Positions 1 through 64,000 of a stretch of 64,000 bases of DNA are shown piece by piece (within the stretch, counting starts at the first letter, position 1; each line of letters starts with the position of its first letter). The notes beneath the pieces were generated by a model. It was not told where the DNA came from. It saw only the letters and a list, made by a program, of their open reading frames with translations, and did no database searches. The stretch is from an uncultured Opitutia bacterium (GTDB lineage Bacteria; Verrucomicrobiota; Verrucomicrobiia; Opitutales; Opitutaceae). The DNA lies in contig CAIKHO010000027.1 in the NCBI GenBank assembly GCA_903827245.1, positions 1 to 64,000 on the forward strand, in the 5' to 3' direction. The position numbers and the translations under genes are program-made.

Positions 1-64
1 AGTGAAAAAGTCCTTGCGTTCGCGCCGGGAACTTTGATTTTTCAACCCTTCCGGCAGTTGGCAC

Positions 65-140
65 GGGCTCTTAGCTCAGTTGGTAGAGCGCCTCAATGGC
101 ATTGAGGAGGTCAGCGGTTCGAACCCGCTAGGGTCCACCA
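65..140 (+). tRNA. tRNA-Ala (GGC anticodon)
   Basis: A full cloverleaf can be folded by eye. The 7-bp acceptor stem (GGGCTCT with AGGGTCC) is followed by a D-arm GCTC/GAGC and an anticodon stem CCTCA/TGAGG. The loop ATGGCAT gives anticodon GGC. The T-arm is AGCGG-TTCGAAC-CCGCT and CCA is encoded at 138-140. The 3' half of a tRNA gene is a classical tyrosine-integrase attachment site, and an integrase gene starts about 57 bases downstream. Confidence 0.96.
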
Positions 141-196
141 CCTATCCCCGCCGTTCGGCGGGGATTGTTGTTTTCAGAGGTAAAAGCTTGATCGGG

Positions 197-1441
197 ATGT
201 ATCGCAATGTATCGCTTTGGATCGTGAAAACGCGATCCAAAAACGATCCAGAACGCGATCCAAACGCGACCTCGGGTCCAGAGGAAAACGGGATCCGGGG
301 CATCAGGCGCTTTAGCCGGCCGGGACGACCCAGTCCCTTCTGCGTCCAGTGGCGGGTCGATGGCCAGGTGAAGAGCGAATACTTCAAGGAAGCCAAGGAT
401 CGGGACAAGCGGGCGGGAGAGCTCGCTCGCGCTCGCATCAAGGGCGTCTTGGTCCAGGTGCCCCAGCGGGCGGAACAGGCAGAATGGCAGGCGTTCAAGA
501 CCACTATTGGGGATACCCCGTGGCAGGACGTCGTGGAGGGATGGAAGGCTCATCTGAAGGCGTCTGGCACCGTGCCCAGCTCATTGACCGTTAAGGAAGC
601 GGTGGAAACTTACGTAAAGGAGATCGAAGCCTTGGAAGCCGAAGGCCAACTCTCTGAGGATACCGTGCGCCAGAAGCGCCAGAAAGTGGAGGCATTTGCC
701 GTCACGTTCGGCAGCAATCGCCTCACCGAAATAACCGGAGATGACATCGAGGACTGGATCGAGAGTGATCTCGGCTATCAAAATCCCCATACTTTCAACA
801 ATTGGCGGAAGCATATCCGGACGTTTTACGACCAGCACCGGAAACAGATTCGCCAAAACCCCTGCGACGATATCCGCACGCGGAGCGATGCCACCGAGCA
901 CGTTGGCATCCTGACTCCGGTGCAGACTGCTAAATTGTTTTCGTACGCCCTCACCAATAACCGGCGGCATCTGATTGGCCGTTTGGCATTGGAGGCTTTC
1001 GCCGGGCTTCGGTTTGCATCGGCTTATCGGCTCGAGAAAGCGGACATCAATTTTCAGGACCGGGGCCTCCTGCTGCCCAAACACAAGATCAAGACGAAGC
1101 GCAGGCATTACATCGACGGACTACCCGATAGCCTGTGGTCGTGGTTGGCGGCGACGAACGATGCCTGCTGGAGCCTGACTCCCGCGGAATACATGAAGGA
1201 GAAGAGCCAACTTTTTACCGACGCGAAGGTTGAGCACCCGCACAATTGCCTCCGTCACTCATTCTGTACGTACCACGTCGCGGCATTCAAAAACCCGGGC
1301 CTGACTGCCACCATCCTCTGCCACCGCAATCAAGGGATGCTCTGGGCGCGATACAACGGCAATGCCACGCAGGAGCAGGGCAAGCTCTATTGGACCATCA
1401 CGCCAAAGACGGCTGCAGCGATCGCTCGGAAAGCAATATAG
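197..1441 (+). CDS. Tyrosine-type site-specific integrase
   Basis: A phage/island-type tyrosine recombinase of about 414 residues from the ATG at 197. The open frame reaches back into the tRNA, but that part cannot be coding. An N-terminal arm/SAM-like region (about residues 115-235) precedes the catalytic domain. Visible catalytic residues are Arg in AFAGLR (about 270), His/Arg in HNCLRHSF (about 348-352), His in LCHRN (about 374) and the likely nucleophile Tyr in RYNG (about 385). It should catalyse strand exchange between a tRNA-Ala attB and an element attP. It lies directly beside the tRNA-Ala 3' end, and what follows is a truncated gene, so this is probably what remains of an integrated element. 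No excisionase or cargo gene is visible. Confidence 0.85.
   Translation: MYRNVSLWIVKTRSKNDPERDPNATSGPEENGIRGIRRFSRPGRPSPFCVQWRVDGQVKSEYFKEAKDRDKRAGELARARIKGVLVQVPQRAEQAEWQAFKTTIGDTPWQDVVEGWKAHLKASGTVPSSLTVKEAVETYVKEIEALEAEGQLSEDTVRQKRQKVEAFAVTFGSNRLTEITGDDIEDWIESDLGYQNPHTFNNWRKHIRTFYDQHRKQIRQNPCDDIRTRSDATEHVGILTPVQTAKLFSYALTNNRRHLIGRLALEAFAGLRFASAYRLEKADINFQDRGLLLPKHKIKTKRRHYIDGLPDSLWSWLAATNDACWSLTPAEYMKEKSQLFTDAKVEHPHNCLRHSFCTYHVAAFKNPGLTATILCHRNQGMLWARYNGNATQEQGKLYWTITPKTAAAIARKAI
211..264. repeat. Short direct and inverted GATCC-core repeats at the integrase 5' end
   Basis: The motif CGCGATCCAAA occurs at 231-241 and 254-264, with a shorter CGATCCA at 244-250 between them. TTTGGATCG at 217-225 is the inverse of the first copy. 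The repeats lie in the first codons of the integrase as called. They could be arm-type integrase binding sites or an operator, or chance low complexity. If they are regulatory, the true start may be farther downstream. Confidence 0.4.
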
Positions 1442-1742
1442 CAGCATCACCCAAATCGACGCCAATTTTCCAACTCGCAGGAAGGAATCCGAGCCCGCCG
1501 TTCGTGAGCCTTAATCCTAGCGTCTCACGCACGCGGGGTCACCCGTTGGATTCCTGTAGGTCCGGATATCTGGGCCCTTGCCCCTAGAATGCTTGCTGGC
1601 TAGTGGAAGGGTAGAGATGAATACCCCCGCCGGAACGCTGTATTTTTCGTTGGGGTTCTCGCCGTCGGCGTTGGCGTTTACTGGCTCGCACTCAAGCGTG
1701 ATCAGTCGGATGGAATTCCCGAAACTGAAGGAATTCGAGCAA
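1442..1742. other. Junction region between integrase and truncated ugd, no intact gene
   Basis: These 300 bases hold no convincing complete gene. An open frame ending in the truncated ugd runs through the second half, but it does not resemble a UDP-glucose dehydrogenase before about base 1743. In another frame, around 1640-1690, a short stretch reads as a hydrophobic segment followed by basic residues (FFVGVLAVGVGVYWLALKR). That could be the tail of a lost membrane protein. GAATTC occurs twice near 1713 and 1731. I read this as the scar of a deletion or element excision. Confidence 0.5.
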
Positions 1743-2273
1743 GTCAACCTGGTCTACCTCTGCGAGCACTACGACCTGCCGGAGGTGGCCGCCTACTGGG
1801 AGTCCGTGATCGACCTGAACGACTGGCAGAAGCAGCGCTTCGCGAAGAAAATCGTCGAGGCCTTGTTCAACAGCGTCGCCGAAAAGCGCATCGCCGTGCT
1901 GGGCTTTGCCTTCAAGAAGGACACGAACGACACGCGCGAATCGCCCGCGATCAGCCTCGTGCGCGACCTGCTGGCGGAAAAGGCGCATGTCGTGATCTAC
2001 GATCCGCAGGTGCCGGAAGGGCAGATCATCCGGGAGGTGCTGGGCCCGGGCAGCACCAGTGAGCGACTGACCGTCGCCCCCAGCGCCATGCAGGCCGCCG
2101 ACAACGCACATGCGCTCGTCGTCGTCACGGAGTGGGACGAATTCCGCACGCTGGATTTCGAAAAACTTTATGCAATGATGCCCAAGCCGGCGTTCATCTT
2201 CGACGGGCGCAACATTCTCCCGTTGCAGAAACTGCGCGACCTGGGCTTCCGCGTGCAAGGCATCGGCAAGTGA
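1743..2273 (+). pseudogene. UDP-glucose 6-dehydrogenase, 5'-truncated C-terminal fragment
   Basis: From VNLVYLCEHYDLPEVAAYW onward the protein matches the central linker and C-terminal UDP-binding domain of UDP-glucose 6-dehydrogenase, including AFKKDTNDTRES and FDGRN. The family usually has about 430-470 residues. Only about 176 remain, and the Rossmann NAD-binding half is absent. The fragment begins just after the place where the catalytic cysteine motif (GGSCFQKD in relatives) should be, so it cannot be an active dehydrogenase. An in-frame ATG at 1710 might still give a stable fragment. The loss is next to the integrase and probably results from its activity. Confidence 0.82.
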
Positions 2274-2322
2274 AGCGGTGCGGTCGGGGCCTGGCTCCAG
2301 GCCTAGGTTGCCCTTGCTGCCG

Positions 2323-2622
2323 TCACCCCGAGAAGGGCGGCAGCAACCGCAGCGAGAGGTAAAGCGCCAGGACGATCCAGGCGCACGCCACGATCCGAAG
2401 CAGGATCATGACGGGCCGGGGCCAGGCGTAGCGGAAAGCCACATGGTTCAGCAGCAGGGCGACCAGGACCAAAGTGATGCTGTCATGGCGGCGAACCCAG
2501 GAATGACGCCACAGCCACCAGGCATGCCAGCCGAGGAGGGCCAGGCAAAAGCCGAGATAGCCGTGGCGCAGCCAAGGCAGGAGCGGTTTCGGCGGATCGA
2601 TGAAGACGGCACGGGGATTCAT
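2323..2622 (-). CDS. Small hydrophobic membrane protein, unknown function
   Basis: The frame encodes 99 residues with two or three predicted membrane segments (about residues 21-40, 46-65 and 70-95). Trp, His and Leu are abundant and the C-terminus is short (LPPFSG). I do not recognise the family. It is divergent from the SGNH hydrolase gene, with 131 bases between the starts. The long membrane segments and an ATG start support a real gene. No partner suggests its job. Confidence 0.55.
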   Translation of the reverse strand: MNPRAVFIDPPKPLLPWLRHGYLGFCLALLGWHAWWLWRHSWVRRHDSITLVLVALLLNHVAFRYAWPRPVMILLRIVACAWIVLALYLSLRLLPPFSG

Positions 2623-2753
2623 GAACGGGATCGGCGCATGTAATCACGGCGCAGCACCGATTTAATTAGGCGAAATCCCGCGCGGCCTATTCTTCGGACG
2701 GACCAAAAATCGCTGGCGTGCCGGCCTGACCTGGTTTTAATCCCGTCTGCCCC

Positions 2754-3473
2754 ATGAAAATCACCCCCCGACACCTCTTGATGTCCGCCGCGTTCGGACT
2801 TTTCACGCTCTCGCGGCTGCTGGCCGAGGAAGCGACCGCTCCGCTGCCGTCCACCATCGTACCGAGCGACTCGAACTACACCGGGCGCCACGCGGCCGAC
2901 AACAAAGCCTGCGAGGCGCTGGTCGCGGCGATGAAGGGCAAGCCCTGCGACATCATCTTCATCGGCGACTCGATCACGCAGGGCTGGGTCCAGCGCAACG
3001 GCAAGGACGTCTGGGAAAAGCACTACGCCGGGCGCAACGCCCTCGATTTCGGGGTCGGCGCCGATGCCACGCAGCACACGCTCTGGCGCCTTGAGCACAT
3101 GGATGTCGCCTCATTCCGGCCCAAGGTGGCGGTGCTGATGATCGGCACCAACAACAACCGCGACACGCCGGAAGCCATCGCGGCGGGCGTCAAGGCGGTC
3201 ATGGCGAAGACCCAGGCCACATTTCCCGGTGTAAAAGTCATCCTCATGAGCATCCTGCCCAACGCGCGCGCCAGCGAGAAGATGGCGGCGGCGAACGCCA
3301 TCACGAAGGCCTTCGTGGACAACCGCACAGTGTTTTACCTCGATCTGGCCGCAAAAATGACGCCCGAGGGTGACAGCTGGAAAGGCCTCGGCCCGGATAA
3401 ATTACACCTTACCACGGCCGGCTATGAGATGTGGGCGGCCGAGTTGGACCCGTTGCTCGCGAAGCTGTTTTGA
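2754..3473 (+). CDS. Secreted SGNH/GDSL-family hydrolase
   Basis: A 239-residue protein with an N-terminal signal peptide (hydrophobic to about residue 24, cleaved near LLAEE). Block I GDSIT contains the nucleophile Ser73. Block III is GTNNN (131-135). Block V DKLHLT supplies Asp215 and His218. The fold resembles platelet-activating-factor acetylhydrolase-like esterases, which in polysaccharide-degrading bacteria often remove acetyl groups from sugars. The exact substrate cannot be read from the sequence. It appears to be a single-gene unit, and the downstream gene converges on it. Confidence 0.86.
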   Translation: MKITPRHLLMSAAFGLFTLSRLLAEEATAPLPSTIVPSDSNYTGRHAADNKACEALVAAMKGKPCDIIFIGDSITQGWVQRNGKDVWEKHYAGRNALDFGVGADATQHTLWRLEHMDVASFRPKVAVLMIGTNNNRDTPEAIAAGVKAVMAKTQATFPGVKVILMSILPNARASEKMAAANAITKAFVDNRTVFYLDLAAKMTPEGDSWKGLGPDKLHLTTAGYEMWAAELDPLLAKLF

Positions 3474-3538
3474 GCCGCAGGAGTCTGGGGACTGAGCCTT
3501 GGCGCCTTCCGAAAGGTGCCCCGGGTTGCGAACCCAGA

Positions 3539-4330
3539 TCAACCCAGCAGTGGCGGCTCCTGGTTTGTCAGGAGGGGAGGTTCAATCACGGGTGGCACGA
3601 CTTGGGTCCGGGCGAACAATTGACGCCAGTAGGCATCCTCCATTTCACGGCGTTTCACCGCGCGGTACTCGGCCTCCCCGGCGATGAAGATGAAGGCAAA
3701 GAGCACGCCGCCCAGATAATTGTGCCACCAGAACACCATGAGCAGCACGCCGGCCACCGCAAGGACCTTGCCCACGCTGGCCGCCCAGAACGTGGCGCGA
3801 AGGTAGGGCAGCTTCATGGCGAGCAAGGCGCGGAGGATGCGGCCGCCGTCCATCGGAAAAACCGGCACCAGGTTGAAACAGCCCATCACGAGGTTGGCCG
3901 CGAAGAGCGCGCAGGCGAGTTCGTTGAGCGTCCCGGGCGTCATGTTCGGATCCCAGTCCTCGGGAAACCGCGCGACAAACCAGAGGATCCCGGCAATGAC
4001 GAAATTCACCGCAGGTCCGGCAACCGTGATGAGCAGTTCCTGGCTCGGGCGCCGCGGGATCGAGTCGAACTCGGCCATGCCGCCGATCGGCATCAGGAGG
4101 ATGCGCGGGACGCCCACGCCATAGTGCCGGGCGGTGAACGAGTGCCCCAGCTCGTGCAGCACCACGCAGGTGAAGAACGCGAGCAGCGTGGCCACGCTCC
4201 AGAGCAGGCCATTCATGCCGTCCTGCTTCCAGCCTTCGTCACCCACGTAGGCGAGCAGCAACAGGAAGCTGAAATGGACCGCGAGTTGGATGCCGCGAAT
4301 GCGGAAAAGATTGAAGGACCAGCCAAGCAT
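3539..4330 (-). CDS. Site-2-protease-like M50 zinc metalloprotease
   Basis: A polytopic membrane protein of 263 residues from the ATG at 4330. The frame is open further upstream, but that part is polar and unlike the family. Zinc ligands are visible in HELGH (residues 59-63) within a membrane segment and in PVFPMDGGR (Asp161), the two M50 hallmarks. No CBS or PDZ domain is present, so this is the short rhomboid-like SREBP-protease form. Such enzymes cleave membrane-embedded substrates, for example anti-sigma factors. An anti-sigma candidate lies 27 kb away, but a link is only speculation. Confidence 0.88.
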   Translation of the reverse strand: MLGWSFNLFRIRGIQLAVHFSFLLLLAYVGDEGWKQDGMNGLLWSVATLLAFFTCVVLHELGHSFTARHYGVGVPRILLMPIGGMAEFDSIPRRPSQELLITVAGPAVNFVIAGILWFVARFPEDWDPNMTPGTLNELACALFAANLVMGCFNLVPVFPMDGGRILRALLAMKLPYLRATFWAASVGKVLAVAGVLLMVFWWHNYLGGVLFAFIFIAGEAEYRAVKRREMEDAYWRQLFARTQVVPPVIEPPLLTNQEPPLLG

Positions 4331-4430
4331 GGGACTAATCAAAGCGACACGCGGGAAATCGCCAGTCTTCTCTGCGAAATCGCCGGATATCCTCCGGCGG
4401 ATTCTTTCTGGAATCACGATGGTGAAATAG

Positions 4431-4593
4431 TTTCGCGTAGAGACGCAAAGCCGCGGGGTGGAGGCAATTCACCCAAGGCACAGAGTCGTTTTGCCGATGA
4501 TTGATCTCTGTGTTCTCCGCGCCTCTGTGTGAAATTCCGGCTTACGAACCCAACCTCCTGGATTGCTCCGCGGCTTTGCGCCTCTGCGCGAAA
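4431..4593. repeat. Long inverted repeat with 26-base arms
   Basis: The left arm at 4431-4456 (begins TTTCGCGTAGAGACG) and the right arm at 4568-4593 (ends CCTCTGCGCGAAA) are nearly perfect inverse copies with about two mismatches. The roughly 110-base middle contains a smaller imperfect inverse pair around CACAGAG/CTCTGTG. It lies between an M50 gene (minus) and the NtrC-type gene (plus). The layout suggests a MITE-like or REP-like element rather than a terminator. Confidence 0.7.
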
Positions 4594-4683
4594 CCGGCCT
4601 GGAGGTATTGATCCCAAACCGTACGATTGCCGGAATCACACAAAACTGGACTCCACGGCTGACAGCTGTGAAGGTGCGTTCTG

Positions 4684-6174
<1,491 letters not shown>

Positions 6175-6220
6175 GGGAGGGCTGCGCCTTCATGGCACTA
6201 CCGACGTTCCGTTGATTTTG

Positions 6221-6332
6221 GCCGGAACGATGGAATTGAGCCGTAGCGATCAATGTAGCAGCCGAGGTAACGAGGCTGGGTTTGGTGATTAACCCCAAAC
6301 CAGCCTCCTCACGTCGGCTACTACTCGCGCGT
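6221..6332. repeat. Family-E palindromic repeat, copy 1
   Basis: The inverse arms TAGCAGCCGAGGTAACGAGG (6256-6275) and CCTCCTCACGTCGGCTACTA flank a TTTGG/CCAAA core. The leader GCCGGAACGATGGAATTGAG is shared with copies near 41.0 and 57.4 kb. It lies between converging genes (the NtrC-type gene and the lipoprotein), so the RNA hairpin could also end transcription from both sides. Confidence 0.8.
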
Positions 6333-6333
6333 G

Positions 6334-6831
6334 CTAGTCCTTGTCGTTGCCCTTGGGGAAATTGAACTTCACGTCCGCAAAGGTGGTGCCACGGATCGTG
6401 ATGGACTTGAGCGTGGCATCGAACGCCCTGGTGGTTTTCAACCAGTCGGCCGATGTCTCAAATAAGGACGTGTCCCCCACGGTCTCGCCGGTGGCGGGAT
6501 TCGGCACGGCGTTGAAGACGAGCGTGCGCGGCGTGCCGTCGACTGTGGCCGTGACCTCGAAGGAGGGCACGCTCGACCGGATGAAGTTCTCCAGCTCACC
6601 GTCAAAGACGAAGGCCTGCAGCTTGCCGGCAGCCGCGTCTGCCACCAACTCGACGTGATAAACCTCCTCGCCGAGCACCACCGGCGTGCCCCCATGCGGC
6701 GGCTTGTGCTCATGCTTGTGCGGCACCTCCGCTGTCACGGGCGTACCGTGCCGGTCCGAGCATCCGCCGCTCAAAATCATCACGGCCACGAGCAAGGTCG
6801 CGGCAAGGGAAGGGGCGGACAACTTGGCCAT
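6334..6831 (-). CDS. His-rich lipoprotein of a metal-transport operon
   Basis: A 165-residue lipoprotein from the ATG at 6831. The signal peptide ends at a lipobox LSGGC (Cys24). A His-rich stretch HKHEHKPPHGG (38-48) directly after the anchor is a likely metal-binding site. The rest looks like a small beta-rich domain and belongs to no family I can name. It is the last gene of a minus-strand set with a DUF3299 protein and a metal ABC transporter, 25 bases after the preceding gene. I infer periplasmic metal binding or delivery. The metal could be zinc, manganese or copper. Confidence 0.72.
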   Translation of the reverse strand: MAKLSAPSLAATLLVAVMILSGGCSDRHGTPVTAEVPHKHEHKPPHGGTPVVLGEEVYHVELVADAAAGKLQAFVFDGELENFIRSSVPSFEVTATVDGTPRTLVFNAVPNPATGETVGDTSLFETSADWLKTTRAFDATLKSITIRGTTFADVKFNFPKGNDKD

Positions 6832-6856
6832 GGCGGCAGGTTGCAATGGGCGGACC

Positions 6857-7570
6857 TTATTGTCCGGAATGGAACCCGGTCTTTTCACCTTCAAGCCGGT
6901 ACAGCCCGGTGAAGACGCCGCCCTCATATTTTTCCCCGACGTGCAGCGTGCCGTAGAAATCGAGCGGGACATCCATCATGGGAACGATCTTTTTTGCCTT
7001 GGAATCCATCTTGACCACGACCCATTCATTCAGGCGCGGAGCGACGCCATAGCAACAGACCATGGGACTGCGGATGATCAGGAATTCCTTCACGAAGCCT
7101 TTCTCGTCGAAATTAACCGGCAGCATATAGCCGCTGATGGCGACGCGCTTGCCCTCCAGCGCCTGGACCTCCGGCGGAATGCGGTTCACCGAGCCCACCT
7201 GGCCGAGCAGGTCCGCCATGACCGCATCGGGTTGCAGCGAGCCGCCCGGCTTAGCGCCGTCGGGCTTGGCCGGGGTGGGAACCTGGATGGCTTCAAAGGT
7301 GAACGACGCCAGATGGCGAAAATCGACCAGCCAGTAGCCCTCCGTATTCTTCTTCAGCTCGGGAAAGACATCCGGTGGCTTGGCGACGGCATTGAGTGGC
7401 CGCTCGTAAAGCGTGGTGTTGGCATCATTCGGGTCGGCCTTGGCCAACGGCGGGGGAGCCACCGCGCGCAGCGACGGGATGTCTGCGAGGACAATGAGCA
7501 ACAGTCCAGCGACCCCGCGGGCCCGGGGGAGGCAATCACGCCATGCTTTGGTCGATTGGACGAGGTTCAT
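6857..7570 (-). CDS. DUF3299-family secreted protein
   Basis: A 237-residue protein with an N-terminal signal segment (residues 18-36). The DUF3299 signature is visible in the C-terminal half: GKRVAISGYMLP, then FLIIRSPMVCCYG with adjacent cysteines, then NEWVVV. The family is periplasmic and is commonly found near metal or lipoprotein-export genes. Its biochemical role is unknown. It sits 96 bases after znuA-like and 25 bases before the His-rich lipoprotein, on one strand, so a joint role in metal handling is likely. The paired cysteines could bind metal or form a disulfide. Confidence 0.8.
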   Translation of the reverse strand: MNLVQSTKAWRDCLPRARGVAGLLLIVLADIPSLRAVAPPPLAKADPNDANTTLYERPLNAVAKPPDVFPELKKNTEGYWLVDFRHLASFTFEAIQVPTPAKPDGAKPGGSLQPDAVMADLLGQVGSVNRIPPEVQALEGKRVAISGYMLPVNFDEKGFVKEFLIIRSPMVCCYGVAPRLNEWVVVKMDSKAKKIVPMMDVPLDFYGTLHVGEKYEGGVFTGLYRLEGEKTGFHSGQ

Positions 7571-7666
7571 CGCACAGTGCGGGTGGAAATCAAATGCGGC
7601 GGTTGCAGAAGCAATTCAGGAAATGCCGGGGAGGCAAATTCTAAGACGACACCGGCCCGCCACGCG

Positions 7667-8602
7667 TTACCGCAAGGCCTCGACGACAACGGTCACGTTG
7701 TGACGGTACATGCCCTCGTAGGTGCTGGCGGCTCCGAGGCCCAGGCCGTCGGCATAGAGGGTTCCGCCGAGCCGCACCCCGGTCTCGGCGACGAGATTGG
7801 CCATCAGCTGCGGATTGGTGCTGCTCTCGGCAAAGACGGCCGGGATATGTTCACGGCGGATGAGGTCGATCAGGGCGGCAAGGTGACGGGCATTCGGTTC
7901 GCCGTCCGTCGAGGGGCCGCTGATGGCGTGGATGGTAAAGCCATAATCACGGGCGAAATAACCGAAGGCGTCATGCGAGGTCACCAGCTGACGGCGCGCC
8001 GGTGGCAGTTGGGACATTTCATCCGCCACCCAGGCCTGCAGCGCGGACAGACGATCGAGATAGGCCCGGGCCTTCCGCTCGAATATATCCGCGCCAGCCG
8101 GGCGCAATAGTTTGTAATGGTCGCGGACCAGCCCGGCCGCCACCCGCACGTTCTCGATGCTGTGCCACCAATGGGGATCCAGTTCGCGACGGAAAGGAGC
8201 ATGGTCCGCCCCGGAAGTGCCGGCGACCAAGTCCGATGGGGCCGTCATCGCGAATGGGCGCGGCAGTGCGTCACCCACCGAAACCACGATTCCGCCCGCG
8301 CGGGAATTCGCCACCAGGCGGTCAAGGTACGACTCGAGGTTCAGCCCTGAGGCGAAAACGACCTCTGCCGCCACCACCGCGCGCATGTCCGCGGGCGAAG
8401 GCTCGAAGGAGTGCGGATCCACGCCCGGCTGCAGCAGCCCGGTCACCACCACCTGGTCGCCGCCGACCTCGTGGGCAATTTCGGTCAGCACGGTGGAGAG
8501 CGTCACCACGCGAAGCGGCAGTTCCGCCGCGCGCGCCGATCCCGTGCCGGAGGAAAGGCCGAGCACGGCGGCAATCGTGAGGCAATGGAGGGTGCGCTTC
8601 AT
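7667..8602 (-). CDS. Metal ABC transporter substrate-binding protein (ZnuA/TroA family)
   Basis: A 311-residue periplasmic binding protein with a signal peptide (about 1-25, ARAAE). Cluster A-I ligands can be seen: His in GVDPHSFEPS, His in DPHWWH, His in SHDAFGYF and an acidic residue in the YADGLG region. The long His-rich loop typical of Gram-negative ZnuA is reduced. Three histidines favour zinc over manganese, but this is not decisive. It starts 12 bases after the permease gene. The symbol znuA would be reasonable but is left blank because the metal is uncertain. Confidence 0.9.
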   Translation of the reverse strand: MKRTLHCLTIAAVLGLSSGTGSARAAELPLRVVTLSTVLTEIAHEVGGDQVVVTGLLQPGVDPHSFEPSPADMRAVVAAEVVFASGLNLESYLDRLVANSRAGGIVVSVGDALPRPFAMTAPSDLVAGTSGADHAPFRRELDPHWWHSIENVRVAAGLVRDHYKLLRPAGADIFERKARAYLDRLSALQAWVADEMSQLPPARRQLVTSHDAFGYFARDYGFTIHAISGPSTDGEPNARHLAALIDLIRREHIPAVFAESSTNPQLMANLVAETGVRLGGTLYADGLGLGAASTYEGMYRHNVTVVVEALR

Positions 8603-8614
8603 GGGCCGCCCGGG

Positions 8615-9505
8615 TTATTCCGCCTTGGGCGTTTCCGATCGGCGGTCCGGGACGGAAGCGAAGAGCCGCCCGGCCAGTCCGTAGCGGGGGCTCAGCAGCG
8701 CGGAGCCAAGAAAAACTACGCCCAGGCAGAGCACGATGGCGGCGCCGCTGGACAGGCCGGCATGGTAACTCAGGAGAATACCCGCCAGCGAGCCGGCCAC
8801 GGCCAGGATCACCGAGAGCAGCAGCATGCGGGCAAAATGATCGCACCACAGGTAGGCGCTCACCGCGGGCAGAAGGAAGAGGCCGAGCGCCAGCACCACG
8901 CCCATCGTCTGCAGGGCGGCGACGAGATTGAGAACCGTCAGCGCGAGGAAGCCGGCATGCACCAGTCCCCCATGCCCGCCCGTGGCCCGGAAGAAAACCG
9001 GATCGAAGGTTTCCAGGAGGATGCTGCGGTAAAAGACGGCGAACACTGCGACCGTCAGGCCGCTGATGGCGGCCGCCAACTGGAGATCCGCCGGGCCGAC
9101 GCCCAGGATGTTGCCGAACAGAAAATGAGTGAGGCTGAGCTGGGTCGGGAGCTTGCTGATGAGCGCCACCCCCGCCGCGAAGAACAGGATGAAGAGCGAG
9201 CCGAAGGCGGAATCCTCCTTCACCCGCGTGAGCCGGCTGAGCAGGGCGCTGCCGAGGGCCGTGAGCAGGCCGGCGATGAGCGCACCTAGGAAAAGCGCCG
9301 TGGTGCTCGGGCCGAACAGCAGCCAGGCCAGACCGATGCCAGGCAGCAGGGAATGCGAAAGGGCATCGCCCATCAGCGCGAGCCGGCGCAGCACGAGGAT
9401 GCACCCGAGCAGGCCGCCGCTCAGGCTCAGCAGCACGGCGGACAGCAGGCCGCGCTGCATGAACCCGTAGGAAAACGGGGTGACGATCAGTTCGTGCAGG
9501 CTCAT
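8615..9505 (-). CDS. Metal ABC transporter permease (ZnuB/MntB family)
   Basis: A 296-residue membrane protein of the ABC-3 family with about eight to nine hydrophobic segments. The N-terminus (FMQRGLLSAVLLSLSGGLLG) and the GDALSHSLLPGIGLA stretch are characteristic of zinc/manganese permeases. It overlaps the upstream ATPase gene by 4 bases (ATGA), which signals translational coupling. It forms the membrane channel of the transporter with the ATPase at 9502 and the binding protein at 7667. Confidence 0.92.
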   Translation of the reverse strand: MSLHELIVTPFSYGFMQRGLLSAVLLSLSGGLLGCILVLRRLALMGDALSHSLLPGIGLAWLLFGPSTTALFLGALIAGLLTALGSALLSRLTRVKEDSAFGSLFILFFAAGVALISKLPTQLSLTHFLFGNILGVGPADLQLAAAISGLTVAVFAVFYRSILLETFDPVFFRATGGHGGLVHAGFLALTVLNLVAALQTMGVVLALGLFLLPAVSAYLWCDHFARMLLLSVILAVAGSLAGILLSYHAGLSSGAAIVLCLGVVFLGSALLSPRYGLAGRLFASVPDRRSETPKAE

Positions 9506-10293
9506 GGCGGGAAATCCGTCGTGTGCGGCAGGGGCGTGTCCCGACCGTGGACGCAGCGGCCATGGCGGAAGGCCCGGTCAATGTTTTTCGCGGAAAGCAC
9601 CGCGTCGACCGGACCGGCGGCGACGAGGGTGGTGTCCAGCAGCACGCCGAGCGTGAAGCCCCGGCGGGCGAGTTCCAGGTCGTGCACCGCGGCCAGGACC
9701 GTCCGTCCCTGCGCCTCCCAGGCGCGCAGGATGTGGGTGAGTTCCTCCGTGGCGAACAGGTCCAGGCCGGCAAAGGGCTCGTCGAGCAGGAAGATGTCCG
9801 CGCCCTGCGCGAGGGCGCGGGCGAGAAAAACGCGCTGCTGCTGGCCGCCGGAGAGCTGGCGGATCTGGCGGTCGGCAAACTCGGTCAGACCGAGCTCCGC
9901 GAGCGCGCGGTCGACCTGACGGTGGTCGGCCTCGCTTATGCGCCGGAAAAGCCGCAGCGACGGATACCGGCCCTGCTCGACCACCCCGCGCACCGTGATC
10001 GGAAAATCCCAGTCGACTGCCTGCCGCTGGGACAGGTAGGCCAGCCGCGGCAGCAGGTGCTGGGGATGGGCGTCGCCCAGGCGGATGTCGCCGCTCGCGA
10101 GCGGCAGCCAGCCGAGGATGGCGCGCAGCAGCGTGCTTTTGCCGGCGCCATTGGGCCCGACAATCGCCGTCGAGCTGCCGCACGGGATGTCGAGCGTGAG
10201 GTGTTCGAGCGCCGGTTGCCTGCCGTAATGCACGGAAACATCGCGGAAGCGCAGAATATTGTGGGTCGCGGTGGGCACAGGGGTGACGGACAC
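9502..10293 (-). CDS. Metal ABC transporter ATP-binding protein (ZnuC family)
   Basis: An ABC ATPase of about 263 residues. Walker A is GPNGAGKST, the signature is LSGGQQQRV, Walker B is IFLLDEPFAGLD and the switch His is in VHDLE. The frame stays open to 10377 and would overlap galE. The GTG at 10293 (protein beginning VSVTPVPTATHNILRF) leaves a 44-base gap and fits the family length, so I chose it. It powers the uptake system with the next two genes. No clear Zur-type operator is visible upstream, so regulation is unknown. Confidence 0.88.
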   Translation of the reverse strand: MSVTPVPTATHNILRFRDVSVHYGRQPALEHLTLDIPCGSSTAIVGPNGAGKSTLLRAILGWLPLASGDIRLGDAHPQHLLPRLAYLSQRQAVDWDFPITVRGVVEQGRYPSLRLFRRISEADHRQVDRALAELGLTEFADRQIRQLSGGQQQRVFLARALAQGADIFLLDEPFAGLDLFATEELTHILRAWEAQGRTVLAAVHDLELARRGFTLGVLLDTTLVAAGPVDAVLSAKNIDRAFRHGRCVHGRDTPLPHTTDFPP

Positions 10294-10337
10294 ACTAGCA
10301 AAGTCGTCAAGGCGGGCGAAGCCCGGGCGACCCGCGG

Positions 10338-11330
10338 TTATCGCCTGCCGTAGCCCTCGGGATGAGCGGCGTGCCACTTCCAGGCGGTGGCGACGATGGA
10401 CTCGATGTCCGGAAACTTCACTTTCCAGCCGAGCTCGCGCTGTGCCTTGGCGGAATCGGCATAAAGCGCGGGCGGGTCGCCGGGACGGCGGGGGCCCTCG
10501 ACGACTTTGATGGGGCGGCCCGTGATCTTTTCCACGGCACGGATCACTTCGCGATTGGAGGAGGGCCGGCCGGTGCCGAGGTTGTAGAAAAGCTGGGTGC
10601 CGGGCGCTCCCAGCCGGTCGAAGGCGGCGATGTGGGCGCGACTGAGGTCGTCCACATGCACGTAGTCGCGGAGGCAGGTGCCGTCCGGGGTGGGGTAGTC
10701 CGTGCCGAAAAGCTGGATGTCAGGGCGCCGCCCGGTGGCCGCGTCGATTGCCAGCGGAATGAGATGGGTTTCCGGATCGTGGTGCTCGCCGATTGCGCCG
10801 TCCTCGGCCGCGCCCGCCGCGTTGAAGTAGCGGAAGACCGCAAAGCTCAGGCCGTGGGCGCGGGCGACGGCCTTGAGCACGTTCTCCATGTCGAGCTTGG
10901 TCTGGCCGTAGGGGTTGATCGGCGCCTGCGGCAGTTCCTCGTTGATGGGCAGCGTGGCCGGCACGCCGAAGGTCGCGCAGGTGGAGGAGAAGACGAATTT
11001 CCCCACGTTCGCCGCCAGCATCGCGTGCAACAGGTGCAGGGTGGCCGAAACGTTGTTGAAGTAGTATTTCAGCGGGTCGGTCACGGATTCGCCGACGTAG
11101 CAAAAGGCGGCGAAGTGCATGACGAGGTCGATCTTCTCCGCGCGGAGAATGCGGCCCACGGCGGCCTCGTCGCCGAGGTCGGCCTCGTGCACCGTGATTC
11201 CGGGGGCAACCGCGGCGCGGTGGCCATAGGCAAAGTTGTCGAGCACAACGGGCCGGTGCCCGGCGGTGGACAACTGACGGACACAATGACTGCCGATATA
11301 ACCGGCTCCACCGACGACGAGAACGTTCAT
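10338..11330 (-). CDS. galE: UDP-glucose 4-epimerase
   Basis: A 330-residue SDR-family epimerase. The Rossmann GGAGYIGSH sits at the N-terminus, followed by the Ser in FSSTCATFG and the Tyr-Lys pair in NPYGQTKLDME. Substrate-binding RYFNAAGA and the C-terminal YADSAKAQRELGWK are also typical of GalE. It interconverts UDP-glucose and UDP-galactose for galactose use and cell-surface polysaccharide. It is divergent from the ketosynthase gene with 61 bases between start codons, and it may be transcribed with the metal transporter 44 bases downstream. Confidence 0.95.
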   Translation of the reverse strand: MNVLVVGGAGYIGSHCVRQLSTAGHRPVVLDNFAYGHRAAVAPGITVHEADLGDEAAVGRILRAEKIDLVMHFAAFCYVGESVTDPLKYYFNNVSATLHLLHAMLAANVGKFVFSSTCATFGVPATLPINEELPQAPINPYGQTKLDMENVLKAVARAHGLSFAVFRYFNAAGAAEDGAIGEHHDPETHLIPLAIDAATGRRPDIQLFGTDYPTPDGTCLRDYVHVDDLSRAHIAAFDRLGAPGTQLFYNLGTGRPSSNREVIRAVEKITGRPIKVVEGPRRPGDPPALYADSAKAQRELGWKVKFPDIESIVATAWKWHAAHPEGYGRR

Positions 11331-11391
11331 GCGTGCGAGGCTTGTATTGCTTTCAGCGGGGGGTTGGCTAGCGATTTCCGTTCAATCATTA

Positions 11392-12630
11392 ATGAAGCCC
11401 GCGCGCATTGTCATCACCGGTGTCGGCCTGACCGCCCCCAACGGCAACACTCTCACCGAGTTTCGGCAGAACCTGCTCACCGGCGTGGCCGGGATCGAGC
11501 GTCTGGAGGTGCGCTACATGGGCACCTTGCTTGCCGGCGTCTGCCATTACGATCCGCTGAAGTACCAGAAAAAGAAAGAGGTCCGGGTCGGCACCCGCGC
11601 GGGCTCCATCTCCATCTACTGCGCGCGCGAGGCCCTGGCGGACAGCGGCATCGATTTCGCGGCCGTGCCCAAGGACCGCGTCGGCATCTACATCGGCTGC
11701 ACGGAGCACGGCAACGTCGAGACTGAAAACGAAATCTACAACATCTCGAAGTTCAACTACGACACCAAGTACTGGTCGCATTACCACAACCCGCGGACGG
11801 TCGCCAACAACCCCGCGGGTGAGACCTCGCTCAACCTCGGTTCCACCGGGCCGGCCTATACCATCGGCGCCGCCTGTGCCGCCGGCAACATGGGCCTGAT
11901 CCATGCCGCGCAGATGCTCCGCCTCGGCGAGGTGGACTTTGCCATCGGCGGCGGCGTGAGCGAGAGCATCCACACCTTCGGCATCTTCGCCGGCTTCAAG
12001 AGCCAGAATGCGCTCGCGACCCACGAGGATCCGAAAAAGGCCTCGCGGCCGTTCGACAAGGCCCGCAACGGCATCGTCGTTTCCGAGGGCGGTTGCCTCT
12101 ACACGCTCGAGCGCCTCGAGGACGCGCAGGCGCGAGGCGCCAAAATCTATGCCGAGATCGCAGGCTACTGCGTCAACTCCGACGCCAGCGACTACGTACT
12201 GCCGAATCCGGTCCGCCAGGCTGAATGCATCCGGCAGGCCCTTGGCCGCGCCGGGCTCGAGCCGCGCGACATCCACATCGTCAACACGCACGCCACCGCC
12301 ACCCCCCTGGGCGACATCCAGGAGTGCGAGGCGATCCGCGCCGTCTTCGGCGAAGGCTGCCCCGACACCTACATCAACAACACCAAGAGCTTCATCGGCC
12401 ACTGCATGGGAGCGGCCGGCGCCCTCGAGCTGGCGGGCAACCTGCCGTCCTTCAATGACCTGACGGTACACCCGACCATCAACGTGGACGACCTTGACCC
12501 CCTCTGCTCCTTGCCCGGCCTCGTACTCAATCAACCCCGGCAGGTTGCGAAGGTGGACACTATTCTTAATAATTCCTTCGGGATGCTGGGGATAAATTCC
12601 ACGTTGATTGTTCGGCGGTTTGTCCCCTAA
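11392..12630 (+). CDS. Beta-ketoacyl-ACP synthase (KAS I/II type), first gene of lipid cluster
   Basis: A 412-residue thiolase-fold condensing enzyme from the ATG at 11392. The triad is complete: Cys162 in GAACAAGN, His300 in NTHATATP and His337 in KSFIGHCMG. It should elongate acyl-ACP by decarboxylative Claisen condensation with malonyl-ACP. The active-site context GAACAAGN differs from the housekeeping FabF consensus (ACATS), which supports a specialised enzyme. An ACP gene follows after 20 bases, then tailoring enzymes. It resembles ketosynthases in aryl-polyene and ladderane-type gene sets, but substrate specificity cannot be read from the sequence. Confidence 0.88.
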   Translation: MKPARIVITGVGLTAPNGNTLTEFRQNLLTGVAGIERLEVRYMGTLLAGVCHYDPLKYQKKKEVRVGTRAGSISIYCAREALADSGIDFAAVPKDRVGIYIGCTEHGNVETENEIYNISKFNYDTKYWSHYHNPRTVANNPAGETSLNLGSTGPAYTIGAACAAGNMGLIHAAQMLRLGEVDFAIGGGVSESIHTFGIFAGFKSQNALATHEDPKKASRPFDKARNGIVVSEGGCLYTLERLEDAQARGAKIYAEIAGYCVNSDASDYVLPNPVRQAECIRQALGRAGLEPRDIHIVNTHATATPLGDIQECEAIRAVFGEGCPDTYINNTKSFIGHCMGAAGALELAGNLPSFNDLTVHPTINVDDLDPLCSLPGLVLNQPRQVAKVDTILNNSFGMLGINSTLIVRRFVP

Positions 12631-12650
12631 TTCGCGCCCTCCAGCCAAAT

Positions 12651-12914
12651 ATGACCAAAGACGAATGCAAAAAGGTGGTGCTCGATATCATCGCGGACAT
12701 TGCGCCCGACGAGGACCTGACCGCGGTCAAGCCGGACGTGCGCCTGCGCGATCAGCTGCAGCTGGATTCGATGGACTTCCTCGACATCGTCATGGAGCTC
12801 CGCAAACGCCACGGCATCGAGGTGCCGGAGGCCGACTACCTGCAGCTCGCCTCGCTGGACAGCTGCGCCGAATACCTGACGCCGAAGTTCAACGCGCTCG
12901 CGGCCAAGGGCTGA
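12651..12914 (+). CDS. Acyl carrier protein of the lipid cluster
   Basis: An 87-residue acidic four-helix protein. The phosphopantetheine attachment Ser40 lies in LDSMDFLD, with Met where housekeeping ACPs have Leu (DSL). The recognition helix II follows, then ELRKRHGIEVPEADY. It carries the growing chain as a thioester for the neighbouring synthase, dehydratase and reductase. Its location directly behind the ketosynthase and ahead of the flavoproteins suggests a pathway-dedicated carrier rather than the main AcpP. Confidence 0.9.
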   Translation: MTKDECKKVVLDIIADIAPDEDLTAVKPDVRLRDQLQLDSMDFLDIVMELRKRHGIEVPEADYLQLASLDSCAEYLTPKFNALAAKG

Positions 12915-12921
12915 GCGCTCT

Positions 12922-13048
12922 CCCGGTAGGGCGCGGATTCCGCTCCGCGCCGGGCATGACGCCAGAGTTGCTACGCAGCCAGAGGCTTCGGCTTATCTTG
13001 CCCCGGGTGATATTCCCTGCGCGGACAGAGTCCACGCCCTACCGGTTG
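12922..13048. repeat. Family-B palindromic repeat, copy 1
   Basis: The left arm begins CCCGGTAGGGCGCGGATTCC (12922-12941). It has a small inner hairpin (GCGCGGA/TCCGCGC) and an inverse right arm ending GTCCACGCCCTACCGG near 13046. A second copy sits at 14558-14669, in the next inter-gene gap. It fills most of the 197-base gap between the ACP and the first flavoprotein. Confidence 0.8.
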
Positions 13049-13111
13049 AGAGTTGCTCTCCCCAAAAGTCGGCGCTTCCGGGCTGCCTGGCTTCCTGCTT
13101 AATCATTCTCG

Positions 13112-14557
13112 ATGAATTCCGCCTCGCACTACGACGTCGCCATCATCGGGGCCGGCATGTCCGGCCTCGCGGCGGGAATCCGGCTGGCGCACTTCGGACG
13201 CCGGGTCTGCATCTTTGAACGGCATAACACCGTCGGCGGGTTGAACAGCTTCTACAGCATTGCCGGGCGCAAGTTCGACGTCGGCCTGCACGCGATGACC
13301 AACTACGTGCGCCCCGGCGTGAAGGGCACGCCGCTCGGCAAGCTGCTGCGCCAGTTGCGCATCGAGCGTGACGAGTTCGCGCTGTGCGAGCAGAAACAGT
13401 CGCGCGTGACCTTCGGGGCGCGTGGGGAGGTCTCGCTGCGCTTCACCAACGATTTCGCCGTGCTTGAGGCCGAGGTGGCGCGGTGTTTTCCCGCACAGAT
13501 CGACGGCTTTCGCCGGCTGGTCGGCCGCATCAAGGCGTTTGATGATGTCTCACTGGACGCCCGGCCTGTCTCGGCCCGTGAAATCGTCCGGGAGTGCATT
13601 ACCGATCCGCTCCTCGAGGACATGCTCTTCTGCCCCCTGATGTATTACGGCAGCGCCACGGAGCACGACATGGAATTCGGCCAGTTCGTGATCATGTTCA
13701 AGGCGCTCTTCCTCGAAGGCTTCGCGCGGCCCTTTGACGGCGTGCGCGTGATCGTGCGGGTGCTGCTCGAAAAGTACCGGCAAGCGGGAGGAGAACGGCG
13801 CATGAAGTGCGGCGTGCAGCGGATCATCCCGCGCGAAGGCCGGGCCCAGGCGCTGATCCTCGACACCGGCGAGGAAATCACGGCGGACCACGTGATATCG
13901 TCGATCGGCGCGCCGGAAACCGAAAAGCTGCTAGACGGTGGCCGCCGACCTCCGGGCGGCGGCCACCCGGAGGCGAAAAACGTTGGACGCCTTTCATTCA
14001 TCGAAACCATAGCCATTCTCAACCGCCAGCCGGCGGAGCTCGGGTGGGGGAGCGACACCATCGTATTTTTCAATGATTCCTTGCGCTTCGACTATGCCCG
14101 GCCGCAGGCCCAGGTCGACCCCCGCAGCGGGGTGATCTGCATCCCAAATAATTTCGATTACGGTGTGGGCCGGGCCCTGCCCGAGGGTATTTTCCGGGTC
14201 ACCTGCCTCGCAGACTATGACCGCTGGGCGCATTTGCCCGAGGAGGCCTACCAAGCGGACAAGAATCGCTGGTTCACCGAGGTGCAGCGCAGTGCCCGGC
14301 GTTTCCTGCCGGCCGTCGATGACCTGGCCCTGGCCGCGGCAACCGTGACCACCGACATGTTCACGCCGCGTACGATCACGAAGTTTACCGGCCATCTTAA
14401 CGGCGCTATCTACGGCTCGCCGGTGAAGAATCGTCAGGGCCGCACCGCGCTGGCCAATCTCTACCTCTGCGGCACCGACCAGGGGTTTCTCGGGATTGTC
14501 GGCGCCATGCTGAGCGGCATCTCGATGGCGAACTATCATATCCTACAGAAGGGTTGA
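13112..14557 (+). CDS. Phytoene-desaturase-like FAD oxidoreductase 1 (lipid cluster)
   Basis: A 481-residue flavoprotein of the CrtI/carotenoid isomerase/retinol saturase superfamily. The dinucleotide-binding motif is GAGMSGLAAG (11-20), followed by FERHNTVGG. The C-terminal FAD motif is in NLYLCGTDQGFLGIVGAM. Relatives add or remove double bonds in polyenes. Here the partners are a ketosynthase and an ACP, so an acyl-chain desaturase or isomerase role is inferred. Residues 276-286 (GGRRPPGGGHP) are encoded by a palindromic repeat that also occurs in intergenic DNA, apparently an in-frame insertion in a loop. Confidence 0.85.
   Translation: MNSASHYDVAIIGAGMSGLAAGIRLAHFGRRVCIFERHNTVGGLNSFYSIAGRKFDVGLHAMTNYVRPGVKGTPLGKLLRQLRIERDEFALCEQKQSRVTFGARGEVSLRFTNDFAVLEAEVARCFPAQIDGFRRLVGRIKAFDDVSLDARPVSAREIVRECITDPLLEDMLFCPLMYYGSATEHDMEFGQFVIMFKALFLEGFARPFDGVRVIVRVLLEKYRQAGGERRMKCGVQRIIPREGRAQALILDTGEEITADHVISSIGAPETEKLLDGGRRPPGGGHPEAKNVGRLSFIETIAILNRQPAELGWGSDTIVFFNDSLRFDYARPQAQVDPRSGVICIPNNFDYGVGRALPEGIFRVTCLADYDRWAHLPEEAYQADKNRWFTEVQRSARRFLPAVDDLALAAATVTTDMFTPRTITKFTGHLNGAIYGSPVKNRQGRTALANLYLCGTDQGFLGIVGAMLSGISMANYHILQKG
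13937..13968. repeat. Family-A palindromic repeat inside a coding region
   Basis: GGTGGCCGCCG and CGGCGGCCACC form perfect 11-base inverse arms around ACCTCCGGG. The same core occurs at 17552 and 45154 outside genes. Here it is read in frame by the flavoprotein gene without a stop codon. Confidence 0.85.
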
Positions 14558-14669
14558 CCCGGTAGGGCGCGGACTCCGCTCCGCGCCGGGAACCACAAAC
14601 GAGGCGTGCCGTAGCCCCCCACGACCGGATGTGTTTTGTCCGGCGCGGAGCGGAATCCGCGCCCTACCG
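14558..14669. repeat. Family-B palindromic repeat, copy 2
   Basis: The left arm (14558-14590) begins CCCGGTAGGGCGCGGACTCC. The right arm (14640-14669) ends GGAATCCGCGCCCTACCG and is its near-exact inverse. It begins on the base after the flavoprotein stop codon, so the mRNA hairpin could protect or end the upstream transcript segment. Confidence 0.85.
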
Positions 14670-14721
14670 ACTGCAAAACCAGTTGCACTCCGCGGCTGCG
14701 CCGCCTCACCCTCAATCTTCC

Positions 14722-16173
14722 ATGGCTTATGACTGGCTCAAGGGTGTGGCCGACGAGTACGATGTCATCGTCATTGGCAGCGGATTGGGCGGCCTGACCG
14801 GCGCCAACGTGCTCGCCAAGGCGGGGCATCGCGTGCTGCTGCTCGAGCACCACTATCAATTCGGCGGCCTCGCCACCTGGTTCACCCGCAAGGGCGGACA
14901 TATCTTCGACATTTCCCTCCACGGCTTCCCCGTCGGAATGATCAAGTCCTGCCGCAAGTACTGGACGAAGGAGATCTCGGAAGCGATCGTGCCGCTGAAG
15001 GACATCCGTTTCATCAACCCGCAGATGGACGTCTGGACGACCTTCACGCGCGAGGACTACACGCGGGTGCTGGTCGAGCAGTTCCACCTCGAACGCGGCC
15101 ACGTGGAGACGTTCTACGATTACCTCCGGGGGATGAACTTTTACGACAATAACCCCGAAACCACGGGCGAGATGCTCGAGCGTTTTTTCCCCGGCCGCGA
15201 CGACGTGAAGCGGCTGCTGATGGAACCGATCGCGTACGCCAACGGCTCCACGCTGGACGATCCGGCCATTACCTACGGGATCGTTTTCTCCAACTTCATG
15301 GGCGCGGGCGTGTACACCTTCCGCGGCGGTTCCGACCTGCTGGTGGAGAAGATGACCGCCGAGCTGCAGAAAAACGGCGTGGAGATACGGAAAAAAGTAC
15401 TCGTCGATAAGATCCTCGTCGAGGAACGCGATGGCCGGAAAGTGGCCTGCGGCATTGTCGCCAGCAGCGGCCGGGTGATCCGCGCGAAGGCGGTCCTGTC
15501 CAACGCCAACATCAAGAACACGATCTTCCGGCTGGCAGGGGAGGAAAACTTTCCCGCCGACTACGCGGCGGCGGCCCGGGCGGTGCGCATCAATTCCAGT
15601 TCCTGCCAGGTCTACCTCGGCATCCGGAAGGGCGAGAGCATCCCGCACATCGGCGACCTGGTCTTCACCTCGGGCAACCCGCATTTCAGCAGTGCCGAGC
15701 TCACCGATTTTCGCACAACGAGCCGCACCTTCTCGGTTTATTATCCGGAAACCCGCCCCGGCTCCGACCGCTACACGGTGGTGGTCTCGATCAACGCGAC
15801 CTATGCCGACTGGCAGTCGCTGTCGGAGGCCGAGTACGAAAAGCACAAGCAGCGGCTCATCGACGAATCGCTGGCTGCGCTTGAGAAATACATTCCGGGT
15901 GTCCGGCAGAAGATCGACTGGATGGAAGCCGCCACCCCCCGCACGGTCGAGCGCTACACCACGCATTTTGCCGGCACGTCCTTCGGCACCAAGTTCGAGG
16001 GCCTGAAGGTTTCGATGGACCTCGCGGAGAAGCTGCCCGGGCTTTACCACGCCGGCTCCGTCGGCATCATCATGTCGGGCTGGCTCGGCACCATCAATTA
16101 CGGTGTGATCACGGCCAACAAGATCGACAAGTTCCTTTTCAGCCTGAAACAACCCGTCTCCGCCCTTGCATGA
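14722..16173 (+). CDS. Phytoene-desaturase-like FAD oxidoreductase 2 (lipid cluster)
   Basis: A 483-residue flavoprotein from the ATG at 14722. The frame is open upstream only through repeat DNA. The FAD-binding [10 protein letters not shown] (19-28) is followed by [11 protein letters not shown]. The C-terminal motif [22 protein letters not shown] matches the retinol saturase/carotenoid isomerase branch. It is related to the preceding flavoprotein only at family level. Two such enzymes next to a ketosynthase and an ACP suggest successive desaturation, saturation or isomerisation steps on an ACP-bound or free polyene chain. It overlaps the dehydratase gene by 4 bases (ATGA), so the two are translationally coupled. 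Confidence 0.86.
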
Positions 16174-16634
16174 GTGTTGATCCCGTCATCCTCCAGCTGA
16201 TCCCGCACCGTCCGCCCTTCCTGTTCGTGGACGAGATCGTCTCCGAGTCAGCGGAGGGCCTGGTCGCCCGCCGGACTTGGCGGGCCGACGAGGATTTCTA
16301 TCAGGGACACTATCCCGGCGCGCCAATCACCCCCGGCGTGCTCCTCTGCGAGTCGGTTTTCCAGACCGCCGCGCTTTACATTGCCAAGCAGGCCCAGGCC
16401 GCTGGGGGCAAGCCGGGCGAGGGCGTGCCGCTGATCGCCAAGATCAACGACGTGCGCTTCCGCAACCCGGTCTATCCGGGCGACACCGTCACGATCGAGG
16501 TGAAGAAGAGGGATGCCCTCGGCGGCTTCATCATGCTAAGCGGCGCGATGAAGAATGGCGACAAGCGCATCCTGACCGTGGATTTCTCCGTCGCCTGGAA
16601 AACGCCCGAGCGCCCGCAGTCCATCCAGCCATGA
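16170..16634 (+). CDS. FabZ-like 3-hydroxyacyl-ACP dehydratase (lipid cluster)
   Basis: A 154-residue hot-dog-fold protein. Catalytic His47 lies in [12 protein letters not shown] and Glu61 in CESVFQTA, matching the FabZ His/Glu pair. [14 protein letters not shown] at the N-terminus is also typical. It removes water from 3-hydroxyacyl-ACP to give the trans-2-enoyl product. It starts inside the flavoprotein stop (ATGA). A FabZ copy inside this operon argues for a dedicated elongation cycle. No ketoreductase (FabG) is in the cluster, so that step must be shared with housekeeping metabolism. Confidence 0.9.
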
Positions 16635-16651
16635 ATCCTCCGCTGGAATTG

Positions 16652-16690
16652 AAGCCCGGCCCGGCGGGGACGCTTCGCCCTACCCGTTAA
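16652..16690. repeat. Possible half copy of the family-B repeat
   Basis: The gap before the FabI-like gene contains GCCCGGCGGGGACGCTTCGC followed by CCTACCCG. Read on the other strand this gives GGTAGGGCG-like ends as in family B, but without a second arm. Confidence 0.4.
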
Positions 16691-16693
16691 ACC

Positions 16694-17506
16694 ATGTCCG
16701 ACTTTCTCCAACTGGGCGGCAAAACCATCCTCGTCTTCGGCGTCGCCAATCGCAAGAGCGTGGCCTGGCATGTGGCCCAATCCCTCGAGGCGTTGGGCGC
16801 GCGTGTGCTCTATAGCGTCCGGTCGGATGCCCGGCGGAAATCACTCGAAACGCTGCTGGCCGGCCGGCCGGTCTACATCTGCGACGTCGAGCGGGAGGAG
16901 GATGTGGTCCGCCTCGCCGCGGACATCGCGGCCGCCGGTCACGCTCCGCTGCATGGCATCGTGCATTCGATCGCGTTCGCGAACTACAGCGACGGCTTCA
17001 AGACTTTCCACGAAACGCAGCGCAAGGACTTCCTCCAGGCCACCGCCATCTCCGCCTTTTCGCTCGTGGAGATCGCGCGGGCGTTCAAGCCGCACCTTGC
17101 ACGCGATGCCTCGGTTGTGACCATCGGCATCTCTTCGCTCCTCGTCACGCCGGACAACTACGGCTACATGGGCCCGATCAAGGCCGCGCTGGAGTCCTGC
17201 ACCCGATTTCTCGCCAAGTCCTTCAGCGCCGACACCGGCGTGCGTTTCAACGTGGTTGGCGCCGGACCGCTCAAGACCAGCGCCTCGGCCGGCATCCCGG
17301 GCTACCTCGAAAGCTATCTCTACGCGGAGAAGCTCACCTTCCGGAAGCGCAACCTGACGACCCAGGAGGTCGCCGATGCCGCGCTGTTCCTGCTCAGTGG
17401 ACGGAGCAGCGGCATCAACGGCACGACCCTGGTGGTCGATGCCGGCCTCGGCAGCAATTTTTTCGACAAGGAAATCATCCGTCTCGCCATGCGGCTGGAG
17501 AAGTAA
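16694..17506 (+). CDS. FabI-like enoyl-ACP reductase with divergent active site (lipid cluster)
   Basis: A 270-residue SDR-fold protein of the FabI family: FGVANRKSVAWHVAQSLEALG at the N-terminus, then the catalytic pair Tyr156 and Lys163 in NYGYMGPIKA. By ungapped alignment with E. coli FabI, the second tyrosine (Tyr146 there) is isoleucine here. It should reduce trans-2-enoyl-ACP with NAD(P)H, but the change may alter substrate range. If the pathway makes polyenes, the reductase would act at selected cycles only. It follows the dehydratase after 59 bases. Confidence 0.82.
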   Translation: MSDFLQLGGKTILVFGVANRKSVAWHVAQSLEALGARVLYSVRSDARRKSLETLLAGRPVYICDVEREEDVVRLAADIAAAGHAPLHGIVHSIAFANYSDGFKTFHETQRKDFLQATAISAFSLVEIARAFKPHLARDASVVTIGISSLLVTPDNYGYMGPIKAALESCTRFLAKSFSADTGVRFNVVGAGPLKTSASAGIPGYLESYLYAEKLTFRKRNLTTQEVADAALFLLSGRSSGINGTTLVVDAGLGSNFFDKEIIRLAMRLEK

Positions 17507-17551
17507 GTGAGCATCATGTCCCGCGATTATGAGCGCTCAGCTCCGGTCCAA

Positions 17552-17639
17552 GGTGGCCGCCGACCTCCGGGCGGCGGAGGTTTGCGTCGATGTGGGCTTG
17601 GGCGACATCCCCACCGGCGCTCGGAGATCGGCGGCCACC
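17552..17639. repeat. Family-A palindromic repeat, intergenic copy with long loop
   Basis: The left arm GGTGGCCGCCGACCTCCGGG (17552-17571) and a right arm ending GATCGGCGGCCACC (to 17638) are inverse copies separated by about 50 bases. The repeat lies between the FabI-like and OleA-like genes. The open frame of the latter continues upstream through it, but the start is placed after it. Confidence 0.82.
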
Positions 17640-17663
17640 CGTGATAAGAATACGACCAATATA

Positions 17664-18698
17664 ATGCGTTTCGAAAACACATGCGTCGAATCACTCGCTG
17701 TCGCGCTGCCGGAGGAAGTCTGGACATCGGCGGACATCGAGGAACGGCTGCGCCCGCTGTATGAACGCCTGAAATTGCCGGCGGGCCGTCTCGAGCTGAT
17801 GACGGGCATCCGCGAGCGCCGGGTCTGGCCGGCCGGGACGCGGGCCTCGGATGCCAGTGCCGCCGCCGGGCGCGCCGTGCTGGCCAAGTCCGCGCTGCGG
17901 GCCGGCCAGGTCGAGCTGTTCATCCATGCCGCCGTGAGCCGCGACATGCTCGAGCCCGCCACCGCCTCCTTTGCGCACCGCAAGATCGGGCTTCCCGCCA
18001 CCGCGCAGATTTTCGACGTCTCCAATGCCTGCCTCGGCTTCCTCAATTCCCTGACGGTCGCCGCGGGCCTGATCGAGTCGGGCCAGATCCGCTGCGCGCT
18101 CGTGGTCGCGGGGGAAAACAGCCGGCCCCTCGTCGAGCAGACCCTCCAGACGCTCGTCGAGCGCCCGCTCAACCGCAACGAGATCAAGCCCTACTTCGCG
18201 AACCTCACCATTGGTTCGGGTGCAGTGGCGGCCGTGGTCTGCCATCGTTCGCTGGTGCAAGGCCGCCCGCACCGGCTGCTCGGCGGCGTGGCACGGGCGG
18301 CGACCCAGCACAGCGAACTCTGCCAGGGCGACACGCACGGGGCGGATTCGCTCGCGATGCAGACCGACTCCGAGCAACTGCTACTGGCGGGCGTACAGCT
18401 GGCACGGGAGACGTGGGACGACTTCAGCGGCCCCGCGGGCTGGCCCGGGAAATCGTTCGACCGGTTTATCTGCCACCAAGTTGGGAGCATTCACCGCCGC
18501 AAGCTCTATGAAACGCTCGGGCTCGACGTCGCGAAGGATTTTTCGACCTTTGAAACCCTCGGCAACACCGGTTCCGTGGCACTGCCTTCCACGCTCGCCG
18601 CGGCCATCGATGCGGGCGCCGTCCGCGAGGGAAGCCGGGTCGGCCTGCTGGGCATAGGCAGCGGTCTCAACTGCCTGATGCTGGCGCTGGAGTGGTGA
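17664..18698 (+). CDS. oleA: OleA-like condensing enzyme (KAS III/thiolase family)
   Basis: A 344-residue KAS III-type protein from the ATG at 17664, just past a palindromic repeat. Cys123 in NACLGF is the nucleophile. His271 in CHQVGS and Asn301 in LGNTGS complete the triad. Glu97 in DMLEPATA fits the conserved glutamate of OleA enzymes that condense two acyl chains instead of using malonyl-ACP. OleA joins two acyl-CoAs head to head to a 2-alkyl-3-ketoacid, the first step to long-chain olefins. The next gene is OleB-like. FabH remains an alternative, but the neighbour and the Glu favour OleA. Confidence 0.78.
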   Translation: MRFENTCVESLAVALPEEVWTSADIEERLRPLYERLKLPAGRLELMTGIRERRVWPAGTRASDASAAAGRAVLAKSALRAGQVELFIHAAVSRDMLEPATASFAHRKIGLPATAQIFDVSNACLGFLNSLTVAAGLIESGQIRCALVVAGENSRPLVEQTLQTLVERPLNRNEIKPYFANLTIGSGAVAAVVCHRSLVQGRPHRLLGGVARAATQHSELCQGDTHGADSLAMQTDSEQLLLAGVQLARETWDDFSGPAGWPGKSFDRFICHQVGSIHRRKLYETLGLDVAKDFSTFETLGNTGSVALPSTLAAAIDAGAVREGSRVGLLGIGSGLNCLMLALEW

Positions 18699-18755
18699 TA
18701 TGAAAATCGACGGTTTTCATGTCGTTCTGAGCCAGTCGAAGCATCCGCTTGGATT

Positions 18756-18826
18756 CGTAGGGGCGTTCCTTGCGGACGCCCGGTTTGCGATCGTGAAGTT
18801 GGGCGTCCGCGAGGAACGCCCCTACG
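18756..18826. repeat. Inverted repeat with 26-base arms between oleA-like and oleB-like genes
   Basis: The arms at 18756-18781 (starting CGTAGGGGCGTTCC) and 18801-18826 (ending GGAACGCCCCTACG) are inverse with one mismatch, with a 19-base loop. It fills most of the 135-base gap before the hydrolase gene, and a strong RNA hairpin is expected. Confidence 0.85.
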
Positions 18827-18833
18827 CCAGCTG

Positions 18834-19739
18834 ATGCACCCTGCCACCAACATCCCGATTCCGACCTGGCTCGCTCGGCTGTACCCGTTCACACCGAAGT
18901 CCTTCACAACGCCGCGCGGGGCGCGGATGAGCTATCTCGACGAAGGACCACGCTCCGACGAGGCGGTGCTCATGCTCCACGGCAATCCGACCTGGTCCTT
19001 TTTCTACCGGAACCTGGTCCGCGAGGTCGCGCCTCAGCTGCGCTGCATCGTGCCGGACCACATTGGCATGGGGCTCTCCGCAAAGCCCCAGGATTACGAC
19101 TATACACTGGCCACGCGCATCGCCGACATCGAGGCGCTGGTAGCCTCGCTGGGCCTGCGCCGGGTGCACCTGGTGGTGCATGACTGGGGCGGGGCCATCG
19201 GCTTCGGCTTTGCCACCCAGCACCGCGAGCTGATCGGCCGGATCGTGGTGCTCAACACGGCCGCGTTCCCGGCTGAACGCATCCCGTGGCGCATCGCGTT
19301 ATGCAAGATCCCGGGACTTGGCCCGTTCCTGGTGCGCGGACTCAATGGATTCGCCGGGCCGGCCACCTGGATGACGATGCACCTTCGTTCGCTCACCGCG
19401 GACGAGAAGCGCGGCTATCTGTTTCCCTACGATTGCTGGGCCAATCGCGTCGCCGTGGATGCCTTTGTGCGCGACATTCCGCTCCGGTCGTCCCATCCGA
19501 GCTGGGCCACGCTCGACGCCGTCGGCGCCGGCCTGGCTTCGTTACGGGACCGGCCGATTCTGATCGTGTGGGGTGGCCGGGATTTTTGCTTCAACCTGTA
19601 TTTTTTTGGACGCTGGCTGAAGATTTTCCCGCATGCGGAAAAACTCCTCCTCGCCGAGGCCGGGCATTACGTGCTCGACGATGCAGGGCCGGCGGCGATC
19701 GGTCCCATCGTGAAATTTTTGCTGCAGGCGCCGCTATAG
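18834..19739 (+). CDS. oleB: OleB-like alpha/beta hydrolase (haloalkane dehalogenase fold)
   Basis: A 301-residue alpha/beta hydrolase. The oxyanion/halide-region motif HGNPTWSFFYR is followed by nucleophile Asp117 with Trp118 in VVHDWGG, acid Asp250 in WGGRD and base His278 in AGHYVLDD. This aspartate-nucleophile layout is shared by haloalkane dehalogenases and OleB, the beta-lactone decarboxylase that forms the final cis-olefin in Ole pathways. Position directly after an OleA-like gene strongly favours OleB. In complete sets oleC (ligase/beta-lactone synthetase) and oleD (reductase) follow, but here a repeat and a convergent gene follow instead. Confidence 0.78.
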   Translation: MHPATNIPIPTWLARLYPFTPKSFTTPRGARMSYLDEGPRSDEAVLMLHGNPTWSFFYRNLVREVAPQLRCIVPDHIGMGLSAKPQDYDYTLATRIADIEALVASLGLRRVHLVVHDWGGAIGFGFATQHRELIGRIVVLNTAAFPAERIPWRIALCKIPGLGPFLVRGLNGFAGPATWMTMHLRSLTADEKRGYLFPYDCWANRVAVDAFVRDIPLRSSHPSWATLDAVGAGLASLRDRPILIVWGGRDFCFNLYFFGRWLKIFPHAEKLLLAEAGHYVLDDAGPAAIGPIVKFLLQAPL

Positions 19740-19756
19740 GCATTTCGCCTCCGATT

Positions 19757-19829
19757 TGTAGGAGCGGCTTTATGCCGCGATGATTGAGCGGACAGACGAG
19801 TCATCACGGCATAAAGCCGCTCCTACAGA
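19757..19829. repeat. Family-D palindromic repeat, long copy
   Basis: The arms TGTAGGAGCGGCTTTATGCC (from 19757) and GGCATAAAGCCGCTCCTACA (to 19828) are inverse, with an imperfect middle. A short hairpin of the same family occurs at 61812. It lies between the converging hydrolase and formylglycine-enzyme genes and may serve as a bidirectional terminator. Confidence 0.85.
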
Positions 19830-19875
19830 CAATCATGGGCTAATTATGCCACTACGGGAATTCGCCCCAGGGACA

Positions 19876-20838
19876 TTAAAGATCGCGCACGCAGCGAAAG
19901 CCCGTGTTGCCCGTGGAACTGTCTGGGGTGTTTGATGTGCGCGCGCCCACGCGGTAGCGGTTGCAGTAAGACTGGTGGCACAGGTAGCTGCCGCCGCGGA
20001 TGACCTTGCGTTCGCCACCGGGCGGTCCGAGGGGATCGACGCGCGGTCCCGTCGTGTGAAAATCCGGGCTGAACCAGTCGTGGCACCATTCCCAGACGTT
20101 GCCGGCGACATTGTAGAGCCCATAGCCGTTGGCCTTGAAACTTCTCGCCGGCGCCGTGCCGACATGGCCGTCCTCGGCCGTATTGAGGGTGGGGAAGGTG
20201 CCCTGCCAGATATTACACCTATGCCGGCCGCCCGGGGTGAGTTCGTCGCCCCAGGCAAAGCGCTTTTGTACGAGACCGCCGCGCGCCGCGCATTCCCACT
20301 CGGCCTCGGTCGGCAGGCGCTTGCCGGCCCAGCCGGCGTAGGCGCGGGCGTCGTTCCACGAAACGTGCACCACGGGATGATCCCAGCGTTGCCTGATGTT
20401 GGAACCCTCGCCCTCGGGGTGACGCCAGTAGGCGCCATCGATCCGGCACCACCATTCACTGCCGGCCACCCGCTGAGTGACGCGGGCGAGCTGGTCAGCG
20501 GTGAGGAAAAGATGAAACACAAAGGACCAGCCGAAACGCTCGGCCTCGGTGCGATAACCCGTCGCATTGACGAAGGCGTTGAACTGTTCGTTCGTGACGC
20601 AGCAGGCATCGATGTGGAATGGCTGCACAGTGACGGCCCGGACCGGCCCTTCGCCGTCTGCCGGCCACCCGTCGACATCGCTGCTTCCCATCAGGAATTC
20701 GCCTCCCGGAATGGCCTGCATGCCGGCGAGCGTCCCCATGTTTGTCCGCAGCAAGCCCGACTCATCCGCCGGACCGGGTCCGGCCGCGGCGGCGGAAACC
20801 GGATCGCGCGTGGGCGTGCAACATGATTGGCCGTGCAT
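19876..20838 (-). CDS. Formylglycine-generating enzyme (sulfatase-modifying factor)
   Basis: A 320-residue SUMF1/FGE-domain protein from the ATG at 20838 (MHGQSCCTPTRD). The frame runs on upstream but that part is not FGE-like. The two catalytic cysteines of genuine FGEs are present in GGSYLCHQSYC, followed by NTPDSSTGNTGFR. It converts the Cys in the CxPxR motif of sulfatases to formylglycine using copper and oxygen. Many SUMF1-domain proteins lack these cysteines, so this one is likely authentic. No sulfatase gene is in the window, so it must act on sulfatases encoded elsewhere, probably for sulfated polysaccharides. Confidence 0.93.
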   Translation of the reverse strand: MHGQSCCTPTRDPVSAAAAGPGPADESGLLRTNMGTLAGMQAIPGGEFLMGSSDVDGWPADGEGPVRAVTVQPFHIDACCVTNEQFNAFVNATGYRTEAERFGWSFVFHLFLTADQLARVTQRVAGSEWWCRIDGAYWRHPEGEGSNIRQRWDHPVVHVSWNDARAYAGWAGKRLPTEAEWECAARGGLVQKRFAWGDELTPGGRHRCNIWQGTFPTLNTAEDGHVGTAPARSFKANGYGLYNVAGNVWEWCHDWFSPDFHTTGPRVDPLGPPGGERKVIRGGSYLCHQSYCNRYRVGARTSNTPDSSTGNTGFRCVRDL

Positions 20839-21008
20839 CGTGGGGCCGGAAGCCAATCGGCCGATGAGCAGGGCGTAAACGGGAAATGACAGTCTTGCGC
20901 ACGCCGCATCGCCAGACACAATTCCAAGCGTCAGCAGATGAATCAGAACCACCGGGGCAAAGCGTTGTCCGTGGAAATGTCCCAAGCTCGTCCCAGCGTC
21001 AGCTTCCC

Positions 21009-22682
21009 ATGAAACTCTCAGCCAACCATCTCAAGCGCTACAAGGAAATCGGGCTGCTGCTGTGGAAATACGGCCATTCCGACCTCGTGAAGCAAATGGG
21101 TGCGGCCGGCACGCTCGATGTCGGGGAAGTGGAAAAAAGCGGAAATACCCGGGGTTCGCCAGAGCAATTTGCGGATGACCTCGAGGCGATGGGGCCCACG
21201 TACGTCAAGCTGGGCCAGGTGCTCGCCGGCCGGCCGGACCTGCTCCCCGAGCCGTATACGGCGGCACTGGCCCGCCTGCAGGACAAGGTGAAGCCTTTTT
21301 CATACGCCGAGGTCGAGCAGATCGTCACCGCCGAGCTGGGAGTCCGGATGTCCAAGGCCTTCTCGCGCTTCGATCCCGAGCCGATCGCCGCCGCATCGCT
21401 GGGCCAGGTGCATTTCGCCGCGCTGCGGGAAGGCCAGCAGGTGGTCGTCAAGGTACAGCGCCCCAACATTCGCCTGCAAATCGCCGAGGACTTTGAGGTC
21501 CTGGGACAGATCGCGGAGTTTTTCGACGCCCATACTGATCTCGGCCGGCGCTATCGGTTTCTGACCATCCTCGATGAGTTCCGGGCCACGATCCAGCAGG
21601 AGCTGGATTACCTGCAGGAGGCGCAAAATCTCGTCTCGGTGGGAAAGAACCTGAAGGAATTCCAGCTGATCCAGGTGCCGCAGCCCGTCGCCGACTACAC
21701 CACGCGATGCGTGCTCACGATGGATTACGTGCGCGGCCGCAAGATCACTTCCTTTGAGCCGCTGGCACGACTGGATATCAAGGGGGCGCCGCTGGCCGAG
21801 GAATTATTCAAGGCCTATCTGAAGCAGGTGTTGATCGACGGATTGTTCCATGCGGACCCGCATCCGGGAAATGTTTTCCTGACCGAGGACGGGCACATCG
21901 CCTTGCTCGACCTTGGGATGGTCGGGCATATCGCCCCGGGCATGCAGGAAAATCTCCTGAAGCTCCTGCTGGCCGTGAGCGAGGGCAACAGCGAGGAAGC
22001 CGCGGACATTGTCGTCCGGATGAGTGAGAAAGCCGAGAATTTCGACTCGGGCGAATTCCACCGGCGCATCCGCCAGGTCCTGGCCTTGAGTCAAAACCAG
22101 GGGCTCCAGCAGCTCAAGGTGGGCCGCACGCTCCTGCACCTCAGCCAGGATGCCGGCGGCAACGGCCTGATCGTCCCCAGCGAACTCACGCTGCTGGGGA
22201 AAACCCTGCTGCAGCTGGATGAAGTCGGGCGCATCCTTGATCCTGAGTTTGATCCCAATGCGTCCATCCGCCGCAACGCCATCGGGCTGATGACCCGGCG
22301 GATGAAGCATGACATGACCCAGGGCAGCGTGCTCAGCACACTGCTCGAGGCGAAGGATTTCGTGAGCCATCTGCCGTCCCGCCTCAACCGGCTGATGGAC
22401 GGAGCCCTGAGCGGCGAGCTGGAAGTAAAGGTGAGGGCGGTCGACGCCAAGATCGTGCTGGATGGAATGCAAAAAATCGCGAACCGCATTACCGCCGGCA
22501 TCATCCTCGCAGCATTGATCATCGGTGCGGCACTCCTCATGCGCGTCCCGACCCAATTTCAGCTCTTTGGCTATCCCGGGCTGGCGATCCTGTGCTTTCT
22601 GGCTGCGGCCGCCGGGGGCTGCTGGTTGCTGTTCAATATTTTCGCCCACGACCAGAAGACCCCGAAAAAGCGCGTGCCCTGA
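21009..22682 (+). CDS. UbiB/AarF (ABC1) family atypical kinase
   Basis: A 557-residue protein from the ATG at 21009. The ABC1/UbiB hallmarks are all visible: the KxGQ motif in TYVKLGQVLAGRPDLLP, the Ala-rich nucleotide loop in AAASLGQVHFA, invariant Lys in VVVKVQRP, HADPHPGN and DLGMVG. Two C-terminal hydrophobic helices (about 495-545) anchor it in the membrane. UbiB kinases support quinone and other prenyl-lipid pathways, probably by handling lipid precursors. The frame continues upstream into the region divergent from FGE, but family homology begins here. A small gene follows after 43 bases. Confidence 0.92.
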   Translation: MKLSANHLKRYKEIGLLLWKYGHSDLVKQMGAAGTLDVGEVEKSGNTRGSPEQFADDLEAMGPTYVKLGQVLAGRPDLLPEPYTAALARLQDKVKPFSYAEVEQIVTAELGVRMSKAFSRFDPEPIAAASLGQVHFAALREGQQVVVKVQRPNIRLQIAEDFEVLGQIAEFFDAHTDLGRRYRFLTILDEFRATIQQELDYLQEAQNLVSVGKNLKEFQLIQVPQPVADYTTRCVLTMDYVRGRKITSFEPLARLDIKGAPLAEELFKAYLKQVLIDGLFHADPHPGNVFLTEDGHIALLDLGMVGHIAPGMQENLLKLLLAVSEGNSEEAADIVVRMSEKAENFDSGEFHRRIRQVLALSQNQGLQQLKVGRTLLHLSQDAGGNGLIVPSELTLLGKTLLQLDEVGRILDPEFDPNASIRRNAIGLMTRRMKHDMTQGSVLSTLLEAKDFVSHLPSRLNRLMDGALSGELEVKVRAVDAKIVLDGMQKIANRITAGIILAALIIGAALLMRVPTQFQLFGYPGLAILCFLAAAAGGCWLLFNIFAHDQKTPKKRVP

Positions 22683-22725
22683 TCAACCGCCTTCGATTCA
22701 CCCGAAGGGAATCAATCAAAACCCC

Positions 22726-23049
22726 ATGTTCGAGTCTGCGAAAAATGCCCTGGCTGGGAAGGCCGCCCAAGTTTACCTGAACAATCTCATCAGCCGTTAC
22801 GGCCGGCTGCAGGAATTGAAAATCGATTCAAAGGCAAAGACCGTCGAGGCCGTGTGCCTGTTGCAAGGCGAGAGCGACCCCGTGGTCGTCAAGGTCGGGA
22901 AGTATGAAATCCTGAGCGAAGGGGAAAGGTGGTTCGTCCAGGCATCCGCCTGCACCTCATCCCGGCCATGGCTGCAAAACCTGCTGGAAGATCATCTGCC
23001 GGGGAAGCGCATCGAATTACCCGCCTGGGCCGCCGCCGCACTCAAATAA
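22726..23049 (+). CDS. Conserved small protein downstream of ubiB/aarF, unknown function
   Basis: A 107-residue soluble protein from the ATG at 22726. It has no signal peptide or membrane segment. The sequence (SRYGRLQELKIDSKAKTVEA, then VVVKVGKYEIL) suggests an alpha+beta fold. I do not recognise a named family. It starts 43 bases after the UbiB gene on the same strand and is probably cotranscribed, so it may assist lipid or quinone metabolism. Confidence 0.65.
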   Translation: MFESAKNALAGKAAQVYLNNLISRYGRLQELKIDSKAKTVEAVCLLQGESDPVVVKVGKYEILSEGERWFVQASACTSSRPWLQNLLEDHLPGKRIELPAWAAAALK

Positions 23050-23169
23050 AGCGCGCGATATCATTACTTAACATAATATTTATTGTGCGTTTTATATCTA
23101 TCTAACCGGTTGCACGTCAATAATCGGCATTGGCAAAAATCGAGGATGGTGGCGGCAGTAAAAGCCCAA

Positions 23170-24510
23170 TCAGCGAGCCGGGCCCCATCGCTTGGTGAAG
23201 GGATAATAGATGAAAAGCGGTTTGCCCACGACGTCCTTGGCGGGAACGTAGCCCCAATAGCGGCCGTCCTTGCTGTTCGCCGAGTTGTCGCCGAGGGCGA
23301 GAAAGCCGCCCGCCGGAACTGTCATGGTCTTGCCCACGTCGAGAGCGCCGAGATTTTGATAGCCGGGATATTTCTCCGTTTGTTGCGCGTTTTTCTCGAA
23401 CGCGGCCGTGCCCGTGATCGGGCGGCCGTTGCGGTACAGGGTGTGGGATTTGATCTCCAGCGTATCCCCCGGCAGACCCACGAGGCGCTTGATGTAATAT
23501 TGCTGGATCCGGCTGCCATCCTCGCTGATGCCCGTGATATTATCGGTGCGGAAAACGAACCCCTGCCCGACTGCCGGACGCATGAAATGGTAGCTCATCC
23601 GATCGACGAAAAGCTGGTCGCCAGTCAGCAGGTCGAACGCCAGCAGCATTTCCCCCTGCTTCAGGGTCTTTCCGAGACCCAGACGGTAGGCCCGATATGA
23701 GCCGGAACCGGGACGGATATTCACCATGACCGGTTCAGCGGCCCCGCGCCCCGCTTCCTTCCTCAGGTGCTCGAGCATGTCGTCATTGCCATGGAAAAAG
23801 GCATTCTGGATGACCTCCTCAAAACGGAAATCCTCCGGCACCTGGACCTTCACCGGCGTGCCATTCACGTACAGCGTATATTCGTGCAGGGTGGCGGGAA
23901 AGACCAGCCGGTGCCGGCCCTGGATCTCGGTGTAGGCAAGGTATCCGTTGTCGAAGAAATCCGCCGAGACCTCGCCGGAGTCCGGCGCCTGCAAATCGTA
24001 GTTCTGCGCGCCGTAGGCCATCAGCCGGAAGGCCTTGGCCAGGGCTCCCGGGCGATCCGCGGGACGAGTGAAAACCTCGGCGGTCATCCCGTAGTAACTC
24101 GGCCACATCGAATTCGTCGGAATCTTGAAGGGCTGCACAAAATAAGCGCGGATGCCGAGGATGACAATGGCCGCGACGAGCAGGAATTCCACGTTTTCGA
24201 TCAGCGCGGTCTTGGGATAGACCCGGCCGCCGCAACGGCGCAGCGCCCCTTCCAGTTCCTCGATCAGCAGCTTCAGCTTTCCCGGATCGGCCCGGTTGCG
24301 CAGGTTCTGGCGCAAGGCATCCGTGCAGCCGAGCAGTTCCCTGCGCTCGGCCTCATCCAGCTGGTCGCGCCGGTACTGCCACACCCGGTCGGCCAGTTCG
24401 AGCCAGTTGGCGGCATTCTCCCGCATCTGTCCGGCGGCATCCCGCAGTCCCAGCCAGCCCATCAGTTTCTTGGCGGCCCTCCACAGCTCGCCAAACTCGC
24501 CGGTGTACAT
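23170..24510 (-). CDS. lepB: Signal peptidase I, large form
   Basis: About 446 residues from the ATG at 24510 (a GTG lies six bases upstream). An N-terminal soluble region (about 1-105) precedes a single membrane helix (LLVAAIVILGIRAYFV). The catalytic Ser lies in IPTNSMWPS, the Lys in YYIKRLVGLPGD and the box-E motif in ALGDNSANSKDGRYWG. It removes signal peptides from exported proteins. The mature domain has a long insertion between Ser and Lys. It follows lepA after about a dozen bases, giving the common lepA-lepB pair, with fabD upstream. Confidence 0.94.
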   Translation of the reverse strand: MYTGEFGELWRAAKKLMGWLGLRDAAGQMRENAANWLELADRVWQYRRDQLDEAERRELLGCTDALRQNLRNRADPGKLKLLIEELEGALRRCGGRVYPKTALIENVEFLLVAAIVILGIRAYFVQPFKIPTNSMWPSYYGMTAEVFTRPADRPGALAKAFRLMAYGAQNYDLQAPDSGEVSADFFDNGYLAYTEIQGRHRLVFPATLHEYTLYVNGTPVKVQVPEDFRFEEVIQNAFFHGNDDMLEHLRKEAGRGAAEPVMVNIRPGSGSYRAYRLGLGKTLKQGEMLLAFDLLTGDQLFVDRMSYHFMRPAVGQGFVFRTDNITGISEDGSRIQQYYIKRLVGLPGDTLEIKSHTLYRNGRPITGTAAFEKNAQQTEKYPGYQNLGALDVGKTMTVPAGGFLALGDNSANSKDGRYWGYVPAKDVVGKPLFIYYPFTKRWGPAR

Positions 24511-24523
24511 GCGCACGGCGGCG

Positions 24524-26320
24524 TCAGTTGTTCTGCAGCACCTTGATGAAGGCGTCGGGCGGGATCGAGACCTTGCCGATCAGCTTCATCTTCTTTTTGC
24601 CCTCCTTCTGCTTGTCGAGGAGCTTTCGCTTGCGGCTGATGTCGCCGCCGTAGCACTTGGCGGTGACGTCCTTCCGCATTTCCCGGACGTTATCGCGGGC
24701 AATGATCTTCCCGCCGATGGCGGCCTGGATCGCCACCTTGAACATCTGTGGTGGGATGATCTCGGCGAGTTTCTCGCACAGCTGGCGGCCCTTGGCCTCG
24801 GCCTTCTCGCGGTGGACGATGCAGGCAAACGCATCGACCGGATCGCCGTTGATCATGATGTCCATCTTGACGAGGTCGGAGGTCAGGTAGTCGCCAAGCT
24901 CGTAGTCCATCGAGCCGTAGCCATGGGTGATGCTCTTCAGGCGGTCGTTGAAATCGACGAGGATTTCATTGAGTGGCAGCACGCAGCGGAGCATCACGCG
25001 GTTCATGTCGAGCGTGTCGGTATGCTCGCACACCCCGCGTTTTTCCATGATCAGCGAGAGGATGTCGCCCATGGAATCGTTCGGCAGGATGATCGAGGCA
25101 TGGATGGTCGGCTCCTTGATCTCAAGGATCGTGCCCGGGTCCGGCATGTTGACGGGATTGTCCACATCCATCTCCTCGCCACCCTGCTTGATGACATGGT
25201 AGATGACGCTGGGATAGGTGGAGATGATATCCACGCCATGCTCGCGGCGGATGCGCTCCTGGATGATCTCCATGTGGAGCAGCCCGAGGAAGCCGCAACG
25301 GAAGCCGAAGCCGAGGGCGAGCGAGCTTTCCGAGGCGTACACGAAGGCGGCGTCGTTGAGCCGCAGGCGCCCGAGCGCGGCCTTGAGCTTCTCGTAGTCG
25401 TCGCTCTCGAGGGGATAAAGGCCGCAGAACACGAGCGGTCGGACCTCCTTGTAGCCGGGCAGCATGTCCGTCGCCGGCCGCGCAGCCAGCGTGATGGTGT
25501 CGCCGGTCTTGACGTCCGCGGTGTTCTTTATGCTCGAGACAATGTAGCCGACGTCGCCGGCGCCGAGTGAACCGATCTTCGTCATCTTGGGCATGAACAC
25601 CCCGACCTCCTTCACTTCCGCCTTCTGGCCGTTGCTCATCAGCATCATCATGTCATGGGCCTTGATGGTGCCGGAAAAAACCCGGACGTAGGCAATGCAC
25701 CCGCGGTAGGAATCGTAGAGCGAGTCGAACACCAGGCAGCGCGTCTGCGGATAATCGGTCCAGCGTGGCGAAGGGACCCGGGCGACGACCGCCTCGAGGA
25801 TGTCCTCGATGCCGATGCCCGACTTGCCACTCGCGAGGATCGCCTCCTCGGCGGGGATCGAAAGGATGTCCTCCAGCTGGCGGGTGCACAGCTCGAGGTT
25901 GGCGCTGGGCAGGTCGATCTTGTTGATGACCGGGATGACCTTCAGTTTTTGCGCGAAGGCCAGGTGCGCGTTGGCTACGGTCTGGGCCTCGACTCCCTGC
26001 GCGGCGTCGATCAGCAGCACGGCGCCCTCGCAGGCCGCAAGGCTGCGCGAGACCTCGTAGGAGAAGTCGACGTGCCCCGGCGTGTCCATGAGGTTCAGCT
26101 TGTAGTCCTGGCCGTTCTTGGCGCGGTACGTCATCGTGACCGGGTGCGACTTGATCGTGATGCCGCGCTCCTTCTCGAGGTCCATCGAGTCGAGATGCTG
26201 GTCGGTCATGACCCGCTGCTCGATGGTGTGGGTGTGCTCGAGCAGCCGGTCGGAGAGCGTGGTTTTGCCGTGGTCGACGTGCGCGATGATGCAAAAATTG
26301 CGGGTGTTCTTGGCGGGCAT
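24524..26320 (-). CDS. lepA: Elongation factor 4 (LepA) GTPase
   Basis: A 598-residue translational GTPase of full family length. G1 is AHVDHGKTTL, G2/G3 include RGITIKSH and DTPGHVDFS, and G4 is NKIDLP. The C-terminal half carries the LepA-specific domain (HMEIIQERI, YEVDVV-type region) and the basic tail (KKMKLIGKVSIPPDAF). It helps ribosomes under stress by back-translocation or biogenesis functions. The gene lies two bases from fabD and eight from lepB. Confidence 0.97.
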   Translation of the reverse strand: MPAKNTRNFCIIAHVDHGKTTLSDRLLEHTHTIEQRVMTDQHLDSMDLEKERGITIKSHPVTMTYRAKNGQDYKLNLMDTPGHVDFSYEVSRSLAACEGAVLLIDAAQGVEAQTVANAHLAFAQKLKVIPVINKIDLPSANLELCTRQLEDILSIPAEEAILASGKSGIGIEDILEAVVARVPSPRWTDYPQTRCLVFDSLYDSYRGCIAYVRVFSGTIKAHDMMMLMSNGQKAEVKEVGVFMPKMTKIGSLGAGDVGYIVSSIKNTADVKTGDTITLAARPATDMLPGYKEVRPLVFCGLYPLESDDYEKLKAALGRLRLNDAAFVYASESSLALGFGFRCGFLGLLHMEIIQERIRREHGVDIISTYPSVIYHVIKQGGEEMDVDNPVNMPDPGTILEIKEPTIHASIILPNDSMGDILSLIMEKRGVCEHTDTLDMNRVMLRCVLPLNEILVDFNDRLKSITHGYGSMDYELGDYLTSDLVKMDIMINGDPVDAFACIVHREKAEAKGRQLCEKLAEIIPPQMFKVAIQAAIGGKIIARDNVREMRKDVTAKCYGGDISRKRKLLDKQKEGKKKMKLIGKVSIPPDAFIKVLQNN

Positions 26321-26322
26321 CG

Positions 26323-27234
26323 TCAGGCGTTCAGATCTGAAAACTCCGAGAAACTTTTGACACTCCAGGCCTTGTCCGTGCGCCGCGCCAGGCCGGCGAG
26401 CACGCCGCCGGGTCCCAGCTCCCAGAACTCCGTGGCCCCGGCCGCAGCCGCCGCACGCATGCAGTCCTCCCAGAGCACCGGCGACACCACCTGCCTGACC
26501 AACGCGGCCTTGATCGCCGCCGGATCGCTGACGGCCTGGCCCGTGGTGTTCGTGAACACCGCAAAACGCGGCGCGGCAAACGGCACGGTGGCGAGGAAAG
26601 CGGCAAAGGCGGCGCGCGCCGGCTCCATCAGCCGGCTGTGGTAGGCACCGGCCACATTCAGCGGAATGACCTTCTTCATGCCGCGTTCCTTGGCGGCGGC
26701 CCCGGCCGTATCGACGCGCGACTTTTCGCCGGAGATGATGATCTGTCCCGGGGCGTTGAAATTGGCCGCCTCGATGCCGAACTCACGGCATAGTTCCTGG
26801 ACCTTCGCCCGGTCCTCGCCGACCACCGCCGCCATGCCGCCTGTGGACTGCTCACAGGCCAGCTGCATGAGCTTCCCCCGCTCGGCCACGATGCGCAGGC
26901 CGGTGGCAAAATCGAAGACTCCGGCGGCGGAATACGCGGTGACTTCACCCAAGCTCAGCCCCAGGGCCAAGCCGGGCCCGTCCCCGGGCATCTTCCCAGC
27001 CTCCCGCAGCGCGGCAAGCAGGGCCAATCCATGGACAAAAAGTGCCGGCTGGCAGACTTTCGTCTGGGTCAGCTCGGGCTCCGGGCCCTCAAAACTCACC
27101 TTGGCCAGATCCCACCCCAGAACCGCCCCCGCCTCGTCATAAAGGGCGCGCGCGGCCGACGAGGCGGCATGAAGCGACTTTCCCATGCCCACTTTTTGGG
27201 CTCCCTGTCCTGCAAATAAAAGTGCCAGTGCCAT
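26323..27234 (-). CDS. fabD: Malonyl-CoA:ACP transacylase
   Basis: A 303-residue FabD from the ATG at 27234 (MALALLFAGQGAQ). Active Ser94 lies in GLSLGE, with Leu replacing the usual His before Ser. His in GAYHSRLMEPA completes the dyad, and Gln/Arg residues of the malonyl pocket are present. It loads malonyl groups onto ACP for fatty acid synthesis and probably also feeds the ketosynthase cluster 15 kb away, which has no transacylase of its own. It lies upstream of lepA in the same minus-strand set. Confidence 0.93.
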   Translation of the reverse strand: MALALLFAGQGAQKVGMGKSLHAASSAARALYDEAGAVLGWDLAKVSFEGPEPELTQTKVCQPALFVHGLALLAALREAGKMPGDGPGLALGLSLGEVTAYSAAGVFDFATGLRIVAERGKLMQLACEQSTGGMAAVVGEDRAKVQELCREFGIEAANFNAPGQIIISGEKSRVDTAGAAAKERGMKKVIPLNVAGAYHSRLMEPARAAFAAFLATVPFAAPRFAVFTNTTGQAVSDPAAIKAALVRQVVSPVLWEDCMRAAAAAGATEFWELGPGGVLAGLARRTDKAWSVKSFSEFSDLNA

Positions 27235-27279
27235 GTTGAAACTCTCCAGAAAATCGCCCGGCACGGCGAAAACCAAGCC

Positions 27280-28218
27280 CTAAAAGTGTTTCAACTGGGG
27301 AAAGTACTTCGCATTGTCATCGCGCTTCAGGATTTCAGGCAGATTATTCCCCGCCGCGCCCGCCGGCGTTTCCATCACCGGCTGGGCGGGAGGTGGCGCA
27401 GGCGGCACCGTCAGGAGCGGTTGCAGGGCGGCGATCCCTGCGGGGCCGTTCGAGGGTGACAAGGGAGGAGCAACGATTTGCAGGTAAGGATTCTCCGGCT
27501 GACCCAGCGAGGCGGCCGGCCGCGCCGCAGCCAAGCTGGTCGCATTCGTCGCACCGGACAGTGCCGTCGCAAAATCGAGTCCACTCCCCGCCGGCGGTCC
27601 GGCGATATCGGAGGGAAGCCGGGAAAAGGTGGACGGACCACTGCCTGTCTCCTCGGGTTTGAGCAGAAGATTGAAATCATGCGGAGTCATCCATCCTGCC
27701 ATGTACCCGCCCAAGGGATTGGGCGCATCCTTTGCCGTTGATGGGCCGGGCGCATCGTTGCGCGCTGCCAATTGGCGGTCCGCCAAAGCAGTATCCTCCT
27801 TGTCGTCAGACTCTCTGCCCAGCTCATCCGCCAGGCCCGTTCCGGTCTTGGAATCATCGCGGGATTTTCCCGGTTTGCCGCCCCGCTGTGCGTCGGTGGA
27901 AAGCGGCCCATTCTTCTTCATCGCATCGATCAGCCACGAAGCTGACTTGGCGGACGGCGGCGCCAGCTTGTTCTGGGGTGACTGGAGCGCTGGCGCAGAC
28001 GCCGGGACTGCGAGTGACGGTGTTTCAAAACTGGGCAGCGACAGTCTGTTGTCGCCGCCCATCAGGGTGCTGTCGGTCTTCAAGGCCTCGAGGCCTTGCC
28101 GCGTTGCCGTGATCGCGTCATTGACCGGTTTCTTCTCACCGTCCTCAGCCTCGACCCCCGCGCCGGTCAGCACGGCCAGCATCAGCCCTCGCACAAGAAT
28201 GGATCGCGGACGTAGCAT
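27280..28218 (-). CDS. Secreted Pro/Ala-rich protein of unknown function
   Basis: A 312-residue protein with a short signal peptide (about 1-24, ends VEAED). The body is low-complexity, rich in Pro, Ala, Ser and Gly, with an acidic/charged middle (DDKEDTALAD) and a more ordered C-terminus (LPEILKRDDNAKYFPQLKHF). No family recognised. It lies between pilT (8 bases) and fabD (45 bases) on the same strand. Adjacency to pilT could hint at a cell-envelope role, but this is weak. Confidence 0.65.
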   Translation of the reverse strand: MLRPRSILVRGLMLAVLTGAGVEAEDGEKKPVNDAITATRQGLEALKTDSTLMGGDNRLSLPSFETPSLAVPASAPALQSPQNKLAPPSAKSASWLIDAMKKNGPLSTDAQRGGKPGKSRDDSKTGTGLADELGRESDDKEDTALADRQLAARNDAPGPSTAKDAPNPLGGYMAGWMTPHDFNLLLKPEETGSGPSTFSRLPSDIAGPPAGSGLDFATALSGATNATSLAAARPAASLGQPENPYLQIVAPPLSPSNGPAGIAALQPLLTVPPAPPPAQPVMETPAGAAGNNLPEILKRDDNAKYFPQLKHF

Positions 28219-28225
28219 GGCTCCA

Positions 28226-29319
28226 TCAACCGGTCTTCATGAAGATCCCCTTCAGGTTCATTTCCAGGGCCTGGGGATTGGGAGAGAATTTGAGCCCGTC
28301 GCTCTTGCTGATCTTTCCGGCCTTGATCAGGCGGTAGATGTCCTTGTTGAAGGAAAAGCTCGTCGAGTCGCTGCCGCTTTCCAGCATGCCCTGAAGCTTT
28401 TCGTTCTGGCCCTCGAGGATGAGATTCTTGACCACGGCATCGGCGCTGAGGATCTCGTTGGCCGGAACACGGCCGGTGCCCTCGATCGTGGGAATGAGCT
28501 TCTGGCAGATGAAGCCCCGGATCGAACCGGCAATCTGGCGGCGGGCCTGGGCAATCTGTTCGGGCGGAAAGAACTCGAAAAGACGCGTCAGCGACTGGGC
28601 CACGGTCGCGGCGTGCATCGTGGAGAACACCAAGTGGCCCGTCTCGGCGGCGCTGATCGCAGTCTCGAATGTCTCCTTGTCGCGCATTTCACCGATCAGG
28701 ATGATATCGTCTGCCGCAGGACGGATTTGATCGCCAGCTCGAAGCTTGGCACGTCGAGCCCGATCTCGCGCTGCTGGAAAAGGGATTTCTCGTCCTGAAA
28801 GGTGTATTCGATCGGGTCCTCGATCGTGACAATGTGCTTGTCCATGTTCAGGTTGATCCAGTTCAGCATCGCGGCCATGGTCGAACTCTTGCCCGAGCCG
28901 GTGGCGCCGCAAACGAGCAGGATTCCGTCCTTCGCCTGGGACAGTTTGATTAGTCCCTCCGCGGTCTGGCCGAGACCAAGGTCATCAAAGCTCGGCACGC
29001 GACTCTTGATGTGACGCATGACGATGCTCACGAGCCCGCGCTGGTGAAAGGCATTCACCCGGAAACGACCCACGCCGTCGGCGGCATAGGCAAAATCGAC
29101 CTGCCCGTCATCGTTCCACTTGGATTTGAAAACCCCGGGGACGTTTTCATCCACGAAGGCCTGTGCCTCGGGGCACGTGATCGGATCCATGTCCACGGGT
29201 TTCAAGCGGCCGGCCAGGCGCACATAGCCGGGCTTGTTGGACTTGACGACGATGTCGCTCGCGCCGCTGTCGACGGCAAGCTTCAGGAGGTCGTTGAACA
29301 TTTCAGTGTGTGGCGTCAT
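28226..29319 (-). pseudogene. pilT: PilT-type retraction ATPase, split by a frameshift
   Basis: Two overlapping frames together make a complete PilT of about 360 residues. The first (29319 down) has Walker A GATGSGKSST, the Asp box IEDPIEYTF and ends abruptly at SVLRQTISS. The second resumes with ILIGEMRDKETFE, the His box STMHAATV and the PilT C-terminus. The expected RQDPD-ILIGEMRD junction is short by four bases near 28706-28711, so the Walker B region is broken. Read through, it would drive type IV pilus retraction. As written the protein would be truncated and inactive. A sequencing or assembly error is possible. Confidence 0.85.
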
Positions 29320-29410
29320 GGAGGAATACAGGGCAAAAAAACGTTGCGGATTCTCTAAATCGCCCTGCTCTGTTCAGCAAGGCTTCATTGCCTGTCCGAC
29401 TATCCTGTCC

Positions 29411-30298
29411 ATGCCTTTACCTTCTCTCACCGGCACCATCACCGCGCTGGTCACCCCCTTCCGGCGGCAGCAAGTTGCCTACGATGATCTCGCGCGGCTC
29501 GTCGCGCACCAGATCAAGGGCGGGATCAACGGCCTCGTGCCCGTGGGCACCACGGGGGAATCGCCCACCCTTTCCCACGAGGAGCACATGGACGTGATCC
29601 GGGCGGTCATCGCGGCGGCGCGCGGTCGGGTGCCGGTCATCGCCGGCACGGGATCGAATTCGACGCAGGAGGCGGTCGAACTGACGACGCTGTCCCACGA
29701 TGCAGGAGCCGACGCCATGCTGGTCGTGGCGCCTTACTATAACAAGCCCAGCCAGGAGGGTGTTTACCGTCACTTCGCTACGCTGGCGGAAGCAACCGAC
29801 AAACCCATCATTCTCTATTCCATCCCGGGCCGCTGCGGAATTGAGATCAGTGTGGCGGTCGTCGAAAGACTGCGGGCGAAATACGCCCACGTCCGCTACA
29901 TCAAGGAGGCCGGCGGCAGCGTGGATCGCGTCGACCAGCTCAAGCAAGCGCTGGGCCGGGACATCACCGTCCTCAGCGGCGACGACTCCCTCACCCTGCC
30001 CTTCATGGCCGTCGGGGCCGAAGGCGTGATCAGCGTGGCCTCCAATCTTTACGCGCGCGAGGTCGGGCGGATGGTCCAGCTGGCCCTGCGCAACGACTTC
30101 AAGAAAGCCTCCGCGCTGCACCGCCAGCTCTACCCGATGTTCAAGGCCATCTTCATCGAGCCCAACCCCGTGCCGATCAAGGCCGCGTTGGTCCGGGCGG
30201 GCATCATTTCCTCCGGTGAGGTACGTGCGCCGCTCTGCGAAATGACGGCCGCCAACGCCCGCGCACTGGCCGTGGCCTTGGCGGCGCTCGACCGCTGA
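29411..30298 (+). CDS. dapA: 4-hydroxy-tetrahydrodipicolinate synthase
   Basis: A 295-residue TIM-barrel aldolase from the ATG at 29411. Typical motifs are GTTGESPTL, YYNKPSQEGVYRHF, the tyrosine in LYSIPGRCG and Schiff-base Lys in YIKEAGGS. It condenses pyruvate with aspartate semialdehyde in lysine and diaminopimelate synthesis. dapB follows after nine bases and ruvA directly after it, so the three are likely one operon. Confidence 0.96.
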   Translation: MPLPSLTGTITALVTPFRRQQVAYDDLARLVAHQIKGGINGLVPVGTTGESPTLSHEEHMDVIRAVIAAARGRVPVIAGTGSNSTQEAVELTTLSHDAGADAMLVVAPYYNKPSQEGVYRHFATLAEATDKPIILYSIPGRCGIEISVAVVERLRAKYAHVRYIKEAGGSVDRVDQLKQALGRDITVLSGDDSLTLPFMAVGAEGVISVASNLYAREVGRMVQLALRNDFKKASALHRQLYPMFKAIFIEPNPVPIKAALVRAGIISSGEVRAPLCEMTAANARALAVALAALDR

Positions 30299-30307
30299 TA
30301 TTCCGCC

Positions 30308-31039
30308 ATGGCACTGAGCATTCTTCTCACCGGCGCCAAGGGACGCATGGGGCAGGCGATCGCAGCCGCCGCACCGGAAATGGGCGTGGTCCTCGCGGGA
30401 GCGGTCGACGCCGGTGACGATCTAGCCGCTTCCTTCGGGCTCGGCACGGTCGTCGTCGATTTCAGTTCGCACCATGCGACCAAGGCATTGCTCGAACTGG
30501 CCGTCGCGCGGGAAAAACCGGTCGTCATCGGCACGACCGGGCATGCGGCGGCGGAAAAAAAGGATCTGCTCCGGCTTGCCGCGAGGGTCCCGTGCGTATG
30601 GGCCGGCAACTTTTCGGTCGGCGTCAACCTGCTTTTCGCCCTGACCCGCCGCGCCGCGGGAGTGCTCGGGTCCGATTACGACGTCGAGGTCGTGGAGATG
30701 CACCATCGCTTCAAGAAGGATGCCCCCAGCGGCACGGCCGCGCGCCTGCTCGAAATCATTCTTGAGGAACGCAAGCTGGGTCCCGAGGCCCTGCGGCACG
30801 GGCGCTCGGGCATCACCGGCGAGCGCCAGCCAACCGAGGTCGGCGTACATTCGCTGCGGGGCGGCGACGTCGTGGGCGATCACACCGTGATTTTTTCCGC
30901 ACTCGGCGAGCGGATCGAGCTCACGCACAAGGCCAGTGACCGCGGCATTTTCGCCCGTGGCGCGCTGCGCGCGGCGCAGTGGGTCGTCGGGCAGAAGCCC
31001 GGGGTCTACGACATGCAGGATGTGCTCGGCCTGCGCTAG
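30308..31039 (+). CDS. dapB: 4-hydroxy-tetrahydrodipicolinate reductase
   Basis: A 243-residue protein with the N-terminal Rossmann motif TGAKGRMGQ. The DapB signature EMHHRFKKDAPSGTA holds the catalytic His and Lys. It uses NAD(P)H to reduce the DapA product toward diaminopimelate for peptidoglycan and lysine. It is nine bases from dapA, and its stop codon abuts the ruvA start. Confidence 0.96.
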   Translation: MALSILLTGAKGRMGQAIAAAAPEMGVVLAGAVDAGDDLAASFGLGTVVVDFSSHHATKALLELAVAREKPVVIGTTGHAAAEKKDLLRLAARVPCVWAGNFSVGVNLLFALTRRAAGVLGSDYDVEVVEMHHRFKKDAPSGTAARLLEIILEERKLGPEALRHGRSGITGERQPTEVGVHSLRGGDVVGDHTVIFSALGERIELTHKASDRGIFARGALRAAQWVVGQKPGVYDMQDVLGLR

Positions 31040-31639
31040 ATGATCACCTCGATTCAGGGCACGCTGGTCGCAGCCACTCCACTTCACGCCATCGTCGAGC
31101 TGAACGGGCTGGGTTACGAGGTGAACATCCCCGTGACCACCGCCGAAAAGCTCCCGGCCCCGGGAGGGTCCGTGCGGCTGCACACCCACGTGGTCTATCG
31201 CGAGGATGCCCAGACCCTCTACGGTTTCGCCACGGCCGAGGAGCGCGATTTTTTCCGGCTTATGATCGAGCAAGTGACCGGGGTCGGGCCGAAGGTCGCG
31301 CTGACGATCATGAGCAAGCTTTCCCTCCCCTTGCTGCGGGGTGCGATTCGCATGGGAGATATCGGCACGCTCGCAAAGTGCCCGGGCATCGGGAAGAAAA
31401 CCGCCGAGCGGCTGGTGGTCGAGCTGAAGTCAAAGGTCGGGACTATGGGCGCCGCGACGTTGTCGAACGATGCCTCATCGGGGGAATCCCCTGCCCCGAG
31501 CGCCCATCGTGACGCGGTCGCCGCCTTGGTTGCGCTTGGCTACCGGGCCGCCGATGCCGACACCGCGGTGCGACAAGCCGCCCTCTCGCTCGGTACGAAG
31601 GCGACAACCGAGACGCTGATCAAGAAAGCGCTGAATTAG
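31040..31639 (+). CDS. ruvA: Holliday junction branch-migration protein RuvA
   Basis: A 199-residue protein of normal family size. It has the N-terminal OB fold (MITSIQGTLVAATP, then VYREDAQTLYGF), tandem HhH motifs (VTGVGPKVALTIMS and CPGIGKKTAERLVVELK) and a C-terminal RuvB-binding domain (DAVAALVALGY). It recognises Holliday junctions and loads RuvB. It starts on the base after the dapB stop. Its stop overlaps the convergent anti-sigma gene by four bases. Confidence 0.95.
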   Translation: MITSIQGTLVAATPLHAIVELNGLGYEVNIPVTTAEKLPAPGGSVRLHTHVVYREDAQTLYGFATAEERDFFRLMIEQVTGVGPKVALTIMSKLSLPLLRGAIRMGDIGTLAKCPGIGKKTAERLVVELKSKVGTMGAATLSNDASSGESPAPSAHRDAVAALVALGYRAADADTAVRQAALSLGTKATTETLIKKALN

Positions 31640-32325
31640 CGCTGAAACTGGAATGACGCCTGTTCCACGTTGCCTTGGAAAGGCAGGCGGCTCTCAAAGA
31701 CCTGCTGGTCGGTGTCCTTCCGGATATTCGGATGTGGCTCAAAGACCAACTCGGAAGCCGAGACGTGTGCCATCGGGACAAATTTAACCTGGCGCATCCA
31801 GTCCAAGGAGGGTGTTTGATCCGCCACGCCTTCGACCTTGGTTCCGGTCGGTGCCAGACGGACACTGTTGTGAGCAATCGTCACCGGCGAAGCACTGGCA
31901 GGCGACGCCAAGGCCGGGGATGACATGGGGCGTGCCGGCTGGCTGGAGGTGACTTGCGCCAGACCCTGCGCAGCCGGGGCGTACAGGTTGGCCGGACGCT
32001 GCAGGAACAGGAAAGCGACGCACGCCGCCGCGGCCAAGCCGGTACCGTACGCGATCCATGCATAACTCCCCTTGGATGCAGGAAACGCCTGGATCTTTTC
32101 GTCAGCGGCTGCTGCGGCAGTCGCCAGCTTCACTCCCACCTCCGGCGAAGGATGCGGTTGTTCGAACAGCATGGTGCAGGCCCGGTGCATGCGGCAGTAT
32201 TGCTGGTAGGTGGCCCGGCGGGCGGGGTTGCGCGCAATCTCCTCCTCGAGCTGGGCGGCGGCGTCCGGCTCGATCTGTTGGTCGAGGTAAAGATTGAGCA
32301 ATTCGATGAACTTGGAATCTTTCAT
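31636..32325 (-). CDS. Probable membrane anti-sigma factor
   Basis: A 229-residue protein that starts within the stop of the ECF sigma gene (ATGA overlap), the usual place for its regulator. Residues 1-60 resemble the N-terminal cytosolic part of anti-sigma factors (FIELLNLYLDQQIEPDAAAQLEEEI), without a clear zinc-binding HxxxCxxC. A membrane helix at about 91-107 separates it from an Ala/Ser/Pro-rich periplasmic region ending in FQGNVEQASFQFQR. It likely sequesters the sigma factor until a signal arrives. Family assignment rests on position and topology. Confidence 0.75.
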   Translation of the reverse strand: MKDSKFIELLNLYLDQQIEPDAAAQLEEEIARNPARRATYQQYCRMHRACTMLFEQPHPSPEVGVKLATAAAAADEKIQAFPASKGSYAWIAYGTGLAAAACVAFLFLQRPANLYAPAAQGLAQVTSSQPARPMSSPALASPASASPVTIAHNSVRLAPTGTKVEGVADQTPSLDWMRQVKFVPMAHVSASELVFEPHPNIRKDTDQQVFESRLPFQGNVEQASFQFQR

Positions 32326-32924
32326 TTGAAATCATCTCCCATCTTGGCGCGCAGACTTTCGCGGGCGCGCGCAATGCGGCTTTTGACCGTGCCGACCGAA
32401 ATACCAAGGATCGCGGCGATCTCCTCGTAGGAGAGATTCTTGATGTTCCGCAGAACCAGAATCTCACGGTGCTTGGCACTGAGTTTTTCCATCCCGGTGG
32501 CAATGCGGCTGACGAACTCCTGCGTGACCGTGGCGTCCTCGGGAGTCTCAAGCTCGGCGGGTATGATATCGGCCAGCGTGGTGCTGTTGTCGGCACTGAC
32601 CGGGGCGTCGAAGGAAACGGATTTGTCCCGTTTGCGGCGCCACCAGTACCAGTAACGATTGCGAGCCAGATTAGTGGCTATTTGGTAGAGCCAGGTGGAA
32701 AAGGCGGAATCGCCGCGGAAGTTAGCCAAGCCGCGATGAGCCCGGATGAACGCGTCCTGGGTCACTTCCTCTGCATCCTGCTGGTTGCGCAGTAGCTGGT
32801 TCACCATCGCGTAAATCCGGTCCCAATAGCGTAAAACCATCTCGTTGAATGCGGCTTGGTCGCCGCTTTTGAACCGGTCCACGAGGAGTCGGTCGAAGGC
32901 CACTTCTTGAGCTTTGGTTGACAT
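32322..32924 (-). CDS. ECF (RpoE-like) RNA polymerase sigma factor
   Basis: A 200-residue sigma factor from the ATG at 32924. Region 2 includes DAFIRAHRGLANFRGDSAFSTWL with the -10 recognition helix. Region 4 (KLSAKHREILVLRNIKNLSY, then EIAAILGISVGTVKSRIARA) forms the -35 helix-turn-helix. It is coupled to an anti-sigma gene by a 4-base overlap. A GGAAC-N16-CGTC motif upstream could be a self-regulated promoter. It probably answers envelope stress. Confidence 0.92.
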   Translation of the reverse strand: MSTKAQEVAFDRLLVDRFKSGDQAAFNEMVLRYWDRIYAMVNQLLRNQQDAEEVTQDAFIRAHRGLANFRGDSAFSTWLYQIATNLARNRYWYWWRRKRDKSVSFDAPVSADNSTTLADIIPAELETPEDATVTQEFVSRIATGMEKLSAKHREILVLRNIKNLSYEEIAAILGISVGTVKSRIARARESLRAKMGDDFK

Positions 32925-32941
32925 ACGTTCAACTTCGCTCC

Positions 32942-32966
32942 GACGGGCGTATTTTTGAATTGTTCC
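32942..32966 (-). promoter_or_regulatory. Candidate ECF-type promoter of the sigma/anti-sigma operon
   Basis: On the minus strand GGAAC (32966-32962) and CGTC (32945-32942) are 16 bases apart, the spacing and sequence typical of ECF sigma promoters. The -10 lies about 18 bases before the sigma ATG, so the leader would be short, about 10 bases. Confidence 0.5.
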
Positions 32967-33092
32967 CAAGGTTTTAGAGGGATTTGCATAGACCGCATCA
33001 TCGTTCCGGTCAACTGTGCGACGGGTTGCGGGGGAGAAATTTCTTGCCAACTGGTGAACCCAAAACCTATTTCGCACATTCCTTTGGATCGG

Positions 33093-33167
33093 GGGTTGGT
33101 AGCTCAATGGTAGAGCAGTTGCCTTTTAAGCAATTGGTTCTGGGTTCGAATCCCAGCCAGCCCACCA
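33093..33167 (+). tRNA. tRNA-Lys (TTT anticodon)
   Basis: A complete cloverleaf: acceptor GGGTTGG with CCAGCCC, D-arm GCTC/GAGC, anticodon stem GTTGC/GCAAT around loop CTTTTAA (anticodon TTT) and T-arm CTGGG-TTCGAAT-CCCAG. CCA is encoded at 33165-33167. No integrase is adjacent. Confidence 0.96.
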
Positions 33168-33245
33168 TCCGGACCATGAATAAGGCGGCGCGGTTGCATG
33201 CCGGCAGAAAGCGTTATTAAACGGGCGGCTTTCGCCCGGCGGTCC

Positions 33246-33746
33246 CTAATGGGCCGCGCCCGCTTTCGTCTCGTCCAGTTCATGCGCCAGGCTCGCGTAG
33301 ACCTGTCCGAGCAAGTTCTGGGGCGTGATGAGTTCGTCATCCGGCTCGGGATTATTAAGACCCCGGGCCCGCCAACCGCGCTCCTCATGCTGCACCAATC
33401 GATGGGCAACACGCCGGCCCTCGGAATTGAGGTATACGACGGTCATTCCTTCGTGCAGCTCATTGAATGAAACCGGCCGGATGACGAGGATCGTTCCGTC
33501 GCCGTAGACGGGAGCCATCGAATCTCCCGCGCCGACCAGCACATCCCGGCCGGGTTCAAGTCCCGCGAGCAGTTCGGCATCATGCCAGACCTCGCGACGC
33601 GACACATGGGTACTGGGTGCCGCTGTCTGCAGTCGCGATGCTGGCTCCGCACAGCCGGGCAGCCACCAGAACATCGCCGAGATTCCGGCGACGGCCAAAC
33701 GCCGGCTGACGGCGAACGGATCATGCGATATGCCGCGAACTGTCAA
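33246..33746 (-). CDS. Secreted S26-like (signal-peptidase-fold) lipoprotein 1, Ser/His type
   Basis: A 166-residue protein with a probable TTG start at 33746. An N-terminal hydrophobic stretch ends in a lipobox-like LPGC (Cys32). The core resembles signal peptidase/LexA peptidases: Ser76 in AGDSMAPVYGDG and His115 in GRRVAHRLV, where bacterial enzymes have Lys. A Ser/His dyad is the arrangement of the ER-type (S26B) signal peptidases. It would face the periplasm, unlike LexA. A relative lies at 36675. Substrate unknown. It may be inactive. Confidence 0.65.
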   Translation of the reverse strand: MTVRGISHDPFAVSRRLAVAGISAMFWWLPGCAEPASRLQTAAPSTHVSRREVWHDAELLAGLEPGRDVLVGAGDSMAPVYGDGTILVIRPVSFNELHEGMTVVYLNSEGRRVAHRLVQHEERGWRARGLNNPEPDDELITPQNLLGQVYASLAHELDETKAGAAH

Positions 33747-33748
33747 AA

Positions 33749-33834
33749 TGTGGTTAATTTCGGTTTTCTGCTCAAAGCTCGCAAATTGTGGTTTTCAAAT
33801 GCAGTAAGATGTAAACACTTGGCTAAAAACCACA
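33749..33834. promoter_or_regulatory. Three TGTGGTT heptamers in an AT-rich divergent promoter region
   Basis: TGTGGTT occurs at 33749-33755 and 33787-33793, and in inverse form (AACCACA) at 33828-33834. This stretch between divergent genes is notably AT-rich for this genome. The motifs could be operators for the NarL-type regulator encoded just downstream. Confidence 0.4.
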
Positions 33835-33850
33835 ACCCCGCTGTTTTTTA

Positions 33851-34498
33851 ATGAAACGCCTCGTCATTGTTGAAGACCAGACCGCCATCCGTGAAATGCT
33901 GGCGGAAATCCTCCGCTTGGATCCCAATTACAAGCTCGTGGGTGAAAGCGGGGACGGCCAGAGCGCCCACAATCTTTGCCTCGATGTTGCGCCCGATGTC
34001 CTGGTGCTCGACGCCAAGCTTCCCGGTCTGAACGGCGTGGACCTGCTGAGGCGGATCAGCAAGAAGCTGCCGGCCATGCGGGTCCTGGTTTTTTCGGGCC
34101 ACGAAAATCCCATGCTGGTGCGCGAGATGCTCGAAGCCGGGGCCCACGGCTTTGTGGAAAAAACCGCCGGCCTCTTCGAGTTCAAGAAGGGCTTGGAAAC
34201 AGTGGCCAACGGCGGCACCTACTTCGGCCCGGCGGTGGCGGCGCTTCTGCGCAATGTCGTCGCCAACCCGAGTGCGAGCAACGCGCCGGATTTCCTGACC
34301 GACCGTGAGCGTGAGATTCTGCAACTGGTCGCGGAGAGCAACAGCACCAAGGAAATCGCCGCCAAGCTCGGAATCAGCGTGAAGACAGTCGACAACCACC
34401 GGACCAATCTGATGCGCAAGCTGAACCTGCACGATGTAGCGAGTCTCACGCGCTACGCGCTAGAGATTGGGCTCATCGAGCCCAAGAAAACGCAGTAA
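33851..34498 (+). CDS. NarL/FixJ-type response regulator (LuxR helix-turn-helix)
   Basis: A 215-residue two-domain regulator. The receiver (about 1-120) has acidic ED at 8-9, phosphoacceptor Asp54 in LVLDAKLPG and Lys in FVEKTAG. The C-terminal LuxR-type HTH covers LTDREREILQLVAESNSTKEI and TVDNHRTNLMRKLNL. No kinase is adjacent. The upstream region has repeated TGTGGTT motifs. The next gene is a Pal-like lipoprotein 71 bases away, perhaps only a neighbour. Confidence 0.94.
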   Translation: MKRLVIVEDQTAIREMLAEILRLDPNYKLVGESGDGQSAHNLCLDVAPDVLVLDAKLPGLNGVDLLRRISKKLPAMRVLVFSGHENPMLVREMLEAGAHGFVEKTAGLFEFKKGLETVANGGTYFGPAVAALLRNVVANPSASNAPDFLTDREREILQLVAESNSTKEIAAKLGISVKTVDNHRTNLMRKLNLHDVASLTRYALEIGLIEPKKTQ

Positions 34499-34569
34499 AA
34501 GCCTTGCGGCGGTAAAAATCTCGCCCAATAGATGGCGTGCGTCTTTTTTCGTTTTCACGCCATTCCTAC

Positions 34570-35130
34570 ATGAACATTGTTGCCAAGCAATTTTGCCTCG
34601 TTCTGACCGGAGCCGCCCTGATTCTGGCCGGCTGCAGTAAAAAGCCCACCCGGCCCACGCCCAATCAGACCATGATGGGGCCGCAGAATGGCGGAAACAC
34701 CCCGGCGCCGACCGAGGTGCCCACTAATTTCGCCCCCGATTCCGGACTTCAAGCCCGTCCCGCCGGTGACGATTTTGGGCCGGACGGCACCTTGCGCGGC
34801 AAGTTTGAGGCGGTTTATTTCGATTTCGACCGCTTTGACATCAAGGCCGGCGAGCGCGCCAAACTGCAGTCGGCCGCGCAGTATCTTAAGGACCACCCCG
34901 ACCAACGCCTGCTGCTGGAAGGCCATTGCGACTGGCGCGGCACGGCCGAGTACAATCTAGCGCTCGGCGACCGCCGCGCCAGTGCCGCGAAGAAGTATCT
35001 CGGCACCATCGGCGTTCCCGCTGACAAGCTGGAAACGCTTTCCAAGGGTAGCTTGGAAGCGGCCAAGCAGGCGGATGATGCGACCATGGCGAAGGATCGC
35101 CGCGTGGATTTGGTCATCCTGAAGAAATAA
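34570..35130 (+). CDS. OmpA-C-domain (Pal-like) peptidoglycan-binding lipoprotein
   Basis: A 186-residue lipoprotein from the ATG at 34570 with lipobox LAGC (Cys22). A Pro-rich linker (25-70) is followed by an OmpA-like domain: YFDFDRFDIKAGERAKL, LLLEGHCDWRGTAEYNLALG and RRASAAKKYL, with the peptidoglycan-binding Asp and Arg. It tethers the outer membrane to peptidoglycan as Pal does. No tol genes are adjacent. A strong terminator follows. Confidence 0.92.
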   Translation: MNIVAKQFCLVLTGAALILAGCSKKPTRPTPNQTMMGPQNGGNTPAPTEVPTNFAPDSGLQARPAGDDFGPDGTLRGKFEAVYFDFDRFDIKAGERAKLQSAAQYLKDHPDQRLLLEGHCDWRGTAEYNLALGDRRASAAKKYLGTIGVPADKLETLSKGSLEAAKQADDATMAKDRRVDLVILKK

Positions 35131-35145
35131 CCAGCCCTTCACTTT

Positions 35146-35176
35146 AAAAGCCCCGGAACAATCCGGGGCTTTTTTA
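35146..35176 (+). terminator. Rho-independent terminator after the Pal-like gene
   Basis: AAAAGCCCCGG, a short loop, then CCGGGGCTTTTTT form an 11-base stem followed by T residues, 16 bases after the stop codon. It could also work on the minus strand because of the A-run. Confidence 0.93.
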
Positions 35177-35223
35177 TTTGCCGGTCCAACGACGACCACG
35201 AGCGGTGCGGTGCGTGAACCGCC

Positions 35224-36597
35224 CTAGCCTCGCGCCACTCGCTCGAGGATTTTCTCGGAGGCCTGGCTGCCCATCTCCATGATCCCGAGATCGAAACTTT
35301 CGTTGGGCGCGTGCAAATTGTCCTCAGGCAGGAACAGTCCCATCATGATGGCGTCGAGCCCAAGTTCCCTTTTCAAGTCGGCGATGAGCCCCACGCTTCC
35401 GCCCTCGCGCAGGTACAGCGGCGCCCTGCCCCACACCTCGGTGACCGCGGCATCCGTGGCCCGAAATGCCCGGGCCAGCACCGGCGACTGGTCCTTGGGC
35501 GTGTTGGGGCGGTCCGGCGGCACCACGACATACGGCGTCGCCTCGTGCTGCTCGGTCAGCTTGAGCTTCAATCCGGGCGGCACTCGATCGCGAACAGCCT
35601 GAAAGATCAGTTTTTTCATTTTCTCCGGGTCCTGATTGGACACGAGGCGGCAGCTGATCTTAACCCGCGCCTTGCTCGGTATGACCGTCTTTGAGCCCTC
35701 CCCTTGGTATCCCCCGCCGAAGCCATTGAATTCCAGCGTGGGCAGGAAGCGAATCGCCTCGAACGGGGTGTAGCCTGTCGGCACGTAAAACCGCTCGATG
35801 CCGAGAAATTCCGCATAGTCCTTTTCCTTCAGCCCGAGCCGCACCAGCTGTTCACGCTCCCACGGCTCCACGTCCCGCACATCGTCATAGAATCCCGGGA
35901 TATTCACTCGCCCATCGGCGGCATGCAGCGAGGCGCAAAGCTCCGCGAGCGCCTGGATCGGGTTCAACAGCACGCCACCATGCAGGCCGGAGTGCAAATC
36001 GGTGCGCGCATTGGTGAGCTCCACCTCGAAGCACACCAGCCCGCGCAACCCGACGGTGATCACCATTTGCTCTCGGTTGGGCAGGGCTGTGTCCGATAGA
36101 AAAATGAAATCGGCCCCGTCCAGCTTGGCCCGATGTGCGCGCAGGAAGGCCTTGAAGTTCTGGCTGCCGATTTCCTCCTCGCCCTCGATGACGAAGGTAA
36201 TGCGCAGCGGCAGTCTGGGGTCGCGCTCCAGCAGGCGGCCGACCGCCGTGAGGTGGGCCATGAGCGGACCCTTGTTGTCCGCGGTGCCGCGGCCGTACAT
36301 CCGGCCGTTGCGCACCACCGGGTCGAACGGTTTCGTCTCCCACAACTCGAGCGGATCGGGCGGCTGGACATCGTAATGTCCGTAGATGATCACATGGGGC
36401 CAGCGGGGATCGCTCCCTCTCTTGGCCACGATCACCGGGTGCAAGGCGGTCGGCACTATCTCGACCGCAAAGCCAATCGAGGTGAGCAATCCCGCCACCC
36501 AGTCACGGGCGCCGCGCATTCCCTCGGCGAAAGCCGGGTCGGCCGAGACGCTGGCATGCCGCACATACTCCTTCAATTTTTCAACAGGATCGAACAT
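35224..36597 (-). CDS. M20-family dipeptidase (metallopeptidase)
   Basis: A 457-residue M20 peptidase. Metal-binding and catalytic motifs are IIYGHYDVQPPDP, GRGTADNKGPLMAHL, VIEGEEEIGSQNF and the ligand Asp/His in the TDLHSGLHGG and APNES regions. It fits the cytosolic non-specific dipeptidase/PepV-DapE-like subgroup, which hydrolyses dipeptides with zinc or manganese. The C-terminus holds LYLREGGSVGLIADL, a family trait. It stands alone on the minus strand after the Pal-like gene terminator. Confidence 0.92.
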   Translation of the reverse strand: MFDPVEKLKEYVRHASVSADPAFAEGMRGARDWVAGLLTSIGFAVEIVPTALHPVIVAKRGSDPRWPHVIIYGHYDVQPPDPLELWETKPFDPVVRNGRMYGRGTADNKGPLMAHLTAVGRLLERDPRLPLRITFVIEGEEEIGSQNFKAFLRAHRAKLDGADFIFLSDTALPNREQMVITVGLRGLVCFEVELTNARTDLHSGLHGGVLLNPIQALAELCASLHAADGRVNIPGFYDDVRDVEPWEREQLVRLGLKEKDYAEFLGIERFYVPTGYTPFEAIRFLPTLEFNGFGGGYQGEGSKTVIPSKARVKISCRLVSNQDPEKMKKLIFQAVRDRVPPGLKLKLTEQHEATPYVVVPPDRPNTPKDQSPVLARAFRATDAAVTEVWGRAPLYLREGGSVGLIADLKRELGLDAIMMGLFLPEDNLHAPNESFDLGIMEMGSQASEKILERVARG

Positions 36598-36674
36598 CCG
36601 CCCACCGTGGGCAAAAAGCCGGCAGCGGGCTAGTCCGAAAACAGCCTGGGGCCTGCCCTGTTTGGACCGCTGGT

Positions 36675-37130
36675 TCAGCGGGCCGGAGCCGCCAGCACCA
36701 CTTCCACGGCGGCCAGCGCCGCGTTCGTCGCCGGCGGAGCGTTAAACACCGCGTAAACCACCCCGATCAGGTTGCGGGCGGTCACGAGTGTGCTGTCCGG
36801 TCTGCCGTTAGCCTCGCCCTTGACCCGCCAGCCGCCGGCCACGGCTGCGACCAGCCGGTGCGCGATGGTCTCGCCGAAGCGGTTTCGATAGACAATCACC
36901 ATACCCGGGTAAAGGCGCTCGACCGGAATCGACTTCACCACCACCACCGCGCCGTCATCGAAAAAGGGCAGCATCGAAGCACCCTGCACACGCATCACCC
37001 GCAGTCCGGCATGGGCGGATGCCAGCTTACAGGCATCCCCCAGGGGATCGGCCGTCCCCTCGCACCGGGCCACCGGATTAGCGGCCAGTGCCAGGATGAA
37101 AACGAGCCACGTGATGCCGCAGGCTTTCAT
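36675..37130 (-). CDS. Secreted S26-like (signal-peptidase-fold) protein 2, Ser/His type
   Basis: A 151-residue protein with a signal peptide (about 1-23). It is homologous to the protein at 33246: Ser52 in VQGASMLPFFDDGAVVVVK and His91 in GETIAHRLVA, the same Ser/His arrangement where bacterial signal peptidase I has Lys. Spacing and hydrophobic beta strands agree with the S24/S26 fold. It is too small and has no membrane anchor of the usual type, so a standard signal peptidase role is unlikely. It lies between the M20 peptidase and purH genes on the minus strand. Confidence 0.65.
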   Translation of the reverse strand: MKACGITWLVFILALAANPVARCEGTADPLGDACKLASAHAGLRVMRVQGASMLPFFDDGAVVVVKSIPVERLYPGMVIVYRNRFGETIAHRLVAAVAGGWRVKGEANGRPDSTLVTARNLIGVVYAVFNAPPATNAALAAVEVVLAAPAR

Positions 37131-37291
37131 ATACTTGGTATCCAGCCTAAACCATGCTGCGGAATTGCGGGCTGGATCGGCTCGGCATGAAGCAGCCGGA
37201 AAGGATAGCGGAGATTTTTCATCGTCACGAACTCCACCACCGCCGCATCCGGGCCTCGTGGCAAAGCTGGAATTGTAACGCGTGCGTTACT

Positions 37292-38842
37292 TCAATGCCT
37301 GAAGTGGCGTATGCCGGTGAAGACCATCGCCATGCCGCGTTCATCGGCGGCCTTGATCACTTCCTCGTCCCGGATGGCCCCGCCGGGCTGGATGGCCGCG
37401 GTGGCGCCGGCGTCAGCGGCCGCAATGAGTCCATCCGCAAACGGGAAAAGCGCTTCGCTCGCGACAGCGGAGCCCTTGAGGCTGAGACCCGCTTCGCCGG
37501 CTTTCCACACGGCGATGCGCGAGCTGTCCACCCGGGCCATCTGGCCTGCCCCGACACCCAGCGTCTGCTCTCCGCGACAATAGACAATGGAGTTGGATTT
37601 CACGTGCTTGCCGACCTTCCACCCAAACAACAGGGCCGCCCATTCCTCCTCCGTGGGCTGGCGCCTGGTCACCACCCTGAAATCCGCCACCTTGCCGAGG
37701 GTGCGGTCGCGATCCTGCACCAGCACTCCGCCGACCACGGAACGGATCTCCTGCAATGCGTCCGCGCCCAATCCTTCCTTCACAATCATCAGACGGAGAT
37801 TTTTCTTCTTCCCGAAGATCGCGAGCGCCTCGTCGCTGAAACGCGGCGCGATGATCACTTCCGTGAAGATCTCGGCAATGATCTTTGCCAGCCCGCCATC
37901 CAGCGTGTTGTTCACGATGATGATGCCGCCAAAGGGCGCCTGCTTGTCGGTGGCGTAGGCCTTCTCCCAGGCCTCGAGGAGGCTGTCCGCACTGGCAACC
38001 CCGCAGGGATTCGTGTGCTTGAGAATCGCGACCGTCGGGCGCTCGAACTCGCCGATGAGGTAGGTGGCCGCCGTGATGTCGAGAATGTTGTTATAGCTGA
38101 GCTCCTTGCCTTGCAGCTGCTGAAAGTGCTCGTGAAACGTGCCGTAGAGGGCCGCCTTTTGATGGGGGTTTTCCCCGTAGCGCAGCGACTGCGCCTTCTT
38201 CCAGGAAAACGAAAGCGTGCCCGGAAATCCGCCCAGCGCCTCCAAATCGGGTTCATCCGCCTGCGTCTCGAGGTAACGCGCGATCGCCGCGTCGTAGCTG
38301 GCCGTGCGCTGGAAAACCTTGAGCGCCAGCCGGCGCCGCAGGGCCAGCAGGCCGTCGGCGGGTCCCTCCATCGCGGCCAGCAGCGGGACATAGTCGGCCG
38401 GATCGCACACCACGCTCACGCTCTCGTGATTTTTTGCGGCGCTGCGCAGCATGGACGGTCCGCCGATATCGATGTTCTCGATCGCCTCCTCGAGATGGAC
38501 CCCGGGTTTCGCCACGGTCTGTTCGAAGGGATAAAGATTCACGACGACGAGGTCGATGAGCTCGATGCCATTGGCCTGGGCCTGGGCCAGATGATCCGGC
38601 TTGTCGCGCCGGCAGAGCAGGCCGCCATGAATCTTGGGATGGAGCGTCTTGACCCGCCCTTCCATGATCTCGGGGAACCCGGTGTGCCGGCTCACCTCGG
38701 TGACCGGCAGGCCTTTATCGGCGAGCAGCTTCGCGGTGCCGCCGGTGGAGAGCAGTTTGTAGTCGTGCTGCCGGACTAGCGCCGTGGCGAATTCGACCAG
38801 GCCGTGTTTGTCGCTGACGGAGAGAAGTGCCAGTTTAGCCAT
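37292..38842 (-). CDS. purH: Bifunctional AICAR transformylase/IMP cyclohydrolase
   Basis: A 516-residue PurH from the ATG at 38842 ([15 protein letters not shown]). The N-terminal cyclohydrolase has [14 protein letters not shown] and [19 protein letters not shown]. The C-terminal transformylase has FKHTNPCG-type [18 protein letters not shown]-type regions and EVIIAPRFS. It does the last two steps of IMP synthesis. The long upstream frame is not homologous. Confidence 0.96.
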
Positions 38843-38994
38843 GAAAACCGCGTTTGTGCGCGGCAGAGCGGCACGCAGCAAGGAGAAAGCCGAGCCGCCC
38901 GGGACCGCATTCGGGGGACACGCGGCGTTGGGCCCGGATCGTACCAACCCGCGAAGCCGCTTGCCGCCGCGGTAATCCCGCGTCACTTACCGGC

Positions 38995-39393
38995 GTGGCT
39001 TGTTGCTCCCAGGAACTTCCCGGCCTCACGGCCCGGCTCGATAAACTCTGCTATCATCATGGCGGAGTGAGCCTGCCCGCGGACAAACCCCACGCCTTTG
39101 TCTATTTCATCACGATCCACAATGCCAGCGAGCACACCGTCACCCTGCTCGGTCGCAAATGGGTCATTCTCCATGCGGATGGCACCCGCCTCGTAATCGA
39201 GGGCGACCGGATCGTCGGAGAGACGCCCCGCCTCGCTCCGGGCGAACAGTTTTCCTATAACAGTTATCACGTTTCCGGCTGCGATGCCCGCGCCGAGGGC
39301 AGCTTCCATGGCGTCGACGAGTTGGGGCGGAAAATCCATGTGCTCCTGCCCTCGTTTGAAATGACCGTGCCAGCGGGCGGCGCAGGTGAATGA
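38995..39393 (+). CDS. apaG: ApaG-family protein
   Basis: About 132 residues from a GTG at 38995. The frame is open from 38854 but homology begins near residue 10. The ApaG fold signature is FVYFITIHNASEHTVTLLGR, KWVILHADG and APGEQFSYNS. These are small fibronectin-III-like proteins of uncertain function, linked in E. coli to cobalt tolerance and in others to nucleotide binding. The start is uncertain because the upstream DNA has several alternative GTG codons. Confidence 0.82.
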   Translation: MACCSQELPGLTARLDKLCYHHGGVSLPADKPHAFVYFITIHNASEHTVTLLGRKWVILHADGTRLVIEGDRIVGETPRLAPGEQFSYNSYHVSGCDARAEGSFHGVDELGRKIHVLLPSFEMTVPAGGAGE

Positions 39394-39587
39394 GCCTTTC
39401 GGTGCGGCATTGAGTCCGGCCAGTTTCGTCGTGGCACCAAGTGCCACGCACTGAGCCATCGACACAACCTGCCAACCGGCGTTTCCGGAGCGGCCAGGCT
39501 TCATTCCGGACATTTCCGGCCTGCCCGGAACCCGTTTAAATTTGGTTCTCGTTCTCAGCCCCTTTCTCGTCTTCTTTGATCCCTTGA

Positions 39588-40946
39588 ATGAAGTTAACTG
39601 ACCTGAACCGCGACGGCGGCATTGGTGCCAACTCGCTGTTCCTCCAGCTTGGCGACGTCAACATCCTGATCGACTGCGGCCTCAACCCGAAAAAGGTGGG
39701 CCGCGCGGCGACCCCCGATCTCGGCCTGCTGCGGGACAAGAGGCTCGATCTCATCATCGTCACGCATTGCCATCTGGACCACATTGGCAGTCTGCCCGTG
39801 GTGATGCGCGAGCATCCGGACGCGCCGGTGATCATGACGACGTCCAGCCGCATGCTGGTCGAGCGCATGCTCCACAACTCCGCCAACGTGATGATGCGCC
39901 AGCGCGAGGAGGAGGATATTCCTGATTATCCGCTTTTTACCCACGATGAAATCGACCGCTGCGGCAAACGGCTGACCGGGCTGCCCTTCGGCCACGCCAA
40001 GAAATTCCGTGGCCACAAGGACGAGGTCGAGGTGATCTTCCACCCCGCCGGGCATGTGGCCGGGGCCGCGGCCGTCGAGCTCCGCCACAAGCACCGCGCA
40101 ATCTTCATCACGGGAGACGTGCTCTTCACGGACCAGCGGACCCTCCAGGGTGCGAAGTTTCCCGCCGGGCACTTTGACACACTCATCACCGAGACCACAC
40201 GCGGCAACACGGAGCGTCCCGCCGACAAGGGCCGGAGCGCGGAAATGACGCGCCTCGTCGCCAGCATCAACGACACGATCCAGCGCGGCGGCTCCTTCCT
40301 CATTCCCGTCTTTGCGCTGGGCCGCATGCAGGAGGTCCTGACAATCATTCACGACGCCCGGAAATTCGGCAAACTCGTCGAATGCCCGATCTTTGCCTCG
40401 GGGCTGGGCATGGACCTGGCCGACTACTTTGATGAAATCAGCCGGAAGACGCGCCACCTCCAGTTCAGCCGCAGCATCATCAAAGACCTCAAGATCAAGC
40501 CCACGCCCCGCAAGCTTAACCCCGGCGAGGACCCGCAGCAGAATGCGCTCTACATCATCAGCTCCGGCATGCTGGTCGAGCGCACGCCGAGCTACACCCT
40601 CGCGTCCGGGCTGCTCGGCCACGCGCGCAATACCATCGGCTTTGTCGGCTATTGCGATCCCGACACCCCCGGCGGCAAGCTGCTCGCGGCCAAGACGGGC
40701 GACACGTTTGTCTTCGAATCGGCGCACGTGAAGGCCAAGATCAAGGCCCGCGTCGAGCGCTTCGAGCTGAGTGGACACGCGGACCGCGAGGAATTGCTGG
40801 AATTCGCCGTGCAAACCGGTGCCCGCAGCATCGTCCTCACCCACGGCGACCCGCCCGCCCGCGCCTGGTTCACCGAGCAGCTCGCCGAGCTCGCGCCCCA
40901 GAGCAAGGTATTGGATCCGGTGCCGCTGAAAACCTATCTGGTCTAA
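39588..40946 (+). CDS. Metallo-beta-lactamase/beta-CASP ribonuclease-like protein
   Basis: A 452-residue MBL-fold protein with the beta-CASP insert. The zinc motif is THCHLDH (59-65), followed by GHVAGAAAVEL and ITGDV. Beta-CASP features are TETTRGN, VFALGRMQEVL, IISSGMLVE and the final SGHADREEL plus THGD. Relatives are RNA exo/endonucleases (RNase J/CPSF-like). RNA is the likely substrate. Confidence 0.9.
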   Translation: MKLTDLNRDGGIGANSLFLQLGDVNILIDCGLNPKKVGRAATPDLGLLRDKRLDLIIVTHCHLDHIGSLPVVMREHPDAPVIMTTSSRMLVERMLHNSANVMMRQREEEDIPDYPLFTHDEIDRCGKRLTGLPFGHAKKFRGHKDEVEVIFHPAGHVAGAAAVELRHKHRAIFITGDVLFTDQRTLQGAKFPAGHFDTLITETTRGNTERPADKGRSAEMTRLVASINDTIQRGGSFLIPVFALGRMQEVLTIIHDARKFGKLVECPIFASGLGMDLADYFDEISRKTRHLQFSRSIIKDLKIKPTPRKLNPGEDPQQNALYIISSGMLVERTPSYTLASGLLGHARNTIGFVGYCDPDTPGGKLLAAKTGDTFVFESAHVKAKIKARVERFELSGHADREELLEFAVQTGARSIVLTHGDPPARAWFTEQLAELAPQSKVLDPVPLKTYLV

Positions 40947-40955
40947 ACCGGGACT

Positions 40956-41070
40956 ATGTAGTTGGACCGCAGCGATCGATGTAGCCGCCGAGATAACGTG
41001 GCTGAGTTTGAGCCACGCATCCCAGTCCAGCCTCGTTATCTCAGCTGCCACGTTCAACTGCATCGTTTCA
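40956..41070. repeat. Family-E palindromic repeat, copy 2
   Basis: ATGTAGTTGGACCGCAGCGA begins the left arm. CGTTCAACTGCATCG ends the right arm. Inner arms GCCGAGATAACG and CGTTATCTCAGC are inverse copies. The left part matches the copies at 6.2 and 57.4 kb. It occupies nearly half of the 255 bases before the next gene. Confidence 0.8.
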
Positions 41071-41201
41071 GCTAAACCGGGGTGGCTTGCGCCGCTGCCA
41101 CTTCGCGCTGGAAAGAGTCGGTGAGAGTTGCGGAAATCAGCCGGTGCGAAGGGCGGGCAAGCCATCCCGCTCCCGGCCCCTCCATTTCCGATTTCCCTGT
41201 C

Positions 41202-41753
41202 ATGAAAACCCGCCTTGCCCTGCTTCTACTGACGACTCTGCTGTCCGCCGATTTCCTTTCCGCCGCCACCCCGACGCCGGACGAGGCGCTGGCCGCCATC
41301 AAGACCCTGGACGAGCACCTGCTGTCGGATGCCGCCACCAACGCCGCCAAGGTGATCACCCAGTTTGCCCAGCAGAGCAAGCAGGTGACCTTGACCCTCG
41401 GGGCCGATACCACGCCGTGGCTGCTCGAAAGCCCCACTCCCGACAAGGAGACACGCGCAGTCAATGCGCTCCTGCTCGGGGTCTACATTGCCGGAAACAC
41501 GAAGGCCCAGCTGGCGGCGAAGAAGGCCGAGGATGACCCCTACTCCGGCTGGCTCGCGGTGATTCACGCCTATCCCGTGCTTCAGGCCGCAAACAAATTT
41601 TCCAGCCCTTCGATAGAACGCTTCATCCGTCAGGAGGCAGCAGGCCGGCTGAAGCAGCATGCCGAGGACGTTAAACTTAAGAATCTGAAGGCAGACCAGG
41701 CCGCAGAGGCCAGCCCCGCGAGGATTGTGGTTCCGACCTTTCAAAAACCATAG
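41202..41753 (+). CDS. Secreted helical protein of unknown function
   Basis: A 183-residue protein from the ATG at 41202. A signal peptide (1-21) ends near LSAATPT. The rest is Ala/Lys/Gln-rich and mostly helical (LDEHLLSDAATNAAKVITQF, LAAKKAEDDPY). No family recognised. The gene stands alone on the plus strand between a family-E repeat and a hairpin. Confidence 0.7.
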   Translation: MKTRLALLLLTTLLSADFLSAATPTPDEALAAIKTLDEHLLSDAATNAAKVITQFAQQSKQVTLTLGADTTPWLLESPTPDKETRAVNALLLGVYIAGNTKAQLAAKKAEDDPYSGWLAVIHAYPVLQAANKFSSPSIERFIRQEAAGRLKQHAEDVKLKNLKADQAAEASPARIVVPTFQKP

Positions 41754-41756
41754 GCT

Positions 41757-41776
41757 GGCCGGACTGTAGTCCGGCC
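41757..41776. repeat. Perfect small palindrome, possible terminator
   Basis: GGCCGGACT and AGTCCGGCC flank a GT loop (41757-41776), four bases after the stop codon. It can act as a hairpin terminator on both strands, although no T-run follows. Confidence 0.6.
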
Positions 41777-41845
41777 GTCGAACCGGGGAAGCGAGGGTGC
41801 TGGGCTCCCTGTTCTTGATATCGGCCCTTAACGCGCGGGCGATGG

Positions 41846-42646
41846 CTACATTTTCATCAACTGCTCCAGCCTCGTGCACATCGCCGGGCTGCCCGCGACA
41901 TAGATGATGCGCTTCATTTTCAGGTCGAATTGCCGCATCGGCAGCTGCTCACCATTCAGGAAATGCACTTCGCCTCCGGTGGCGAGCACGAGCGGGATGG
42001 CGGCGGCCAGGTCCCAGATCTTCACATTGTAGTCGACGCAGCCGTCGAGGAGGCCTGCCGCCACATAGGCCAGGTGCAGCGTGGCGCTGCCGAGGCCGCG
42101 GATCTTGAACTGCGACAGCACGCCACTCGCCATCGGCATGAGTGTCTTGTCAAAAGGGCTGTGAAAACCGATGAGCGTCTCCTTGTGGGGTGGCGCCGTC
42201 GCCACTTTTGCGGGCCGGTCTCCATCCCACATCCCGAAGCCGGGACCACCCTGCATGAGCGTGCGCCGGCCCAGATCGTAAACCACGCCATAGACCGGCT
42301 GGCCGGCTTCCATCAGGCCCAGGGAAATGGCACAGTGCGGAATGCCGAGGGCAAAGTTGTTCGTGCCGTCGATGGGATCGAGGACCCAGCAAAAGCGCGC
42401 CGTCACCGGGATCGGCGCATCCGTATCGGCCAGCTCCTCGCTGAAAAACTGATCGTCGGGGAATTGCGCCCGCAGCTCCCGGAAGATATTTTCCGAGATG
42501 GCGATGTCGACGGCCGTGACCCGGGTGCCGTCGCTTTTCCATTTGCTCTCGGCGCGCCCGAACTCGCGGTGCAGGAGGTCGGTCTGGGCCATGACCGCGC
42601 CCTTTGCGGCGGCGATGCGGGCAACAAGTTCGGGGGATGACGGCAT
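41846..42646 (-). CDS. Inositol monophosphatase-family phosphatase
   Basis: A 266-residue protein. The metal-binding core is FSEELAD (Glu), WVLDPIDGTNNF and the C-terminal IWDLAAAIPLVLATGG. Members dephosphorylate inositol phosphate, histidinol phosphate or 3'-phosphoadenosine phosphate with magnesium. The sequence alone does not single out one. It is about 60 bases from the helical secreted protein on the opposite strand and is not clearly in an operon. Confidence 0.9.
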   Translation of the reverse strand: MPSSPELVARIAAAKGAVMAQTDLLHREFGRAESKWKSDGTRVTAVDIAISENIFRELRAQFPDDQFFSEELADTDAPIPVTARFCWVLDPIDGTNNFALGIPHCAISLGLMEAGQPVYGVVYDLGRRTLMQGGPGFGMWDGDRPAKVATAPPHKETLIGFHSPFDKTLMPMASGVLSQFKIRGLGSATLHLAYVAAGLLDGCVDYNVKIWDLAAAIPLVLATGGEVHFLNGEQLPMRQFDLKMKRIIYVAGSPAMCTRLEQLMKM

Positions 42647-42745
42647 GTCACGCCACCAAACACGCGATTCCCCTCAAATCCAAACGGATTCTACGCCGTA
42701 ACGGCAAGATGGCGGAATTGATATCACCGCGCCCACTAATAATCC

Positions 42746-43300
42746 CTAAGCGTAATCGTAGAGCTTGGGATCGCGGCGGGGCAAAGGCCGGCGAACCTTG
42801 AGGCGCGGTCTCGGCTCCTTCGGATCCGGTGGTGGCGGCCCACCCGTGCCATCGCCATTCGGATCCTCCCGGTTGCCGTCCGGCCCGCCTCCCAATTGCT
42901 CCTCCAGCGCGTCGGGATCGGCCCCCTCCTCCAGCTTTCGCACGACCTCCTCCATTTCCCCCTCGATTTTTTCTCCGGTGAGCTCAGCCATCCGCCGCAT
43001 CATCCGGCCCATCGCGCGCGGATCGTTTTCATCCACGCTGGAAAATTCCTTCTCCATGGCACCCATCGCCGATTCCATTCGCGCATCCTCGGCCGTTTCA
43101 CCCGGGGCCGCCTTTTCCTGAGGGCCCTCCTCCCCGGCCTTCTTTCCGCCGCCCGTGACGGCAAACGGGGAAAGCATCTTTACCATCCGGTGGCGCGGAT
43201 TGTGGGGGCACCTCGGCGTGGTTTTCCCCTGGGCCAGTGTCTTGGCGAAAAACTGGTAGATGGCATGATGCTCCGGGCAGTAATATTCGTAGATCGGCAT
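42746..43300 (-). CDS. FmdB-type zinc-ribbon protein with long acidic tail
   Basis: A 184-residue protein. The N-terminus MPIYEYYCPEHHAIYQFF with later CPHNP gives an FmdB-like ribbon, although the usual second cysteines are partly replaced by His (YYCPEHH). The rest is a charged tail (EKEFSSVDENDPRAM, then Pro-rich PPPPDPKEPRP) that makes it about twice the usual FmdB length. FmdB proteins are presumed regulators. No target evident. Confidence 0.8.
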   Translation of the reverse strand: MPIYEYYCPEHHAIYQFFAKTLAQGKTTPRCPHNPRHRMVKMLSPFAVTGGGKKAGEEGPQEKAAPGETAEDARMESAMGAMEKEFSSVDENDPRAMGRMMRRMAELTGEKIEGEMEEVVRKLEEGADPDALEEQLGGGPDGNREDPNGDGTGGPPPPDPKEPRPRLKVRRPLPRRDPKLYDYA

Positions 43301-43480
43301 GACAGGAAGGCGGTGAAGTTTGGAATACTGGCGGTAAAAAAAAGAAAAGCGAATACCTCCGGTCTGTAGGATCGGGCAGACGGAGTGCGGAAACTCCCCG
43401 TGTCAACGATTGGATGTCCCCCGTTGTGGCGTGGGCTCGGACTGCAGCCGCCACGTTCCGAAACACGGGCTGCGCCACCG

Positions 43481-44662
43481 TCATTCATTACCAGGGGCCT
43501 CCCTGGGCGGTCGGACTCCGAGCTGATGACCGTGCTGGACCACGCTGGCACGCCCGCGGTCATTCAGGCGGTCGAGTACATCCGCAAGGCGCCGGCGCTT
43601 GTCATCGGCCTGGGCAAAGATTTCCAGCTGGGCCGGGCCATCCTCAACACTGGAAAACCGCACGCTGACCAGCCGGAGCGCCCGGGGCTTTCTCCAGGCG
43701 GCACGCAGCAGCGGTCCCACGAGCGGATAAAATGACGCTTCAATATCCGTGGCGACATCGAGACTTCGCCCATGGCTCTCCTGCGAGAAATCCGGGTAGC
43801 GGATCTTGACCGTCATGGTGCGCACCCGCTTCCGGTCGGCGCGGATCGCAGGCATAAGTTCATCGATCATGCGCTTGGCGACCTGCTCGATGGCGGCAAC
43901 CTCACCGATATCCTCGGCAAAGGTCTCCTGTTGCGAATAGCTTTTGGCGTCTTCGCGATCGATCTCGACCGATCCGGAGTCGATCCCCTTGGCCATGGCG
44001 AGCATCTCCCGCCATCCGGCACCAAAAATAGCCCGCAATTCATCTTCCGGCCCGGCGGCGAGGTCGCCGATCAATCGGATTCCATGTCGCTCCGCCAGCG
44101 CCGCCTCGGTTTTCGGCCCCACCCCGGGCAGTTTGCCGATTCCCAACGGGGCGAGAAACCCGGCTTCCGTTCCAGGTGGCACGACCACAAACCCCCGTGG
44201 CTTGCGCAGTTTTGAAGCGATCTGCGCCACCAGCTTGTTCGTCGCGATGCCGAATGAAACCGTGATTTGCAGCTGGTCCCAGGTCTTCTGCTGCAGGCGG
44301 CGGACCGCCATCTCGATTTCCTCCGAGCTCTTGAAGCCACACGGGCTCAGGTCAAGATACCCCTCGTCGATCGAGTTGCGCTGCACCTGCGGCGTGAGTG
44401 TCTCGCAGATTTCAAACATTTGGCGCGAGTATTGGCCGTAAAGCCCGGAACTGTGCGAAACGAGGATCAGGTCCGGGCAAACGCGCAGCGCCCGGGTCGT
44501 GGGCATCGGGGTGTAGACACCGCAGGCCCGCGCCTCATAGCTGGCGGAGGAGATGATGCCGCGCTGCCGGCCGCCCACCGCGACCTTTTTGCCCCGCAGT
44601 TCAGGCTTCAATGCCTGCTCGACGGACACGAAAAACGCGTCGGCATCAAGATGAACGATCAT
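43481..44662 (-). CDS. dinB: DNA polymerase IV (Y-family)
   Basis: A 393-residue Y-family polymerase from the ATG at 44662 (a GTG lies 12 bases before). The catalytic motifs are VHLDADAFFVSVE and YLDLS, the steric-gate region SYEARACGVYTPM, and the HhH motif GIGKLPGVGPKTEAAL. The little-finger region follows. It copies damaged DNA in translesion synthesis. The upstream gene is divergent. No clear LexA box seen. Confidence 0.93.
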   Translation of the reverse strand: MIVHLDADAFFVSVEQALKPELRGKKVAVGGRQRGIISSASYEARACGVYTPMPTTRALRVCPDLILVSHSSGLYGQYSRQMFEICETLTPQVQRNSIDEGYLDLSPCGFKSSEEIEMAVRRLQQKTWDQLQITVSFGIATNKLVAQIASKLRKPRGFVVVPPGTEAGFLAPLGIGKLPGVGPKTEAALAERHGIRLIGDLAAGPEDELRAIFGAGWREMLAMAKGIDSGSVEIDREDAKSYSQQETFAEDIGEVAAIEQVAKRMIDELMPAIRADRKRVRTMTVKIRYPDFSQESHGRSLDVATDIEASFYPLVGPLLRAAWRKPRALRLVSVRFSSVEDGPAQLEIFAQADDKRRRLADVLDRLNDRGRASVVQHGHQLGVRPPREAPGNE

Positions 44663-44830
44663 GGGCAGTGGCACGGGATGAAAGTCTCAGGCAAAGACCG
44701 CGCGCCGGAAAGTGGGAAATAGCGCACCTACCCCGGTCGCCCCGGAGTTGGCCCGACGGCCGCATCTACGACGATCCGGTGAATTTTTCAGCGAAGGAAA
44801 CAATTTGGCGGGAAGCGCGTCAAAACCCGG

Positions 44831-45016
44831 ATGAATCCCACCACCCCTTCCCGCCGCGAAATGCTCGACGAGGATCTCCAAATCGTGCGCGTCACACTGT
44901 CCGCCATCTCCGCGGATGTGCGCGGTTTCTCGGTCCGGGCCGCCGACGCCATCCAGGACGCGCTTGTGAACCTCGACTGCGCGCAGGATGAATTTATCCG
45001 CATCCGTGAGCAATGA
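44831..45016 (+). CDS. Small acidic helical protein, unknown function
   Basis: A 61-residue protein, acidic and predicted helical (MLDEDLQIVRVTLSAISADV, DAIQDALVNLDCAQDEF). Divergent from dinB with 168 bases between starts. The codon use and an even amino-acid pattern favour a real gene over a chance frame, but no relative is recognised. Confidence 0.5.
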   Translation: MNPTTPSRREMLDEDLQIVRVTLSAISADVRGFSVRAADAIQDALVNLDCAQDEFIRIREQ

Positions 45017-45311
45017 GCCGGCGCGCAGTCGGGCGGTGCCGGCCGGCCGGGGTAAAGTCGCGGCCGCCATCAATTGCAGATGCCCCCGGAGTAATACCAA
45101 CGTCCGCCAGGTTTTATACTTTAGCCTACTGACCAATGCATCCGAGTGGGCACGGGTGGCCGCCGACCTCCGGGTGGCGGATTCCTAGTGGGACAATCGA
45201 CTGGGCGGCCGCCGGCGGGTTCTCGGGATCCACCCAATAAACTTGGCGGGCGACGGGCTAAGCCAGTAGCGCAAAACGCCGGAGAGACGTTTCAGCGGCG
45301 GCCGGATGAAT
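45017..45311. other. Intergenic region carrying a family-A repeat
   Basis: These 295 bases carry no convincing gene. The only recognisable feature is a family-A repeat at 45154-45181. Imperfect inverse sequence (GGGCGGCCGCCGGCGGG near 45204) could form a hairpin with it. Confidence 0.55.
45154..45181. repeat. Family-A palindromic repeat, copy 3
   Basis: GGGTGGCCGCCGACCTCCGG followed by GTGGCGGA matches the core at 13937 and 17552, with one change in the inner arm. Confidence 0.75.
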
Positions 45312-45887
45312 TCATGGCATTTCCTGTATTTGGATATGCCGGTATTCCATCGCACCGCGGTCCGCCTCGAACCCGATGCCGCCCGTGGCGGGGACTGGCA
45401 GCGCGTCTTCCAGTACTTCGCCATTGCAGGTGCAGTGCGCGGTGCCGTTCTTCACCACGATCACGATTTCGTTCCAATCCTGCGGCTTGTAGAGCTTGAG
45501 TTTCTTGTAGGGCCCTGCGACGAGGTAGTCGCGGCATTGCAACTGCGGCTTGCGGATGAAAATCCCGCTATCGGCATTAACCTCGGCCCGGAACTCGAGC
45601 TTGAGGGTGAAATCCTTGGGAAACAGGCGGCTGGTCCACAGCTGCTTGACCTCGCGCGGCACATGGGGATTCACGATGAGGATGCCGCTGTCGGCCACGA
45701 AGCGCCCGTCGTCGCTCCGGGTTTTGCCGTCAAAGTTTCCCCCTCCGGGATAACCCCAGCCGGTGAGATCCTTGCCATTGAAAAGGCTGGAGAAACCGGG
45801 ATCGGGCACGAAATCGTCGGCCCGGGCCGCCGCGACAAAAACGGCGCAAAGGAACAAGGCGGGAAGGTGATATCGAAGGAGGCGCAT
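45312..45887 (-). CDS. Secreted DUF1080 (3-keto-disaccharide hydrolase domain) protein
   Basis: A 191-residue protein with signal peptide (1-23). The DUF1080/LamG-like domain is recognised by SLFNGKDLTGWGYP, DFTLKLEFRAEVNADSGIFI and WNEIVIVVKNG. DUF1080 proteins are typical of Planctomycetes-Verrucomicrobia and some hydrolyse 3-ketoglycosides. The esterase gene at 45914 lies 26 bases upstream on the same strand, so the two are probably cotranscribed. Confidence 0.88.
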   Translation of the reverse strand: MRLLRYHLPALFLCAVFVAAARADDFVPDPGFSSLFNGKDLTGWGYPGGGNFDGKTRSDDGRFVADSGILIVNPHVPREVKQLWTSRLFPKDFTLKLEFRAEVNADSGIFIRKPQLQCRDYLVAGPYKKLKLYKPQDWNEIVIVVKNGTAHCTCNGEVLEDALPVPATGGIGFEADRGAMEYRHIQIQEMP

Positions 45888-45913
45888 GTTGTTGTTAAGC
45901 TTTCACATTGGGT

Positions 45914-46849
45914 TCAGCCGTCAAATTCAGGCAGCCAGCCGTGACCGCGCATCCATTCCTCGCAGCGCTTGGGCCATTCCGAGGTCTGCCCAAGGTCCTT
46001 GCGCATCCCGAAGCCATGCGGGCCTTTTTCGTAGAGATGCATTTCCACCGGCACGTGCGCCTTGTGAAGCGCCTCGTAAAACTGGACGCTGTTGGAATCG
46101 CTGACGGTCCGGTCCTCTTCCGTGTGCACGATGAAAGCCGGTGAGGAATCCTTGGTGACCTGCAATTCGGGTGAGAGGTGGTCAAGCAGTTCGGGCGCGG
46201 GATTGGCACCCAGCAGGGCATGACGCGAGCCTGTGTGCACGTACGGTTCCTTCATGCTGATGACGGCATATAGGAGCACGATGAAATCCGGCCGGGCGCT
46301 GACCTTGTCCAGCTCCACCCCGGTCCGGCCCTCGGGGGCATCGAACAGCGTGCCGGCGCAGGCGGCAAGATGGCCGCCGGCGGAGGCGCCCAGGACGCCG
46401 ATGCGCGTGGCATTGACGCCGAACTCCTCGGCGCGCGATCGCACCAGTCGCACTGCCCGCAGCACGTCACGCAGCGGCGCCGGATGACCGTATTCGATGA
46501 GCCGGTAACGCAGCACGAACGCCGTCACCCCCAGGGTATTGAGCCAGCGGGCGACCGCGGTGCCTTCGTTTTCCAGCGAGAGGTGATCGTAGCCGCCACC
46601 GGGGCAGATGATCACCGCTGTACTGCCCGCCCGCGGCGCGGGCGCAGGAAAGACGGTCAGCGTCGGCTTGTTCACGCTGTAGGCCCGGCCATTTTCAACC
46701 CGTTCGGCCGGAATGCCGGCCTTGAGATCCGGAATGCCTTCCGGCCAGAGATCGATCACCTTGGATTCGGCCGCGGCAACGGCCTGTCCCATCAGGGTCA
46801 GGGCGACAAGGGTCAGGGCGAAGCGAATGGGCGATGTTTTCATGAACAT
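45914..46849 (-). CDS. Secreted alpha/beta hydrolase, acetylxylan-esterase-like
   Basis: A 311-residue protein with signal peptide (about 1-27). Oxyanion motif CPGGGYDHLS precedes the nucleophile in GASAGGHLAAC, Asp in HTEEDRTV and His in KGPHGFGM, the BD-FAE/ acetyl esterase pattern. It likely removes acetyl groups from xylan-like sugars in the periplasm or outside. It is 26 bases before the DUF1080 gene, suggesting one polysaccharide-degrading unit. Confidence 0.88.
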   Translation of the reverse strand: MFMKTSPIRFALTLVALTLMGQAVAAAESKVIDLWPEGIPDLKAGIPAERVENGRAYSVNKPTLTVFPAPAPRAGSTAVIICPGGGYDHLSLENEGTAVARWLNTLGVTAFVLRYRLIEYGHPAPLRDVLRAVRLVRSRAEEFGVNATRIGVLGASAGGHLAACAGTLFDAPEGRTGVELDKVSARPDFIVLLYAVISMKEPYVHTGSRHALLGANPAPELLDHLSPELQVTKDSSPAFIVHTEEDRTVSDSNSVQFYEALHKAHVPVEMHLYEKGPHGFGMRKDLGQTSEWPKRCEEWMRGHGWLPEFDG

Positions 46850-47006
46850 GACAGACGGGGATTGTGAGCGAAAGTTGTCGGCACGGCAATCATGGGCGCG
46901 GTGGGCTCGATATGCATGGGGCTGATTGCGCGCGAAGGACTAGGGCTGCGGGTCACCTTGAAGGCATGGGAAAATCGCGGCAACGCCCGAAACGCCCGGA
47001 GCATTC

Positions 47007-47765
47007 CTAGCCCCGGCCAAGGTAGGGCATCTGCGTCGCCATGACCGTCAGAAAGGGCACGTTCGCGTCGAGCGGTAGGTTCGCCATGTAGAGAATGGCC
47101 CGGGCCACATGCTCCACCGCAATCGTGGGTTCGGGCGCAGTGGTGCCATTGGCCTGGGGAACCCCTGCCTTCATCCGGCCGGTCAGCGGGGTTTCCGCAT
47201 TGCCGATGTCGATCTGCCCGCAGGCGATGTCATGGCGGCGTCCATCCAGTCCGGTCGACTTGGTCAGGCCCGTGATCGCATGCTTGGTGGCGGTATAGGG
47301 CGCCGAGTTCGGCCGGGGCACATGCGCTGAGATCGAGCCATTGTTGATGATGCGCCCGCCGCGTGGCAGCTGGCTTTTCATGAGCTTGAATGCCTCCTGG
47401 GTGCACAGAAAGGCGCCCGTGAGATTGGTGTCCACGATCTGCCGCCATTTTTCCAGGGGCATTTCGTCCAGCGGCACCCCGGGCGCATTCATCCCGGCAT
47501 TATTGAACAGCAGGTCGAGCCGGCCAAAGGCCTCCTTCGTGCGGGCAAAAAGGTTCCGGACGGAAGCCTGATCCGTGATATCGGTGGCCACTGTCAACGA
47601 ACATGAACCGGCCACGCCTGCCTCAAGAACGCTGGCGGCGAGCGCCTCCTCCCGGCGGCCCGCCAGCACGACCCGGTAACCATCCTTCAGGAGCGCCACA
47701 GCCGCTGCCCGGCCGATTCCCGAACCAGCGCCCGTCACGATCGCAACTTTTACCGAAGGGTTCAT
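47007..47765 (-). CDS. Short-chain dehydrogenase/reductase
   Basis: A 252-residue classical SDR. NAD(P) motif [11 protein letters not shown], then NNAGMNAPG, catalytic Ser in NNGSISAH and Tyr-Lys in [10 protein letters not shown]. Substrate cannot be inferred. C-terminal [16 protein letters not shown]-like ending is that of sugar- or steroid-type SDRs. The gene is separate from the esterase by 157 bases on the same strand. Confidence 0.9.
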
Positions 47766-47893
47766 ACGTCAGGTTGATCCATCGGAAAAAAAGAGGAAAG
47801 AATTAAGCGGACCGGCGTTTCTGATCGTGTGCCCACCACTGTAGATCCAAATCGGCTGCTTCCCCTCCCGTCGTATTCCTGCTTTAAACGTCC

Positions 47894-48148
47894 ATGGACA
47901 CACCCGATGAAGAGGTTTTTCTGCGCGATCTCGTCAAGGCCTCCCGCCAAAAGCTCCACCATGTAAAGTGGGTCGATCGCGATGGCACCGACCGCCTGAC
48001 GGTGCTCACGCAGGCCGAAGTGGTCCGCCTCAACGCCATCGCGCAGCGCGCGGGCACGTCGAAGACCGAGGTCTTGCGCCAAGCGGCGTTCATCCCTGTC
48101 AAAAAGGAGCGCCCGGTTGAATCGCCGCCACCCACGGTGACCGGCTGA
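47894..48148 (+). CDS. Small ribbon-helix-helix-like protein, uncertain
   Basis: An 84-residue protein with an ATG at 47894. Residues 32-65 (RDGTDRLTVLTQAEVVRLNA and GTSKTEVLRQAAF) resemble a ribbon-helix-helix DNA-binding motif. Flanks are charged. It is divergent from the SDR gene by 128 bases. The function is unknown, and a small DNA-binding regulator is the best guess. Confidence 0.55.
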   Translation: MDTPDEEVFLRDLVKASRQKLHHVKWVDRDGTDRLTVLTQAEVVRLNAIAQRAGTSKTEVLRQAAFIPVKKERPVESPPPTVTG

Positions 48149-48160
48149 AGACGGAGACGG

Positions 48161-49816
48161 TCAGTCCCCCGGATATCCCGGGATCTTGGTCACGTCGACC
48201 TCGTCAACCTGCTTGGGATCCATGAACTGCCCGGCATACCGGAGGTAGATGCGCTCGCGGATGAAGATATCGAAGAGATCGGGATCCACGTGGCCGTTGA
48301 GCTTCATCAGGCCGAGAATGTGCAGTGATTCCGTCAGCGTCTTTCCCGCCTTGTAAGGCCGGTCCTTGGCCGTGAGGGCCTCGAAGATGTCGGCGATGCC
48401 CATGATGCGCGCCTGCACGGACATTTCATCACGCGTGAGGCCGCGCGGATAACCTTTGCCATCCATCCGCTCGTGATGGCCGCCGGCAAACTCGGGGACA
48501 TTTTTGAGATGACGGGGCCACGGCAGGGCCTCCAGCATCTTGATCGAGACCTCGACGTGGTGGTTGATGACCCGGCGTTCCGCGGTGGTGAGGGTGCCGA
48601 AGGGAATGGTCAGGTTTTCAATCTCATCGGCGGTGAGGAAGCCGATCTCCTCTCCGCGCCAGTTTTTCCACCGGTATTTGCCTGCGATCGCCAGCACCCG
48701 TTCGCGGTCCCCGGGCTTCATCGCCTCGCTCCCGACATTGCAGTAGCGCAGAAACCAGCGCTCCTCCTCAAGGCCGCGGAGAAATGTCCGGTGCCCCGCC
48801 TCGAGTCGCACCTGGTCCGCGTCCGTCGCACCGGCCTTGGCCCGCAACAACTCGATCTCGGCATCCCGCTTTATGACTTCAAAGCGGGTCTCGATGAGCT
48901 CGATGCGGTCAAAAATAGTCTGCAGCTTGGTGGCCTTGTCCACCACATGCACCGGCGTGGTGACTTTGCCGCAGTCGTGCAGGAGGGCCGCGATTTGCAG
49001 CTCGTACCGGTCGGGGTCGGTCATTTTCCAGCCGGCCAGCGGGCCGCTCTCGGTCTGGTTCACCGCCTCGGCCAGCAGCATGGTGAGAATGGGGACACGA
49101 TGACAGTGTCCCCCGGTATACGCGGATTTTTCGTCGATCGCCTGGTTAAGCAGCTTGATGAAGGATTCGAACAGGCTCTCGAGCTGAAGGATCAGCAGGC
49201 GGTTGGTCAGAGCGACGGCCGCCTGGGAGGCGAGGGATTCCGCGAGGCGTTCGTCGGTCTCGGTGAACGGGATGATTTCCCCCGTGGCGCGATCCTTCGC
49301 ATTGATCAGCTGCAGCACACCGATGATTTCCCCCTCGTGGTCTTTCATCGGCACCGTGAGGAAGGACTTGGACCGGTACCCCGTGCGGCTGTCGAAGGCC
49401 TTCGTGCCGGAAAAATCGAACCCCTTCTCCTCGTAGGCGTCGGCCACCGCGACGGTGCAATCCTTCAGCACCGAGTAGGCGGCCACCATCGTGGTGTTCT
49501 CCCGGCCATTGGCGTCGCGCAGGGGAACAGGGGCGAAAGGGATCTGGGTGCCGGTCGTTCCGCCCATCGCGATGCCGAGCGAGTCGGTGCGGAGAATTTC
49601 AAAGTGCAGCGTGTCGCGGTCCGCCGCGTGGCGCCGGTAAAGCGTGCCGCCGTCGGCGTTGGTGATTTTTTTCGCCGCGACCAGGATGGATTCCAGCAGT
49701 CGCTCGAGGCTTTTTTCCCGCGAGAGGGAGATGCCGATCTCGTTGAGCTCCTCGAGGCGACGGAGCAGGTCGCTGTTGGAATTTTGCCCGGGGTCCTGGC
49801 TGGCGGTGCGGTCCAT
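48161..49816 (-). CDS. GAF + HD-GYP domain protein, c-di-GMP phosphodiesterase candidate
   Basis: A 551-residue protein. An N-terminal GAF domain (about 30-195, [18 protein letters not shown], ending VLQLINAKD) is followed by an HD-GYP domain. The HD motif is LLHDCGKV and the GYP motif is [13 protein letters not shown], both intact. An insert of about 120 residues lies between HD and GYP parts (residues 290-410). It should hydrolyse cyclic di-GMP in response to a GAF-bound signal. A hybrid kinase gene is divergent from it by 144 bases. Confidence 0.92.
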
Positions 49817-49960
49817 GCAGCGAGACTGGAGGGACGAAGGCGCGGCGGAAAGTATGAATTGAGACCGTTTCAGGACCGCCCAGTCCCGGCTTCCCCATTC
49901 CGGCCTTCGGAGAATAAGATAGATGCGATCTCACGATGCAGCCTAGAATGCGGCATCCCC

Positions 49961-51820
49961 ATGTTTCGCGCGTTTTCAGCCAGCATCGACCGCCTGGATG
50001 CCGTTTACCGCGACCGACCGTATTTCGTCGGGCGCAAGGCGCGGCTGCTCGGCGCCTTTGACCTGCTCCTGCTGGCGCTCGTCCCGCTGAACATCATCAA
50101 GCTGCTCTGGGTGCAGCCGCCCGCGATCCCGACGCGGCTCGGGCTGAACCTTATGATCGCGGCGAGCGCCCTGTTTTCCCTGCGCGCCCTGATGAAGGGC
50201 CGGCTGGAGCTGGCCGGCAACGGCATGGCGCTGATCCTGACGATCTCCGCGCACGCCACCGTCTTTCTCACGGGTGTTTACGCCGAACCCCTCGCGGTCG
50301 GGATTCAACTGTTCGTGTTTGACATCCTTTTTCTGCTGCTCGCCGTGGTCTTCGCCTCGCCCCGGATCGCAATTTGCGTGCTGCTCATCGCGATCACGAG
50401 CCATGTCGCCTTTTTCTTCGTGGCCCTGAACCACGAACCGCTCGGGGGATCCCCTGCCTTTGCCGCCGGCACCTTGCTGCGCGATGGACTGCTCACGATC
50501 GTTTTCATCTTCATTTTCGGGATCATCCTTATCCGCATGATCGAGTCCGCGCACCTGCGCAGCGAGACCGCCCTTCGCGAAACCCGGAGCATGAACGAGA
50601 ACCTGGAGCGGCTCGTGGCGGCCCGGACCCGGGAGCTCGAGATCGCCAGCCGTCAGGCCGAGGCGGCGTCCCGGGCCAAGAGCGAATTCCTCGCCAACAT
50701 GAGCCACGAGATCCGAACCCCGCTTCACGGCATCATTGCATCCTCCGACCTGCTCCTGCGCAGCCCCGGGCTTCCGCCCGAGTCGGGGGAATATGCCCGG
50801 CTGATCGCGGACTCCGGCGACCTGCTGCTCAACCTCATCGGCGATATCCTGGATTTCTCCAAGATCGAGGCCGGCCAGCTCTCACTGGAGCAACATCCCT
50901 TTGAGCTTCTGCCGCTGATCAACGATACCGTGGCGGTGGCCGCGACCAAGGCCGCGCACGGATCGGTTCAGATCGGCATAGCCGTGGCCCCCGAGCTGTC
51001 CGCCTACCTCGAAGGCGACAGCTACCGCCTCCGGCAGGTCCTGCTCAATCTGGTTTCCAACGCGGTCAAATTCACGCCGGCTGGCGGACGCGTACAGGTC
51101 ACGGTGTCGGTGGCCGAGCTGCCGGCGGGCCCCTCCGCGGTCCGGTTCGAGGTCCGCGACAACGGCATCGGCATGGATGCCGCCGCCATGCTGCATATTT
51201 TCGAACGATTCGCCCAGGCGGACTCATCGACCACCCGGCGTTACGGCGGTACCGGCCTTGGGTTGGCCATCAGCTCGCGTCTTGTCGAAATGATGGGCGG
51301 ACGACTGGAGGTTGAGAGCACTCCCGGCAAGGGCTCGGTCTTTCACTTCACGCTTTCGCTCCGGCCGCTCAAGGACGGCAGCGCTTCCACGTCCATGATC
51401 GATCCCCTGGAAACCCGCATGAAGCTGCGGATCCTGATCGCCGAGGATAACGTCGTGAACCAAAAGATCCTCGCAGCCCAGCTGGCCCGACTGGGGTGCG
51501 ATTTTGAAATCGCCGCGAACGGAGAGGAAGCCCTCGCCGCCCTGGAAAAGGAGCCCACACCCGATGTGATCCTGATGGATTGCCACATGCCGAAGCTGGA
51601 CGGCTGGGAAACCACGCGGCGTCTCCGGAGCTGGGTGCGGGATCCTTCCCCACTCCGTCAAAAGGCCGCGGCAATCCCCGTGATCGCGCTCACCGCCGCC
51701 GCCATGGCCGAAGAGCGGGTCCGCTGCATCGACGCCGGCATGAACGATTTCATCTCCAAGCCTGTTAAGCTGCAGGAGCTGCAGCAGGTGCTGGCGCGCT
51801 TCATGTCGGCCAGGCCGTGA
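49961..51820 (+). CDS. Hybrid histidine kinase with membrane sensor and receiver
   Basis: A 619-residue protein from the ATG at 49961. About six membrane helices (25-205) form a MASE-like sensor, then a short coiled coil. DHp contains His249 in [12 protein letters not shown]. The ATPase domain has NAVKFTP, DNGIGMD and [12 protein letters not shown]-terminal receiver carries Asp540 in [12 protein letters not shown] and Lys in FISKPVKL. The frame is open for about 1500 bases upstream but that is antisense to the HD-GYP gene. Output partner not adjacent. Confidence 0.93.
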
Positions 51821-51924
51821 CCGGCGTAAGACATTACGATCAAGATGAACCGGGGACGCTGTCGGTATACCGTGCTGTCCTTCTTAACGCTTCCATCTAC
51901 AATTTTATCAGCCAGGCTCCGCGC

Positions 51925-52515
51925 GTGCGTCTCTCCCGCAAGTTTGCCCTGCTTGGTTTGTTGCTTGCGCCAGTGGTCGGGGCAGCCGACGCAGTGACAG
52001 ACCAGCCTTGGAGCACATCAGCCTTCAGCATCGAAACCGGGGTGCTTTGGGAGGTGGGCAGCGGCACCCCCTTGGCCTATCGCTTGGTCCCGACGCAATT
52101 GTCGTGGAGATCGGCCAAGGTCTTCGGCCACGAGTTTGACGATGGGTCCATCCTGCTCGTCCGCCATCGGATCACCTTGCTGGGAACCTGGATCGAGAGC
52201 GGCCCCGAAACGCATTACATCGCGATAGATGGCTCACCCTCCATCGAATGGTGGAATAAAACGGGGACCTGGGCGCTGGTCGGCGGCTCCGGCGGTGGAC
52301 TGGGTGGACTCGACTCGCGCGGGGTCAAGGGCGGCCAGGGACAGGATTTCACCTTCAACTGGTTCATCCGCGGTGGAATCGAGCATGTGATCTCCCCCGG
52401 ACGCAGCCTGAGCGCCGGGATCATGTACCAGCATATGTCGAACGGCGGTCAGACCAAACCCAATCCCGGCATCGACGCGCTGGGCTTTGCACTCGGGTAC
52501 GCGTGGAAGTACTGA
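51925..52515 (+). CDS. PagL-like lipid A 3-O-deacylase
   Basis: About 196 residues from a GTG at 51925, chosen because a signal peptide (VRLSRKFALLGLLLAPVVGA) begins there. The frame also opens at a GTG at 51817, overlapping the kinase stop. The beta-barrel C-terminal motif MYQHMSNGGQTKPNPGID has His170 and Ser172 as in the PagL family of outer-membrane lipid A deacylases. The final residue is aromatic (YAWKY), as in beta-barrel proteins. It could be cotranscribed with the kinase. Confidence 0.82.
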   Translation: MRLSRKFALLGLLLAPVVGAADAVTDQPWSTSAFSIETGVLWEVGSGTPLAYRLVPTQLSWRSAKVFGHEFDDGSILLVRHRITLLGTWIESGPETHYIAIDGSPSIEWWNKTGTWALVGGSGGGLGGLDSRGVKGGQGQDFTFNWFIRGGIEHVISPGRSLSAGIMYQHMSNGGQTKPNPGIDALGFALGYAWKY

Positions 52516-52561
52516 AAGGAAAGCAGCTGCGCGGCTGCTACGTCGCATTGAATGAATTCGC

Positions 52562-54019
52562 TCATGGCCGGCGGGAACCCTCGGGTGCTCCTGCCTCCGT
52601 CGGCCCGGGTTCGCCGGTCGGATTCATTTTTCCGAGCAGGTCCTGAAATGCGGCGTCCCCGGCCAGCTTCTTGAACGCCGGTTCCGCCTGCACCCGCGGC
52701 CGGTCGCCATATCCGGCTTCGACCGCCTGCTTCAAGGCTGCGAGGGCGCGCTTGCGATCACCATCGAGGGCCCGGGCCCGGGCCAGATCGTAATAAGTCC
52801 GCGACTGGCCCGGCCGGAGCGCCGCCATCATCTCAAGCATGCCCGCGGCCGACGCATATTCTTCCTGCTCGAACGCCACGCGAGTGAGGTCGCGTGCGTT
52901 CATGGTGAAGCCCGCGATCTCGCGACGGGCCATCTGATGTTCGGCCGAGTCCGGCACGCCGTCCGCGGCCTGGCGCAATTGCGCCGCCCGTTTCTGAATG
53001 GCGGCGGGCGAACCGTTCATGGCCAGCTCATTGAGCTCCTCCCGCTCGCTCTGCTCACGCTTCAGCAGCGCCCGCTCCGACTTCTGCCACTGCTTCACCT
53101 CGCGGGAGCTGCCCAGTATTTTTGCCTCCTGCTCGAATGCGGTGGTGTCCATCAGTCCGTTGAAATCCGCCGTCAGCGCCTGCAGGGCGCGCCATCTCTC
53201 CGGTCCCGCTGCCGCAGGCAGTGTCCCCACCCGCTCCTGCCAGGCCGCCTGAACCATCGGATCATTTTTCGGAACCGTCCCGGCGCGTCTCGCCTGCAAC
53301 TCCAGCCATTCCACGGCCTCGCCCAGCAGGGTGGCCGGCGCCCATTCGTGCCCGCCGTTGAAGATCGTCAACCGGTGCGCGGCCTTGCGCTCTTCCAGCA
53401 GTTCGTCGAGCTGCTTGAGTTCAAGCTGGTTGAAATCATCCGTGCCGGACGTGGCAAAAAACGGAAATGCCAGGTGCAGCGGAACACCGTCCGTGGGATC
53501 GGGAAAGCCCGCGCTGCACGCAATCACTCCTTTCGCCAGGCCCAGCAGGGCCAGCTGCGTTGCGACCCGGGCGCCGCCCGACAGGCCGGCCGTATAAACC
53601 CGGTCCCGATCCAGACGGAGGCGGGTGCCCAAATCGGTCGCCATGGCCTGGGCGGCAGTGAGGTTTGCCTCGTAGGGTCCGTTGCGTGAGTTCAGTGAGC
53701 CCGCCACAATATAGCCGTATTTCTCGGCCGCCGCCTGCAGGCGCTCGACTGGGACGAGGCCCCGGGCGCCAGGATCGAAGCAGAGGATCACCGGCCATTT
53801 TCTTTCCGCCGTGTACCCGGCCGGCACGTAGAGCGCATAACTTTGCGTGGCGTCCGCCCGGCAGACGACCTTGTCGATGATTCGTCCTCTTGCATCCGTC
53901 TGCCCGCTTGCCGGGCCAGCGAGCGCAAGCACGGCAAAACATGCCAGCACCATGCATCGGGCCGGGACACGGCCGGGTGCCCGCAGTCGGGACAGTCCCG
54001 ATGTGAGGTGGATATTCAC
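52562..54019 (-). CDS. Secreted alpha/beta hydrolase with helical C-terminal repeats
   Basis: A 485-residue protein with GTG start and signal peptide (about 18-40, ASGQT). N-terminal part resembles PHB-depolymerase/ dienelactone-type hydrolases: YALYVPAGYTAERKWPVILC, nucleophile in TAGLSGGARVA, FFATSGTDDF and His in FNGGHEWAP. The C-terminus is helical with a TPR-like stretch (RTYYDLARARALDGDRKRAL). Substrate unknown. It lies next to a rhamnogalacturonan acetylesterase-like gene, 54 bases upstream on the same strand. Confidence 0.82.
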   Translation of the reverse strand: MNIHLTSGLSRLRAPGRVPARCMVLACFAVLALAGPASGQTDARGRIIDKVVCRADATQSYALYVPAGYTAERKWPVILCFDPGARGLVPVERLQAAAEKYGYIVAGSLNSRNGPYEANLTAAQAMATDLGTRLRLDRDRVYTAGLSGGARVATQLALLGLAKGVIACSAGFPDPTDGVPLHLAFPFFATSGTDDFNQLELKQLDELLEERKAAHRLTIFNGGHEWAPATLLGEAVEWLELQARRAGTVPKNDPMVQAAWQERVGTLPAAAGPERWRALQALTADFNGLMDTTAFEQEAKILGSSREVKQWQKSERALLKREQSEREELNELAMNGSPAAIQKRAAQLRQAADGVPDSAEHQMARREIAGFTMNARDLTRVAFEQEEYASAAGMLEMMAALRPGQSRTYYDLARARALDGDRKRALAALKQAVEAGYGDRPRVQAEPAFKKLAGDAAFQDLLGKMNPTGEPGPTEAGAPEGSRRP

Positions 54020-54073
54020 GGCGGGATCAGGCCCAGACTTGCGCTCAATTTGGCGCGATCGGTTTTGGCCGCG

Positions 54074-55489
54074 TTATTTCGCAGCCGGGGCGGCCGCGGC
54101 GGGTGCGGCTCCAGGTGCGGCCGGAGTCCCGGGGGCATTGGCGCGGGGTCCACGACCGCCGCCGGCGGGCCGGGGATCAGGCGGCACCATGAAGGTGGCC
54201 GGAGTCGGCTGCGGATGCGTTGGATCGAAATCCCCGAAGTCATCCACGATGAATTTGGCAATCGGCAGGCCGGCCTGCTTGATTCCGAGTACGATGCACT
54301 TCGACTGCATGTAGGCGCCGTAGTCGACGTGATGGGTCTGATCGCCGAATTGTTTTGGTGCCTCGTCGCCCAAGGCCGTGTTCATCTGGCGGCCCATGGT
54401 GTTGAGGTCGATCGACGGCACGCCTAGTTCCTTCGCCGTTTCCATCGCCGCAATGGCATACGCGGAAAGGGTGCCGGGGCCGCTGAGGTTGTCCTGCCGG
54501 CGGGCCGAGGGCGACACGATGATCGGGAAACCGCCCTTCTTCTGCACATCGGTCGCAAAGCGCCGGAGCAGTTCCTTGTAGGTCGTTGCAGCGGGCGCGT
54601 AGGTCTCCGAGAAATCCTGGTTGGGATATATGTTCTGCGGACCGCTGTTCTTCGAGTCGTTCGTGCCGAACTCGATGATGACGTAGTCGCCGGCCTTCAG
54701 CGAATCGAGGACCTTGTCCCAGCGGCGCTCCTTCAGGAAACCCTTGAGCGTCTCGCCGGACTCGGCGTGGTTCGCCACCGCCACCTCGGGCTTGAACCAG
54801 CGCGGGGCCATCTGGCCCCAGCTGCTGCCGCCGCCGCCCTGGTCGGTGACGGTCGAGTCGCCGAGAATGAAGAGCGTGACGGCATCGTCCACCTTCTTGA
54901 TCTCGAGGGCCGCAAGGGCGGGATGGGTGTCGCTCAACGCGATCGTGAGCTTGTCGTCCCAGTGGCGCGCGATAACCTCGCCCGTCGTGAGGTTGCGCTC
55001 GCGACTGTCGAGGTTGACCTCGCCGCCGGTGGAAATTTTCGGTCCGCGGACATTCACGGTGAACGTGCGGGTCGCAAATTTGCCCGCATCCGTGTGGACA
55101 TGCTCGACCACCAGCCGGCGGGTCTCCGCCTTCACCGTCGAGGACGCTTCCGCGGTGGGATCGCCGAGCGTGAGCGTGACCCGGTAGTTGCCCTCCGGCA
55201 CGGCGACGGAAAAGGCAAATGGCCCCGAACCGATGACAGCGCCGCGCTGGAGTAAATCGCCGGTGTCGCGGGTGACCGCCGTGACGGTCGCGCCCGGTTC
55301 AAAACCGTAGCCGGCGGACTTGGAATAGGCGGAGCCGGGGGCGACCAGCGTATAGCCAGGCGCCGCCTTGGCGGCGCCAAACTGGAATTTGAAGGCCGTG
55401 GCCGGCTGGTCAGCGGCGCCGGCCGCGGACGCGAATACAATCGAGGCAAGCGCGGCAAAAGCGCCACGAGTGAATTGGGATGATTTCAT
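54074..55489 (-). CDS. Secreted rhamnogalacturonan-acetylesterase-like SGNH hydrolase
   Basis: A 471-residue protein with signal peptide (1-25). An N-terminal beta-rich domain (about 35-200) precedes the SGNH domain: LFILGDSTVTDQGGG (Ser in GDS), AVANHAESGET, IEFGTNDSKN and DQTHHVDYGAY with the catalytic Asp/His. The tail is Pro/Ala-rich. It fits enzymes that deacetylate rhamnogalacturonan in pectin. A PL22 oligogalacturonate lyase gene is at the window end. Confidence 0.9.
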   Translation of the reverse strand: MKSSQFTRGAFAALASIVFASAAGAADQPATAFKFQFGAAKAAPGYTLVAPGSAYSKSAGYGFEPGATVTAVTRDTGDLLQRGAVIGSGPFAFSVAVPEGNYRVTLTLGDPTAEASSTVKAETRRLVVEHVHTDAGKFATRTFTVNVRGPKISTGGEVNLDSRERNLTTGEVIARHWDDKLTIALSDTHPALAALEIKKVDDAVTLFILGDSTVTDQGGGGSSWGQMAPRWFKPEVAVANHAESGETLKGFLKERRWDKVLDSLKAGDYVIIEFGTNDSKNSGPQNIYPNQDFSETYAPAATTYKELLRRFATDVQKKGGFPIIVSPSARRQDNLSGPGTLSAYAIAAMETAKELGVPSIDLNTMGRQMNTALGDEAPKQFGDQTHHVDYGAYMQSKCIVLGIKQAGLPIAKFIVDDFGDFDPTHPQPTPATFMVPPDPRPAGGGRGPRANAPGTPAAPGAAPAAAAPAAK

Positions 55490-55600
55490 TGGGGGTAAGG
55501 GGGAAAACGAAATAAGGGACCAGAAGCGGGAAATTGGAAATCAGAAAAGAGCGGGGACAAAAGGGGCGATGCACTGGGGGGGGGCTTTCAAACCGGTGAT

Positions 55601-55683
55601 GGAGACGCGACCTCCCGGTCGCGCTCGGACAGCGACCCTCCTGCGCCAAGACTTCGGAGGGCAGGCCGGGAGGTCGCTGCTCC
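55601..55683. repeat. Family-F palindromic repeat, long copy
   Basis: GGAGACGCGACCTCCCGG (55601-55618) and CCGGGAGGTCGCTGCTCC (55666-55683) are inverse copies. TTTCAAACC lies 16 bases before the left arm and also flanks the copy at 57.3 kb. It lies in the 336-base gap between the esterase start and the small basic gene, which otherwise holds only terminators. Confidence 0.8.
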
Positions 55684-55753
55684 AATACAGAACGACAGGC
55701 GGAGTTTCAAAACGCGCCCCGGCATCGGCCTTCCCGCATCTTTTCGGCGGCAC

Positions 55754-55785
55754 AAAAAAACAGCACAGCGTGGAAGCTGTGCTGT
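55754..55785 (-). terminator. Rho-independent terminator of the small basic gene
   Basis: On the minus strand the stem ACAGCACAGC/GCTGTGCTGT (10 bp) is followed by a run of seven T residues. It lies 40 bases past the stop codon of the 33-residue gene. A second hairpin (GGCCGGA/TCCGGCC, 55795-55812) sits between them. Confidence 0.9.
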
Positions 55786-55825
55786 GAGGACCAAGGCCGG
55801 AAAAATCCGGCCGGAAGGGCGGCAA

Positions 55826-55927
55826 TTACTTGCCGCTCTTCTTGGCGCGCTTTGCGACCTTCTTCTGCTTGGCGGTTTTCGCCGGGGCCTTCTTGGTCTG
55901 TTTTTTGGAATTCTGGGACTTTGCCAT
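55826..55927 (-). CDS. 33-residue Lys/Ala-rich basic protein
   Basis: A short gene with ATG at 55927 and stop TAA at 55826. The protein is 33 residues with about 14 lysines and arginines (starts MAKSQNSKKQTKK, ends AKRAKKSGK). An AGAAAGA stretch about 10 bases before the ATG can serve as ribosome binding site, and a strong terminator follows. It resembles tiny histone-H1-like or ribosome-associated basic proteins, but this is only a compositional similarity. Confidence 0.6.
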   Translation of the reverse strand: MAKSQNSKKQTKKAPAKTAKQKKVAKRAKKSGK

Positions 55928-56329
55928 TTTGTATCTTTCTGTTGATTTTCAGTCGTAGAACCGGCCGGGAAACTCAGGTCAGGACAACGATGTCCTGGCG
56001 ATTTGGTTGATTTAGGAATCCCTTGGCACCTGATGTTTGATTCCTCTTCCGCGCAACAAGCAAGGTGCAATACAGGCCGCACCGTCGCGGGCCCAACCGC
56101 TCCGTTGCGAAAAAATCCTCTTTCACGCTGCGATCCCGCAGCACTTCGCGATCATTTCGCCGTTTTGAAACACGCCCGCTCTCTTCTGCACCCAAGGGTC
56201 TTTGCCGGTGTTTTCTCATTTCATCCTGCTCGCTCATTCACCCGGGCCGGGAAATCGCCGCGCTTGCGCAACCACGGCAGGGAAACATACGTCTGATGGC
56301 GTAACCCGATTCCCCGCTTTTTTCTTTCC
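55928..56329. other. 402-base intergenic region, nothing recognised
   Basis: No tRNA, repeat or convincing gene was seen. It contains the promoters of the divergent small basic gene and the secreted protein at 56330, which cannot be located exactly. An 87-codon open frame on the minus strand lacks features of a real protein. Confidence 0.5.
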
Positions 56330-57280
56330 ATGGAGAAAATTCATTCGCCCTCTCATGGCACCGGTCGCGCGACAATTTCCCGCAGGTTGCGGCACCTCGC
56401 CTGGGTGACCGCTGCGGTCTGGGCGGCGGCGTCCGCCCCGGCCAGTCCCACGGATGCCGCCATCGTCGCGGTCATGAAGTTGCCCGACCAGCCCAACTAC
56501 AGTTGGGTTTGCAGCATCAGCAGTGGAAATTCCGGCGCGATCTCGACCATTCTCGGCGAGACGGAAAGGGGCGGATATACCACGATCACCGACAGCAACC
56601 CCACCCCGCTGCTGCTGCGCCGGCTGGGCCCCGGCAACGGCGGCACGGCGAATGCCGTTTTCAAGGGCGACAATGACTGCGTCATCCAGACCTCCAGCGG
56701 ATGGAAAACGCCCTCGGAATTGCCCAAGGCCTCGCCGGCGTCGCAGTCACCTGGCGGCGGGCGGCGTGGTGGCGGCCGGGGCCGGCGCAGCGGCGCGGCG
56801 AGTTCCGACCCGGGGGACATGACGGACACGGGAACCGGCGGCACCTCCCTGCCCGGCGCCGGCCGCCGTGGCCCTCCGAGCGGTTCCTACGATTTGGATT
56901 TCGCCATTCGGCATCCCGCGGAGGAGCTGGAGATCATCATTGGCGGCAACGCCGAGCTCACCGGCAACAGCATCACCTGTTCGGGCAAGCTCACCGAGAG
57001 TGCGGCCATGCAATTCATGAGTTCCTTTGGACAGCCCCTCGCCAACCCCACCCACGCGAGCGCCACCTTCGCGATCTATATGCGTGACGGAATCCCCTCG
57101 CGCTACGTGGTGACGCTCGACGGCACGGCTACCATTGGTTCGGATCCCAAGGAGCTGCCGGTGCATTGGATTCTCACCACCGACCTGAAGGACATCGGAA
57201 AAACGCAGGTCTACGTGCCACCCGAGGCCAAGGCCCGCCTCGACGCGGCCATCGCCACCCGCGCCAAGACTGGGAACTGA
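56330..57280 (+). CDS. Secreted Gly/Arg-rich protein of unknown function
   Basis: A 316-residue protein with an ATG at 56330 and signal peptide (about 20-40, APASPTD). The middle is a Gly/Arg/Ser-rich linker (GGGRRGGGRGRRSG), flanked by ordered regions (CSISSGNSGAISTILGETER and DLDFAIRHPAEELEIIIGG). I do not recognise the family. It stands alone, with repeats downstream. Confidence 0.68.
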   Translation: MEKIHSPSHGTGRATISRRLRHLAWVTAAVWAAASAPASPTDAAIVAVMKLPDQPNYSWVCSISSGNSGAISTILGETERGGYTTITDSNPTPLLLRRLGPGNGGTANAVFKGDNDCVIQTSSGWKTPSELPKASPASQSPGGGRRGGGRGRRSGAASSDPGDMTDTGTGGTSLPGAGRRGPPSGSYDLDFAIRHPAEELEIIIGGNAELTGNSITCSGKLTESAAMQFMSSFGQPLANPTHASATFAIYMRDGIPSRYVVTLDGTATIGSDPKELPVHWILTTDLKDIGKTQVYVPPEAKARLDAAIATRAKTGN

Positions 57281-57330
57281 GCAGGACAGGCCGGAGGCTC
57301 CTTTAACTCAAGCCCCCTGTCGCTCTGAGT

Positions 57331-57360
57331 TGGAGCAGCGACCAAGAGGTCGCGTCTCCA
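57331..57360. repeat. Family-F palindromic repeat, short hairpin copy
   Basis: TGGAGCAGCGACC and GGTCGCGTCTCCA are inverse with one mismatch around AAGA. It shares GGAGACGCGACC and a nearby TTTCAAACC with the copy at 55.6 kb. It lies between converging genes. Confidence 0.75.
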
Positions 57361-57390
57361 GCATGGTTTGAAACTTTCCCGAAATGATTC

Positions 57391-57535
57391 CGGCTCAGCC
57401 GGAATGATGCAGTTGAACCGCAGCAATCAGTGTAGCAGCCGAGATAACGAGGCAGAGTTTGGTGACTCACTTCAAGCCAGCCTCCTCACGTCGGCTGCTA
57501 CAGGCGACAGCATCGTTCCGGCTCAGGCAAACTCG
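57391..57535. repeat. Family-E palindromic repeat, copy 3
   Basis: CAGCCGGAATGATGC and GCATCGTTCCGGCTC are the outer inverse arms. Inside, TAGCAGCCGAGATAACGAGG and CCTCCTCACGTCGGCTGCTA are inverse copies. Matches the 6.2 and 41.0 kb copies. It lies between converging genes at 56330 and 57576. Confidence 0.85.
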
Positions 57536-57575
57536 GCCTTGGCCGGATCCAATTCCACTTTCTGCCTCACCCCGC

Positions 57576-58070
57576 TCAGGACGTTGTGCTCGTCTTGACC
57601 TTGTCGCACGCGTCCTGCACGCGCTGGATGGCGCGGCCTACCTTGTCCCTTTCGTCGTTCCAGGTCTTGTCCGTTGCGGCGGCCACGGCGACGGCGGCAG
57701 ATCTCAAGGAGGCTCGCGCATTTTTAAGTTCCATCATGGCGATTTCCGAGTCCCGGGCATCACCCGCCACGGCGGCCCGCTGGGCATTGAATCCGGTAAT
57801 CTGGTCATCGAATTTTTTCTCGATCATGCTGAGACCGGCGACAAACGCCGCGCTCATGCTGTACGTGTTGTTTTTAATGTCATTCCAAGTCGGCGCCGCC
57901 ACGTCCGGCGGCGGAGCATGCTCGACCTCCGAGGCCGCCGGGACCGTTCGTGCGGGCGGCGCGGACGAGACCGGCGGATTTTGCGCGGTCTGGTCTTTCG
58001 CCGAACAACCTACCGTCAAAAACAGGCTGCCGACGGTCATGGCAAGAAGGGGGAATCGATGGGTTTTCAT
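57576..58070 (-). CDS. Lipoprotein with coiled-coil C-terminus, unknown function
   Basis: A 164-residue lipoprotein, lipobox LTVGC (Cys22), Pro/Ala linker (23-55), then a helical region (IEKKFDDQITGFNAQRAAVA, SLRSAAVAVAAATDKTWNDE). Known family not recognised. Stands on the minus strand upstream of dnaJ-like by 69 bases. Confidence 0.78.
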   Translation of the reverse strand: MKTHRFPLLAMTVGSLFLTVGCSAKDQTAQNPPVSSAPPARTVPAASEVEHAPPPDVAAPTWNDIKNNTYSMSAAFVAGLSMIEKKFDDQITGFNAQRAAVAGDARDSEIAMMELKNARASLRSAAVAVAAATDKTWNDERDKVGRAIQRVQDACDKVKTSTTS

Positions 58071-58139
58071 GTTAAGGCGCAGGGCTGCGTGGGAGCAGTG
58101 TACGCGCTGACACCATCGATCACCATGGGGTGTTACCCG

Positions 58140-59123
58140 TCATGGCAGCTTCCTCGGCTCGAATTTCGAGGTGGCCGCCAGCTGCTCCCACAGTGCGCGT
58201 TCCTCGCCCGAGACCTCGGGCGGTACTTGGATGCACACCGTCGCATAGAGATCGCCGCGGCCTCCACTTTCCTGCGGCAGGCCCAGTCCGCGCAATCGCA
58301 GCTGGCTTCCGGCCGACGTGCCGGGCGGCACCCGCAACGATGTTGTCCCGTCAAGCGTCGGAATTTTCGCCTGCACCCCGAGCACCGCTTCCCACGGTGC
58401 CAGGTCGAGGTCGCAATGCAGGTCGGCCCCGTGCACACTGAAGTCCGGATGACGGGCCAGACGCACGCGGAGGTACAGATCGCCGGCCGGGGCGCCGCCA
58501 AACCCCGCGCCGCCCTGTCCGGTCAGACGGATGCGCTGCCCTTCGCGCACACCTGCCGGAATCTTCACCTGGTAGGAATCGGTCCGGTCGGCGGTCCGGG
58601 ACCCGCCGGGCCGGCGCAGAGTCACCTTGCGCAGCGAACCGCGCAGGGCCTCCTCCAAGGTGACAAGCAGATCGGCCTCAACATCGCGCCCGGGGTGCGC
58701 GAACGCCTCCGCGTCTTCCTCTGCCGCCGGCCCCGCTCCGCGGCGCGAGCCGTTGAAACCTTCCCGGCTGCCGCCAAAGAAAGACTCGAAAAAGTCGCTG
58801 AATCCCGTGCCGCCAAATTCGAAGTCGGGTTCCCCCCCGGGTGATGCCCCCGGGCCGCGCCGCCCCGCACGGGGCATGGTGGGGCCGCCGCCATCCTGCC
58901 AGTTGGCGCCAAGCTCATCGTAGCGCCGGCGCTTCTCGGGATCACTCAGGACCTCGTAGGCCTCGTTGATCTCCTTGAATTTCACTTCTCCGGTGGCCTT
59001 GTTCTTCGCCACGTCGGGATGGTACAGCCGCGCCAGTTTGCGAAAGGCCTGCTTGATCTCGTCGGGCGTCGCGGTGCGGGTCACACCCAGCGTTTCGTAG
59101 TAGTCCTTGAATTTGACGGCCAT
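58140..59123 (-). CDS. DnaJ-family co-chaperone, CbpA type
   Basis: A 327-residue protein. J domain (1-70) with HPD in [10 protein letters not shown], Gly/Phe-rich region (about 75-125), then the two C-terminal substrate-binding beta domains ([47 protein letters not shown]). No zinc-finger, so it is CbpA-like, not classical DnaJ. It stimulates DnaK ATPase. It lies on the same strand as the helicase gene, 81 bases apart. Confidence 0.93.
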
Positions 59124-59204
59124 GTCCGCAGAGCATGCTCAGGTCGGCGAACGAAACAACCCCAAGTGTGATTTCACCGCCGGCCACCCCGAGTGGCCCG
59201 GCCC

Positions 59205-60524
59205 TCACGGCCGTCCGCGCGGCAGCCGCCGGTGCCAGGCAAACGCATTCGCGGGCGGTGCAGGATTCAGCGGCGGCACGGGCTCCACCGCTTTGATCCC
59301 CGCTGCGGCCTCGCGCAGTTTGTCCTTCTTGCTTTTGCGCCGGCCCTTCACCCCGCCGCCTCCGGGCGCGAGTGGCGGCGCGATCTCGACCGGCTCAAAC
59401 CCGGCAACCTGTTCGCGGTCCAAGCGGAGTCCCTGGCGTTTTTCAATCAGGCGGAAATGGGCGTCCGTTTCCGCGCTGATGAAACTGACCGCCGCACCCG
59501 AGGCCCCGGCGCGTCCGGTGCGGCCGATCCGGTGCACATAGTCAACCGGCGAGCGCGGCAGGTCGTAGTTCACCACCACCGGCAGGTCCGCGATGTCGAG
59601 TCCGCGCGCGGCGACATCGGTCGCCACCAGCACCCGCGCCTTAGCCGCCTTGAAATCGGCCAGCGCCTGCGTCCGCGCTCCCTGGCTGAGTTCGCCGTGC
59701 AGCGCGGTCGCGGCGAGGCCGGCCCGCCGGAGCTTTTCCGCGACGTGCTCCGTCGCATACTTGGTGGCGACAAACACCAGGACCCGCGGCCACGGATTCG
59801 TCTCGATCAAGTGCCGGAGCAACTGCGTGCGCCGCGGCGCATCGATCTCGATGGCCCGCTGGAGGATCGCCGGGGTCGTCGCTGGCCCCGCGGCGATCTC
59901 GATCCGCAACGGGTCGTGCAGCAGGCCCTCCGCGAAGGCCTGCACCGCGGGCGGAAACGTGGCGGAAAACAGCAGGCTTTGGCGTCGAGCCGGAAGCAGC
60001 GCGAGGATCCGCCCAAGCTCTTCCGCGAAGCCGAGCGCAAAAAGCCGGTCCGCCTCGTCAAGCACCAGCGTCGAAACGGCCGCGAGGGAGACTGCGTTGT
60101 GCCCGATCAAATCCAGCAGCCGCCCCGGGGTCGCGACGATCACATCGGCGCCGCCGCCGAGGGCCATCATCTGCGGGTTGATCGACACGCCGCCGTACAC
60201 CACCAGGGTCTTGAGGGGCGCCGGCAAATAACGGCCGAAATGCCGGATGGCCGCCCCGATTTGCGCCGCCAGTTCGCGCGTGGGCACGAGGATCAGGGCG
60301 CGCACGAGGCGTCCGCGTTCGCGGGGTCCCGATGAAAGCCGTTGCAGCAGCGGCAAGGCGAACGCGGCGGTCTTGCCCGAGCCGGTCTGGGCCGCCGCCC
60401 GGACATCGCGCCCCTCCAGGATCGCCGGGATCACAGCGGCCTGGACCGGCGTGACCTCGAGGTAGTTCCAATCGCTGGCGGCCCGCTGGAGCGGCTCCGT
60501 GAGGCCAAGGGAGGAAAACGGCAT
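59205..60524 (-). CDS. DEAD-box RNA helicase (RhlE-like)
   Basis: A 439-residue helicase from the ATG at 60524 (MPFSSLGLTEPLQRA). Q motif VTPVQAAVIP, motif I AQTGSGKT, Ia PTRELAAQI, II DEAD in VLDEADRLF, III SAT in LFSATFPP, V/VI region ARGLDIADLP and HRIGRTGRAG. The C-terminal extension is basic (GGVKGRRKSKKDKLREA). It unwinds structured RNA, for example in ribosome assembly or mRNA decay. Confidence 0.95.
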   Translation of the reverse strand: MPFSSLGLTEPLQRAASDWNYLEVTPVQAAVIPAILEGRDVRAAAQTGSGKTAAFALPLLQRLSSGPRERGRLVRALILVPTRELAAQIGAAIRHFGRYLPAPLKTLVVYGGVSINPQMMALGGGADVIVATPGRLLDLIGHNAVSLAAVSTLVLDEADRLFALGFAEELGRILALLPARRQSLLFSATFPPAVQAFAEGLLHDPLRIEIAAGPATTPAILQRAIEIDAPRRTQLLRHLIETNPWPRVLVFVATKYATEHVAEKLRRAGLAATALHGELSQGARTQALADFKAAKARVLVATDVAARGLDIADLPVVVNYDLPRSPVDYVHRIGRTGRAGASGAAVSFISAETDAHFRLIEKRQGLRLDREQVAGFEPVEIAPPLAPGGGGVKGRRKSKKDKLREAAAGIKAVEPVPPLNPAPPANAFAWHRRLPRGRP

Positions 60525-60592
60525 GAGGTATAGTGAGGGTGCGAGTGGACGAAGCAAAGCTCTCTGCCGATGAAAGCGATCCGACAATTGCC

Positions 60593-61711
60593 TTATCGCG
60601 TCCCGGCTCCGGGCGTTCCAACCTGCTCGGCCGGATGCGGCCCTGCCGCCGGATGCTTGACGTGGCTCCACCGCCACGAATCCAACTCGGGCCAGTGCCC
60701 CACCCGCAGCGTGACCTCGATGACGTCACCCGCGGCAAAATCATCCCGGTCTGTGCGGAGAATCCGAAACCCCCAGTGCGGCGCCCGGTGCGGATCGAGC
60801 GGACCCGAGCCCAGGGAAAGGTCGCCGTCCACCCGGGCCCGGAAATAGACCGCGTAGCCGTCCAGCCGGCCGGCATTCACCACCGTGCGCGAAAAGTGCA
60901 GCTCGTGCGGCAGGCCGGCCTCGGTCACGGTGTGCAGGTCGACGGTCAGCGCCGGTTGCGGCTCGCCGAGGAAATGCTGGACCAGGCCGAGATCGCTGCT
61001 GCAGAGGTGATAATAACCCGGATCCTGCGGGCGGCTTCGTTCCAGGCAGGAATAGTCGTAGCCCTGCACGTTGAGCTCCCAGAGGAACGGCACGAGGCGT
61101 CCGTCCCGGATCTTGATCGGCTCGCAGAAGAACTCGAACCGGCTCGGCAAGATCAGGCCGCCGGGCCGCAGCACCCGGTCGCGCAGGTCGGTGACGTTCG
61201 CCACCATGGCCTCGTCAAACAGGCAGTCGCCCATCTGCTCGTGCAGGATCACGTCGACCGGCTCCGCCACCTTGAACTCCTTGCTGTGGGTCGCGACGAA
61301 CTCGACGCGTTTCACCCCGTTGTGCTCCGCGAGGCTGCGCGCCTGCTCCAGGATCGGCGAGTGATCGATCGCATAGACTTGGGCCGCGCCGCGCCGGGAC
61401 GCGAGGGCCGCCAGGATCCCCGTTCCCGTGCCAAGGTCCACCACCCGGTCGCCCGGTTGGATATGGCGGTTGATCGCCGCCCGGTAGAAATTCATCCGTG
61501 GCTTGTCCGCCAGCATGCGCTCCTGCTCGTGAAAGCTGGCGAAATAACGGCCGTTGAACTCGCGGTAGCGCGTCTCCGCGGTCGGTTCAGCCGGATAGAC
61601 CCATGCCGCCAGGCCCGGCCGCGCCCGCACCCAGATCCCGGCCCGCGCCAATAGGCGCCGGCAGAGGGAAAACATGGCCGAGCTGAGACGCTGCAAAGGA
61701 TGAAAGGACAT
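60593..61711 (-). CDS. PRMT-like protein arginine methyltransferase family member
   Basis: A 372-residue class I methyltransferase from the ATG at 61711. It has motif I VVDLGTGTGILAALA, the PRMT-like upstream helix EQERMLADKPRMNFYRAAI and a double-E-like loop HEQMGDCLFDE that in PRMTs binds the arginine. A beta-barrel-like C-terminal half (YHLCSSDLGLVQHFLG, FRARVDGDLSLG) is also typical. Bacterial relatives are rare and poorly studied. It lies 68 bases before the helicase gene start, whose tail is Arg/Lys-rich, so an interplay is possible but unproven. Confidence 0.85.
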   Translation of the reverse strand: MSFHPLQRLSSAMFSLCRRLLARAGIWVRARPGLAAWVYPAEPTAETRYREFNGRYFASFHEQERMLADKPRMNFYRAAINRHIQPGDRVVDLGTGTGILAALASRRGAAQVYAIDHSPILEQARSLAEHNGVKRVEFVATHSKEFKVAEPVDVILHEQMGDCLFDEAMVANVTDLRDRVLRPGGLILPSRFEFFCEPIKIRDGRLVPFLWELNVQGYDYSCLERSRPQDPGYYHLCSSDLGLVQHFLGEPQPALTVDLHTVTEAGLPHELHFSRTVVNAGRLDGYAVYFRARVDGDLSLGSGPLDPHRAPHWGFRILRTDRDDFAAGDVIEVTLRVGHWPELDSWRWSHVKHPAAGPHPAEQVGTPGAGTR

Positions 61712-61811
61712 CGGTGGAGGAGCCGCGCGAGCCGGCTGGACCGACCATGTTGCCGCTGCGTTACGCGGACTGCAACTGGAAGCTTCTTTTGGCGGCGTAT
61801 CAGTTTGAAAA

Positions 61812-61840
61812 TGTAGGAGCGGCTTTATGCCGCTCCTGCA
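61812..61840. repeat. Family-D palindromic repeat, short hairpin
   Basis: GGAGCGGC and GCCGCTCC flank TTTAT, with flanking TGTA and TGCA. It shares its first 20 bases with the left arm at 19757. It lies in the 167-base gap before the S4 gene on the other strand. Confidence 0.8.
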
Positions 61841-61878
61841 ATTGAACCGCACCCTTTCTCTGTTCCGCCGCCGCGGGA

Positions 61879-62106
61879 CTATGCGGAAACCACCGTGATG
61901 GTCTGCCCGTCCAGCGTGACCCGGTCGCCCGGCGCGAGCTTCCGGCTCTTGCGCGTCTCCACGGCACCGTTGAGCAGGACCCGGCCGGCCCCGATCGCCT
62001 GCTTCGCCTGGCCCCCGCTGTCCACCAGTCCGCCGAACTTCAGGAACTGGGAGAGTTCGATGGGCATTTGCTTCACGGCAACATCGCGCGGGCTGGTTTC
62101 GTTCAT
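61879..62106 (-). CDS. Small S4-domain RNA-binding protein (YbcJ-like)
   Basis: A 75-residue protein from the ATG at 62106. Contains the S4 motif: LSQFLKFGGLVDSGGQAKQ, IGAGRVLLNGAVETRKSRKL and APGDRVTL. Such one-domain proteins bind RNA, possibly ribosomal. It is divergent from the DTW gene with 134 bases between. Confidence 0.87.
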   Translation of the reverse strand: MNETSPRDVAVKQMPIELSQFLKFGGLVDSGGQAKQAIGAGRVLLNGAVETRKSRKLAPGDRVTLDGQTITVVSA

Positions 62107-62240
62107 GACCCGGCCATTGTGGAGGTGGCGGCGCAACGACGGAAGAACCGATTTACCCGGTGCGTGCCAGCCGCACGCATCCGTCCGGGGTAAATCCCGG
62201 CTTCTTAATTTCTCCTTCTTCCTTCTTACTTTCGCCCGTC

Positions 62241-62993
62241 ATGCCCCGCGAGACCTGCTACCGCTGCTTCTGGCCGAAGGCGCTCTGCTGGTGCCCCACC
62301 CTGCAGCCGATGGAAACGCGCACCCGCTTCGTGTTCCTCATGCATCCGAAGGAATTCAAACACGAAAAGGCCGGCACCGGGCGGCTCGCCCATCTGTGCC
62401 TGCCGAACAGCGAACTCCATATGGGACTGGCCTTCGATGATCATTCCGTGCTTCGCGAACGCCTGGAGGATCCGGCCTACTGGCCCGTCCTGCTCTACCC
62501 GGGTCGGACGGCGCTGAACCTGTCGGACCAGGCCCAGCTTCCAGCCATCCGCGCCTCGCTCGGTCAACGCTCGCTGCTGGTCATTCTCCTCGACGCCACG
62601 TGGAGCGGGGCGCGCAAGATGCTCAAGCTCAGCCCCGTTTTGCAGCGGCTTCCGCGCCTCATGTTCACGCCCGCGGCGCCCAGCCGGTATATCATCAAGC
62701 AGCAACCCCAGGCCGGCTGCCTTTCCACTCTCGAGGCCGTGCACGAATTGCTCACGCTCATGGAGCGGACCGGCCTTGACCAGTACTCGCACCCGGAGCA
62801 ATTGCTCCTACTTTTCCAGCGAATGCAGGATTTCCAAATTCGTTGCGCGTCCGATCCGGCGCGGACTGGCTACCGCCATCAGCCCTACAGCGATCCTGGC
62901 GGGCGCTTGCCCGGCCGGGGCCGGAGCGGCACCCGACGCTCGAAGTATATGCGTGCACCCATCGCCGGGATCCCGGTCGCGCCGCCGTCCTGA
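62241..62993 (+). CDS. tRNA-uridine aminocarboxypropyltransferase (DTW domain)
   Basis: A 250-residue protein from the ATG at 62241. The zinc-binding CYRCFWPKALCWCP is followed by the DTW-domain signature in LDATWSGARKML and SRYIIKQQP. DTW enzymes (TapT family) place an aminocarboxypropyl group on a uridine of tRNA using S-adenosylmethionine. The C-terminus (SDPGGRLPGRGRSGTRR) is basic and longer than usual. Confidence 0.88.
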   Translation: MPRETCYRCFWPKALCWCPTLQPMETRTRFVFLMHPKEFKHEKAGTGRLAHLCLPNSELHMGLAFDDHSVLRERLEDPAYWPVLLYPGRTALNLSDQAQLPAIRASLGQRSLLVILLDATWSGARKMLKLSPVLQRLPRLMFTPAAPSRYIIKQQPQAGCLSTLEAVHELLTLMERTGLDQYSHPEQLLLLFQRMQDFQIRCASDPARTGYRHQPYSDPGGRLPGRGRSGTRRSKYMRAPIAGIPVAPPS

Positions 62994-63161
62994 GTCCGGC
63001 ACGGCTGGCACATTCGCGCGTCACCTCGGCTCCCCACAAGCGTCTCGCCGTGATCCCGTCGCCCCAGCCGCGCCTGTGGTTCTCGTGCCTTGAAATCTGT
63101 CTGTCCTCGGAAATTCCAAACTTCTTAATTCATCCTTCGTGCCTCTTACTTCCCCCACCCC

Positions 63162-64000
63162 ATGAAACCCCGCCCCTTGTATTTCACCTTGTGCCTCTGC
63201 CTCGCCGGCCTCGTCTTGCCGGTCCGGGCCGCCGACTCCGCCGCCGCCCCGCCGCCCAAGTCCTGGATCGACCCCGAGACCGGCCATCGCGTCATCCGCC
63301 TCACGGAGGAGCCCGGGTCCGCCAGCCTCTATTTCAACGACAACTCCTGCACGCCCGACGGCCAGAACATGGTCTACACGGCCGGCGGCGCGATCAAGGT
63401 GGTCAATCTCGTGACATTCCAAACGCGCGATCTCGTGCCCGCCCCCGCGCGCGTCATCGTCGTCGGCCACAAGACACCGACCGTCTATTATACCAAGGGC
63501 GGGACGGGCTCAAATTCCTCCGCGCTCTTTGGGACCAACATCGAAACGGGTGTGACGCGGAAGATTGCCGACCTTCCGGCCCGCGCCAGCGTTTCCAGCA
63601 TCAACGCCGATGAGACCCTCGGCGCCGGCACGTTCAATGAGACAGACCCCGCCGCCGCTCCACGCGCTAATGCGCCCAAGCCCGCCATGGCCCCTGTCAG
63701 CGAAAAGGAGGTCGCGAATCGGGGCAAGGTGCTCGACGCCGCCGTCAGCAAGGTCCTCATGATGGATGAGCGCCTGGCCTCGCGTCAGCCGATGTCCATG
63801 TTCACCCTCGATCTCCGGACCGGCAAAACGACCAACATTATCGAGCATAGCACCGACTGGCTCAATCACCTGCAGTTCTCCCCGACCGACCCGACCCTGC
63901 TGATGTACTGCCACGAGGGAACCTGGTGGAAGGTCGACCGTATCTGGACGATCCGCGCCGACGGCACCCAAAATACGCTCGTGCACAAGCGGGTCATGGG
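63162..64000 (+). CDS. Oligogalacturonate lyase (PL22 family), 3' end outside window
   Basis: The ATG at 63162 opens a frame that runs to the window end (about 279 codons visible). A signal peptide (1-24, VRAADS) is followed by WIDPETGHRVIRLTEEPGS, the seven-bladed propeller start (TPDGQNMVY), and later NHLQFSPTDPTLLMYCHEGT and VDRIWTIRADG, all typical of PL22 oligogalacturonate lyases. These cleave oligogalacturonates from pectin. A family enzyme is about 390-430 residues, so roughly 60-70% is present. Confidence 0.87.
   Translation, partial: MKPRPLYFTLCLCLAGLVLPVRAADSAAAPPPKSWIDPETGHRVIRLTEEPGSASLYFNDNSCTPDGQNMVYTAGGAIKVVNLVTFQTRDLVPAPARVIVVGHKTPTVYYTKGGTGSNSSALFGTNIETGVTRKIADLPARASVSSINADETLGAGTFNETDPAAAPRANAPKPAMAPVSEKEVANRGKVLDAAVSKVLMMDERLASRQPMSMFTLDLRTGKTTNIIEHSTDWLNHLQFSPTDPTLLMYCHEGTWWKVDRIWTIRADGTQNTLVHKRVM

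Follow-up and report, generated by a model that had tools for sequence, protein, structure and literature searches.

A REPIN-Like Palindrome in Frame in an Opitutaceae Oxidoreductase and the Probable Recurrent Capture of Repeats by Its Disordered Loop

A 64,000-nucleotide stretch of DNA from an uncultured Opitutia bacterium of the Opitutaceae (contig CAIKHO010000027.1, positions 1 to 64,000; herein referred to as the window) contains a perfect hairpin inside the reading frame of an enzyme gene, and the core of this hairpin recurs between genes. How did a palindrome of this kind come to be read as protein, and did it lengthen the enzyme in doing so? An earlier note on this DNA likened the hairpin to the Rickettsia palindromic elements (RPE), of which one element type, 105–146 bp long, is described in 19 reading frames (PMC2229807; PMC3733652) and fused in frame in Rickettsia, where one such enzyme is active with changed affinity (PMC2229807).

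The oxidoreductase gene and its hairpin

The hairpin lies in an intact gene (table 1) whose product matches Pfam Amino_oxidase at 1.4e-16 and has 4rep as its closest solved fold (Z 29.9, rmsd 3.6, 437 aligned). The protein does not reach the NCBIfam cut-off for any named enzyme and is, as judged from Pfam and predicted fold, a CrtI-like FAD oxidoreductase; its gene neighbours are FabF-, FabZ-, FabI- and KAS III-like genes and a second CrtI-like gene. Other repeats also populate the window: a second palindromic family, CCCGGTAGGGCGCGGAYTCCGCTCCGCGCCGGG, flanks the oxidoreductase gene, its two copies on the 3′ side forming an inverted pair; GTAG-type palindromes whose arms contain GTAGGGGCG and TGTAGGAGCGGC lie between or near genes; and a three-copy repeat of 68–109 nt, 76–83% alike among copies, has imperfect inverted repeats in its 3′ part.

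Table 1. Coding features and repeats located in the window
Feature	Position	Strand	Remarks
CrtI-like FAD-dependent oxidoreductase gene, 481 aa, intact	13112..14557	+	ORF, Pfam, fold
Length-variable protein loop, 23 aa	13919..13987	+	between anchors ..APET and LSF..
Family-A hairpin, 31 nt	13937..13967	+	residues 276–286, in frame, CrtI-like oxidoreductase gene
Family-A inverted pair, intergenic	17552..17639	+	17552–17577 and 17614–17639
Further family-A copy	45155..45180	+	one mismatch, no coding frame supported
Second palindromic family	12922–12954, 14558–14590, 14640–14669		flanks oxidoreductase gene
GTAG-type palindromes	18756–18826, 19757–19827, 61809–61843		between or near genes
Three-copy repeat	6217–6329, 40943–41010, 57394–57506		imperfect inverted repeats

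The arms of the hairpin, GGTGGCCGCCG and CGGCGGCCACC, are exact reverse complements with 9 nt between them, giving an 11-bp perfect stem that a repeat search of the window extends to 14 nt at 93% complementarity. The element starts exactly at codon 276 and reads GGRRPPGGGH(P), and the frame of 481 aa passes through it uninterrupted, as the earlier note had described for a perfect hairpin within a flavoprotein frame; the length of 32 bases given there has to be corrected to 31 nt (10.3 codons), base 13968 falling outside. The RNA of positions 13925–13985 is predicted to fold at −33.7 kcal/mol (z −3.35), and an Rfam search gave only two tRNAs and no known RNA at the element.

Family A in the host genome

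The hairpin belongs to a dispersed repeat, herein referred to as family A. Its 26-nt core, which starts with GGTGG and ends with CCACC, occurs in the 3.55-Mb draft assembly of the host (G000) in 62 copies at no more than three mismatches, 43 of them exact, against 0 copies for a reversed-sequence control and about 2e-7 exact copies per genome expected from composition alone; the core of the window hairpin is identical to this repeat at 26/26 positions. Two further sites had been proposed in the window, and the intergenic core copy at 17552 is confirmed, between the FabI-like and KAS III-like genes, whereas the copy placed at 45154 is present but starts one base later and carries one mismatch.

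Many copies of family A are single and others form inverted pairs, and 18 distinct closed inverted units of 31–145 nt were found at the places of the 62 copies. These units have terminal inverted repeats, as MITEs do, whereas target-site duplication was found in 0 of the 18 when the ends were taken as GGTGG..CCACC (shuffled mean 0.165). REPINs and RAYTs (PMC3116915) offer a further comparison: family A resembles REPIN/REP sequences in being a high-copy short palindrome, mostly outside genes and partly in inverted doublets, and it differs in that a search for the Y1 (RAYT-type) transposase PF01797 gave 0 matches in the host draft (97.38% complete), with control genomes positive. Family A is therefore termed REPIN-like here and is not classed as a REPIN. 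The 31-nt form seen in the oxidoreductase gene recurs elsewhere in the genome (C65:17347) between flanks common to longer units, which fits a deletion between two CGGCGG repeats; the short form would probably be what remained after a longer two-armed unit had lost its central part in this way.

Family A matched in only five of the 57 genomes searched, its own included, and the remaining 52 gave no match. There are 85 matches in G001, which belongs to the same genus, two in G002, one in G003 and, to a variant form, 15 in G021 (with one control match there), and exact 20-mer matches in other phyla come to one or two per genome among the matches listed. A widespread ancestral element was considered and rejected on this distribution.

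A search of the host genome for other in-frame copies, which the earlier note had proposed, relied on Pfam and an approximate codon model and found support for none of the other 61. The codon model flagged two of the 62 copies, the window hairpin and the copy at 17614, and the latter we take to be a spurious extension, since its frame runs upstream of the KAS III-like gene, the model match of which covers residues 4–347 counted from 17655. A looser rule (at least 60 open codons on each side) admitted 10 of the 62, and the nine other copies are crossed by ten such frames, of which a single one matched Pfam, to AMP-binding at 173–550, with the element at 86–95 and hence outside it. On these sequence criteria a single family-A copy of the 62 is supported as coding inside a protein, so capture appears to be rare in the host genome.

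The loop across the Opitutaceae

In a structure model of the oxidoreductase built from 56 sequences (mean pLDDT 90.0; an earlier model at 64.5 was superseded), residues 278–287 are the sole internal segment below 50, placed after the helix 267–274 and before the strand 295–303. The surface loop anticipated at residues 276–286 is thus borne out as a low-confidence segment with predicted disorder, whereas its surface exposure we infer.

The oxidoreductase gene is found in 131 of 140 Opitutaceae genomes, and the window gene with 126 orthologues provided 127 loops for comparison. This set leaves out G104, G148 and G158 (partial or split genes), G079 (35% identity) and order-level relatives, and includes nineteen loops that a first pattern missed and that were added via alignment with slightly different anchors. 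Within a protein that is otherwise conserved, no part varies more than the loop, whose length ranges from 13 to 59 aa (median 19). Ten orthologues that have no significant palindrome or tandem repeat in the loop (G009, G026, G032, G036, G064, G076, G086, G102, G124 and G153) also have loops of 23 aa, so that the earlier claim that the element adds about 11 residues is not established, nor is a net insertion in the window loop; the family-A element may have displaced sequence that the loop contained before. The loop of G001 measures 22 aa and that of G002, which holds another repeat, 35 aa. The family-A core, even its 11-nt arm, occurs in the window loop only, and the loop of G001 is without it although that genome has 85 copies. 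Ancestry, named at the outset as what would speak against a coding insertion, consequently applies to the loop, which is old and equally long in unrelated genera, but not to the palindrome, which is present in 1 of the 127 loops.

Other loops hold other repeats. Compared with same-length segments of their own genes, 31 of the 127 loops are more palindromic or tandem at p ≤ 0.01, where about 2.5 are expected, some of the 31 being short, weak repeats. Under strict thresholds, a strong palindrome or tandem repeat is present in 19 of the 127, and about a dozen kinds are represented; these 19 loops, in 8,937 nt, compare with 22 hits in 172,953 nt elsewhere in the genes (12 genes), a comparison in which loops count once per gene and matches elsewhere singly, under thresholds chosen after inspection of the loops. 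The 19 repeat loops have a median length of 35 aa, against 18 aa for the others, and 106 of the 127 loops are without a labelled repeat.

In 12 genomes the loop lies within three mismatches of a pattern that occurs 5–110 times in the same genome; matches overlap in tandem arrays, so that arrays are fewer than matches. Besides G000 with family A, these are G018 with a GGCATGGGCATCTTGCCCATG palindrome (27 genome matches), G003 and G025 with AATCCAA heptamers (61 and 85), G067, G119, G072, G100, G122 and G071 with GAATGCG heptamers (103, 54, 99, 110, 55 and 66), several of which carry an inverted arm, and G091 and G075 with a TGTAGG..CCTRCA palindrome (32 and 5). Backward controls gave 0 for the family-A, GGCATGGGCATCTTGCCCATG, GAATGCG and TGTAGG patterns and, for AATCCAA, 0 in G003 and 2 in G025. 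The loop of G004 has inverted AATCGAA arms, four mismatches from the AATCCAA-type pattern that was counted, so the 105 genome matches of that pattern represent a related type only. Further repeat kinds are found in the loops of G002, G031 (a CGTCACT heptamer), G062, G074, G116 and G137, and weaker GAATGCG-like stretches in those of G121 and G157 (3 and 12 genome matches).

Heptanucleotide short tandem repeats are seven-base units that occur in many dispersed arrays. Several of the loops hold units of this type, with the difference that here they also lie inside a protein loop, often as inverted array pairs. Arrays of the AATCCAA and GAATGCG types are abundant and genome-specific in G001, G003, G004, G025, G067, G072 and G100; G001 has 173 AATCCAA-type genome matches and no such repeat in its loop. 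The G106 loop (L213) contains CGGGCGGGTTCGAATCCCGTCCTGCCCG, which by eye resembles the T arm and 3′ end of a tRNA, and a search of the G106 genome for other copies of it returned its own copy alone.

The content of the loop also changes between close relatives. G004 and G072 are identical at 456 of 460 residues outside the loop (99.1%), with 98.2% identity over the flanking 800 bases, and the cassettes in their loops (44 and 53 aa) show no relation to each other; G136 and G062 share 440 of 455 residues, the former with no repeat and the latter with a CAACTCT repeat. On a FastTree tree built without the loop, presence or absence of a repeat requires at least 14 changes, gains and losses pooled, 11 of them forced by starred branches, the labels having been set by hand after seeing the loops (the 19 strict-threshold loops plus G075 and G157). 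Labels shuffled on the same tree require 19.8 changes on average, and the repeat trait is hence also partly inherited.

Explanations and known relatives

We consider it probable that the loop, disordered as it is predicted to be, has recurrently and largely neutrally captured repeats abundant in the host, and that the window hairpin is one REPIN-like copy among these captures. Under this hypothesis, a copy of the dispersed family-A palindrome would have come to lie in frame in the disordered loop, and across the family the same loop would many times have taken up short repeats abundant in the genome around it, presumably by insertion rather than by replacement of older loop sequence. Such repeats would survive in the loop because it has no conserved structure and because the observed inserts contain no stop codon and do not shift the frame; on the coded strand, all frames of the 31-nt element and of the seven heptamers examined are free of stops. 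The captured repeats are presumably neutral. What speaks against this reading is that the window loop does not exceed in length the ten loops that lack a significant repeat, that neither a target-site duplication (0 of 18 units) nor a Y1 transposase was found, and that just one family-A copy in 62 has support as coding sequence.

A more active role for the DNA is conceivable, namely that the loop is a docking or recombination hot spot that attracts repeats and swaps cassettes beyond what protein tolerance would explain, and the wholly different cassettes of the 99.1%-identical G004 and G072 agree with this, as do TGYAGG-type palindromes that begin at the same loop nucleotide (10) in L150 (G075), L171 (G091) and L188 (G116). 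These three genomes represent genera far apart on the tree, and the shared nucleotide hints at a preferred entry point. However, other inserts differ in where their boundaries lie, and survivors could gather in one loop through tolerance alone; we consider the hot spot unlikely. That an in-gene docking site exists, at which dispersed repeats were repeatedly inserted and swapped in frame, we regard as doubtful; if true, the loop would be a running record of the genome's repeat families and a route from repeat DNA to protein.

It is quite improbable that the repeats are useful and not merely tolerated, with the loop selected to diversify or the hairpin acting in the mRNA: the strong RNA hairpin and a loop that varies most in an otherwise conserved protein speak for such a role, but most loops are without a repeat or a strong stem, and the repeat kinds differ in sequence and structure. 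That the palindrome arose from ordinary loop codons, through chance or by descent, might be suggested by the age and equal length of the loop elsewhere, but is barely credible given full identity to a 62-copy repeat and absence from 126 other loops, and chance itself is refuted by copy number (62 against 0 in the control).

Recurrent capture by a tolerant loop, which remains our preferred reading, resembles several described systems in part. The likeness to RPE drawn at the outset holds for the way of working, both being dispersed palindromes that lie in frame in a conserved protein gene and leave it intact (PMC2229807), but not for membership: the element here is 31 nt (closed units 31–145 nt) and not 105–146 bp, with one supported coding copy in the host genome, and one protein loop has received many different repeats across a bacterial family. 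GTAG-tagged REPs are reported as enriched in Opitutus terrae (PMC3733652), a member of the same bacterial phylum, and the G075 and G091 loops contain repeats whose ends read TGTAGG; family A, in contrast, carries no GTAG tag. Nematomorph mitochondria are described as having numerous perfect inverted repeats, up to 284 bp, within protein-coding genes (PMC6649704), as here; they differ in being mitochondrial and, as that source presents them, in not concerning one recurrent loop supplied by dispersed bacterial repeats. A literature search by title and beginning of abstract returned no account of one enzyme loop independently taken by many unrelated repeats, which is weak evidence of absence, and none on Opitutaceae with REP sequences.

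In the known case, one in-frame palindrome is found in many proteins; here, many different elements are found in one protein loop across a bacterial family. The loop appears to be a tolerant site at which repeat DNA is turned into protein, and the loops of the Opitutaceae offer natural replicates of the step from intergenic repeat to coding sequence, which could help to tell protein tolerance from DNA target preference.
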